Of a DNA stretch of 32,680 bases, positions 1-32,680 are shown one piece after another. The DNA is taken from the IMG/VR virus record IMGVR_UViG_3300021511_000023, positions 1 to 32,680 of that record. The stretch is one strand, 5' to 3'. Position 1 is the stretch's first letter. Each line of letters starts with the position of its first letter. A program made the position numbers and the translations under genes. A model generated the notes under the pieces. The model did not search any database. It was not told the origin of the DNA and worked only from the letters and a program-made list of their open reading frames with translations. The DNA is from a virus.

Positions 1-134
1 CCTTGTCTACCAGGCTTCCTTCACCATGAAATCAAGGCTGACGTATCCTGTGAGCGCCCCCAGGTCGGAGAAGGGCAGCGCCATGGTATCGCCGCGCCGG
101 AGGGAGCGCGGGTCGTCATCATCAAGGGCGCTCT
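1..134. repeat. Left copy of terminal overlap (circular join)
   Basis: Bases 9-134 are identical to 32555-32680. Bases 1-8 match 32546-32553, and the right copy has one extra G at 32554. The repeat lies inside a tail-fibre coding sequence, and only the right copy keeps that frame open. An assembly overlap of a circular or circularly permuted genome, with an error at the left edge, is therefore more likely than a true direct terminal repeat. Confidence 0.9.
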
Positions 135-606
135 CCGGCGTGGTGGACGTGAGAATGCGCGTGGTGTAGGACCAAATAGCGGCCACCAATCCCGCGACCC
201 AGGCCCCAAAACTGCCGGCCACAGAGTGATCGGCTGTAGCCTCATCCCACACCTGATCGGCGACAGCGTCCGCATCTGGCAGGGCGCTAATAGCCCCGTC
301 CAGGTTCTCGATTCCCGCGCGGTTCACCACCCACAACGCCGGGATATGCTGTTGATCCACAGACGCATCCGCGGTTTTGAACGCTGCAATATATTCCCCT
401 TCAGCGTCCACGCTACCCGAGGTTAGCAAGTAACGATACAGGCCGTCCCCGATTTCCGTGGCGCTAGCTCCAGTGACGATCTCGGTGGCCGTGCCATCCT
501 TTTGAATCTCCCATATGTCCACCGTCACGGTCAAGCCGGTCTTGCCGATCTTGCTCGCCACAAAGAAGGCGTAAAACGTCAGTGAGTTGCCTTGTTGTTC
601 TAGCAT
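7..606 (-). CDS. Tail fibre / receptor-binding-type protein, N-terminal part (split by circle join)
   Basis: The ATG at 606 follows the stop of the upstream gene by one base. In this window the frame stops at position 7 because of the one-base difference at the left edge. Using the right-end copy the frame continues to 32262, giving about 296 aa. The N-terminal 100 residues are beta-rich (GLTVTVDIW, then GDGLYRYLL, then GEYIAAFKTADASVDQQHIP), a pattern I associate with BppU-like or fibre N-terminal modules of siphoviruses. A linker with QVWDEATADH follows, then a GALTGYVSLDFMVKEAW segment that runs into a C-terminal beta domain. Its place after the Gp37-like baseplate protein supports a virion tail-tip or fibre role. 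The exact family is not certain. Confidence 0.65.
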   Translation of the reverse strand: MLEQQGNSLTFYAFFVASKIGKTGLTVTVDIWEIQKDGTATEIVTGASATEIGDGLYRYLLTSGSVDAEGEYIAAFKTADASVDQQHIPALWVVNRAGIENLDGAISALPDADAVADQVWDEATADHSVAGSFGAWVAGLVAAIWSYTTRILTSTTPESALDDDDPRSLRRGDTMALPFSDLGALTGYVSLDFMVKEAW

Positions 607-607
607 C

Positions 608-892
608 TTATACTGCCTTTGCCATCTGCACATATGCCCACGCGCCGTTGACCACCGCCGTGTGCCAGTACGTGGCCCCAGCGCCGTTGTCGTCAATGTA
701 GCCTACAAAGCCCGCGCCCAGAGCGGCCGGCTGGCCGAACGCGCTGTCCAGCTCCGCAGCAGTGGGCGGGCTGCTGACGTTGGCGGTCGAGATGAGGGGC
801 CGGAAAATCTCCAACCGCCGCCGAAAGGCCTCGAACTCCCGGTGCAAACCCCGCACCTGGTTGATCAGGATTTCTGTGTTCTCATCCATCAC
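608..892 (-). CDS. Small tail-associated protein, coiled coil plus beta tail
   Basis: The protein has 94 aa, and its ATG overlaps the stop of the baseplate gene (ATGA), which indicates translational coupling. Residues 1-30 (DENTEILINQVRGLHREFEAFRRRLEIF) are strongly helical and could form a trimeric coiled coil. The rest contains short glycine-rich beta segments (FVGYIDDNGAGATYWH, then GAWAYVQMAKAV). Small proteins with this plan often link baseplate and fibres, but I recognise no named family. Its position between the baseplate hub and the fibre gene is the main support for a tail role. Confidence 0.55.
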   Translation of the reverse strand: MMDENTEILINQVRGLHREFEAFRRRLEIFRPLISTANVSSPPTAAELDSAFGQPAALGAGFVGYIDDNGAGATYWHTAVVNGAWAYVQMAKAV

Positions 893-2031
893 ACTGCCTC
901 CGCGTACACATCCACTGTCTCAGTACCATCGCGGGCCAAACCAATCGCCACGTTTTTGAGCTTCACCGGCCCATCGAAATCGCGGTGGGTGGCCCCGCAG
1001 CGGTCGCCCAGGAAATAGTGCTGCCCATAAAGGCAGGCCGGCGTCTGCCGCACTTTAAATCGAAAGCCCTCGTCTCGCTTAACCTTCTCCAGGGCGGTGT
1101 AGCCGCGCGCTTGCAGCCCGGCCGCCGTCTCCACGTCCGGGGCCGGCACCACCAACTCGATGTCATTGGCCGCGCTGTAGTCGTCGCTGGTGACGATCTG
1201 ATAGGCGCGGCTGCTCTTGGTGTTCTGGCCCAGCGCGACGGCCACCGTTTTCTCGCCCAGGGCGTTCCACCAGTAGTGAGGCTCCACCATGTTGCCGAAT
1301 GCCACCGAGAAATGGACCTCACCGGTCCGGTCGCTGCCCAGTTGCCCCTCATACCACCGGAACTGCCACGAGCCATTGTCCAGGGCCACCAAATCAAAGT
1401 CGCCGCCGCCCACAGCGGCCAGGCCTTGCAGGCTCTTGAGCAGATTGTCCCAGGCACAGTACCAGTCGCGCACCGTGCCCTGGCCAGCGTCGGCCTCCAG
1501 CACGATGGGGAAGCCGCTAATAACGCCCTCTCTCAGCCGGCCATTGACTACCGTGGCGTCCACCGTGGCGTTGTATTGCACCAGCGACTTGGCGATGGTC
1601 TCGGCCGGGGTGCTGGTGAACGCCGTGCGAGCAGCGGTCCCGGCATACCATAGAAGCTCCCGCCAGCCCAGCACCCCCAGGATGCCCCGCGCTTTCACCT
1701 GCAGGTTCTCGCGATCGGTGTACGTCCAGTCCTCGGCCCGGAGGAGGCCCCGCCAGTCACAGTACCACGGCACCGGCGGGTCCAGGTACCGGTTGCGCCG
1801 CCAGACCTCCACCCGCCCCCGGTCCTCCAACACCTCCACCGCCTCGTGGTCGGCCGGCAGCGTGAACGTACACAGCCCGGCTCCGTTCACCACGTTGGTG
1901 TAGGCCAGGTCCAGGAACGGCCCGCGCACGCCGGCCTGGTCAGCGTCGCCGCGACCGTATATCTCGGCCTGGTGGACGCCGGCGGCATTGGCGATGCGAA
2001 GCTTGTAGTCGAAGAACGGGACGATGGTCAT
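889..2031 (-). CDS. Tail/baseplate hub protein, ReqiPepy6 Gp37-like
   Basis: The protein has 380 aa. The N-terminal half resembles the Gp37-like / prophage endopeptidase-tail group of siphovirus baseplate proteins: an initial beta domain with FTLPADHEAVEVLEDRGRVEVWRR, then DWRGLLRAEDWTYTDRENL, which is typical of hub proteins written in local tail coordinates. A second beta domain covers about residues 200-300, and the C-terminus has YFLGDRCGA and VAIGLARDGTETVDVY, the usual ending of this family. No peptidase motif is evident. It follows the distal tail and fibre-like genes and precedes small tip proteins, as expected for the hub at the end of the tail tube. The ATG at 2031 has a weak Shine-Dalgarno site. 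Confidence 0.7.
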   Translation of the reverse strand: MTIVPFFDYKLRIANAAGVHQAEIYGRGDADQAGVRGPFLDLAYTNVVNGAGLCTFTLPADHEAVEVLEDRGRVEVWRRNRYLDPPVPWYCDWRGLLRAEDWTYTDRENLQVKARGILGVLGWRELLWYAGTAARTAFTSTPAETIAKSLVQYNATVDATVVNGRLREGVISGFPIVLEADAGQGTVRDWYCAWDNLLKSLQGLAAVGGGDFDLVALDNGSWQFRWYEGQLGSDRTGEVHFSVAFGNMVEPHYWWNALGEKTVAVALGQNTKSSRAYQIVTSDDYSAANDIELVVPAPDVETAAGLQARGYTALEKVKRDEGFRFKVRQTPACLYGQHYFLGDRCGATHRDFDGPVKLKNVAIGLARDGTETVDVYAEAV

Positions 2032-2050
2032 AGTCAGCGAATCCCGCTAT

Positions 2051-3196
2051 CTAATATTTGGGTGTATATTCCATGAGCCAGCCAGCCATGTAGATGTTCG
2101 TGGTACTAATCGTGTCCGACGCTGATGTGGCATTACGCCCAACGGTGCCGTGCACAATGTCCCCTGGCTCTAGGGTAGTTAGCGCTGTAGAACCTACGCA
2201 GTTGTCATACCCATCGGTTACTGCGTAGGTCGCCCAAGCAGTGATGTCACTGTGAGTATTGTAGGCTTCGCCGCACTGGGCATGATAGTACTTGAAATAT
2301 AGATAGGCATTTCCAGACGCACCATTTGGGATAAGCACCGCTTTAACCGTCATGTCGGAGGCGTAATCCTCTGGTACGACAAAGGAATAGGTGACCTGAC
2401 AGTTCTTTGAGGCCGCCAAGGAAACTCCCAGCGAGCTTGATCCCCGAGCAATATCTACACCATCGGTACTATTGCGCCCGGTGAACGCCGGGTACAGCAC
2501 CGAGCGTTGCTGGGGACGTAGCGCATAGTTCCGATCATCCAGTAGTGTAAATGTCCCACCGTTGGTCACGGTCAGTTTGTACAGTGGCAACTCCCAGTCG
2601 CCGGTGTCGCTTTGTGTCAACGAGGGCCACGAGCCGTTCACCGGTCCCAGCAGCGTCACCCGCACCGTCTGCGCCGTGCGGTCCTTGCGCAGCACCACGC
2701 GATAATAGTCGGTGCCCGCGCCCGGCGCGCTCAGCGAATCGGTGATAGTCACGCTGCCCAGCAGATAGTACAGGTTGCCGTCCACGATGGCCGCGCCATC
2801 CGTAATCGTCAGCGTCGTGGTCGGGCTATTGGTCACTGCCAGCAGGCCGTCAAAGTCGGTGTCGTCAGTGACGATGACCCCCTCGGTGTTTTTGTCATAC
2901 GTGAAGAACAGCGCCCAGGCGTCGGCCCAGGTGTCGGCGCTGTACGGCCCGGCGTCGCCCACCGTGGAGCCGGTCCACGGCAGCGACCCCTCGCCGGCCG
3001 TCGGCGTGGGCAGGAAATGTGGCCCAGCCACCGCCACCGGCGGCCGCGGCACCCACGAGAACTCCAGGCCGGTTGGCGTGGACGTTGGCTCCAGTGCTGG
3101 CGCAAAGCCCGGCCGAGGCAGACACCAGCCCACCAACGCGATGAGGAACGCAATTGCCACAGCCAAACCCACGAGTAACGCTTGCTTGCGATTCAT
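2051..3196 (-). CDS. Beta-rich tail/baseplate protein with N-terminal membrane segment
   Basis: From the ATG at 3196, which has an AGGAGGGA site 4 bases upstream, the protein has 381 aa. It begins MNRK followed by a hydrophobic segment at about residues 5-25 (ALLVGLAVAIAFLIALVGW), then a Pro/Thr-rich stretch, then beta-rich sequence. The middle part (DTDFDGLLAVTNSPTTTLTITDGAAIVDGNLYY, then YRVVLRKDRTAQTVRVTLLG) matches a common baseplate or upper-fibre module. The C-terminal 150 residues are clearly lower in GC than neighbouring genes. The frame stays open upstream to a TTG near 3310, which would add a second hydrophobic segment, but that start lacks a good ribosome site. A membrane or export anchor is unusual for a virion protein. 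Confidence 0.55.
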   Translation of the reverse strand: MNRKQALLVGLAVAIAFLIALVGWCLPRPGFAPALEPTSTPTGLEFSWVPRPPVAVAGPHFLPTPTAGEGSLPWTGSTVGDAGPYSADTWADAWALFFTYDKNTEGVIVTDDTDFDGLLAVTNSPTTTLTITDGAAIVDGNLYYLLGSVTITDSLSAPGAGTDYYRVVLRKDRTAQTVRVTLLGPVNGSWPSLTQSDTGDWELPLYKLTVTNGGTFTLLDDRNYALRPQQRSVLYPAFTGRNSTDGVDIARGSSSLGVSLAASKNCQVTYSFVVPEDYASDMTVKAVLIPNGASGNAYLYFKYYHAQCGEAYNTHSDITAWATYAVTDGYDNCVGSTALTTLEPGDIVHGTVGRNATSASDTISTTNIYMAGWLMEYTPKY

Positions 3197-3327
3197 GTCA
3201 TCCCTCCTGATGCAAAATAGTAGTCCAACCCCGCCAAGTGCCAGGGGCAGGAACAGGAGCCACAATATGGGCTCCGGGTCAATATGCGTGAACGCCAATG
3301 GAAATTCCAATCTCTAATCTCCAATCT

Positions 3328-4230
3328 CTAAATGCCGTCATAGGCCGTGTAGTACGTCAGCGCCACCCGCGTCTGCCCGGCCACGGCCCCGGACCCCATC
3401 ACGTAAATCTCGTTGACTTTCACCGGCAGGTCCAGCGGCGGCTCGGCGGCCTGCAGGTGAAACGTGGCCAAATCACTATCGCTATTCTGTGTGATGTAGC
3501 TCAGCAGGTTGTCGTTGTCCTGATTGCGCACGCTCTTGTGGGCATACCGGCAGTCAATCGTCACCACCTCGCCGGCCGCCACGTCGTAGGTACTAAAGTC
3601 CAGGAGCTCGCTGGTGGTCAGATTGTGTATCTGGGTGTTATTCAGCGGGCCGGTGATGGTGATGATGGGATAGGCGTAACGTGAGCCGCCATAGGGAATA
3701 GACACAGTCTCGCTGATGAGGTCGCCCCCGAATTCGAGATCGAATTCGATAGGAAAACGTATTTTCTCCAGCACCGCCAGTGTCCAGACGTACTCGATGG
3801 GCGTCGGGTCATAGAGCACTGGCGTGCCGGCGATAAAGCCGGCCACCATCCGCTGATAGAAAGCCAGGCGGTCCTGCGTGCCCATGCGTAGGCTTTCCCC
3901 ATCATAGGCACAATCGATCTGCCGCTCCGCTCCGCTGTCTAACTCAAAGAGGAGGGATAGCGGGGCGCTGTTGGAGGGCCGCAGGGCATTGCGCAGCCTC
4001 CTGCGCCGGACCTCCAAATCGGGCGCTGACGTGCCCAGCAGGTCCAGGACCAGTTGAAAGTGGCGTTCCAGACACTTGAATCCCCGGTCCGTGCTGCCGT
4101 GCTGCTGCGGCCCGCTGTCCATCAGCCGCCGCAGCGGCATGGCCCCCAGGCCGTCCCAACCCATCAGATAGCAGATGTCGCCGTCCGATAGAGAGATTTT
4201 GTGCCCCCCGGCCACGGCGTATGCGTCCAT
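3328..4230 (-). CDS. Distal tail (Dit-like) protein
   Basis: The protein has 300 aa and is encoded 3 bases after the tape measure gene, the standard position for the distal tail protein that caps the tube and carries the baseplate. The N-terminal half has the helical and beta pattern of Dit proteins (FKCLERHFQLVLDLLG, then RRRRLRNALRPSNSAPLSLLFELDSG, then ERQIDCAYDGESLRM). The C-terminal half is a galectin-like beta domain with YPIITITGPLNNTQIHNL and VVTIDCRYAHKSV, which are typical of phage tail family proteins. The assignment rests on motif style and gene order. The ribosome site at the ATG is weak, so translation may be coupled to the tape measure gene. Confidence 0.75.
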   Translation of the reverse strand: MDAYAVAGGHKISLSDGDICYLMGWDGLGAMPLRRLMDSGPQQHGSTDRGFKCLERHFQLVLDLLGTSAPDLEVRRRRLRNALRPSNSAPLSLLFELDSGAERQIDCAYDGESLRMGTQDRLAFYQRMVAGFIAGTPVLYDPTPIEYVWTLAVLEKIRFPIEFDLEFGGDLISETVSIPYGGSRYAYPIITITGPLNNTQIHNLTTSELLDFSTYDVAAGEVVTIDCRYAHKSVRNQDNDNLLSYITQNSDSDLATFHLQAAEPPLDLPVKVNEIYVMGSGAVAGQTRVALTYYTAYDGI

Positions 4231-4233
4231 CGT

Positions 4234-6696
4234 CTATTTCCCATAGAGGAGTTGCTGCGTGCGGATAAAATCGGTCAGCGTGCGCTCGCTCTGGTAGGCA
4301 TAGTGGGCCTGGATGTGAAAAATGTTGCTCGGTCCCTGTTGTGCCGCCCCCGCACCGGCGATGGCCGGACCAACGAGTGGCGCCGGTGCGGGGGCGGCTC
4401 CCCCCCTCAACACGCCTGAGCGCAGCAACGCCTCCAGCCCCTTCTCTGGAAAACGTGGGTTGACGACGATCTCCTGGCCCGCCAACCAGGCCGGATAGTG
4501 GCGGTGTGGTGAGCCGGGCTGCTGCCCGCCGAATTGCCACACCGCGCCCTTGCCGGGGGCGTGGTCTTCCCCTTTGGGCGTGAGCTCTGGGGGCGGCACA
4601 TACACGCCCTTGATGGTCAGTTCGCGAGATTTGTTGAGCACCGTGTCCAGCTTGTCGTCCCATTTTTTGATGTCCTTGATGCCCTTACGCCACATCTCGC
4701 CGCTCATCGTCTCCCACGATTCCTTATAGGTGCGGTAGTCTGTCTCGCCGGTGGCCAGCGTGGTCTTGAGTTTTTCCTCCAGGTCGTCCATCTTTTTCAT
4801 CTCGCTGTCGTAGCGGGCCACTTGCATCGCCAGGTTGGTATCGCTGCTGTCACGGATGGTTCCCCAATAGGCGTTCCATAGTTTGCGCTTGCGAGCATCG
4901 TGCTCCTGGAGCTCGGTCTCCATGTTGCCGTGAGTGGCCTTCCAGTCCTCCTGCTGCTTTCTCAGCGTCTGCTCGGCGTACCAGGCCGTGTCCCAGGCCC
5001 CGGCCTTGCGCAGCTCGACGATGCGTTGCGTCTCGGCGGCCACCCAGGCGTCGTGGCTCGTCTGGTCGGCCTTGCGCTTGGCCAGGGTCGCCGCCCAGGC
5101 CTGATCCTCATTGGCCAGGGCCGCCCGCGCCGCAGTCACCCGCTGGTCATCGCTGCGCTTGGCCGCCTCCAGGATGATGGCGTTCCACCGCTTCTCGGCC
5201 GCGGCCCGCTGCGCCGGCAGAGTTTCGAGCTCCAGGTAGGCTTTCTTCTGGTTGTCCATTTTCTTGGCTTCGTCATCCCAGATGCCTTTGTAGGGCCATT
5301 CGGGGAGGTTGTCCATGACCAGGCCCAAACCAGCCACATTTCCCTTGACCGTCTCAATCGCGGTAGCTGCAAGGTCGGCTTCCTGCTTGAGATTCAGAAA
5401 GCCGTCTGTTAGGGGGGTCATATAAAGGGGGGCATCCCCCATAATCTGCGCCGCCTCGCGGGAGATTCTGACAAAATCCTCATAGCTAATGCGGCCCTCA
5501 TCCAGAGCACGCCGGGCTAGTGTGATTTGGTGAGTCGCAATTTTCCCGCTATCCTCCGCCTCATAATTGGCCTTATTCAGGGCCTCCACCGCTTCCTTGG
5601 TGACCCACGCCCCGGCGGCCACTGCTGCCAATGCCAGCGCCACCTCACCCAGGGCCACCACCAGCCCGCCGGAGGCCAGGGCTGCAGCCCCACTAACACC
5701 CGTCAGGCCACCACCACCACCCAGCGCCCCGGCCAGCCCCTCAACCGCCGTCGCCCCGCCCGCCATCGCCGCATTGTCCGCCACCTGCGCCGCCGTGTGC
5801 GTGACCGTGGCCCCGGTATCCGCTATTTTCGCCAGCTTGAGGGCCGTGTAGAGCGGCAGGACGGTATCGATGAGCCCCATCCCATCCTCCAGCACCTGGA
5901 TCCAGGGCCCGCTCTTGTTGATGGCCTGGCCCAGTTGCGCGGTTATGTCTTGGATGGAATTCTGCAGCCGCTTGTACTGCCCATCGGCCGTGCCGCTCGC
6001 TGCGGTGGCCTTCCCCTGCGCATACGCCGCCTGTTTCAACGCCTCCTGGTAGCGGTATTGCGCTTTCGTGTTGTCGTCCAGCTTCTCCCAGGTATCCTTG
6101 AGCGACCCGCCGAGGGCCTTGTTTTTCATATAGGTGTCATTGAGGGTCAGCCCCAGATACTCGCTGGCCTCGGCCTCGCCCCGGATGGCGCTCTGCAGCC
6201 GGGTCGTGGCGTCATACACGTCGATGCCCTTCACCGCCGCCAGGTCCGCCGAGGCGCTGATGAGCTCCTTGACCTGGTCCTCGGTCAACCCATAGTTGTC
6301 GATGAGCGTCTTCATGTTCTCGGCCGACTGCATGAACGCCTCATCGCTATAGATGGTGGCCTCCTGCATCCGGCCCGACCAGCTCACCCAGTCCTGCGCT
6401 GTGTTCACATACGCCGCCTGGATCGCAAACAGCGCCTGCTCGGTGGCCCGGCCGGAGGCGCTGACGTCGCTGGCCATGCGCACGGCGGCCCGCGCCCCGG
6501 CCGTGAGCTCGGCGCTGTGTTTCTTGATGGCCTGACCCAAGCGCTTGAACTTACCCTCGGAGGAGGCCACCTGGCGATCCAGATTCTTGGCCGCCCGCTC
6601 GGTTTCCTTGAAACTGCGGGACATCGCCTTGTTGGGGCCGCTGACCTCGTCTACGGCCACGGCCCGGATCTCGACAGTCCGGGATGCGGTTCTCAT
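4234..6696 (-). CDS. Tail tape measure protein
   Basis: The protein has 820 aa from the ATG at 6696, preceded by CGGAGGGAAC and overlapping the stop of the chaperone-T frame (ATGA). It has long alpha-helical stretches: residues 1-60 are charged helix (SFKETERAAKNLDRQVASSEGKFKRLGQAIKKH), residues 90-300 resemble the TP901-type tape measure core with YGLTEDQVKELISASADLAAVKG, and a hydrophobic Gly/Ala-rich membrane-like segment lies near residues 325-375. A Trp/Lys-rich helical region and a tail ending in QSERTLTDFIRTQQLLYGK follow. At the usual ~0.15 nm per residue this would set a tail near 120 nm. It sets tail length and probably enters the cell envelope during DNA ejection. No lytic domain was recognised. 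Confidence 0.9.
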   Translation of the reverse strand: MRTASRTVEIRAVAVDEVSGPNKAMSRSFKETERAAKNLDRQVASSEGKFKRLGQAIKKHSAELTAGARAAVRMASDVSASGRATEQALFAIQAAYVNTAQDWVSWSGRMQEATIYSDEAFMQSAENMKTLIDNYGLTEDQVKELISASADLAAVKGIDVYDATTRLQSAIRGEAEASEYLGLTLNDTYMKNKALGGSLKDTWEKLDDNTKAQYRYQEALKQAAYAQGKATAASGTADGQYKRLQNSIQDITAQLGQAINKSGPWIQVLEDGMGLIDTVLPLYTALKLAKIADTGATVTHTAAQVADNAAMAGGATAVEGLAGALGGGGGLTGVSGAAALASGGLVVALGEVALALAAVAAGAWVTKEAVEALNKANYEAEDSGKIATHQITLARRALDEGRISYEDFVRISREAAQIMGDAPLYMTPLTDGFLNLKQEADLAATAIETVKGNVAGLGLVMDNLPEWPYKGIWDDEAKKMDNQKKAYLELETLPAQRAAAEKRWNAIILEAAKRSDDQRVTAARAALANEDQAWAATLAKRKADQTSHDAWVAAETQRIVELRKAGAWDTAWYAEQTLRKQQEDWKATHGNMETELQEHDARKRKLWNAYWGTIRDSSDTNLAMQVARYDSEMKKMDDLEEKLKTTLATGETDYRTYKESWETMSGEMWRKGIKDIKKWDDKLDTVLNKSRELTIKGVYVPPPELTPKGEDHAPGKGAVWQFGGQQPGSPHRHYPAWLAGQEIVVNPRFPEKGLEALLRSGVLRGGAAPAPAPLVGPAIAGAGAAQQGPSNIFHIQAHYAYQSERTLTDFIRTQQLLYGK

Positions 6697-6941
6697 GTTC
6701 CCTCCGGGGCGATAGAGGCCATCCACAGAAACTCCCGGACGACCTGTTGGGGAATCTCGTACAGCAGGCGATAATAGCGCTCCACATCACCCTGAGCCAG
6801 CCAAAAGTAGGCCACCTCGACCGGCAACGGGGGGCTATTGGGCCCCCGCTTGCGGCCGGCCCGCCCGTAGCGCAGGGCGTTTAGGATGACCCAGTCTCGC
6901 TCTCTGGCGTAGGGTTTGCGGCCGGCTCGCCCTCCTCGGCT
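6693..6941 (-). CDS. Tail assembly chaperone, downstream frame (T-like)
   Basis: This frame overlaps the end of the upstream chaperone gene and ends on the tape measure start codon. Its convincing protein part is roughly 80 aa (RKPYARERDWVILNALRYGRAG, then LPVEVAYFWLAQGDVERYYRLLYEIPQQVVREFLW). The frame is -1 relative to the upstream gene. Lambda G/GT-type chaperones use a -1 programmed frameshift at exactly this place, so a fused G-T product is expected. I see no textbook slippery heptamer in the overlap; the nearest candidate is a run of four C at the CTC CCC codon pair further upstream. The left coordinate is firm and the start is arbitrary. An independent start codon cannot be excluded. 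Confidence 0.6.
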   Translation of the reverse strand, partial: SRGGRAGRKPYARERDWVILNALRYGRAGRKRGPNSPPLPVEVAYFWLAQGDVERYYRLLYEIPQQVVREFLWMASIAPEGT

Positions 6942-7285
6942 GTGGGCAGGCTGCCATACTCCCAGTAGGGCCACAGCACGCGCAGGGCCACGTAGATCAG
7001 CACCAGCTCGGGGAGCTGCCGATACTCCGCCTTTGTGATCACCTGCTCGCCCATGGTGATGTGGCACTCTGTTACCTGGTGCTCCCAGGCCAGGTGCATC
7101 GCCGCATCATAGTTTTTCTGCGGGTCGGCCTTGCCCTGCTCGATGAGCTCCTTCAGCTGCTCATCGAGGGCCGCCGGCAGCGCTCCCCGCGCCAGAACCA
7201 TGATGTAATCATCGTGGTCCGGGGGGAACTCGAACCCCGGAATGTCGACGTCGCGCAGCTCCACCCGTTCGGGGATTCCTAGCAT
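6881..7285 (-). CDS. Tail assembly chaperone (G-like)
   Basis: The protein has 134 aa with an ATG at 7285 preceded by AAGGAGGCCCT. It lies between the tail tube and tape measure genes, the conserved place of the tail assembly chaperone. It is acidic and helical (ALPAALDEQLKELIEQGKADPQKNYDAAMHLAWEHQVTEC, then LPELVLIYVALRVLWPYWEYG) and ends in a flexible Glu/Pro/Ser tail where a frameshift extension would attach. Such chaperones coat the tape measure protein before the tube polymerises and are absent from the mature virion. The family assignment rests mainly on synteny and on the overlapping downstream frame. Confidence 0.7.
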   Translation of the reverse strand: MLGIPERVELRDVDIPGFEFPPDHDDYIMVLARGALPAALDEQLKELIEQGKADPQKNYDAAMHLAWEHQVTECHITMGEQVITKAEYRQLPELVLIYVALRVLWPYWEYGSLPTAEEGEPAANPTPESETGSS

Positions 7286-7294
7286 AGGGCCTCC

Positions 7295-8254
7295 TTACGG
7301 CAGCGTGGCCACGCCGTTGACCACCTCGGTTTTGCACCAGTTGCCCAGGGTGGGGTTGTACTGGCCGTTGAGAGACAGCTCCACCACCTCGTTGCCCTCG
7401 CGATCCTGGAACATCTCCGGCGCCTCGGCCAGCACTCCGGCAAAGTCGATGGTCGCCATGTGCGTGCCGGAGGTGGCCTTGATGCGGATCTGCTTTTGCA
7501 CCAGGGCCGGCGTGATCAGGCTGTCCAGGTAGGCCTTGACGGCGGCGTTCCACTCCAGCAGCAGCTTCAACGTGCCGGTGAACTTGCCGTGGCCATAGAG
7601 CCCCGGCAGCACGCTGGTGTCAAAGAATTTCAGGTGCCGCCCAGTCTCCACGGCCAGCTCGAAGCGGATAAAGGCGCTGGTGATGGCCGTCGTGCCGATG
7701 GTCCCGCCCCAGGCGTCGATGTACAGCACCGTGTCAGCAAAGCGGATCAGCTCCACCGTGCGGTCGTTCAGGCTGGCCAAGGTCACGGTGGACACCTGTT
7801 TGCCGATAACTGGGGCCGCGACCGTCCACACCCCTTTGGTCTCCCCGGTGATGGTCAGGCCGGTCAGCACGCCGCCAGCCAGTTTGTACTCTCCGCCCGA
7901 CTGCCCGAACTCGAACGTGTTTTCACGGATGGTCGGCACGGCCGTGTAGGGCGCAGTGTAGGCGTAGGTGTAGGGGTCGGCCCCCGTGGGCGTGGCCACG
8001 GCAAAGATAGAGTCAAAGATAAAGGGCAGGTCCTCATAGGTGGCCTCCAGCGTCATGTTGCCCTCGGCTGCCTGGCCCACCAGCGCCGCCAGCGGGGAGG
8101 GCCCCAGCCGGCCCCGTTCCTCCGGCTGGTGCACGTCCGTCACCGGGCGCATCGTGAAGTCGGTATAGCCCATCAGTTTGGCCGTGGCAGCGACGGCCGT
8201 GCCCCAGGCGACCTCCTTGCCGGTCTGGAGCAGTTCAAGAATCTTGGTGCCCAT
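7295..8254 (-). CDS. Major tail tube protein
   Basis: The protein has 319 aa from an ATG with a strong upstream AGGAGGTAAACA. The sequence is typical of siphovirus tube proteins: MGTKILELLQTGKEVAWGTAVAATAKLMGYTDF at the N-terminus, then GNMTLEATYEDLPFIFDSIF, YTYAYTAPYTAVPTIRENTFEFGQSGGEYKLAGGVLTGLTI and a C-terminal WNAAVKAYLDSLITP with FAGVLAEAPEMFQDREGNEVVELSLNGQY. The fold is expected to be a beta-sandwich that stacks as hexameric rings. It precedes the chaperone and tape measure genes and follows the head-tail joining genes. Confidence 0.85.
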   Translation of the reverse strand: MGTKILELLQTGKEVAWGTAVAATAKLMGYTDFTMRPVTDVHQPEERGRLGPSPLAALVGQAAEGNMTLEATYEDLPFIFDSIFAVATPTGADPYTYAYTAPYTAVPTIRENTFEFGQSGGEYKLAGGVLTGLTITGETKGVWTVAAPVIGKQVSTVTLASLNDRTVELIRFADTVLYIDAWGGTIGTTAITSAFIRFELAVETGRHLKFFDTSVLPGLYGHGKFTGTLKLLLEWNAAVKAYLDSLITPALVQKQIRIKATSGTHMATIDFAGVLAEAPEMFQDREGNEVVELSLNGQYNPTLGNWCKTEVVNGVATLP

Positions 8255-8408
8255 TGTTTACCTCCTGTTTGCGCTTGCGAATTGGCTCATACAAGCCAGT
8301 GGCCGCCAGGAACTCGGCTCCGCCGTGGGCCTGCACCTCCGCGGCCGTCAGGTCCCGCGCCGGGATGCCGGGCCGAAAGGCCCCCTGCCCGATGTATTTC
8401 ATCTTCAC
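8235..8408 (-). CDS. Small conserved phage structural-module protein
   Basis: A GTG at 8408 sits 7 bases after GGAGGAAGCCTC and gives 57 aa; an internal ATG at 8402 would give 55. It contains KYIGQGAFRPGIPARDLTAAEVQAHGGAEFLAATGLYEP, the signature of a short protein often found next to tail tube or connector genes (IPARDL followed by an acidic helix and GLY). Its end overlaps the tail tube start by 20 bases. Its role is unknown. Similar short proteins in other phages are annotated as head-tail joining or simply hypothetical. Confidence 0.6.
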   Translation of the reverse strand: MKMKYIGQGAFRPGIPARDLTAAEVQAHGGAEFLAATGLYEPIRKRKQEVNNGHQDS

Positions 8409-8437
8409 GAGGCTTCCTCCTTGTCCATGTGAACCTC

Positions 8438-8863
8438 CTAAGTCCATTTCTCAGTCACCACAGTCGTGAACTCCACGCCGTGGTACATCGTGCCGCGATA
8501 GAGCATGTTGGCCGAGTAGCCGCCATCGATGATGGCGTCCACCAGCTCCACAGTGCTCCCCAGCGTCCGGTCGGCCAGAAAAGCCGCCCCTACATTCTGT
8601 AAGAGGGGCAGGCACCTTTGACAGCCGTCGTTGATGCCCTCGCCCTGCACCACGGGCAGGACGTAGATCCGCGTGACGTATGTACGGTCCTGGCGTTTCA
8701 GGCCGGCCGCTTGCAAGGACCAGGCGGCCTTACCCGGCCAGGTCAGCGCGCAGGGCAGGGCGTCCGTACTCAGCGCATCCGGCAGCTCGTAGGGCGCCGA
8801 CTTGACGCCGTCGATGGCCCGTACCAGGTCTTGGATCTTTTTGCGCGTATCTACGACGCTCAT
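8438..8863 (-). CDS. Tail completion / tail terminator-like protein
   Basis: The protein has 141 aa. Its ATG overlaps the last base of the connector gene's stop codon. It starts with a helical segment (VVDTRKKIQDLVRAIDGVKSAPYELPDALSTDALPCALTWPG) and continues with strands (TYVTRIYVLPVVQGEGINDG, then GVEFTTVVTEKW). Its size, beta content and location between the gp6-like connector and the tail tube gene fit the tail terminator or completion proteins that close the tube before head joining. I do not recognise a named family, so the call rests on synteny. Confidence 0.55.
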   Translation of the reverse strand: MSVVDTRKKIQDLVRAIDGVKSAPYELPDALSTDALPCALTWPGKAAWSLQAAGLKRQDRTYVTRIYVLPVVQGEGINDGCQRCLPLLQNVGAAFLADRTLGSTVELVDAIIDGGYSANMLYRGTMYHGVEFTTVVTEKWT

Positions 8864-9708
8864 CAGTACACCAGTCGGATATACGGTTCCAGGGCCTCGC
8901 GCACGTGGGCTGGGATGCCTTTAGGGATCATGATGACCCCGCTCTCCGGAAACGCCGTCACGTCGAACACCTGGCTATCCTTGAGTTGGTAGGCGTAGGC
9001 CGCCCACTCCAGGCAGGCCTGCACGACGTCGGCCGGCGGCGTTGCGGACCAACCCCAGTCGCCCGCCACCTCCACCCAGCCGTCCGTGCCCCACTCCCAA
9101 GAATGGTCAGAGTCGACCTTGAGCCGGAGGCCGTGGTAGGGCGGTCCCTGGTTGCGCGGCACCAGCCAGTACTCGGTGTCAGCGATGACGGTTGCGTCAG
9201 CATCCCCGTTCTTGAGTGTGGTCACGCTGACCAGGTCCTCGTCGACGTAGAGGGTGTAGCCATCCTCGCCCAGGGCGTCGGAATCGAAGTAGCGCGAGGC
9301 TGAGACCGCCTCGAACACCCGGCCACCGCAGCGCGCCTCGATGCGCTTGGTGATGCGGTCCAGCAGGTCCGAGAGCAGATCGTCATCGCGCACTGCCCGG
9401 TAGAGGGTATGCGGCCCTGTCCCGGCGCTGGTGATGTCGATGGCCGTGCCCGCCGCGGCCAGGGCGCTGGTCGCGGCCAGCTTGATGAGCTGGTCGACGT
9501 CCAGGATAATGTAGTAGATCGTATCCGCGCTCAGGCCGCCGGGCAGGGTGTTGGTGCTTTCCACCTCCACCTCGGCCCCGGCGACTAGGTCGTGGGCCAA
9601 CTGAACGCCGGCCAGCGTGAGTTTATCCGTGGCAGCGTCGGCCGTGAAAGCGCAGCCGTTGATGATCTTTTGATATGCCTTGAACTGCGCCAGGGTCGCA
9701 TAGGCCAT
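8863..9708 (-). CDS. Head-tail connector (gp6-like) with an inserted beta domain
   Basis: The protein has 281 aa with an ATG after GGAGGAGAGGACG. It begins MAYATLAQFKAYQKI, the normal first helix of HK97 gp6-like connectors. The expected continuation (DDDLLSDLLDRITKRIEARCGGRVFEA) appears only after residue about 107. Between them lies a 70-80 residue Gly/Ala-rich beta domain (LVAGAEVEVESTNTLPGGLSADTIYYII, then AIDITSAGTGPHTLYRA) of a type found as repeats in virion surface proteins. The C-terminal part (PPADVVQACLEWAAYAYQLKD, then IPAHVREALEPYIRLVY) is a typical connector ending. The inserted domain probably projects from the neck. Confidence 0.7.
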   Translation of the reverse strand: MAYATLAQFKAYQKIINGCAFTADAATDKLTLAGVQLAHDLVAGAEVEVESTNTLPGGLSADTIYYIILDVDQLIKLAATSALAAAGTAIDITSAGTGPHTLYRAVRDDDLLSDLLDRITKRIEARCGGRVFEAVSASRYFDSDALGEDGYTLYVDEDLVSVTTLKNGDADATVIADTEYWLVPRNQGPPYHGLRLKVDSDHSWEWGTDGWVEVAGDWGWSATPPADVVQACLEWAAYAYQLKDSQVFDVTAFPESGVIMIPKGIPAHVREALEPYIRLVY

Positions 9709-9723
9709 CGTCCTCTCCTCCGA

Positions 9724-10518
9724 TTACGGTGTGCCTATCACCAACCAGTGTACCACCACGCCGGTCTCCGTGGCCGCCGTCACAAAGTCATCTTGCCACA
9801 CCTTGACCGTGACGACATCACCGGACACGGCAACGGTCGCATAGGCCGCGTCACCAGCCCCATTGGTTGGATCCTCGCCCAACGTACAGAGCGCCCAGGT
9901 CACGGTGGTTAAGCCATGGGCGGCCGTGGCGGTCCCGGTGATGCTTGACGTACCATAGACTATCTGGAGTCCGGAGCTCGAATGACCCAGTGGATGTAGG
10001 TCATTGGCGCCGTATTGCAGTGTTCCAGTGATGTCCACTGTACCGTCGAATTGGGCATTCCCGCTGGTATCGGCCACGTCAAAGCCGTCCATGACCAGGG
10101 CCCCATTGAGCGTGGTCGTTCCGGTCACACCGAGAGTGCCATCCACCTCAGTGTTTCCGCTGGTATCGGCCACGTCAAAGCCATCGAGAGTTAGACTACC
10201 GGACACCGCCAGCGTACCGTCGATGTCAAGGTTGCCGCCAAAGTTAGAGAAGGTCCCGCTCTGGATGTCGCAGGTTGACCCGCTCTGCAGCTCGATCTCG
10301 CCGCCGCTCTCCACCACCAGTTTCTTGCCGCCGTGCTCGACGTAGATGGGCGTAAGGTACGCGCTCTGCACGCCGATTTCCCCGGCTGGCTCTCGCACCG
10401 GGATCGATGGTGCCGGGGGCACAGGGTAGCTCACGCCCAGGCCAATGGCGATGCTGGCCAGCACCACTGCGATGATGCCCCAGGCCAGCCACTGCCTTTG
10501 GGTATTGCTCAGGTTCAT
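9724..10518 (-). CDS. Membrane-anchored beta-repeat (fibre-like) protein
   Basis: The protein has 264 aa with an ATG after AAGGGAGGATACC. Residues 1-10 are polar and basic, residues 11-31 are a clear membrane segment (LAWGIIAVVLASIAIGLGVSY), then a Pro-rich stalk leads into Gly/Ser/Thr-rich repeats with alternating D and V. The motif LDGFDVADTSGNTEVDGTL occurs twice at a 32-residue spacing, and at DNA level a 26-bp stretch is identical at 10061-10086 and 10157-10182. The C-terminus resembles fibre trimerisation or head-spike domains. Lying within the head module it could be a head fibre, but the N-terminal anchor suggests export to the host surface. The function is unknown. Confidence 0.5.
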   Translation of the reverse strand: MNLSNTQRQWLAWGIIAVVLASIAIGLGVSYPVPPAPSIPVREPAGEIGVQSAYLTPIYVEHGGKKLVVESGGEIELQSGSTCDIQSGTFSNFGGNLDIDGTLAVSGSLTLDGFDVADTSGNTEVDGTLGVTGTTTLNGALVMDGFDVADTSGNAQFDGTVDITGTLQYGANDLHPLGHSSSGLQIVYGTSSITGTATAAHGLTTVTWALCTLGEDPTNGAGDAAYATVAVSGDVVTVKVWQDDFVTAATETGVVVHWLVIGTP

Positions 10519-10584
10519 GGTATCCTCCCTTATCCGGGGCGGAGCCAGGCCCCGCCCCGGGGTTGAACTTGTAGAGGCGGCTGA

Positions 10585-11022
10585 CTACGCTGTGCCCTCG
10601 GCCGGGCTCACGTGCAGCTCACAGGTCACCGCGTCGGCAACGTTGTTGGACTGCGGTTTCTTGCGTGGGCTGTACTGGATGTACACTGCCATTTCCTCGG
10701 TGTTGTTGGCAGCGTCCTTGTCGACCACCAGCCGCACGTATCGCTCCGCCGGCCGGTAGAGATCGATGATAAAGATCTGATTGTCGTCGTCGGCGGCCAC
10801 GGTGATGCCGGTTCCCGCCAGGTCAGCCGCATCGCTCAGGTTGCTGGCCGCGCCTTGCTGGGCCTTGATGCTAGTCACTGCGCCGGCGGCGATGTCGCCG
10901 AAATGGACCACCATCAGCACGCCTTCGAAGCCCCGCATGTCCAGCGTGGCCCCGTTGCGGTCCGCGCTGCCCTCGGCATGGTCAAGCGCTGTGGTGAAAA
11001 GCACTTCCTTGCTCAGGTTCAT
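10585..11022 (-). CDS. Probable head decoration / structural protein
   Basis: The protein has 145 aa from an ATG with GGAGGTTTGACC upstream. The sequence is a compact beta-rich fold (VLFTTALDHAEGSADRNGATLDMRGFEGVLMVVHFGDIAAGAVTSI, then AERYVRLVVDKDAANNTEEMAVYIQY). Small proteins of this type directly after the capsid gene are commonly head decoration or virion-associated proteins. The call is based on location and fold style. It begins with the same MNLS residues as the next gene, which may only be a shared translation start context. Confidence 0.55.
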   Translation of the reverse strand: MNLSKEVLFTTALDHAEGSADRNGATLDMRGFEGVLMVVHFGDIAAGAVTSIKAQQGAASNLSDAADLAGTGITVAADDDNQIFIIDLYRPAERYVRLVVDKDAANNTEEMAVYIQYSPRKKPQSNNVADAVTCELHVSPAEGTA

Positions 11023-11040
11023 GGTCAAACCTCCTTAATT

Positions 11041-11070
11041 CTTAGCCTTACTCCTTAGCCTTAGCCTTAG
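11041..11070. repeat. Short tandem CCTTAG repeats in the capsid-decoration gap
   Basis: The gap between the capsid gene and the decoration-like gene holds three perfect CCTTAG hexamers at 11053-11070, preceded by two degenerate copies. It is non-coding and short. It may be slippage-derived or a structured spacer; no terminator-like stem is evident. Confidence 0.6.
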
Positions 11071-11071
11071 C

Positions 11072-13063
11072 CTAAGCTGCAGCCATCTTTAGGCGCACGA
11101 ACGCCTCCTCGAGCACCGGCATCCCATCGCTCTCCATGCGGCCGATGTACGCATTCTGGTTGGTGGCTGCGTACAGCTCCACCAGCACCTGCACTTCCAT
11201 GGTGTTCATCGCATCGGCGATCCAGTAAAAGCTCAGGTCGCCCAAGACAGCGATGTACTGGTTGGCGGTAAAGGTGTTGGGCGCGTACTCGCTCAGCAGG
11301 TAGGGAAAGCCCAGGATGGTGGCCGGTGACTCGCCAAAGCGGGGCACCCAGATATAGTCGGTCGTGGTCTTGAGCTTGCGGATGGTCTTAGCCAGGTCGC
11401 GGTGCATGATCCACGCACTGTTGGTCCAGTACTGCTGCTTGAGCGTGTACTGGCTATCGATCAGGTCATCGCCGTTGACGACGTCGGCCACCACCGCGGA
11501 CATGGTCACGTCCCGGCCGGTGCTGATGCCCTGGGCAGAGGCGGTGAACAGCCCCAGGGGCTGGCCGGCGCCGGTGCCGTTGAGGAAGCCGTTCTCCATG
11601 GCCACCGCGAACTTGTATGCCAGCCGGTCGCGGATCAGCGCATCGATGCCCAGGCGCGAGCGCCGCAGCAAGGTTTTGCTGACCTTGATGTACTTGGCCA
11701 ACGGGTGCGGGTGCAGCGCCCGCTTGCCGAACTCCACCCCGGTGTCCTCGCTGCCGATGGACAGCTCGCTGGTCCAGGTCGGGTCGCTGACGTTGGTATC
11801 CAGGGTCGGCACGCCCAGGCTGTCAGCGCCCTCCACCGGGTGCACGGTCGCCCGCTGGCGCACGTGCACATAGTTATCGACGGCCTTGATGAGCAAGGCC
11901 ATCCACTTCTCGGGCGCCGTCAGGTAGCCGCCGCCCACGTCCTGGTCCACCTGCAGGGTGGCCCGAAGCTCCGGCGTGAGCCCCCCAGGGCCTTTGCTCA
12001 GGTACTGGTTCCACGCTCGCAGGGCCGCTACCGCAGCCTCGTCGCCGGCTTCCACCCCCGGCACACGGCCGGTCTGGAATCCGCCGGTCTGGAGCGCCGG
12101 CAGGGCCTGCATCCGGGCCCAGATCCGATCGGTGACTTGCTCCACGATGCCGCGCAGCGCGGGCTCGTCGAGCCGGGGCGCCAACGCATCCATGATCTGG
12201 CCCTGGCTCATGCTGGTCACTTGCTGCGGGGTCACGACGCCGCCCCGCTGGCTGATGCCCATCTCTTGGGCCACCTGGGCGGCGATAGCCCGGATGGCCA
12301 CCTCGTCAAAGTTCTGCGCGCCCTGGACGACCGGGTCCTGCAGGTCCTGGAGCGGAGCTGCGCGGCCCTGGTCGGCCGGGGTCATTGCTGTTTGCTGATC
12401 CATGATGTTTACCTCCTGTTGTGTGTGTGTTCTGATAGGTGCTAATTCCGCCGGCACCGGGGGCGTCGGTTCAACCGCCGTGGCCGCGTCCGCCGCTGGC
12501 TCCTCGCTTGAGCCAGCCTGTGGCCGGAACGCCTGGACCATGGCCGCGACCGTCGCCGCATCAACCTCCAGACCCTCCTCGAGGAGGGACCGCAGGGCGA
12601 TAACCTTACTCCGTGGCTGCTGGGGCGAAGGCGTAATCGAGCCCTCAGCAATGGGAAACTGCACGAACTCGCCGCCCTCGGCAGACCGAATCAAATGGGG
12701 CGCTGCCCCAGCCGACCATCCCAGCCTGCCAGCCACGATGAGCGCGTGCACCTCCCGCTCATACTCGTCGGCCAGGTCCAGCACCGTCTCGGCCCACAGC
12801 CCCAACTCCTGGCGCTCCGTGCGCAGGCTCTTGAACTGGCGCTCGGCCAGGTCCTGGAGCGCCGGATGCACGGCAATCCCGTGGTGAAACAGGCAGTAAG
12901 CGCCGTCCCCATCGTGGGGCCCGAAATCGCAGGCAGGGGAGAAATAGTAGCCGTCGAGTTCGCGCTCCTCCGGGCTGCCATACAGCACCAGGTAGCCGCC
13001 CACGCGCCCCTCATCATCCAGGGCCCGCAGCGCGCCGCCGGGGGCCACCATCAAATCGTCCAT
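11072..13063 (-). CDS. Prohead protease - major capsid protein fusion (HK97 fold)
   Basis: The ORF has 663 aa, with an ATG after GGAGGTAAAGC. Residues 20-155 resemble an S78-type prohead protease: GGYLVLYGS, a candidate catalytic His in CLFHHG (about 60-61) and a candidate Ser in GRLGWSAGAAPHL (117). Residues 155-330 are helical and low-complexity, as in a scaffold or delta domain. Residues 340-663 are an HK97-like capsid protein with GGYLTAPEKWMALLIKAV, PTLDTNVSDPTW, ALHPHPLAKYIKVSKTLLRRS and FLNGTGAGQPLGLF. Natural protease-capsid fusions exist in some phages. An excellent ribosome site precedes an internal in-frame ATG at residue 221, so a shorter scaffold-capsid product is likely also made. 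The icosahedral shell is built from the C-terminal domain. Confidence 0.88.
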   Translation of the reverse strand: MDDLMVAPGGALRALDDEGRVGGYLVLYGSPEERELDGYYFSPACDFGPHDGDGAYCLFHHGIAVHPALQDLAERQFKSLRTERQELGLWAETVLDLADEYEREVHALIVAGRLGWSAGAAPHLIRSAEGGEFVQFPIAEGSITPSPQQPRSKVIALRSLLEEGLEVDAATVAAMVQAFRPQAGSSEEPAADAATAVEPTPPVPAELAPIRTHTQQEVNIMDQQTAMTPADQGRAAPLQDLQDPVVQGAQNFDEVAIRAIAAQVAQEMGISQRGGVVTPQQVTSMSQGQIMDALAPRLDEPALRGIVEQVTDRIWARMQALPALQTGGFQTGRVPGVEAGDEAAVAALRAWNQYLSKGPGGLTPELRATLQVDQDVGGGYLTAPEKWMALLIKAVDNYVHVRQRATVHPVEGADSLGVPTLDTNVSDPTWTSELSIGSEDTGVEFGKRALHPHPLAKYIKVSKTLLRRSRLGIDALIRDRLAYKFAVAMENGFLNGTGAGQPLGLFTASAQGISTGRDVTMSAVVADVVNGDDLIDSQYTLKQQYWTNSAWIMHRDLAKTIRKLKTTTDYIWVPRFGESPATILGFPYLLSEYAPNTFTANQYIAVLGDLSFYWIADAMNTMEVQVLVELYAATNQNAYIGRMESDGMPVLEEAFVRLKMAAA
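12401..12420 (-). promoter_or_regulatory. Internal ribosome binding site and start codon inside the protease-capsid gene
   Basis: On the minus strand a perfect AGGAGGT (12417-12411) lies 7 bases before an in-frame ATG at 12403-12401, codon 221 of the fusion. The encoded start, MDQQTAMTPADQ, lies at the boundary between the protease domain and the scaffold region. This arrangement parallels nested genes such as lambda C/Nu3, where an internal start yields a scaffold or capsid product without the protease. Confidence 0.7.
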
Positions 13064-13075
13064 GCTTTACCTCCG

Positions 13076-13531
13076 TCAAAATCCCATCTCGTGCATGATG
13101 GCGTCGAGCAGCATCTCCTCCACCACGCCGCTATCCAACACCTCGTTGACTGCCTGCTCGTCTGTTTTCCAGCCGGTGCGCTGGTGCACCGCCGCCTGGT
13201 GCTCCTCGCTTTGCACCCAGGGGGCATACGAGACGCGCGTCCCCAGCGCAGCGTCTAGCCCCTGCCGCTCTGTGGCCCAAGTCTGTCCGAGCTGCTCCGA
13301 GGTCTTGCGCCCGCCCATGCTGCCGTCCTGGCGCCGCCAGCGGGGACCGTAGCCCCGTTCGTACCAGCGGCGCGGGTTGGCCGGCGCAGGCTGGGCCGGG
13401 TAGGGCGTGAGCACGCCGCGCACCTGCTCGGATACGGCAAAGGTCGTCGCCGCCAGCACCGGGCGCGGGTTCACGTTGAGCATCCGCAGGACCTCATCGA
13501 GGCCCTTGATGTGTACGCCGGCTGTGCTCAT
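13076..13531 (-). CDS. HK97 gp10-like head-tail completion protein
   Basis: The ATG at 13531 overlaps the portal stop by one base and gives 151 aa. The sequence has IKGLDEVLRMLNVNPRPVLAATTFAVSEQVRGVLTPYP at the start, then YAPWVQSEEHQAAVHQRTGWKTDE and EVLDSGVVEEMLLDAIMHEMGF. The YAPWV and RTGW elements are usual in gp10-like (HK97_gp10) neck proteins. In many phages this gene lies after the connector genes; here it lies between portal and protease-capsid, a moderate rearrangement. It probably helps complete head or tail joining. Confidence 0.65.
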   Translation of the reverse strand: MSTAGVHIKGLDEVLRMLNVNPRPVLAATTFAVSEQVRGVLTPYPAQPAPANPRRWYERGYGPRWRRQDGSMGGRKTSEQLGQTWATERQGLDAALGTRVSYAPWVQSEEHQAAVHQRTGWKTDEQAVNEVLDSGVVEEMLLDAIMHEMGF

Positions 13532-15525
13532 TAGCTTTCTCTCTTGCGCTTGGTGTAGCGCAGCACCGTCCAGCAACGACACCGGGTATGCGCCGGGGGT
13601 CCATCAGGGAATTGGGCTCGCCACTTGCTCTCCGGCTGATTGTGGAGTGGCCAGCAAATAGGGCATCGCCGCACAATCTCATCATTGCGCGTTTGCCAGT
13701 AGCGCACCATCTCGATGCCCGATTCGGAGAGCATGACCTGGTACTGGCTCGTGGCCGCAGAGTAAGCCCGCGTCACCTCGGTGACGGCGATCATCTCCGC
13801 GCGCACTGGCCCAAATGTGGGACTCAGCAGCTCCTCCAGGGCCTCGCGCGTCATCCCCGGCGTGGCCACGAACTGCTCCACCGCCTGGCTCACTGCCTGG
13901 CGGGTGGTATCGGTCAACCCGGTGACCAGATTGAATCCATAGCGCCGCGCCCACTCCACCGCCGCCTGATTGATGATCGCCGGGTCGAACTGCACCCCCA
14001 CCTCGGCCGCCAGGCGCAACGCCTCCTCGGCGGCGATGGCGGCCAGGGCCGGGCCCGCTGCCGCAAATAGGTCGTCGCGCAGCTCGTCATAGGCCGGGTT
14101 CTGCCGGTCCAGGATGGCATCGAGAAAGGGAGCAAAGTGTTCCTTGAGCACCTTCTCGATTTTGCGCCGCAGCCGGGCCTCGACCTCGTCGCGGCTGGCG
14201 TCCTGGGCCCGCAGGAATAGGAAAGCGTCCTGGCCCACCAGATCCAGCGCCGTGCGCAAGGCCGAGGCCACGTGCGGCGGAATGGCCGCGCTCTCAAAGG
14301 CGACGCCAGCCCCCCGCTTGCCGGCCTTGCTCCGCCAGCGCCGCAGGTCGGACAGGGCCGCAGGAGTCAGGGCCCGCGCGGGCTCCGGCTCCTCGGGCTC
14401 CGGCTCGCTCCCCGGCCAGGGTCCATAGCCCAGCAGTTCGCGTCCTTCCTCGCGGCTCAGGAGGGGCTCTCCCGGCTCCACCAACCCCTGCACCGCCTGG
14501 GCCTGGGAGAGCTGCGCCGTCTGCATCACCTCCAGCCGCTCCGGGTGGAACTCCAGGGTCAGATCCAGGCGCGCCAGAAACTCGTTGAGCGGCCCGGCGA
14601 TGCGGGCACACTCTGGGATGACTGTCTGCGTGATAAAGGCCAGCCGGTCCTCGTGCCGGCCGGTAGCATAGGCCGAGCTCTGAAACAGCAATGCCATGGG
14701 CACGCCCAGGGCCACCGCCACGTCCTCGCGTTTGCGCTCGGTCAAGTCCCCGGCATCCGCTTCCTTGAGGTCCGAGCCGATGACTACCGGCTCCACGTCG
14801 GCCCGGATGCCTATGGCTCGATAGGCGCGCCCAATACCGCTGATCAGCCGCTTCCACCAGGCCTCAAGTTTCTTGACCTCTGTCGGGGGGGGGCCTTTCG
14901 GCACCTTCAGCAATGTGACCTTGATCGCCCCGCGCTTGAAAAACTCGGCCACCATGCGGTCCGCGTTGCGCAGCACCCCAGCCGCTGCCAGCGCCGACCT
15001 CGCTGGCGAGGTCCCCGGCCCCACCTCACTCACCAGGGAGGGAATCCACCACCAGACCACCTGATCGAGGGTCAGGGAGATAGTCTTGCCCCCCACGTGG
15101 CGCTCAAACCCCGTTAGCCCCCGCCGGTTGTGCTTCTGGGGCACCATGGTCGTCGGCACCACCCAGCGGGGTGTGGGATTGAGCCCTAATTGATTGGTCT
15201 CCACCAGCCAGTAGGCGGCTCCATAGAGGCACAAGCTGGCCTCGACCAGCCAGAGGAGGTCATAGAGCCGGGCCTCGAACTGCTCCACCCAGGGCCCATT
15301 GGTCACTTCCTGGCCCTGGCCCTGCCGCGTCAACGTATAGGGCATGGCGGCCACGTTGTCGGCGCGCAGGTTGACGCCGCGATAGAGCCAGGGAACTGCG
15401 TCATAGGCGTCGGTCTCGGTAACGTTGGCGTCGCCGATTTCCTGGCCCAGGAGCACCCGCTGCAACTGGCCCACGCTGAGGGCGCGCAGAGCACGTCCAT
15501 CGTAGACCATGATCTGATCCATCAT
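13531..15525 (-). CDS. Portal protein fused to a C-terminal Mu gpF-like domain
   Basis: The protein has 664 aa. Its ATG at 15525 overlaps the terminase stop (ATGA). Residues 1-390 are an HK97-type portal: AVPWLYRGVNLRADNVAAMPYTL, NPTPRWVVPTTMVP, FKRGAIKVTLLKVP and DLTERKREDVAVALGVPMALL. After an acidic Pro/Glu linker (EPEPEEPEPARAL) residues 410-664 form a helical region ending in a Mu gpF-like head morphogenesis domain with TRNDEIVRRCPICWPLHNQ and GPPAHTRCRCW, including the conserved Cys/His residues. Portal and gpF-like proteins are usually separate adjacent genes, and the single ORF is continuous here. The portal ring forms the DNA entry vertex, and the gpF-like part is probably internal to the head. 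Confidence 0.88.
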   Translation of the reverse strand: MMDQIMVYDGRALRALSVGQLQRVLLGQEIGDANVTETDAYDAVPWLYRGVNLRADNVAAMPYTLTRQGQGQEVTNGPWVEQFEARLYDLLWLVEASLCLYGAAYWLVETNQLGLNPTPRWVVPTTMVPQKHNRRGLTGFERHVGGKTISLTLDQVVWWWIPSLVSEVGPGTSPARSALAAAGVLRNADRMVAEFFKRGAIKVTLLKVPKGPPPTEVKKLEAWWKRLISGIGRAYRAIGIRADVEPVVIGSDLKEADAGDLTERKREDVAVALGVPMALLFQSSAYATGRHEDRLAFITQTVIPECARIAGPLNEFLARLDLTLEFHPERLEVMQTAQLSQAQAVQGLVEPGEPLLSREEGRELLGYGPWPGSEPEPEEPEPARALTPAALSDLRRWRSKAGKRGAGVAFESAAIPPHVASALRTALDLVGQDAFLFLRAQDASRDEVEARLRRKIEKVLKEHFAPFLDAILDRQNPAYDELRDDLFAAAGPALAAIAAEEALRLAAEVGVQFDPAIINQAAVEWARRYGFNLVTGLTDTTRQAVSQAVEQFVATPGMTREALEELLSPTFGPVRAEMIAVTEVTRAYSAATSQYQVMLSESGIEMVRYWQTRNDEIVRRCPICWPLHNQPESKWRAQFPDGPPAHTRCRCWTVLRYTKRKRES

Positions 15526-16955
15526 TCCTCCCACAGCACGAGGGAGCCGGTTGGTTGATTGGCGGCCCAGATCCCCAGCGCCCACGCCCAGAACTTGTCG
15601 GCGTGGTGGCGCTCGTTGCGCTCCGTGTCAAACACGTTGTGCTTGGCTGCCGTCACCTTGCGCTTGATACTGTGAATCTGGTACGCCAGGTCCCGGTCCA
15701 CCGGCAAGGGCGTGTTCCCCCGCTGCGCCTGAATCCGCGCTTCCACCGCCCACAGCTCTTTGCTGGCGTTGGTAAAGTCCACCCCCTGAGCGTAGCCGGT
15801 CGTCTCCAGGTTCTCCGCGAGCTGCGCCCCAATGCCATTCTGGTCAATGAGCACCCGGGTGAATGGCAGGCCGGTGATGATCTCCCGGATGCATTGCTCC
15901 TGGTCATCGTAGCGCACCCGGTCCAGCGAGACCGAGAATCGCAACGGCAACTGGCCGGTGGTGGACCGGCCCAGGGCCATGAACTCGGTCAAATCGCGCC
16001 GCCGGCCCACGTCCAGGCCGCCGGCCAGCACCTTCTCGATCCGGCCCTCCACAATGGCCGCCTGCACCTCCGGCAGCATCTGCCGGGCCTCGTCCACGCT
16101 GCGCGCGTGCCACCACAGCAGGTCCGCGTCCTGGTTGCGTTTGATGATCTCCCAGGTGATCCAGGCCGAGACCTCGTCTACCCAGGAGCACTCGTACTCT
16201 TGCTGGAAATCTTCGAGAAACATGTTCTCGAAGATTTCCACCAGCGCCGGGGTGCCAAAGGCGCGCACCCGTTCCTCGGAGACCATCTGCGGCGCCAACT
16301 CGCGCGCCGCTTTCACGTCCCGGCACAGCGCTCGCACCTGCCACCAGGGGATCAACCGTCGCTGACCGGCATAGCCCGGATACGCTCGCAGCGCCTCGGT
16401 GGCGATCTCCCAGAACAGCCCTGTGGCTCCCAGGGGCGAGGAACCGATGCGGATGTAGCCAGCGCCTTTGACCGTCGCCGGCAGCGCCGCCCGGTAGATT
16501 TCCCGGTCCAACCCCGCCTTATAGTGGGCCATTTCGTCCAGGTAGATCCGGGCCTTGGGTTTGCCCCGAGGGGGCCGGCAGGGATGAGAGATCAGCCGCG
16601 AACCGTTGGCGAACTCCAGGCTGGTGATGCTGTCTTGGATGAGCCGGGGCCGCACTGGCTCGTCGAGGGCCCCGATGATGGCCTTGGCGTAGCGAATCTT
16701 TTCCTTCGCCTCATCCCAATTGATAGAGACGAAAACGTGCGGCGTGCCGGGGTGCAGGCAACCATCCACCACCGCGTCCAGGGCGCTGGTGAAACTCCAG
16801 GCGATCTGCCGGGCCTTGACGTCGACGCCAAAGCGCCCCCGGTTGTTAAGGAACTGGAGCTGAAACGGCTCCCAGGTGGCGGCCTCGACCCCGGCCGCCT
16901 GGGGCAAATCGAGAAACTCGACCGCGAATTGCGCCTTGAGCGTTTGGAGTTTCAT
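15522..16955 (-). CDS. terL: Terminase large subunit
   Basis: The protein has 477 aa and its start overlaps the small-subunit stop. The ATPase part has a non-classical Walker A (VDVKARQIAWS, residues 44-54), as in the Mu gp28-like class, and Walker B KARIYLDEMAHY at 134-145, with a coupling-type GSSPLGATGLF segment after it. The nuclease part carries the expected acidic sites in GGLDVGRRRDLTEFMALG (about 315), RVLIDQNGIGAQLAENLE (about 370) and HHADKFWAWALGIWA (about 455). The protein cuts and pumps DNA into proheads through the portal encoded next. The lineage is suggested by the KARQ Walker A form. Confidence 0.92.
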   Translation of the reverse strand: MKLQTLKAQFAVEFLDLPQAAGVEAATWEPFQLQFLNNRGRFGVDVKARQIAWSFTSALDAVVDGCLHPGTPHVFVSINWDEAKEKIRYAKAIIGALDEPVRPRLIQDSITSLEFANGSRLISHPCRPPRGKPKARIYLDEMAHYKAGLDREIYRAALPATVKGAGYIRIGSSPLGATGLFWEIATEALRAYPGYAGQRRLIPWWQVRALCRDVKAARELAPQMVSEERVRAFGTPALVEIFENMFLEDFQQEYECSWVDEVSAWITWEIIKRNQDADLLWWHARSVDEARQMLPEVQAAIVEGRIEKVLAGGLDVGRRRDLTEFMALGRSTTGQLPLRFSVSLDRVRYDDQEQCIREIITGLPFTRVLIDQNGIGAQLAENLETTGYAQGVDFTNASKELWAVEARIQAQRGNTPLPVDRDLAYQIHSIKRKVTAAKHNVFDTERNERHHADKFWAWALGIWAANQPTGSLVLWEE

Positions 16956-17377
16956 TCATCCATCTGCTCCACGTCGGCCAGCCGCTCCCGGCGCTGGCGC
17001 TTCCACTCCTCGAGGTCGAAAATTGTCACGCTGATCTTTTGTTCGCCAGTGACGCCCTGGCGGTCGAGAATGGAGTTGGCCGCCTGGACCCGCTGCCGCT
17101 TGTCATTCAGGCTGTCAGTCAGGACCCGGGCCGCCCGAGCTGCGGCCTGCGAGAGAATGAACGCCGCCGCGACGGTCTGCTGAGAGAGCAGTTGGCGCAC
17201 GGCCTGGTCGAGATCCCCCTTATTGGGCCACTTGCTCACGGTGGAGGGATGGACCCCGGCCCTCTTGGCAGCCTCTTTGTCGGAGCGGGCCGTCAGCCGC
17301 GCCGCGACCCACCGCGCCTGTTCCGGGGTGGCCTGGGCCAGGATTTCGTTGGCGTTTGTTGGCATTTGTTGGTCCAT
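16952..17377 (-). CDS. terS: Terminase small subunit
   Basis: The protein has 141 aa from the ATG at 17377, which has GGAGGCCAGCG upstream. It starts with a helix-turn-helix region (TPEQARWVAARLTARSDKEAAKRAGVHPSTVSKWPNKGDLDQAVRQLL), typical of DNA-recognising terminase small subunits. A helical oligomerisation segment follows (AFILSQAAARAARVLTDSLNDKRQRVQAANSILDRQGVTG), with a C-terminal acidic/basic tail that overlaps the large-subunit start. It is expected to bind the packaging start site, which probably lies nearby but is not recognisable by eye. Confidence 0.88.
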   Translation of the reverse strand: MDQQMPTNANEILAQATPEQARWVAARLTARSDKEAAKRAGVHPSTVSKWPNKGDLDQAVRQLLSQQTVAAAFILSQAAARAARVLTDSLNDKRQRVQAANSILDRQGVTGEQKISVTIFDLEEWKRQRRERLADVEQMDE

Positions 17378-17393
17378 CGCTGGCCTCCGCTGG

Positions 17394-17588
17394 TCAGTGC
17401 AACCCAGCGATCACCGCCGGCTCCTCATCCGGCACCGGCCGCAATAACTCCGCATCGTGGCATAGCTCCCGCCCCGGCCAGATCAGGCCATAGACCTGGT
17501 GCAATCGCTCGTGCTCCTCGATGAGCCAAGCCTGCACCTCGGCGAGGCCCTGCGTGTCCGGGGCCGGGGGTCGGCGTGTGTCAGCCAT
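17394..17588 (-). CDS. Small hypothetical protein
   Basis: The ATG at 17588 overlaps the holin-like gene's end by 8 bases and gives 64 aa. The protein is soluble and acidic, with a helix (TQGLAEVQAWLIEEHERLHQVYGLIW) followed by a Pro/Glu-rich end. No family is recognised. Placement between holin and small terminase, with coupling to the holin gene, suggests a minor lysis or packaging-associated role, but there is no direct evidence. Confidence 0.55.
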   Translation of the reverse strand: MADTRRPPAPDTQGLAEVQAWLIEEHERLHQVYGLIWPGRELCHDAELLRPVPDEEPAVIAGLH

Positions 17589-17925
17589 CGCTCGCCCCTC
17601 GCAAGCGCCGCACCAGCTCCACCCCGGCGTTGATGGACTTGTCCAGCCAGTGCGTGCCCTGGTTGGCGATATAGGCCGCCGCGCCCACGCCCAGCACCCC
17701 CAGGATGTTACCCATGGCCGGCAGCCACGCCGGCGGCAGGTACAGCATCCCCAGAGCACTCAACGCCGGCAAGCCAAAACAGACCACGAATGAGACCTGG
17801 GTCTTGCGCTCCGGGCTGAGGGCCTGGAAATGCTGGCTGCGCTCGGCCAGTAGGGACAGCGTGGCCATGATGCAGGCCGGCGAGCCGACCCATTTGAAAA
17901 ACTCGAGTATCTGTTCGGGGGTCAC
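17581..17925 (-). CDS. Holin-like membrane protein
   Basis: A GTG at 17925 follows AGGAGGTGCATC and gives 114 aa. Three hydrophobic segments are visible at about residues 10-28, 43-63 and 68-90, separated by a charged loop (AERSQHFQALSPERKTQ), with a basic C-terminal tail (LVRRLRG). This is the plan of class I holins. It lies 10 bases after an XhlA-like gene, a classical hemolysin/holin pairing. The lysin candidate is far away at the end of the late block. A membrane-anchored packaging accessory is the alternative. Confidence 0.6.
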   Translation of the reverse strand: MTPEQILEFFKWVGSPACIMATLSLLAERSQHFQALSPERKTQVSFVVCFGLPALSALGMLYLPPAWLPAMGNILGVLGVGAAAYIANQGTHWLDKSINAGVELVRRLRGASDG

Positions 17926-17935
17926 GATGCACCTC

Positions 17936-18172
17936 CTACGGTTTCACGATCATGAGCGCCAGGTTCAACCCCAGCATGATGCTGGCCGTGGCCAGCGAAA
18001 TGGCCGCCATGACCATGGCCCAGAATAGGCGGTCCAGACGGCCCTCCAGTTTCTCGTAGCATTTCTCCAGCCGCTCCACCCGAGGGAGGAGTAGGCGGCC
18101 TTGCTCGCAGCCCTCGCGGTCCAACTCGCGACGTAACTCGTTAGGCGTCGTTATCGATTGCGCAATGCTCAT
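17936..18172 (-). CDS. XhlA-like (hemolysin/holin-associated) protein
   Basis: The ATG at 18172 follows TTTTGGAGGCCGG and gives 78 aa; longer versions of the frame lack a good ribosome site. Residues 28-50 (LLPRVERLEKCYEKLEGRLDRLF) form a short coiled coil and residues 51-76 are one membrane helix (WAMVMAAISLATASIMLGLNLALMIV). A coiled coil followed by a C-terminal membrane anchor is the architecture of XhlA proteins that cooperate with holins in host lysis. The holin-like gene follows directly. The family call rests on architecture. Confidence 0.6.
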   Translation of the reverse strand: MSIAQSITTPNELRRELDREGCEQGRLLLPRVERLEKCYEKLEGRLDRLFWAMVMAAISLATASIMLGLNLALMIVKP

Positions 18173-18192
18173 CCGGCCTCCAAAACGCAAAT

Positions 18193-18226
18193 AGCCGAGC
18201 GGGCCGTGACCCACTCGGCTTCACGG
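18193..18226 (-). promoter_or_regulatory. Structured leader with two competing hairpins before the lysis genes
   Basis: Two mutually exclusive stems are visible: AGCCGAG (18193-18199) with CTCGGCT (18214-18220), and CCGTGA (18205-18210) with TCACGG (18221-18226). They overlap, so only one can form. They sit about 20-50 bases upstream of the XhlA-like start and could modulate translation or termination between the zinc-ribbon gene and the lysis genes. There is no U-tract typical of a terminator on the minus strand. Confidence 0.45.
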
Positions 18227-18256
18227 AAAGGACAGTCTCGATTTGTGACGTTCGAC

Positions 18257-18270
18257 TTTACACGTGTAAA
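18257..18270. promoter_or_regulatory. CACGTG-centred palindrome, copy 1
   Basis: A perfect 14-bp palindrome TTTACACGTGTAAA lies 5 bases after the zinc-ribbon stop and about 85 bases before the XhlA-like start. Two close relatives occur at 25685-25698 and 29573-29586. Read on the minus strand, copy 1 shares CACGTGTAAAGTC with copy 2. A protein-binding operator is the simplest explanation; TTTACA could also act as a -35 element, although no good -10 follows. Confidence 0.6.
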
Positions 18271-18274
18271 CTGC

Positions 18275-18505
18275 TCAGATTAGTCCCAGCGCCCGTTCAA
18301 TCTCCGGCCACGGCACCGGCAACGCGGCAAACAGATGCGTACACTGGGGACACTTGCGAATCCGCACCAGCCAGGCTGCCAACTGTGACACAACGTCCAG
18401 GTGCGTGAACGACGTATCGTCACCAACGTGCCCGCACTTGGGGCACCTCACCCGTCCGCCACTGAGCAGGAGCGGCCCAGATTCTGGCTGCTGGCTGCCG
18501 TCCAT
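18275..18505 (-). CDS. Zinc-ribbon protein, first gene of the late block
   Basis: The ATG at 18505 follows TTAGGGGGCGT and gives 76 aa. Four cysteines in two knuckles (CPKCGH at 21-26 and CPQC at 52-55) form a probable zinc ribbon of about 35 residues, with a helical insertion (THLDVVSQLAAWLVRIRK). It is the first gene after the late promoter and its immediate terminator. The position is similar to that of late regulators or antiterminators, but a regulatory role is only inference. No named family is recognised. Confidence 0.6.
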   Translation of the reverse strand: MDGSQQPESGPLLLSGGRVRCPKCGHVGDDTSFTHLDVVSQLAAWLVRIRKCPQCTHLFAALPVPWPEIERALGLI

Positions 18506-18519
18506 ACGCCCCCTAACAC

Positions 18520-18548
18520 AAAAGGCGAGGGCCACCGCTGCCCTCGCC
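18520..18548 (-). terminator. Intrinsic terminator / attenuator immediately after the late promoter
   Basis: On the minus strand GGCGAGGGC (18548-18540), a 7-base loop and GCCCTCGCC (18532-18524) form a perfect 9-bp GC-rich stem, followed directly by TTTTGTGTT. The stem starts about 6 bases after the predicted transcription start of the promoter at 18561-18590. It would also end transcripts of the recombinase fragment. This layout suggests that read-through into the late genes is regulated. Confidence 0.75.
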
Positions 18549-18560
18549 TACGGTGAGGCT

Positions 18561-18590
18561 ATTATACCACATCCTCCCGGAAACTGTCAA
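18561..18590 (-). promoter_or_regulatory. Late promoter, sigma70-type consensus
   Basis: Minus-strand TTGACA (18590-18585), 18-bp spacer and TATAAT (18566-18561) both match the consensus perfectly, and TGTGG directly precedes the -10 (extended -10). Predicted transcription starts near 18554 and heads into the zinc-ribbon, lysis, packaging and virion genes. The only obstacle is the terminator at 18520-18548. Confidence 0.8.
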
Positions 18591-18616
18591 GCCACCACAA
18601 CATCTGGTGGTGGCTC

Positions 18617-18814
18617 TCAGCGCAACCCCCACCCATCGACGGGGGAGGCGCGTCGGTGCGCCGCCGCCGCGTCCGTGCTGGCCAGGGCCAGGTAGCGGCG
18701 GCACATCGCCAGACTGGTGTGCCCAAGAATCTCTTGCAGGTTGAATACGTCCCCGCCATTGCGACTGCGTTCCTCAATCCGCCGTTTGAGCCACTCACGA
18801 AATGCTTCGCTCAT
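18617..18814 (-). CDS. Tyrosine recombinase C-terminal fragment
   Basis: The product is 65 aa from an ATG at 18814. Residues 19-44 ([26 protein letters not shown]) match the last part of phage integrase/XerC-type tyrosine recombinases, including the conserved Gly-His (31-32) and the presumed nucleophile Tyr41. The catalytic Arg-Lys-HxxR core is missing, so it cannot recombine DNA alone. The first 18 residues replace the usual RHTFAT segment with basic helical sequence. It sits on its own extended -10 promoter next to the early promoter. It may be a relic of a lost integrase gene or a small protein derived from one. Confidence 0.75.
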
Positions 18815-18827
18815 AATCCCCTATCCT

Positions 18828-18836
18828 ATTATACCA
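18828..18836 (-). promoter_or_regulatory. Extended -10 promoter of the recombinase fragment
   Basis: Minus-strand TGGTATAAT (18836-18828) is a perfect TATAAT with the TGn extension. No good -35 is present at 16-18 bp (the site is a C-run). The predicted start is about 7 bases before the ATG at 18814, giving a very short leader. It is divergent from the early promoter. Confidence 0.5.
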
Positions 18837-18845
18837 TATTTGGGC

Positions 18846-18891
18846 GTTCCGGGGGGTTGACAAGGGTTCCCACCTGTGGTATAATTGTTCC
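18846..18891. repeat. Three GTTCC direct repeats over the early promoter
   Basis: GTTCC occurs at 18846-18850, 18866-18870 and 18887-18891, spaced 20 and 21 bp (two helical turns). The copies flank and overlap the -35 and -10 elements. Ribbon-helix-helix repressors often bind short direct repeats on one face of the helix, so autoregulation by the first early gene is plausible. The motif is short and chance is not excluded. Confidence 0.4.
18857..18885 (+). promoter_or_regulatory. Early promoter, perfect sigma70-type consensus
   Basis: TTGACA (18857-18862), a 17-bp spacer and TATAAT (18880-18885), with TGTGG directly before the -10. Both hexamers and the spacing match the bacterial housekeeping consensus exactly. 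It reads into the ribbon-helix-helix gene and probably much of the plus-strand block. Confidence 0.85.
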
Positions 18892-18905
18892 AGGAGGTGA
18901 GTACC

Positions 18906-19079
18906 GTGAATACCAACGGGGAAAAGCAAGATCTCATCAAGCGATCCATTGCCCTCAAGCCTGCACAGGTGAAGGCGCTATCCGAGATGGCACGAGAGCG
19001 AGACCTTCCTGTGTCCTGGCTGATTCGCAAGGCCGTGGACAACTTCATCTCGCAGATCCACGCTCAGGCGCAGACCTGA
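18906..19079 (+). CDS. Ribbon-helix-helix (CopG/Arc-type) regulator
   Basis: A GTG at 18906 follows AGGAGGTGA with 5 bases spacing and gives 57 aa. Residues 11-50 fit the RHH fold: a short strand (RSIALK), then two helices (AQVKALSEMARERDL and SWLIRKAVDNFISQI). RHH proteins are dimeric DNA-binding repressors or cofactors. As the first gene after the strongest promoter in the window, with repeated GTTCC motifs across that promoter, it probably controls early transcription, and perhaps the divergent recombinase fragment. It is the only intact candidate transcription regulator in the phage. Confidence 0.7.
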   Translation: MNTNGEKQDLIKRSIALKPAQVKALSEMARERDLPVSWLIRKAVDNFISQIHAQAQT

Positions 19080-19132
19080 TTTTTTTTGACGCGGTGTTCC
19101 CTTCGGTGAGCACCGCGTATACATTAGGGAAC
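19080..19132 (+). promoter_or_regulatory. Eight-T run followed by two alternative hairpins
   Basis: After the RHH stop there are eight T (19080-19087). Hairpin A pairs 19091-19099 with 19108-19116 (9 bp, one G-U). Hairpin B pairs GTTCCCT (19096-19102) with AGGGAAC (19126-19132). They share bases and exclude each other. The T-run lies before, not after, the stem, so this is not a standard terminator on either strand. It may be an attenuator or an operator, since it contains another GTTCC. Confidence 0.45.
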
Positions 19133-19195
19133 CCGTGTAGTCATAACACCGCTAGGGCGAATTTCACCCGGCACCACCTACTACAAGGAGGAACG

Positions 19196-19399
19196 ATGGA
19201 ACCCCATGAGATGTTTGACCTGGCAACCCGCAAGAGCCTGACCATGTGGGCTATGCTGAACGGCATCTGGAAGTGCGTCACTGACGTGACCGGCGATTGG
19301 GTCACCTTCGACGACTCGGTCCTGCCCTCCGAATTCGGAACTGGCAAGACCCGCTGCCTGCCCTTGTCCCGATTCACGGAATTTGACTTCACCACTTGA
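19196..19399 (+). CDS. Small hypothetical early protein
   Basis: The ATG at 19196 follows AAGGAGGAACG and gives 67 aa. The sequence (EMFDLATRKSLTMWAMLNGIWKCVTDVTGDWVTFDDSVLPSEFGTGKTRCLPLSRFTEFDF) suggests a small beta-rich soluble protein. It is not recognised. It is the second gene in the early block, where phages often place host-takeover or anti-defence proteins, but nothing in the sequence shows this. Confidence 0.6.
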   Translation: MEPHEMFDLATRKSLTMWAMLNGIWKCVTDVTGDWVTFDDSVLPSEFGTGKTRCLPLSRFTEFDFTT

Positions 19400-19437
19400 G
19401 ATACCGCACCACTTTCACACCAGTCTGGAGGCTTCCC

Positions 19438-19629
19438 ATGAAACCGCACCTCGTCTGGACCACCATCAGCATCGGGCTCGCCGTCTACCTCACCGGCTTC
19501 CTCTATTGTTTTGGGGTCTATATCCTCGCCCCCTTCCTGGACGCCCTGGACGCGGGCGAGCCGCTGGCCGTGTGGACCGCCCTAGCCCTGTTCACCGGCG
19601 TCCTGCTGCTCAGTTGTTGGAGGAGATAA
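19438..19629 (+). CDS. Small two-helix membrane protein
   Basis: The ATG at 19438 follows TCTGGAGGCTTCCC and gives 63 aa. Two hydrophobic segments are evident, at about residues 7-31 (WTTISIGLAVYLTGFLYCFGVYILA) and 43-60 (LAVWTALALFTGVLLLSCW), with an acidic loop between and an Arg-Arg C-terminus. Its function is unknown; small early membrane proteins can exclude superinfecting phage. The next gene begins 2 bases later, so the two are probably co-translated. Confidence 0.6.
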   Translation: MKPHLVWTTISIGLAVYLTGFLYCFGVYILAPFLDALDAGEPLAVWTALALFTGVLLLSCWRR

Positions 19630-19630
19630 C

Positions 19631-19933
19631 ATGAACCTGCAACCCCGCAACCGCCGCGAGGCCCAATTCATTCAGACGTACCGGCCCACTCCCACCGATG
19701 ATGACATCTTCCAACCCAATGAGGCCGGCCACATCGCCACCCACATCGCTGTGGCCCTGGAATGCCCCTACTGCGGCTTGAACCTGCGCGGTGAGCACAT
19801 CAAGCTGCTACAGTTCAAACCCGGCATGGGGCTCATCTTCCACACCGACAACGGCCACCAGCTATCCTACCGGGGCCGCAACCTGCGCCAACTCGACTGC
19901 GACCGCCCGATCACGGCCAGAGTCACCACGTAG
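19631..19933 (+). CDS. Hypothetical protein with a CxxC knuckle
   Basis: The protein has 100 aa from an ATG after TTGGAGGAGATAAC. It is soluble, with an N-terminal basic stretch and a central CPYCGLNLRGEHI element (Cys-x2-Cys plus a nearby His) that could bind zinc. The C-terminus is beta-like (GMGLIFHTDNGHQLSYRGRNLRQL). No family is recognised. A strong terminator-like hairpin follows 9 bases after its stop. Confidence 0.55.
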   Translation: MNLQPRNRREAQFIQTYRPTPTDDDIFQPNEAGHIATHIAVALECPYCGLNLRGEHIKLLQFKPGMGLIFHTDNGHQLSYRGRNLRQLDCDRPITARVTT

Positions 19934-19941
19934 ACCCTGGC

Positions 19942-19976
19942 CGGGGCCGGGCGGTCCGGCCCCGTTCTCTCCTCTT
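19942..19976 (+). terminator. Terminator-like hairpin after the first early gene group
   Basis: CGGGGCCGG (19942-19950), loop GCGGT and CCGGCCCCG (19956-19964) make a 9-bp GC-only stem followed by a pyrimidine run (TTCTCTCCTCTT). This fits an intrinsic terminator with a modest U-tract and would reduce transcription into the pentapeptide gene. Confidence 0.6.
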
Positions 19977-19980
19977 GGAA

Positions 19981-20009
19981 GCCGGGGCGGGTCGGCTACC
20001 CGCCCCGGC
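19981..20009. terminator. Second tandem GC-rich hairpin
   Basis: A 12-bp perfect stem pairs 19981-19992 with 19998-20009 around a 5-base loop, 16 bases after the previous hairpin. No U-run follows on the plus strand. Together the two hairpins form an unusually stable barrier between gene groups; RNA stabilisation or pausing is also possible. Confidence 0.5.
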
Positions 20010-20064
20010 ATGAGGGGAGAACCCACTTGCTCAAATCAAACACCCAGCCAAGAGGAGGTGAACC

Positions 20065-20802
20065 GTGAGCGAAAAACTACACGAACCAACACCAGACGAA
20101 TTAGCGGAAATATTGAACCGCCACCGTGCCTGGCTTCGCGAGGAGAAAGATGGCCGCCGCGCGGACCTGAGCGGCGCGAACCTGCGCGGCGCGGACCTGA
20201 GCGACGCGAACCTGCGCGGCGCGAACCTGCGCGGCGCGAACCTGAGCGGCGCGTACCTGCGCGGCGCGGACCTGAGCGGCGCGGACCTGAGCGGCGCGTA
20301 CCTGCGCGGCGCGGACCTGAGCGGCGCGGACCTGAGCCGCGCGGACCTGAGCGGCGCGAACCTGAGCGGCGCGAACCTGAGCGGCGCGTACCTGCGCGGC
20401 GCGGACCTGAGCGACGCGGACCTGAGCGGAACCTGCCTTGATCCAGAACTCCAAAAACTTCAGCGCCAGTTCTGCAAAGCCTGTCCACCCAATCGCCATG
20501 GTGGCAGAATCATTTATCGCACCGCCAAATCGCAACACGTTGGCGACACAGTGTACCAGCCAGGGCGCACCTATGTTGCCCCAATACTCTCATTCGATAG
20601 CGCCACCGCATGTCACCCCGGCATCTACGCCGGGTCCCTAAAGTGGATGCGGCAGAACTATCCAGATGAGCCCCTGATACGCTGTTACACGCGCGACGGC
20701 GATTGGGTCATCGCTGCCAAGGGCGCCATCCGCTGTCAGCGCCTGAGAGTGTTGAACATCGTAGAGCACCCGCCCAATGAGGGAACCGGGGCCCCGGCCT
20801 GA
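20065..20802 (+). CDS. Pentapeptide-repeat protein with DUF5758-like C-terminal domain
   Basis: A GTG at 20065 follows AAGAGGAGGTGAACC and gives 245 aa. Residues 1-30 are helical. Residues 33-122 contain 18 consecutive A(D/N/Y)L(S/R)G pentapeptides, which should fold as a right-handed quadrilateral beta-helix. Residues 126-245 form a separate domain ([30 protein letters not shown], then [13 protein letters not shown]) like the domain that follows pentapeptides in several phage proteins. Some pentapeptide proteins (Qnr, MfpA, McbG) mimic DNA and protect gyrase; whether this one does is unknown. Its charge pattern alternates Asp with Arg and is only mildly acidic. Confidence 0.8.
20157..20430 (+). 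repeat. Near-perfect 15-bp tandem DNA repeat encoding the pentapeptides
   Basis: The repeat units differ mainly at the variable codons (GAC, AAC or TAC) and the following AGC/CGC codon; the GGCGCG core is almost invariant. Such DNA-level identity points to recent expansion by slippage or recombination. It also creates long open frames on the opposite strand, which are artefacts of the repeat. Confidence 0.9.
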
Positions 20803-20870
20803 CTCACCCTCCAACCGCGCCGCCGGCCCCCTCACCACCATTGTATCACACCAACCGGAGCCTGTGACAA

Positions 20871-21221
20871 ATGACCACCCAGCTACCAACCCTGACCGCC
20901 GCCAGCATTGCCTTTCTGACCCTGCTCGCGTTGCACCACCTGCCCCTGGAGGCTCTATGGGCCTCCTACCGCCAGCCACCGGCCAGCTACGTTGTCGGCA
21001 CCGCCCCCCTGCTCGCCATCACCATGGCCCTGCTGGCCTACCGCGCCTTGACCAACGCCTGCCAGCCCTGGCAGCCCCTGGTGGATGTGCTGACCGTGGT
21101 AGGTAGTGGCGGCCTGGGCGTCCTGATCGGCTACGGCGTGGACTGGCTGACAACGGCAGCAGGGGCGCAGCGTGAGGTCACCGCCCTACGAAAGGCCCGC
21201 CATGAAGCGGCGTCGGATTGA
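20871..21221 (+). CDS. Membrane protein with three predicted helices
   Basis: The protein has 116 aa from an ATG at 20871; the upstream ribosome site is weak. Hydrophobic segments lie near residues 9-27, 40-60 and 68-92, followed by a charged helical C-terminus (AQREVTALRKARHEAASD). The size and topology are holin-like, but it is encoded in the early strand far from lysin genes, so a holin role is not favoured. The next gene overlaps its end, so it is probably co-expressed with that soluble helical protein. Confidence 0.55.
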   Translation: MTTQLPTLTAASIAFLTLLALHHLPLEALWASYRQPPASYVVGTAPLLAITMALLAYRALTNACQPWQPLVDVLTVVGSGGLGVLIGYGVDWLTTAAGAQREVTALRKARHEAASD

Positions 21222-21426
21222 GGCCCTGGAGGACAGCGCCGCCCTGCTCAGCGAGATAGCCGCCTGCGCGGACGTGCTGACCGCCCACCTGGACCACGCC
21301 GCGCGCCTGGACCGTCAGGTATTACGAGAGGAAGTGCGGCGGATACAAAGAGCCACCACCAGCCTACGGAAACCGATACTGGCCCTGAACCGAGTGAGCG
21401 ATAGCCCGCAGCAGCCAACCGTTTGA
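21202..21426 (+). CDS. Small helical protein overlapping an antisense regulator remnant
   Basis: The ATG at 21202 gives 74 aa and overlaps the previous stop by 20 bases. The protein is helical and charged (RRRIEALEDSAALLSEIAACADVLTAHLDHAARLDRQVLREEVRRIQRATTSL), like a small coiled coil. It may be the soluble partner of the preceding membrane protein. Its last 15 codons run antisense to an RHH-like coding segment, so the original C-terminus may have been altered by a recombination joint. Confidence 0.5.
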   Translation: MKRRRIEALEDSAALLSEIAACADVLTAHLDHAARLDRQVLREEVRRIQRATTSLRKPILALNRVSDSPQQPTV

Positions 21427-21499
21427 TTTGATCCCGTTTCTCCACAGACATTCTGACTGATACCACCACCGAATTTGCTTGTGAATCATTGGTATCCAT
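21248..21499 (-). pseudogene. Truncated antisense ribbon-helix-helix-like gene
   Basis: On the minus strand an ATG at 21499 begins MDTNDSQANSVVVSVRMSVEKRDQIKRLAAAGYRSL. The first 36 residues fit the strand and first helix of a CopG/Arc-type regulator. Afterwards the sequence becomes Gly/Trp/Arg-rich and unlike an RHH second helix, because it is the complement of the plus-strand gene. A consensus -10 lies immediately upstream, so a transcript would be nearly leaderless. I read this as the 5' end and promoter of a lost regulator gene, although a short functional peptide is possible. Confidence 0.45.
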
Positions 21500-21507
21500 C
21501 GTATACA
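21479..21507 (+). promoter_or_regulatory. Possible plus-strand promoter for the recombination/replication genes
   Basis: TTGTGA (21479-21484), 17-bp spacer and TATACA (21502-21507) match the sigma70 consensus at 4 of 6 positions each. It lies in the only sizeable gap in this part of the block and would serve the genes from 21562 onward. The evidence is weak. Confidence 0.3.
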
Positions 21508-21535
21508 TTATACCACAACCCCGCGAATTTGTGAC
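21507..21535 (-). promoter_or_regulatory. Antisense promoter with the phage TGTGGTATAAT core
   Basis: Minus-strand GTCACA (21535-21530), 17-bp spacer and TATAAT (21512-21507). TGTGG precedes the -10, identical to the early and late promoters. The predicted start coincides with the ATG at 21499, which would give a leaderless transcript running against the early block. Confidence 0.5.
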
Positions 21536-21561
21536 CAGTCACCAGAAAGGAGGTACAACCC

Positions 21562-21783
21562 GTGCTCACCGCTCGTCAATTCATAGCCGCCTTCCACCAG
21601 CAAATCATCACCCATGACGAACTCCACGAGGCCCTGTGTTCCCTGGTTATCCGCGACCTGCTGATAGACGGCGACCTGGCCGTCACCGACCCCACCGTGG
21701 CCCGGCTACGCCGGGAGACAACCGTAGAACTATCATCCCAACCCGCTCAGCAACCATCACTACCCCAGCCAAGAGGAGGGTAA
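21562..21783 (+). CDS. Small hypothetical protein
   Basis: A GTG at 21562 follows AAAGGAGGTACAACCC and gives 73 aa. Residues 1-50 are helical and moderately acidic (LTARQFIAAFHQQIITHDELHEALCSLVIRDLLIDGDLAVTDPTVARLRR), with a Gln/Pro-rich tail. It is not recognised. It ends 4 bases before the Sak4-like ATPase start, so it is probably in the same operon and may work with that ATPase. Confidence 0.55.
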   Translation: MLTARQFIAAFHQQIITHDELHEALCSLVIRDLLIDGDLAVTDPTVARLRRETTVELSSQPAQQPSLPQPRGG

Positions 21784-21787
21784 CACC

Positions 21788-22957
21788 ATGACCGTAACCT
21801 TTACCAGAGCCACCAAAGAGCAAGCCAAGCTCCGCCTGGCCCTCATCGGGCCATCAGGCAGCGGCAAAACCTACACCGCCCTGCGTGTCGCCCAGGCCAT
21901 CGGCGGCCGCATCGCCCTCATCGACACCGAGCACGGCTCGGCCAGCAAATACGCCGACGAGTTCGCGTTCGACACCCTGCACCTGACCCAGTTCAGCCCC
22001 CAGACCTACGTGCAAGCTATCATCGCCGCGGCCCAGGCCCAGCCCCCCTACGACGTGCTCATCATTGACAGCCTCTCCCACGCCTGGATGGGCAAAGGTG
22101 GCGCGCTCCAGATGGTAGACCAGGCCGCCAAGCGCTACTCCAACAACCGCTTTGCCGCCTGGCGCGACGTCACCCCCCAGCACAACAAGCTCGTCGAGGC
22201 CCTGATCCGCTGCCCCTTCCACCTCATCGCCACCATGCGCACCAAGACCGCCTACGAAGTCCAGCGCGATGACAAGGGCAAAGTCAAGCCCGTCAAGATC
22301 GGCCTGGCCCCCATCCAGCGTGACGGCTTCGAGTACGAATTCGATGTGGTAGGCGATCTGGACCTGGAGCACAACCTCATCGTCTCCAAGACCCGCTGCC
22401 GGGCCCTGGACAACGCCATCATCGAGAAACCCGGCCCTGACCTGGCCGCCACCCTGCTAGAGTGGCTCACAGACGGCGCCACACCAAGCGCCCCAGCCCC
22501 CACCCCATCGCTACCCACCATTGAAACCGACCCCGCCGCCCGCGCCCGCTACGAGGCCCTCACCGGCGGCGACCACAACGGCGAGCTCGGGCGCGCCATG
22601 ACCGAGCCGCCACCCGCCAACAACGGTTCCCCCGTGCCTGCCATCCTGGCCAAGGTTCGCGGCTACGTCGCGGCCGCCCGCGACAAGCACAACGGCCGCG
22701 AGACCACCGAGCAGCAGCGCACCAACATCTACAAAAAGCTCACCCTGGACGTCGGCCTAGACGACGCCGCCCGCCACCGGCTGCAGGAGCAGATATGGGG
22801 CCGGGCCAGCTTGAAGGAATGGACGTTCGGGGACGCCGCTGGTTTTTTCAAATGGGCCAGTGATAAGGCCTTCGCCGCCGAGGTGGTGGCCGTGCTCAGC
22901 GCGGCTGGCAACGACCCGGAACCCCCGGACAAGAACAAGGACGAGTTACCACACTAA
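21788..22957 (+). CDS. Sak4-like RecA-fold ATPase (AAA_24 type)
   Basis: The protein has 389 aa from an ATG after AAGAGGAGGGTAACACC. The N-terminal ATPase has Walker A GPSGSGKT (21-28), a conserved RIALIDTEHGSASKYAD segment and Walker B YDVLIIDSLSHAW (88-100), then FHLIATMRTKTAYE and GFEYEFDVVGDLD, all usual in phage AAA_24/Sak4-type proteins. Residues 230-300 are a Pro/Ala-rich linker and 300-389 a helical C-terminal domain. Sak4-type proteins are single-strand DNA-dependent ATPases that aid annealing and recombination in phages, usually with an SSB. No SSB gene is visible here, so a host SSB may serve. Confidence 0.8.
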   Translation: MTVTFTRATKEQAKLRLALIGPSGSGKTYTALRVAQAIGGRIALIDTEHGSASKYADEFAFDTLHLTQFSPQTYVQAIIAAAQAQPPYDVLIIDSLSHAWMGKGGALQMVDQAAKRYSNNRFAAWRDVTPQHNKLVEALIRCPFHLIATMRTKTAYEVQRDDKGKVKPVKIGLAPIQRDGFEYEFDVVGDLDLEHNLIVSKTRCRALDNAIIEKPGPDLAATLLEWLTDGATPSAPAPTPSLPTIETDPAARARYEALTGGDHNGELGRAMTEPPPANNGSPVPAILAKVRGYVAAARDKHNGRETTEQQRTNIYKKLTLDVGLDDAARHRLQEQIWGRASLKEWTFGDAAGFFKWASDKAFAAEVVAVLSAAGNDPEPPDKNKDELPH

Positions 22958-22972
22958 ACCCGGAGGTGGCCC

Positions 22973-23380
22973 ATGCTAGAACTCATCGGCTACGAATACG
23001 ACGCCAATCGTTTCCTGGTCATCGACACCACCGCCCCAGGCGGCGCGCGCGCCGCCTGGGTGAAACTGCACGGGCTGTGCTCCCTCTGCGGTGATGTGGC
23101 CACTACCCCCTGCGAGCATATCCAGTGCGTCCGCGGCCATCTAGCCAGCACGAACAACGGTGCTCCTGAACTGGTGTGGCGCGGCGCGAACTATGACGCT
23201 TTCGGTGGCGACGTCTACGCCCGCAAACGCCACCGCAACGGCTGGATTGTCAACGCCGCCGGCTATGCCCAAAAAGCCACTGGTCCGCAGGCCAACCCGC
23301 GCGCCGGCCGGCGCAGCCTTTACGGCGGCAACGGCCGGCACTGCCATGCCGCAACTGCCCACCGGCCCCTGGGCGTGTGA
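22973..23380 (+). CDS. Hypothetical zinc-finger-like protein
   Basis: The protein has 135 aa from an ATG after CCGGAGGTGGCCC. The N-terminal half is beta-like (LIGYEYDANRFLVIDTTAPG); residues 35-55 contain CSLCGDVATTPCEHIQC, a Cys/His-rich knuckle that probably binds zinc. The C-terminal third is basic and Gly-rich. No family is recognised. Its position directly after the Sak4-like gene hints at a DNA metabolism role. Confidence 0.55.
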   Translation: MLELIGYEYDANRFLVIDTTAPGGARAAWVKLHGLCSLCGDVATTPCEHIQCVRGHLASTNNGAPELVWRGANYDAFGGDVYARKRHRNGWIVNAAGYAQKATGPQANPRAGRRSLYGGNGRHCHAATAHRPLGV

Positions 23381-23475
23381 GAGGAGGTGATGTCCAAGTG
23401 AAATAGAACCCCTCACGAGAAACGTAACCCCATCGGCCCCGCCGGCCCTCACCAGCGGGGCCACCCGGAGAAACT

Positions 23476-23628
23476 ATGATGAACCCCTACATCGCGTTCG
23501 ACATCGAGATCAGCAAGGAAATCCCACCCGGCGACACCAACCGTCCGGCCCGCCAGAGCCCTTATCGAACTGACCCGCGCCACCGAGCAGGCGCGGGCCC
23601 TACTAGACCATCTGGAGACCACACATGA
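23476..23628 (+). pseudogene. Remnant of a DEDD-type 3'-5' exonuclease gene
   Basis: An ATG at 23476 gives 50 aa. Residues 2-20 (MNPYIAFDIEISKEIPPGD) match the beginning of predicted PolB-like 3'-5' exonucleases, including the FDIE metal-binding motif. After that the frame turns to Arg/Pro-rich nonsense, while the +1 frame from 23543 encodes a sensible helix (RALIELTRATEQARALLDHLE). This looks like an internal deletion joining both gene ends out of frame. The stop overlaps the initiator start (ATGA), so the remnant may still be translated to couple the next gene. The exonuclease origin is inferred from a short motif. Confidence 0.5.
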
Positions 23629-24629
23629 GCATCAAGGTGATGAATCGCGTTTGGGAGCAGTCAACGCAACAGGACGGCACCCTGCGCCTGCTCCTCCTGG
23701 CCCTGGCTGATCACGCCTCCGATGACGGCGTATGCTGGCCCGGCATTGACCGCCTGGCCCGCAAGATAGCCAAAACCCGCCGCCATACTCGGCGGCTCCT
23801 CAGCAACCTGGAAGAGAGCGGGGAGCTGTTCATCAACCGCCAATGGGGACGTGGCCACACCAACCTGTACCTCATCACCATTGGGCAGAACGCTGACGAA
23901 ATCAAGCCCACCCTGATGCGCCGCTTCGAGATAGAGGTTAAGGCAGCGTGCCAGTTGGCGCATGAACTGGTAGCAAAACGGGACGCCCACGCCCCCTTTC
24001 TAGCCGAAAAAGAGGACACCTGCGACACCTTTTCAGGCGAAAAAGAGGACGCCCACGCCCCCGTTTCACCACCCGTAAAAGAGGACATGGGCGTCCGAAA
24101 AGGGGACACCCAGGGCAAAAAGGGGACACCGGCGTCCGTAAAAGAGGACATAGCTATGTCCCCCGAACCCAAGGAACCATCATTAAACCATCAGGAACCA
24201 TCAGGGGGGGCTGCCGCCCTAGAGACCGAGCCAACCCCACCAGTTGAGGAAAAGCAACCTCGCCAACCTCGCCAACCTCGCCAACGCCGCCAACGCCGCC
24301 GGAGCAAGACACCGCCCCCCCCAGCCGCCCAGGTGTATCGTAGCGTGGCTCACTTGTACCCGGCCAAATCCTGGTATGCCACTTTGGACCAAGTCATCGG
24401 GTGCGAACAGGTCGATTTGGACTTCTGGCGCGAGGTGGTGCACGCCTACATCGGCCTCGGCTGGAATAAGCGCAACGTCAAAACCATGCTCGAGTACTAC
24501 CAGCGGCGTGAGATCCCGGTATTACGGTCCCAACGCAACAACAGCTGGAGGCAGCCCCAGGGCAACGAACCGGCCGGATTCGCGGCTATCAGAGAGTTAG
24601 CTATCGAGGAGGGTTGGGGCGATGGCTGA
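23625..24629 (+). CDS. Winged-helix replication initiator (lambda O / HTH_36 type)
   Basis: The protein has 334 aa. Residues 18-80 are a winged helix (RLLLLALADHASDDGVCWPGIDRLARKI, then RRHTRRLLSNLEESGELFI), the DNA-binding domain found in lambda O-like and DnaD-like phage initiators. Residues 115-190 are low-complexity repeats (EKEDT, EKEDA, VKEDM, RKGDT, VKEDI) that mirror DNA repeats in the gene. A basic Pro/Gln/Arg stretch (about 205-225) leads to a C-terminal domain (AHLYPAKSWYATLDQVIG, then VHAYIGLGWNKRNVKTMLEYY) that may contact the helicase or its loader. The helicase-loader-like gene follows with an 8-base overlap. It is expected to open the origin located within its own coding sequence. 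Confidence 0.75.
   Translation: MSIKVMNRVWEQSTQQDGTLRLLLLALADHASDDGVCWPGIDRLARKIAKTRRHTRRLLSNLEESGELFINRQWGRGHTNLYLITIGQNADEIKPTLMRRFEIEVKAACQLAHELVAKRDAHAPFLAEKEDTCDTFSGEKEDAHAPVSPPVKEDMGVRKGDTQGKKGTPASVKEDIAMSPEPKEPSLNHQEPSGGAAALETEPTPPVEEKQPRQPRQPRQRRQRRRSKTPPPPAAQVYRSVAHLYPAKSWYATLDQVIGCEQVDLDFWREVVHAYIGLGWNKRNVKTMLEYYQRREIPVLRSQRNNSWRQPQGNEPAGFAAIRELAIEEGWGDG
23975..24161 (+). other. Iteron array, candidate replication origin inside the initiator gene
   Basis: Seven direct repeats of the core AAAAGAGGACA (variants AAAACGGGACG and AAAAGGGGACA) begin at 23975, 24008, 24041, 24077, 24098, 24118 and 24140. Spacings are 33, 33, 36, 21, 20 and 22 bp, close to whole helical turns. The last repeat runs into the perfect 16-bp palindrome GGACATAGCTATGTCC at 24146-24161. 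Several copies are followed by GGCGTCC or its inverse GGACGCC. Lambda and related phages carry iterons for O protein in the same position within the O gene. A locally less GC-rich stretch follows (about 24170-24205). Confidence 0.7.
24257..24300 (+). repeat. Tandem short repeat in the initiator gene
   Basis: Nine-base units based on CAACCTCGC, then CAACGCCGC, repeat about five times and encode a basic QPR/QRR tract. This may be a slippage-prone linker or an additional part of the origin region. Confidence 0.7.
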
Positions 24630-25164
24630 ACTGCGTCAAGTCACAGAAATTCTAACCATGCTGGCGGCAGCGTATCCCCGCTTCACACTGCAAAAAGAGA
24701 CCATCCGAGTATATGCCCTCCTATTGGAGGACATACCCATCGCAGCTCTCAGGGCCGCGGCGTTGGAAATAGCCGCCACCTCGAAATGGTTCCCGACTGC
24801 CTCTGAGCTGCGTCAGACCGCCTTCGACCTCCAAACCGGCGTCCCCACGGCCGAGACCGCCGCCGCCGAGGTCTGGCAGGCCATCCAGCGGGTGGGCCAC
24901 ATGTACCGGCCCGAGTTCTCCCATCCCAACGTCGAGGCCACAGTCGAGGCCATCGGCGGCTGGCGGATGCTCTGTCTATCTGGGAATCCCGTCGCCGACC
25001 GCGCTCGTTTCCTGGGCTGCTATCGTAACATCGCCCGGCAACACCGCCGCGACGAGCGAATGCTGCCCACAGTCCGGGCAATGGTACAGGGCCTGGCAGA
25101 TCGGTTACAGGTAGCGCAAATAGAGGAGAGGACGCAGTGGGGATCTGGAGGTAGACATGGCTAG
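24622..25164 (+). CDS. Replicative helicase loader-like protein (G39P type)
   Basis: The protein has 180 aa, with its start overlapping the initiator stop by 8 bases. Residues 5-70 (EILTMLAAAYPRFTLQKETIRVYALLLEDIPIAALRAAALEIAATSKWFPTASELRQTA) match the helical N-terminal domain of G39P-like helicase loader/inhibitor proteins of phages such as SPP1, including the WFPTASELR element. The C-terminal part is helical and basic. G39P-type proteins bring DnaB-type helicase to the initiator at the origin. No phage helicase is encoded, so the host enzyme is the likely partner. Confidence 0.75.
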   Translation: MAELRQVTEILTMLAAAYPRFTLQKETIRVYALLLEDIPIAALRAAALEIAATSKWFPTASELRQTAFDLQTGVPTAETAAAEVWQAIQRVGHMYRPEFSHPNVEATVEAIGGWRMLCLSGNPVADRARFLGCYRNIARQHRRDERMLPTVRAMVQGLADRLQVAQIEERTQWGSGGRHG

Positions 25165-25372
25165 TCAGCAGGACTTCCTTCGCCTACTGCGAGATTTCAA
25201 TTACGCCATCACCCGCCAGGACTGGCAACAGGCGGCCGCAGACTGCGCGCGGTACTGGCAGCAGTTGACGCCGCGCCAGCAGGACGCCGTGGCGAGCAAG
25301 GACCGCCTGGCGGCCGTGTGGCGCGCGGCCTGGGAAGCGGCACAAGCGGGAGAGAAGAAAGATGCCCTTTGA
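25157..25372 (+). CDS. Small helical hypothetical protein
   Basis: The ATG at 25157 follows TCTGGAGGTAGAC and gives 71 aa, overlapping both neighbours slightly. It is helical, with aromatic residues spaced along it (DFLRLLRDFNYAITRQDWQQAAADCARYWQQLTPRQQDAVASKDRLAAVWRAAWEAAQ). It is not recognised. Tight coupling to the helicase-loader and HNH genes places it in the replication cluster. Confidence 0.6.
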   Translation: MASQQDFLRLLRDFNYAITRQDWQQAAADCARYWQQLTPRQQDAVASKDRLAAVWRAAWEAAQAGEKKDAL

Positions 25373-25697
25373 CCGCAGCCGTTATCCCGCTGACTGGGAA
25401 GCAATCTCCCACCACATCCGCTTCACCCGCGCTGGTGGCCGCTGTGAGGGCTCCCCAGTATACCCGGATTGCCGCGCCACGCACGGCCAGCCGCATCCGG
25501 TCACCGGCAGCCGCGTCGTGCTCACCGTGGCCCACCTGGACCACGACACCACCAACAACGCCCCGTCCAACTTACGCGCGATGTGCCAACGTTGTCATCT
25601 CACCTACGACGCCAAGTACCACGTGGCCAACGCTGCCAGAACGCGGCGACGCAAGCGGATAGAGGCCGGACAGATGGAATTGACTTTGCACGTGTAA
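25362..25697 (+). CDS. HNH endonuclease-like protein
   Basis: The protein has 111 aa. Residues 54-80 carry an HNH core (LTVAHLDHDTTNNAPSNLRAMCQRCHLTYD), with His58/His61, Asn70 and a zinc knuckle from CQRC (75-78) together with Cys28 and Cys37. Free-standing HNH proteins of this size in phages may assist packaging or act as homing or recombination nucleases. Here it lies in the replication block rather than by terminase. The stop codon is embedded in the second CACGTG palindrome. Confidence 0.75.
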   Translation: MPFDRSRYPADWEAISHHIRFTRAGGRCEGSPVYPDCRATHGQPHPVTGSRVVLTVAHLDHDTTNNAPSNLRAMCQRCHLTYDAKYHVANAARTRRRKRIEAGQMELTLHV

Positions 25698-25702
25698 AGT
25701 CA
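25681..25702. promoter_or_regulatory. CACGTG-centred palindrome, copy 2
   Basis: A 22-bp inverted repeat with one G-T position (TGACTTT, then GCACGTGT, then AAAGTCA) spans the HNH stop codon. It matches copies 1 and 3 in the TTT-x-CACGTG-x-AAA core. As RNA it can form a 9-bp stem with an ACGU loop; as DNA it looks like an operator. Confidence 0.6.
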
Positions 25703-25721
25703 CACCAACAACTTCACCCAC

Positions 25722-25789
25722 CCCATCGTAGCCGAGCGGAGCGATGGGCCGTAGATAGTGCGAACGGCCCCCGTATCCCTTGCGGGGGC
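25722..25789 (+). terminator. Two tandem hairpins between HNH and membrane-HTH genes
   Basis: CCCATCG (25722-25728) pairs with CGATGGG (25742-25748), and GCCCCCG (25767-25773) with CGGGGGC (25783-25789). Both are perfect 7-bp stems. There is no U-run, so Rho-independent termination would be weak. The 110-base gap therefore holds the palindrome and these two stems, and may separate the replication operon from the translocase cluster. Confidence 0.4.
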
Positions 25790-25807
25790 TTGGTAATTGG
25801 AGGAACC

Positions 25808-26518
25808 GTGAAAGAGCGCCTTGACGCCATCGAACGCACCGCCGTCAATCTGGTGGCTCGCCTGGCCCCCTGGTGCGCGCCCATCCCCACCGCCTACCTG
25901 GTAGGCCGCGCTACCGTGGAGCACCTGCGCTGGCCCTGGCTCGTGGGGGCCATTGCGGCCGTTGTCGTGGAAAGCCTCGGCCTGGCCACCACGGCCACGG
26001 CTCTGGAGTTGCGCGAGTACAACAAGGAAAAGCGCAAGAGCGACCCGGTAGCGCCTTGGCGTCTAGCTGCGTTTCTCGTCGGGTTGTACATCATCGTGGG
26101 CATCGGTCTGACGGTGTTGCTGGACATCGTGCCGGCCCTGTCCAGCTACGCGCCAGCCGTCTTTCCGCTCCTCGGTCTGGCCGGCATGACAGTGTTGGCT
26201 CTCCGAGCCGACCACGCCCGGCGGCTCGCGGGCGTGACCGCAGACAAGGCGGACCGTCGCCGGCAACGAGCGGCTCGCCGGAAGGCAACAGCCGCGGCGG
26301 CCCGCACGGTGAAGCCGGACGCCCGCGAGCAACCGCCCGCAGAGCCGGACGACAACGGCCACCAGCCGCTGACCTATGCCGAGTTCGTCCGGCTGCACCC
26401 GGATACAACGGACATGACCGGCAAGCAGGTAGCTGAACTAGCGGGCGTCCACGAACGTACCGGCCGGTCTTGGCTACAGCGCCGCCGGCTCGAGTTGGAG
26501 ACTCCCCATGAGGAATGA
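25808..26518 (+). CDS. Membrane protein with C-terminal helix-turn-helix domain
   Basis: A GTG at 25808 follows TTGGAGGAACC and gives 236 aa. Three membrane helices lie at about residues 43-66, 84-107 and 112-134. A very basic linker follows (140-165, DKADRRRQRAARRKATAAAAR), then a cytoplasmic domain (187-230) with GKQVAELAGVHERTGRSWLQRRR, which reads as a helix-turn-helix. The architecture is like DUF2637/SpdB-type proteins that accompany FtsK-like transfer ATPases on actinobacterial plasmids and integrative elements. Here too an FtsK-like gene follows. It could tether DNA or the translocase to the membrane. Confidence 0.6.
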   Translation: MKERLDAIERTAVNLVARLAPWCAPIPTAYLVGRATVEHLRWPWLVGAIAAVVVESLGLATTATALELREYNKEKRKSDPVAPWRLAAFLVGLYIIVGIGLTVLLDIVPALSSYAPAVFPLLGLAGMTVLALRADHARRLAGVTADKADRRRQRAARRKATAAAARTVKPDAREQPPAEPDDNGHQPLTYAEFVRLHPDTTDMTGKQVAELAGVHERTGRSWLQRRRLELETPHEE

Positions 26519-26624
26519 CAGCCACTACCTCACCCCCCGCGAGGCGATGGCCACGCAGCAAACGCAAGGCCCCCCGGTGGCGACACCTGGAGACTTTGTC
26601 ATTTTCGAGGAGGTGACCAGATGA
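26508..26624 (+). CDS. Short ORF coupled to both membrane-HTH and translocase genes
   Basis: An ATG at 26508 lies inside the end of the previous gene, and its stop overlaps the translocase start (ATGA), giving 38 aa (MRNDSHYLTPREAMATQQ, then GPPVATPGDFVIFEEVTR). No ribosome site of its own is strong. The double overlap is typical of a translated coupling peptide. Its function is unknown. Confidence 0.45.
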   Translation: MRNDSHYLTPREAMATQQTQGPPVATPGDFVIFEEVTR

Positions 26625-27955
26625 CAGACAAGGCGGCTTTACTCAACGACTTTGCAACCCGCGTCGTCAAGGCGGCCTCGGGCGGCCTGCTCGACAAGCG
26701 GCCCATCGAGATCCGCCAGGTGCGCACGGTGGCCGGGCCTCGGGCCGGGGCCCTGCAGGTGGACGCCGGCCTGGACGCCGGGCGGCTCTTGCGCGTGCTA
26801 TCGCGCGACGACTGCGCGCTCCTGCGTCAATTCGTGCCCTGGAACTTTGCGGGCCACCCGGCCGCGTTCATGGCCGGCCGGTGGGTGCGCGTGGAGGCCG
26901 GGTGGTCCCCAGAACTGGCCGAGAGCGACATCCCCCTCCGCGCGCTGGGGCCCTATCCCCACGGCGGCGGCCGGTGGGTGTTGGGCAAGAACGAACACGG
27001 CCGCACGGTGGCGGCGGGCCTGAACCTGGACCGCACCCCCCACTGGCTGGTGAGCGGGGCCACCGGCGCGGGCAAGACCGTGGCCCTGCGCTCCGCCGTG
27101 TGCCAACTGGCAGCCGACCCGCACAACCGCCTGGTGGTGGTGGACGGCAAGCGGGGGGCCAGCTTTCGGGGCCTGGCCATGGCCGGCATGGTGGGGCCCG
27201 TGGCCACGCGGCCCGATGACTGGCGCGCGGCCCTGGTGTGGGCGGCCTCGGCGATGCGGACGCGCTATGATGACCCCGGCGGGCCGGGCCGTCTGGTCGT
27301 CGTCGTCGATGAGGTGCAGGAGGTCATTTTAGCGGACCCGGCGGCGGCGGAGGCGGTGCGGCGGCTGGTGGTGCTGGGCCGTGATGCGGCCGTTCACTGC
27401 CTGCTGGCGACCCAACACCCCATTGTCAAGGCCCTGGGCGGCCCCACCGTGACGCGCAACCTGGTCGGGCGGCTGGCCTTGCGGGTGGCGGACTATGACG
27501 CTTCCAGGGTGGCCGTGGGCGGCTCTACTCCCCGCGCGGATCATCTGCTGGGCCGGGGCGACGCCTACGCGGTGGCCCCCACCGCTTGCCAGCGCGTCCA
27601 GGTGGCCTACACTACCGCCGTCGACCTGGAGGGCGTGGCCGGGGCCCCGGAGTGGGACGCCTGGCCCGAGGTGGACGCGGCAGACCTGGGGACGGCCCCC
27701 AAAGGGCGCCCCAGCAAGTGGCCTGAGCCCCCGGAAGTGGGCGCGGCTATCGCGGCCGCAGCCGACGGGCAACGCGGCCGGCCGTGGCTACAGCAAGCAA
27801 TCGTGAGCCAGGGCTTGCCCCGGCCTGGGTGCGGCCGTACAGACCGGCTCTTGCACTTGGGGCGGGAGGTGGTGGGCTGGCTGGAAACCAACGAGTGGAT
27901 ACTCACGCATGATCAAGCGTGGGCAGAGCAAGGCGTGGTCTGTCAGTCTGCCTGA
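26621..27955 (+). CDS. FtsK/SpoIIIE-type DNA translocase
   Basis: The protein has 444 aa from an ATG after GAGGAGGTGACCAG. Residues 1-110 are an N-terminal domain of unknown type without membrane helices. The motor has Walker A SGATGAGKT (145-153), RLVVVDGKRG (170-179), Walker B RLVVVVDEVQEV (224-235), the sensor-like HCLLATQHP (259-267) and VGGSTPRADHLLGRGDAYA (299-317), all typical of FtsK-like ATPases. The C-terminal ~70 residues (RPWLQQAIVSQGLPRP, then TDRLLHLGREVVGWLE) could be a winged helix similar to a gamma domain. This class pumps double-stranded DNA as a hexamer. The membrane anchor may be supplied by the preceding gene. A role in phage DNA transfer, partition or segregation is inferred. 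Confidence 0.82.
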   Translation: MTDKAALLNDFATRVVKAASGGLLDKRPIEIRQVRTVAGPRAGALQVDAGLDAGRLLRVLSRDDCALLRQFVPWNFAGHPAAFMAGRWVRVEAGWSPELAESDIPLRALGPYPHGGGRWVLGKNEHGRTVAAGLNLDRTPHWLVSGATGAGKTVALRSAVCQLAADPHNRLVVVDGKRGASFRGLAMAGMVGPVATRPDDWRAALVWAASAMRTRYDDPGGPGRLVVVVDEVQEVILADPAAAEAVRRLVVLGRDAAVHCLLATQHPIVKALGGPTVTRNLVGRLALRVADYDASRVAVGGSTPRADHLLGRGDAYAVAPTACQRVQVAYTTAVDLEGVAGAPEWDAWPEVDAADLGTAPKGRPSKWPEPPEVGAAIAAAADGQRGRPWLQQAIVSQGLPRPGCGRTDRLLHLGREVVGWLETNEWILTHDQAWAEQGVVCQSA

Positions 27956-27963
27956 AACGGCGA

Positions 27964-27999
27964 CACGCCCCCTCCGGGACGCCCGGAGCGTGGTTTTTT
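27964..27999 (+). terminator. Intrinsic terminator after the translocase gene
   Basis: CTCCGGG (27972-27978), loop ACG and CCCGGAG (27982-27988) form a 7-bp stem, extended by an outer CACG/CGTG pairing, and six T at 27994-27999 follow. It starts shortly after the translocase stop. The genes downstream may therefore need another promoter or read-through. A TTGACT at 28011 has no convincing -10. Confidence 0.65.
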
Positions 28000-28058
28000 G
28001 GGGTGTGTGCTTGACTTTCGGACAGACAGACAGCGAACACAACGGAAGGGAGGTGGCG

Positions 28059-28373
28059 GTGTTAGAACTCTTGGGGTATTTCGACTGGATAAGCCCCCTG
28101 GTGGCCATGCTACAGACGATCAAGCACGGGCGCGGTCATGCGTTCTATGTGGGGCTGGACAGCGGGTGGACCGGGGCGCAATGCGACCGCATTCTCAAGG
28201 ACGCCGGGATCACGGTGTATGGGCGGTGCATCGCCAAAGGGGACGCATTTTTCCAGGTGCCCACGGCCCAGGCGGAGTGGGCGGAGTACCTACTGCTACG
28301 CGCTGGCGTGCCCCTCAAGTATCGGTTGTACAGCAAGCGGAACGCGCAATACCTGATAGGGGGAGTGGGATGA
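28059..28373 (+). CDS. Hypothetical protein of the translocase cluster
   Basis: A GTG at 28059 follows AAGGGAGGTGGCG and gives 104 aa. It is a compact alpha/beta protein (FDWISPLVAMLQTIKHGRGHAFYVG, then GAQCDRILKDAGITVYGRCI, then EWAEYLLLRAGVPLKYRLYSKRNAQYLIGG). The GWTGAQCDRILKDAGI segment is probably a helix-strand unit. It is not recognised. The stop overlaps the next start (ATGA), so it is coupled to the membrane protein that follows. Confidence 0.6.
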   Translation: MLELLGYFDWISPLVAMLQTIKHGRGHAFYVGLDSGWTGAQCDRILKDAGITVYGRCIAKGDAFFQVPTAQAEWAEYLLLRAGVPLKYRLYSKRNAQYLIGGVG

Positions 28374-28789
28374 ACACACACAAGGCGGCTGGCATTCGGC
28401 AACTGGTGGGCGTGGTGGTGGGCGTGGGCCTGCTGGCCTGCCTGGGCCTAGCCACCCTGGGCGGCGGCGCGTGGTGGCTAGTCCAGGAACACGTGGGCGC
28501 GGACGCGGCCCGACTGTGGGCGCTCCTGGCCACCGTGGGCTTGCCCGTGGTGCTGGCCGTCGGTTACTGGCTGGGCCGGGTGGAATCGCGCGGCCTGGTG
28601 GCCGGCCTGGACACGGGGATCGGCAAGGCGATGGACGCGGCCAGCAAGACCGCAAACCTGCGGGTGAACGTCTTGCGAGCGACCCAGCGACCAGTGCCCC
28701 CGGCCCCCCTGGATCCCCGCCAGGTGGTGATCATCCCGGCCCCGGCCCCAGCGATGGGTGGCGGCGACGACGTGCTACTACTGGAGTAG
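28370..28789 (+). CDS. Two-helix membrane protein of the translocase cluster
   Basis: The protein has 139 aa. Two membrane helices are evident, at about residues 11-38 (VGVVVGVGLLACLGLATLGGGAWWLV) and 46-67 (LWALLATVGLPVVLAVGYWLG), then a soluble tail with MDAASKTANLRVNVLRATQ and a Pro-rich end. Both the context and the topology suggest it belongs to a membrane complex with the neighbouring proteins. No family is recognised. Confidence 0.6.
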   Translation: MNTHKAAGIRQLVGVVVGVGLLACLGLATLGGGAWWLVQEHVGADAARLWALLATVGLPVVLAVGYWLGRVESRGLVAGLDTGIGKAMDAASKTANLRVNVLRATQRPVPPAPLDPRQVVIIPAPAPAMGGGDDVLLLE

Positions 28790-28804
28790 AAGGGAGGCGG
28801 AACT

Positions 28805-28840
28805 ATGAACCAAGCAGTACAAGGACTGTTCACGACGTGA
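28805..28840 (+). other. Eleven-codon ORF with ribosome site
   Basis: An ATG at 28805 follows GGGAGGCGGAACT and encodes MNQAVQGLFTT before a stop. A leader peptide or the remainder of a truncated gene is possible. The next full gene starts 39 bases later with its own ribosome site. Confidence 0.3.
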
Positions 28841-28878
28841 ACGGCCAGCAAGGGCAACCAAAACAAGGAGGGTTTATC

Positions 28879-29508
28879 ATGCGACTGTTAGGATTTGGCA
28901 AAAGTACGAAGCGGCGCTTGCCCGTGGTGGTGGACCAGAGCGGGCAGGCGGAGGGCGTGGACTTTGACGCCCAGGTGCACGACAACCGGGTGGCGCTCTA
29001 CCGGCCGCCGGTAGTGTTAGACGCCCAGGGCCGGACGGCCCCTGGCGTGACCCGTGACCTGGTGGCGCGCTACCTGGCCGGGACGGTGGCGCGTATGACC
29101 GATGTGCAAATGGGGCCGGTCAACGTGACCTGGAAGGAATCAACGGGGCGCTTTGTTCTGGCAGCCTACCAGGTGCCCACCTTTGACGTGGGCTTTGAGG
29201 TCATCCATCCGGCCGGCGTGGTGGACCAGAGCGTGGCCAATGTCCTGGACCAGTACATGGCCGGCATCTGCCTCAAGGTGCTGGAGATGATGAAGGGACA
29301 CCAGCGGTACGACTCCGCCAATCGGCTCATCCGGCGCGCCCGCCAGCGGCTAGAGAACCTGCGCGATGTGGCTCCGCCGGTGGTGACCACCCCCGAGTAC
29401 CTGTTCCTGGACGCGCAGTTATCGGCTGCCCTGGTGCTCTCGGCGCTCCCCCACGTGCCCCAGGGCGGGGGCGAGCCCGTCATCGGTCAAAACGCGATGG
29501 TGGCCTGA
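28879..29508 (+). CDS. Hypothetical protein, last gene of the plus-strand block
   Basis: The ATG at 28879 follows AAGGAGGGTTTATC and gives 209 aa. The N-terminus is basic and beta-like (RLLGFGKSTKRRLPVVVDQSG); the middle has VNVTWKESTGRFVLAAYQVPTFDVGFEVIHPAG; the C-terminal half is helical (DQSVANVLDQYMAGICLKVLEMMKGHQRYDSANRLIRRARQRLENL). No motif of a known enzyme is seen. It closes the translocase cluster just before the convergent terminator. Confidence 0.6.
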   Translation: MRLLGFGKSTKRRLPVVVDQSGQAEGVDFDAQVHDNRVALYRPPVVLDAQGRTAPGVTRDLVARYLAGTVARMTDVQMGPVNVTWKESTGRFVLAAYQVPTFDVGFEVIHPAGVVDQSVANVLDQYMAGICLKVLEMMKGHQRYDSANRLIRRARQRLENLRDVAPPVVTTPEYLFLDAQLSAALVLSALPHVPQGGGEPVIGQNAMVA

Positions 29509-29545
29509 GCCATACATAGCCCAGGCCACCACAGGACTCTAAACG

Positions 29546-29576
29546 TAAAGCGTCCCGCCTCAATCGGGGCGCTTTA
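29546..29576. terminator. Bidirectional terminator between convergent blocks
   Basis: A 12-bp stem with one G-U pairs 29546-29557 (TAAAGCGTCCCG) with 29565-29576 (CGGGGCGCTTTA) around a 7-base loop. The A-rich left flank and TTTA on the right make it usable from both directions. It is the expected end of both the early and late transcripts. Confidence 0.75.
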
Positions 29577-29587
29577 CACGTGTAAAG
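29572..29587. promoter_or_regulatory. CACGTG-centred palindrome, copy 3
   Basis: A perfect 16-bp palindrome CTTTACACGTGTAAAG overlaps the right arm of the terminator stem. It has the same 14-bp core as copy 1 and differs from copy 2 at one base. Its position at the convergent end means it cannot serve as an ordinary promoter operator for a flanking gene. Confidence 0.6.
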
Positions 29588-29767
29588 GCATCTCATGGCC
29601 CCTTGCCCTCGCTCAGCTCATCGAGCCGCACCAGGTCGTAAAATCCCATGCAGAAAAGGGCCAAAAAGGGCCTTTTGGAGCGTAACCATCGAGGAGCTGC
29701 CGTCGCGACGCCCAAAACGAAGCAACACTCCGTGCCGAAACGCATGGCGTTTTGATGCCCCGGCCCG
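29588..29767. other. Non-coding convergent gap
   Basis: No convincing gene is present. The only notable element is an imperfect hairpin near 29654-29676 (AAAAGGGCC, five A, GGGCCTTTT), which could be a second terminator reading in either direction for the ends of the two blocks. Confidence 0.5.
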
Positions 29768-30307
29768 CTATTCAGTCAGCCGCTCATACTCCCGCAACAC
29801 CAGGCCCGTGTAAATCACTGTCACCGGGTCCACATTCGGCCAGTCCCTCATCGCCACGTCCCCGCCCCGGTACGCCGCCACAGCACGGTAATACACGCCC
29901 CGCCGCGCCTGCGGCTTCAGGCCAGCCACGATTTTGCTCATGGCCTCATAGTTCGGCCGGCCGTAGCTGCGGGGCACAGCAATGCCCTCAGCCGTCAGGG
30001 CCTCGAACACCCGCCAGCGCAGGATGCGGCAGCCGGCCTCCACGCCCAGCTCCGGGTCGTCCACCAGATCCTGGGGCGTCACGTTGGCCCAGCGGCCGCC
30101 CCACTGGCGCTGGCAGAGCCGCCATACGGCGCCGTTCACCTGCAACGCCCCCCAGTCGCGGGAGCCGTCAGCATTGGTCGCGCTGACGAGTTTGCCGTCG
30201 ATGAGCTCGCGGTAGCTCACCGCCGTCACCAGGTCGGCGTCCAGGTGCAACGCCGGCGCTACCGTGGCGATAGCGGCCGCTATCGCGGCCCGCATGGCGG
30301 TTTCCAT
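29768..30307 (-). CDS. Lysozyme / lytic transglycosylase-like protein
   Basis: The ATG at 30307 overlaps the previous stop and gives 179 aa. Residues 24-60 (ADLVTAVSYRELIDGKLVSATNADGSRDWGALQVNGAVW) fit the SLT/goose-type lysozyme core: a Glu after an SYRE motif (Glu34), then a G-S-x-D-W-G-x-L-Q-V-N strand like GSYGLMQVN. Downstream are NVTPQDLVDDPELGVEAGCRILRW and AVAAYRGGD, usual in transglycosylases. No signal peptide is present. It is the last gene of the late block and probably the endolysin, although a virion-associated lysin is possible. Confidence 0.7.
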   Translation of the reverse strand: METAMRAAIAAAIATVAPALHLDADLVTAVSYRELIDGKLVSATNADGSRDWGALQVNGAVWRLCQRQWGGRWANVTPQDLVDDPELGVEAGCRILRWRVFEALTAEGIAVPRSYGRPNYEAMSKIVAGLKPQARRGVYYRAVAAYRGGDVAMRDWPNVDPVTVIYTGLVLREYERLTE

Positions 30308-30852
30308 CACGACGTCTCGTCCGGCACCAGCGCCAGATCGATAGCCGCCATAGCCGCGGCCGCCTGGCGCGCCACCGCCTGGCGCAGCACCGACCAGCGG
30401 CGGCGTTGGTCCCGCAGGGCTGCCTCGAGTTCGGCAATGCGCGGGTTGGGATCTGGGTCCGGCGGCGGATCAGGCGGCTCGTCGGGCGGACCCTCGTGAA
30501 AGCGCACGTAGAACGACTTGTGCAATTGCCCCGTTGGCCGGTGCTCTGCCCGTTCGTCCACGTAGGGCAGCGACAGGTCGCACACCGCCCAATCGCTCCA
30601 GACAGCCCCCCCCACCGATTCCATGCGGAACATATACTGCGCATCTTGCCCCATCAAAGGGGCGAACTCGCACTTGCCGGTGCCCTTGTCGCCGGGGTGC
30701 AGGAAGGCCAGGAAGTCCCCGGCCCCGGTCTGCACTCGCACCTGGCCGTCCGGCGGATTGAACAGGCGGCCGGCCTCATCATAGACTTCCACGAACGCGA
30801 CCATCATCGCGCCCAGAAATAGCGGCCCCTCGACCTCGTTGCGGAATTGCAT
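30307..30852 (-). CDS. Tail-module hypothetical protein with beta domain and coiled coil
   Basis: The ATG at 30852 follows GAGGAGGATAACG and gives 181 aa. Residues 1-105 form an Ig-like beta domain (GAMMVAFVEVYDEAGRLFNPPDGQVRVQTGAGDFLAF, then QYMFRMESVGGAVWSDWAVCDL). A Pro/Asp-rich stretch (DEPPDPPPDPDPNP) leads to a coiled coil (RIAELEAALRDQRRRWSVLRQAVARQ). The plan fits a tail spike accessory or cell-wall-contacting protein. It precedes the lysozyme gene by translational overlap and may deliver or regulate it. Confidence 0.5.
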   Translation of the reverse strand: MQFRNEVEGPLFLGAMMVAFVEVYDEAGRLFNPPDGQVRVQTGAGDFLAFLHPGDKGTGKCEFAPLMGQDAQYMFRMESVGGAVWSDWAVCDLSLPYVDERAEHRPTGQLHKSFYVRFHEGPPDEPPDPPPDPDPNPRIAELEAALRDQRRRWSVLRQAVARQAAAAMAAIDLALVPDETS

Positions 30853-30914
30853 CGTTATCCTCCTCACGTGAGTTGATACGGATGTAGGTACAACCATGGA
30901 ACCAACACCTCTCT

Positions 30915-31292
30915 CTACTGCCCCAGCGGCCCCAGCATCGCCGCCGGCCACTGCACGTGCCGCTGGCGACGCAGCGTGCTGGGCGTCCAGGCCACCTCGA
31001 CAACCACTTGGCCCGCGTGAACCCGCTCATACGTAAGTGTGCGCGCCACCTCGGCTACTTGTTGCGCATCCAACACCCGCTCATACGTAAGTGTGCGCGC
31101 CACCTCGGCTACTTGTTGCGAATCTCTGGCCCGAGCCAGCATCCAGGCCACCTCAACAACCTGTTGGGAATCGAAGATACCCTCATCTAGCTGATGAGCT
31201 ACCTCAGCGACTTGTTGGGAATCGAAGATACCCTCATCTAGCTGATGAGCTACCTCAGCGACTTGTTGGGAATCCGATACCCGGTCAGCCAT
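30915..31292 (-). CDS. Tail-associated protein of 17-residue VAEVA repeats
   Basis: The ATG at 31292 overlaps the region after the previous gene and gives 125 aa; its ribosome site is weak. Six copies of a 17-18 residue repeat are present, with the common part DSQQVAEVA followed by variable HQLDEGIF or RTLTYERV. A similar repeat based on VTQxxxEV is common in phage tail proteins near the fibre, although its function is unclear. The last repeat ends in TPSTLRRQRHVQ. The DNA repeats are nearly perfect, which suggests copy number varies. Confidence 0.55.
   Translation of the reverse strand: MADRVSDSQQVAEVAHQLDEGIFDSQQVAEVAHQLDEGIFDSQQVVEVAWMLARARDSQQVAEVARTLTYERVLDAQQVAEVARTLTYERVHAGQVVVEVAWTPSTLRRQRHVQWPAAMLGPLGQ
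31021..31120 (-). repeat. 46-bp direct repeat pair
   Basis: Bases 31021-31066 and 31075-31120 are identical, giving a 54-bp period. They encode the last repeats of the VAEVA protein. Confidence 0.85.
31162..31263 (-). repeat. Two perfect 51-bp tandem repeats
   Basis: Bases 31162-31212 and 31213-31263 are identical and are followed by the first 11 bases of a third copy. They encode DSQQVAEVAHQLDEGIF units. The perfect identity indicates recent duplication. Confidence 0.9.
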
Positions 31293-31294
31293 AT

Positions 31295-32248
31295 CTAAAT
31301 CACGCTCTCCACGCCAATCTGCATCCCATCGATCCCACCGTCCGTCCACGCCGCGCTGGTGGCCGGGTCGGTCTCGTATATTTCATACTCATAGCCGGCT
31401 GAGGTTAACAAATCCTTGGCCGCTGAGGTATCCAGCGTGGCTCCCGACTTGAGCAACTGCTTGACCTGCTGCGTGCTGGCCGGGTCCTTCCAGGCCCGCA
31501 GCCACGACACCACGGCCACCGCTGTTTTGTCCGTGGCATCCCAGTCCTCAACCTCAACCAACGTCTGTTGGCCGTTCGCTTCAGAGTAGATATAGTCAGC
31601 ATCAGACGGCGGCACCTCATCGATGAGGGCGTAGGAGTCCGCGCCGGCCGACCGACTCCACTGCTCCGTGGCGGTATCGGCGTTGGGCTTGCAGACGTCA
31701 AACCGCACATCTCCCGGCCAACCGCCGGTCTGGACAATAAAGTCGTCATAGTAGTTTTGGTTGTTCCCACCCAGTTCTACCCAGTCAATGATTGCCGAAG
31801 TGCTTGGCTTGGTATCTCCACTGTAGGTGATGTCAGCCTGCCCGTCAACCTTGGAGCTAATTCCTCCAGCGTCCGCTATGGAAAAGTGGATCTGCAAATG
31901 GGTCCAGGTGGAGGCGTTGCACACTACGCTGCCGTCAGCGACCTTACCCCCGTTGACATAGGCGTCCCAGGTATTGGCAACCTTGTCGTACCGCAGGTCC
32001 ACATACTCACCGCTATCTAGATGGACCCGCACATAAGGCGCGCAGCCAGCATTTAATTGCCTGTACCAGACTGCAACGTATAGATCGCTGGGCGACCCAT
32101 CTACTAGGAAGCGCGCCATGGTATTGGCAAACAGCGAATACACCCCGGTGTGCTTCTGTGTTGCTGATACTACTGTGCCTGCGCTGTAGTAGGTTCCTTG
32201 CAGCGGCACCTCCCCCATTTCAAAGCCCGTGGCCCACAGAATAGTCAT
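31295..32248 (-). CDS. LamG/concanavalin-like tail fibre protein
   Basis: The protein has 317 aa from an ATG after GGAAGGGGAAACTG. Residues 1-180 fit a laminin-G/concanavalin-like beta sandwich (VYSLFANTMARFLVDGSPSDLYVAVWYRQ, then VDLRYDKVANTWDAYVNGGKVADGSVV, then WTHLQIHFSIADAGGISSKVDGQ, then IDWVELGGNNQNYYDDFIV). Such domains often bind host glycans. The C-terminal part (SYALIDEVPPSDADYIYSEANG, then SAAWTDGGIDGMQIGVESV) is typical of phage proteins placed at the tail tip. Parts around 31740-32200 are lower in GC than the neighbours, which suggests domain exchange. Confidence 0.65.
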   Translation of the reverse strand: MTILWATGFEMGEVPLQGTYYSAGTVVSATQKHTGVYSLFANTMARFLVDGSPSDLYVAVWYRQLNAGCAPYVRVHLDSGEYVDLRYDKVANTWDAYVNGGKVADGSVVCNASTWTHLQIHFSIADAGGISSKVDGQADITYSGDTKPSTSAIIDWVELGGNNQNYYDDFIVQTGGWPGDVRFDVCKPNADTATEQWSRSAGADSYALIDEVPPSDADYIYSEANGQQTLVEVEDWDATDKTAVAVVSWLRAWKDPASTQQVKQLLKSGATLDTSAAKDLLTSAGYEYEIYETDPATSAAWTDGGIDGMQIGVESVI

Positions 32249-32261
32249 CAGTTTCCCCTTC

Positions 32262-32680
32262 CTAACTCACCGCTCGTGTCACGTCGGCCAGAACGGTGAA
32301 GCGCCCTGACCGCAACGTCTGGACCGATGCAGCGAAAACAACCTGCACATCATAGAACCAGCCCGTTGCCACTGCTAATTCCGCCGTATCCTCGGCCTCC
32401 AGATTCACCGTGATGTTGCCGGCACCGGCGTCATCGATGGTGATGCTGCCGTGACTGGCGTCTGCCGCCGCCGCGCCGTTGAGATAGAGCAACCCATCGT
32501 CAACCCCACTGGCGTTCTTGCGAATCCAGATGAGGGCCTCGGTGTCCTTGTCTGACCAGGCTTCCTTCACCATGAAATCAAGGCTGACGTATCCTGTGAG
32601 CGCCCCCAGGTCGGAGAAGGGCAGCGCCATGGTATCGCCGCGCCGGAGGGAGCGCGGGTCGTCATCATCAAGGGCGCTCT
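32262..32680 (-). CDS. Tail fibre / receptor-binding-type protein, C-terminal part (continues across the join)
   Basis: This is the end of the gene that starts at 606. The frame enters from the right edge and ends at 32262 with a beta-rich domain of about 100 residues (SDKDTEALIWIRKNASGVDDGLLYLNGAAAADASHGSITIDDAGAGNITVNLEAEDTAELAVATGWFYDVQVVF). An internal ATG at 32630 exists, but the gene is continuous across the circle. The C-terminal domain resembles small beta-sandwich virion modules seen in siphovirus tail tips. Confidence 0.65.
   Translation of the reverse strand, partial: SALDDDDPRSLRRGDTMALPFSDLGALTGYVSLDFMVKEAWSDKDTEALIWIRKNASGVDDGLLYLNGAAAADASHGSITIDDAGAGNITVNLEAEDTAELAVATGWFYDVQVVFAASVQTLRSGRFTVLADVTRAVS
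32546..32680. repeat. Right copy of terminal overlap
   Basis: It matches positions 1-134 except for the extra G at 32554. It keeps the fibre reading frame open, so it is probably the correct version. Confidence 0.9.

Follow-up and report, generated by a model that had tools for sequence, protein, structure and literature searches.

The transfer of double-stranded DNA (dsDNA) by one FtsK-type motor protein is described in Actinobacteria, and the clt locus of AICEs, the FtsK-type integrative conjugative elements, contains repeated 8-bp recognition sites. A survey published in 2011 found FtsK-type dsDNA transfer elements confined to Actinomycetales (PMC3218068). SpdB2 of pSVH1 is a DNA-binding membrane protein that interacts with TraB (PMC4170104). 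Septal channels are shown by some filamentous Chloroflexota (PMC7332563). One literature search combining Chloroflexi, FtsK and integrative conjugative elements found no paper.

The window, the whole stretch of 32,680 nucleotides analysed here, is from a tailed phage, as the earlier note had proposed; genes for terminase, portal, major head and tail proteins are present. The host is apparently a member of Chloroflexota. The module under study is grouped with the replication genes on the strand opposite to the virion genes. The window has an O-like initiator but no partition genes, and its integrase is a fragment only. All six open reading frames (ORFs) that had been placed at 25808-29508 on the + strand are present there. 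The features are as follows.

25808..26518, + strand: membrane-HTH protein, 236 aa, with a GTG start after GGAGG
26508..26624, + strand: 38-codon ORF, a possible coupling ORF, not conserved
26621..27955, + strand: soluble FtsK-type dsDNA translocase, 444 aa, assigned by Pfam, PHROG, fold and solved-structure profile
27972..27998, + strand: terminator-like hairpin and T run, directly 3' of the FtsK gene
28059..28373, + strand: 104-aa protein with no assigned role, likely GTG start
28370..28789, + strand: two-helix membrane protein, 139 aa, the proposed anchor
28879..29508, + strand: 209-aa protein with no assigned role, most likely ATG start at 28879

The 38-codon ORF overlaps both neighbouring genes at ATGA-type junctions. 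It is missing from the close relative G015C426, where the FtsK gene directly follows the membrane-HTH gene. The fourth ORF is open from 27909 to 28373, and its 5' part contains the terminator-like hairpin (27972-27988). GTG at 28059, after GGGAGG, is the more likely start and gives the 104-aa protein, for which one relative was found, in the phage contig G002. The 209-aa protein has a 66% identical relative in G015C89, downstream of a membrane-HTH gene; used as a query in the viral-contig scan, it had no matches.

The FtsK protein is an FtsK/SpoIIIE-type motor without its own anchor, as had been claimed. It matches Pfam FtsK_SpoIIIE (1.2e-16) and AAA_22, carries its Walker motifs at residues 146 (A) and 225 (B), and contains no predicted membrane helix. 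Its motor region matches phrog_1358 at 1.6e-25. The predicted model has the alpha/beta motor fold; its best Foldseek matches were the motor domains of E. coli and P. aeruginosa FtsK (2ius and 6t8o, E ~1e-22), followed by TcpA of pCW3 (6o1w). The protein ends in a short helical C-terminal region, where the pLDDT of the model is about 50. A gamma winged-helix domain at this end is unsupported, with no Pfam match and 0.8% in the profile comparison; a short G-x2-RAxRL-type motif is the sole feature in common with the gamma domain. The C-terminal region matched no DNA-reading domain; this and its poor model count against the main reading given below.

In the tree, the FtsK sequences from phages and from elements interleave in one clade (support 96/95), and those of the G003 elements group with those of the phages G418 and G004 (100/99). 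The family forms its own supported clade, which joins the TraB rows at 90/89 only, with long branches. The motor, which the earlier note had likened to TraB, is not clearly allied with it. The motor is a member of a rare family, so far seen only in mobile DNA of Chloroflexota.

Among the FtsK loci having downstream sequence, 12 of the 13 carry a homologue of the two-helix gene 3' of FtsK on the same strand. The conserved unit is the soluble FtsK and the downstream two-helix membrane protein, not six genes. Thus, the idea that the motor goes with membrane proteins on a phage is upheld, and the grouping of all six genes as one cluster is not. The membrane helices of the two-helix protein are at residues 12-30 and 46-64, and both ends are predicted to be cytoplasmic. 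The segment after the second helix is basic (7 K/R, 3 D/E), and the tail is therefore predicted to lie on the side of the motor. In the window, the 104-aa gene and the terminator-like hairpin separate the FtsK gene from the two-helix gene, and this counts against the tethered-motor reading given below. In profile comparisons, the two-helix protein showed no homology to either Spd protein, SpdA or SpdB, or to the small membrane proteins of C265 and C359.

The pair was observed in five phages with terminase, portal or tape measure genes (the window, G001, G002, G004 and G418), and also outside phages, in one or more elements that have a serine integrase but lack virion genes, G690C95 being the example. 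This Chloroflexota element of about 12 kb encodes a serine integrase (Recombinase, 8.9e-21), an excisionase-like HTH protein (HTH_17), a replication protein with DnaA_N (7.6e-7), a ParM-like partition protein and an FtsK that matches the family HMM at 1.5e-112. Virion genes were absent among its proteins scanned. Its HNH nuclease weakly matches one terminase-small-subunit family. The integrative elements contain no direct repeats longer than 13 nt that could be attachment sites, and their ends are for this reason unproven. ParM-type actin genes adjoin the pair in four loci (G001, G451, G461 and G690C95), a ParA gene lies downstream in G015C341, and ParB is present in the phage G004. As for phage-plasmid features, the window has the O-like initiator only; among its relatives, G001 has the actin partition gene and G004 the ParB gene.

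The membrane-HTH protein has membrane helices at residues 45-63, 86-104 and 114-132, followed by a charged linker and a C-terminal HTH. Taken by itself, the window protein gives a weak HTH match (HTH_23, E 0.01), but family members match clearly (HTH_AsnC, 1.9e-7; HTH_24, 2.3e-6). The model shows three C-terminal helices (190-196, 205-212 and 216-231) with pLDDT of about 90. The HTH that the earlier note had seen here is thus borne out, while the link to SpdB/DUF2637 that it had drawn is not: there is no Pfam match, and the profile comparison probability was 0.4%. Homology to DUF2637/SpdB was also rejected for the family, since PF10935 was unmatched in nine members and profile comparisons gave at most 0.7%. 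A fold search with the model gave no significant match, and the protein alone as a query found nothing in the viral-contig scan.

The membrane-HTH family is wider than the FtsK family. Its gene is beside an FtsK of the window type in three loci. Divergent FtsK-like ATPases adjoin membrane-HTH genes in G015C601, L078 and L083, and the loci with such unrelated ATPases are often near integrases. Other contigs (G015C89, L077, L079, L080, L082, G108 and G022) have the membrane-HTH gene without any FtsK. In L003 and L004, HTH membrane proteins with other membrane domains are in the same position.

A search for short repeated recognition sequences had been suggested as a check. It found no clustered TRS-like or KOPS-like repeats near the module, nor a clt-type cluster of 8-bp sites in the module surroundings covered. 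The clearest repeat clusters lie within genes, namely those for replication, for the pentapeptide-repeat protein and for structural proteins.

The main reading, to which we give a probability of about 0.5, is a split, membrane-tethered FtsK that acts at the septum or membrane and moves dsDNA belonging to its own element. It draws on the motor's family and fold, the conserved pairing with the basic-tailed two-helix protein, the spread of the pair over phages and a virion-less element with interleaved sequences, the adjoining ParM-type genes, the membrane-HTH genes next to divergent FtsK-like ATPases, and the published findings on SpdB2 and on septal channels. In the mechanism that we infer, the soluble motor would assemble as a hexamer, and the two-helix protein, with its cytoplasmic tail, would hold it at the cytoplasmic membrane. 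After replication, the motor would pump the dsDNA of the element, either at the membrane or septum or through it, and the copies would reach daughter cells, neighbouring cells of the filament, or both. Since the pair recurs in phages and in virion-less elements, the DNA moved is probably the element's own. For the membrane-HTH protein, a probable role is to capture the element's DNA at the membrane and deliver it to the pump; this role is proposed by analogy with SpdB2, which accompanies TraB in Streptomyces. Against the tethered-motor reading are the lack of a sequence link of the module to TraB, Spd or DUF2637, the frequent occurrence of the membrane-HTH gene without FtsK, the window's lack of partition genes and its integrase fragment, and the lack of a recognition-repeat cluster near the module.

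It is possible, though we hold it with limited confidence, that the module serves maintenance only, the pump clearing or segregating prophage or plasmid copies or multimers at the host septum with no transfer. The ParM-type, ParA and ParB genes listed above and the closeness of the motor fold to chromosomal FtsK are consistent with it. However, an integrated copy needs no partition in the loci that adjoin integrases, the window carries no partition genes, and the layout of G690C95 is AICE-like. Another tentative explanation accepts FtsK and the two-helix protein as a module and takes the membrane-HTH protein as a membrane-bound regulator of its own, controlling lysogeny or replication and incidentally adjacent. 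The membrane-HTH loci without FtsK argue for it, as does the 209-aa relative in G015C89, which is linked to the membrane-HTH gene and not to FtsK. Yet the membrane-HTH family adjoins four distinct FtsK-like lineages, which disfavours chance, and the same position is taken by HTH proteins with other membrane domains in L003 and L004.

FtsK/HerA ATPases are also known in defence systems, and PADLOC matched the motor region to mad8 and SspH. It is nevertheless improbable that the motor and membrane proteins block the entry or maintenance of competing DNA: these matches span the common FtsK domain only, no nuclease or other partner of the mad8 or SspH systems is present, and the module lies among replication genes or next to integrases. 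Known defence systems were rejected as an assignment, the general FtsK domain alone being matched. A role in the virion, such as genome packaging or ejection, is highly improbable. FtsK-like motors and packaging motors have a common P-loop design, but the phage encodes its own terminase, the module is grouped with replication genes and not with the virion genes, which are on the opposite strand, and it is also on G690C95, which has no virion genes.

If the tethered-motor reading is taken further, the module might represent an FtsK-based transfer system of Chloroflexota whose membrane parts are unrelated to the actinobacterial ones, with a split FtsK, a two-helix anchor and often a DNA-binding membrane protein. 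It would move dsDNA through the septa of filaments, and tailed phages would have adopted it, which would let them spread without lysing the host, in the form of prophage or plasmid DNA. We consider this extension unlikely. If true, a second, independently assembled FtsK-type transfer in filamentous Chloroflexota would widen the mechanism; it would be common to virion-less integrative elements and tailed phages, and would provide a phage whose naked DNA might also persist or move. If no more than a split, membrane-tethered FtsK with its own small anchor is accepted, this compact system would still allow membrane attachment to be studied separately from the motor.

The module has the alpha/beta motor fold, the Walker motifs and the FtsK_SpoIIIE family in common with FtsK/SpoIIIE (2ius, 6t8o). 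It differs in having a separate two-helix protein instead of an N-terminal membrane domain, in lacking a recognisable gamma domain, and in being carried by mobile DNA. TcpA (6o1w), the coupling ATPase of the conjugative plasmid pCW3 and the second-best fold group, is likewise an FtsK-like motor for DNA transfer, but it serves a larger conjugation apparatus, and none is encoded here. The model of phrog_1358, for FtsK/SpoIIIE-like phage proteins, has about 1,380 positions, whereas the motor here has 444 aa and a separate membrane partner. In C265 and C359, both from one Anaerolineae MAG, an FtsK without a membrane segment is likewise followed by a small two-helix gene; the FtsK is in a different clade, and the two-helix proteins are not detectably homologous (1.2%).

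Streptomyces TraB/Spd systems and AICEs (pIJ101, pSVH1 and pSAM2) likewise combine an FtsK-type motor with membrane proteins. One protein with a membrane domain, a charged linker and a C-terminal HTH-like end is found in both; the membrane-HTH family resembles pIJ101 SpdB in this layout, the HTH-like end of the latter being judged by eye from sequence. The membrane proteins here have no detectable homology to SpdB, SpdA or DUF2637, the motor is not clearly allied with TraB, and clt-type repeats were not found. The window departs from the AICE gene set in its terminase, portal and head genes and its integrase fragment. G690C95 has that set (serine integrase, replication protein and FtsK, no virion genes), with a replication protein that is not of an AICE type (RepSA, RepAM or Prim-Pol). 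The likeness to integrative elements drawn in the earlier note therefore stands, and the AICE parallel is real because the pair sits in this virion-less serine-integrase element. In contrast to the actinobacterial systems, the pair belongs to Chloroflexota, and tailed phages also carry it.

The 32,680 bases cover the entire virus record. Genes for the large terminase, portal, major head protein and tail proteins are on the minus strand, while the plus-strand early region encodes an AAA_24 ATPase, an O-like replication initiator, a helicase-loader-like protein and an HNH nuclease. The six ORFs at 25808-29508 come straight after this early region. The earlier note described all six correctly, except for two start positions: the fourth ORF more likely starts at GTG 28059, with a terminator-like hairpin in the 5' part of the ORF, and the last at ATG 28879. 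Late genes of the minus strand leave the record at one end and continue at the other (ends 1 and 32680), which suggests a circularly permuted genome that is nearly complete. It showed no terminal repeat. Three other features were observed in the window.

18617-18814, minus strand: C-terminal piece of a tyrosine recombinase, 65 aa (Phage_integrase, E 0.0012)
20065-20802, plus strand: pentapeptide-repeat protein, DNA repeat period 15 nt (Pfam, 1.2e-40)
23975-24151, plus strand: short direct repeats (AAAAGAGGAC core) within the O-like replication initiator gene

The N-terminal part of the recombinase is absent from all minus-strand frames up to 19900. It may be either a decayed integrase or an attachment gene's 3' end. 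The direct repeats resemble the iterons of a lambda-type origin.

The 444-aa motor matches FtsK_SpoIIIE (1.2e-16) and phrog_1358 (1.6e-25); no NCBIfam model matched it at its cut-off. Its AlphaFold model has a mean pLDDT of 76, mostly 75-90 in the motor part and about 50 in the C-terminal part. The closest PDB folds are the FtsK motor domains of E. coli and P. aeruginosa, followed by the pCW3 conjugation ATPase TcpA and EccC, and the sequence-profile ranking of solved structures gave the same order. Viral contigs and bacterial genomes were scanned, and relatives with 45-59% identity came from three viral contigs (L002, L003, L012) and one Anaerolineae MAG (L004, L005). The family was found in 2 of 400 genomes of the phylum and 5 of 396 of the class, a rarity that mobile DNA would give. 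Members to date come only from Chloroflexota genomes or from unassigned virus contigs, which points to Chloroflexota as the host of the window phage. In the maximum-likelihood tree, they form a single clade (support 96/95) with phage and integrative-element members intermingled; two Anaerolineae elements cluster with phages G418 and G004 at 100/99. A second FtsK-like gene is seen in three elements (L004 7689-8522, L005 6979-7971, L054 3246-4445), immediately 5' of the main FtsK in two and in the same cluster in the third. The L004 copy carries FtsK_alpha and FtsK_SpoIIIE.

In 12 of the 13 loci having downstream sequence, a gene for a homologue of the two-helix membrane protein comes after FtsK in the same orientation, a count that takes in related loci of single genomes (G015, G003) and thus fewer independent events. 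The sole exception is G690C83; two more loci stop within FtsK and are outside the count. In the window, the 104-aa gene separates FtsK from the two-helix gene. Members of the two-helix family have in common their pair of helices, a basic segment past helix 2, and a tail with an acidic and hydrophobic end. Based on the basic segment, the tail is predicted to be cytoplasmic, on the motor's side. The simplest reading of these sequences is that the two-helix protein would stand in for the membrane domain usually present in FtsK's own chain. Two further soluble FtsK genes, on two contigs of the Anaerolineae MAG that includes L004 and L005, are followed by small two-helix genes (L090 868-2487; L089 9245-10689). 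These FtsK genes belong to a different clade from the window motor family, and their two-helix proteins have no detectable homology to the window two-helix family. Split FtsK motors may be general in these bacteria. In L090, the gene 5' of the soluble FtsK resembles lexA.

The earlier note described the six genes as one cluster. Comparison of the relatives' loci shows this to be a mosaic of the FtsK pair and a membrane-HTH neighbourhood, and no single fixed system, as the contexts of the membrane-HTH gene vary. The wider family of the membrane-HTH protein was found at 14 loci with an HMM. The membrane-HTH gene adjoins the window-type FtsK in the window, G015C426 and G003C185; the G015C426 protein is 52% identical to that of the window overall and 63% over the first 156 residues. 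At G015C601, L078 and L083 it adjoins three divergent FtsK-like ATPases, some of which have membrane segments themselves. It also occurs without FtsK, in other phages and elements, often adjoining an integrase (G108, G022, L077). In G015C89, two genes come after the membrane-HTH gene: first an unrelated two-helix gene, then one for a relative of the window 209-aa protein (66% identity). From this comparison, it looks as if the FtsK block was inserted in between, or exchanged, in the window lineage. The C-terminal HTH itself gains support from Pfam matches in relatives, from the predicted model and from a profile match (95.8%) to the HTH of an L004 protein whose membrane part differs. At L064 10091-18835, the membrane-HTH gene neighbours those for a tyrosine integrase and a Prim-Pol/DnaG-type primase, and further along are genes for small membrane proteins and a Zot-like ATPase; this is possibly a filamentous-phage-like prophage of Chloroflexota.

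The FtsK pair is present on five phages (the window, G001, G002, G004 and G418) and in integrative elements; the sample comprises few loci, many on short MAG contigs, with genes called by a simple coding-bias script. G690C95 is a ~12 kb stretch flanked by host genes, with no virion gene among the scanned proteins. It encodes a serine integrase (Recombinase, 8.9e-21), an HTH_17 excisionase-like protein, a DnaA-N replication protein, a DNA methylase, HNH and a ParM-like partition protein (PHROG, 2e-21). The similar G003C272 has a DUF3854 primase-helicase and a serine integrase. Because it also encodes a terminase-small-subunit-like HTH protein and its left end is outside the contig, it is possibly a phage satellite or remnant. 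A terminase-small-subunit-like HTH protein is encoded at L004 5160-5543; the L004 element contig carries no large terminase and may be a phage satellite or incomplete prophage. In G003C185, the module adjoins a serine recombinase, beyond which lies the host his operon. The search for attachment repeats did not establish the ends of the integrative elements. ParM-type actin genes are in the same cluster as the pair in G001, G451, G461 and G690C95, a ParA gene is downstream in G015C341, and phage G004 has a ParB gene.

Most plausibly, the pair is a membrane-tethered FtsK that moves double-stranded DNA at the septum. That the motor moves double-stranded DNA is highly probable (about 0.9). Tethering by the two-helix protein is likely, and with somewhat less confidence the cargo is taken to be the element's own DNA, which could be pumped into daughter cells or neighbours. 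R. castenholzii and 'Ca. Viridilinea mediisalina' belong to a Chloroflexota class other than Anaerolineae. Septa of filamentous Chloroflexota are shared between cells, and septal channels were observed in these two species by cryo-tomography (PMC7332563). The adjoining partition genes favour inheritance, and the AICE-like layout favours spread; DNA transfer between cells is considered rather unlikely. Inheritance and spread rest on one common action.

The defining components of an AICE are an integrase, a replication protein and a Tra protein of the FtsK/SpoIIIE type, and AICEs were reported as restricted to Actinomycetales (PMC3218068). Streptomyces TraB is a hexamer that transports double-stranded DNA and recognizes 8-bp repeats, with Spd membrane proteins alongside; pSVH1 SpdB2, an oligomeric membrane protein, binds both DNA and TraB (PMC4170104). 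The Chloroflexota module is like TraB/Spd in layout, but its motor does not fall clearly with TraB in the maximum-likelihood tree. Homology tests for Spd and DUF2637, which the earlier note had brought up for comparison, were negative, and the search for short recognition repeats that it proposed showed no repeat cluster next to the module. By analogy, the Chloroflexota module may act like an AICE transfer module, though it is not classed as an AICE.
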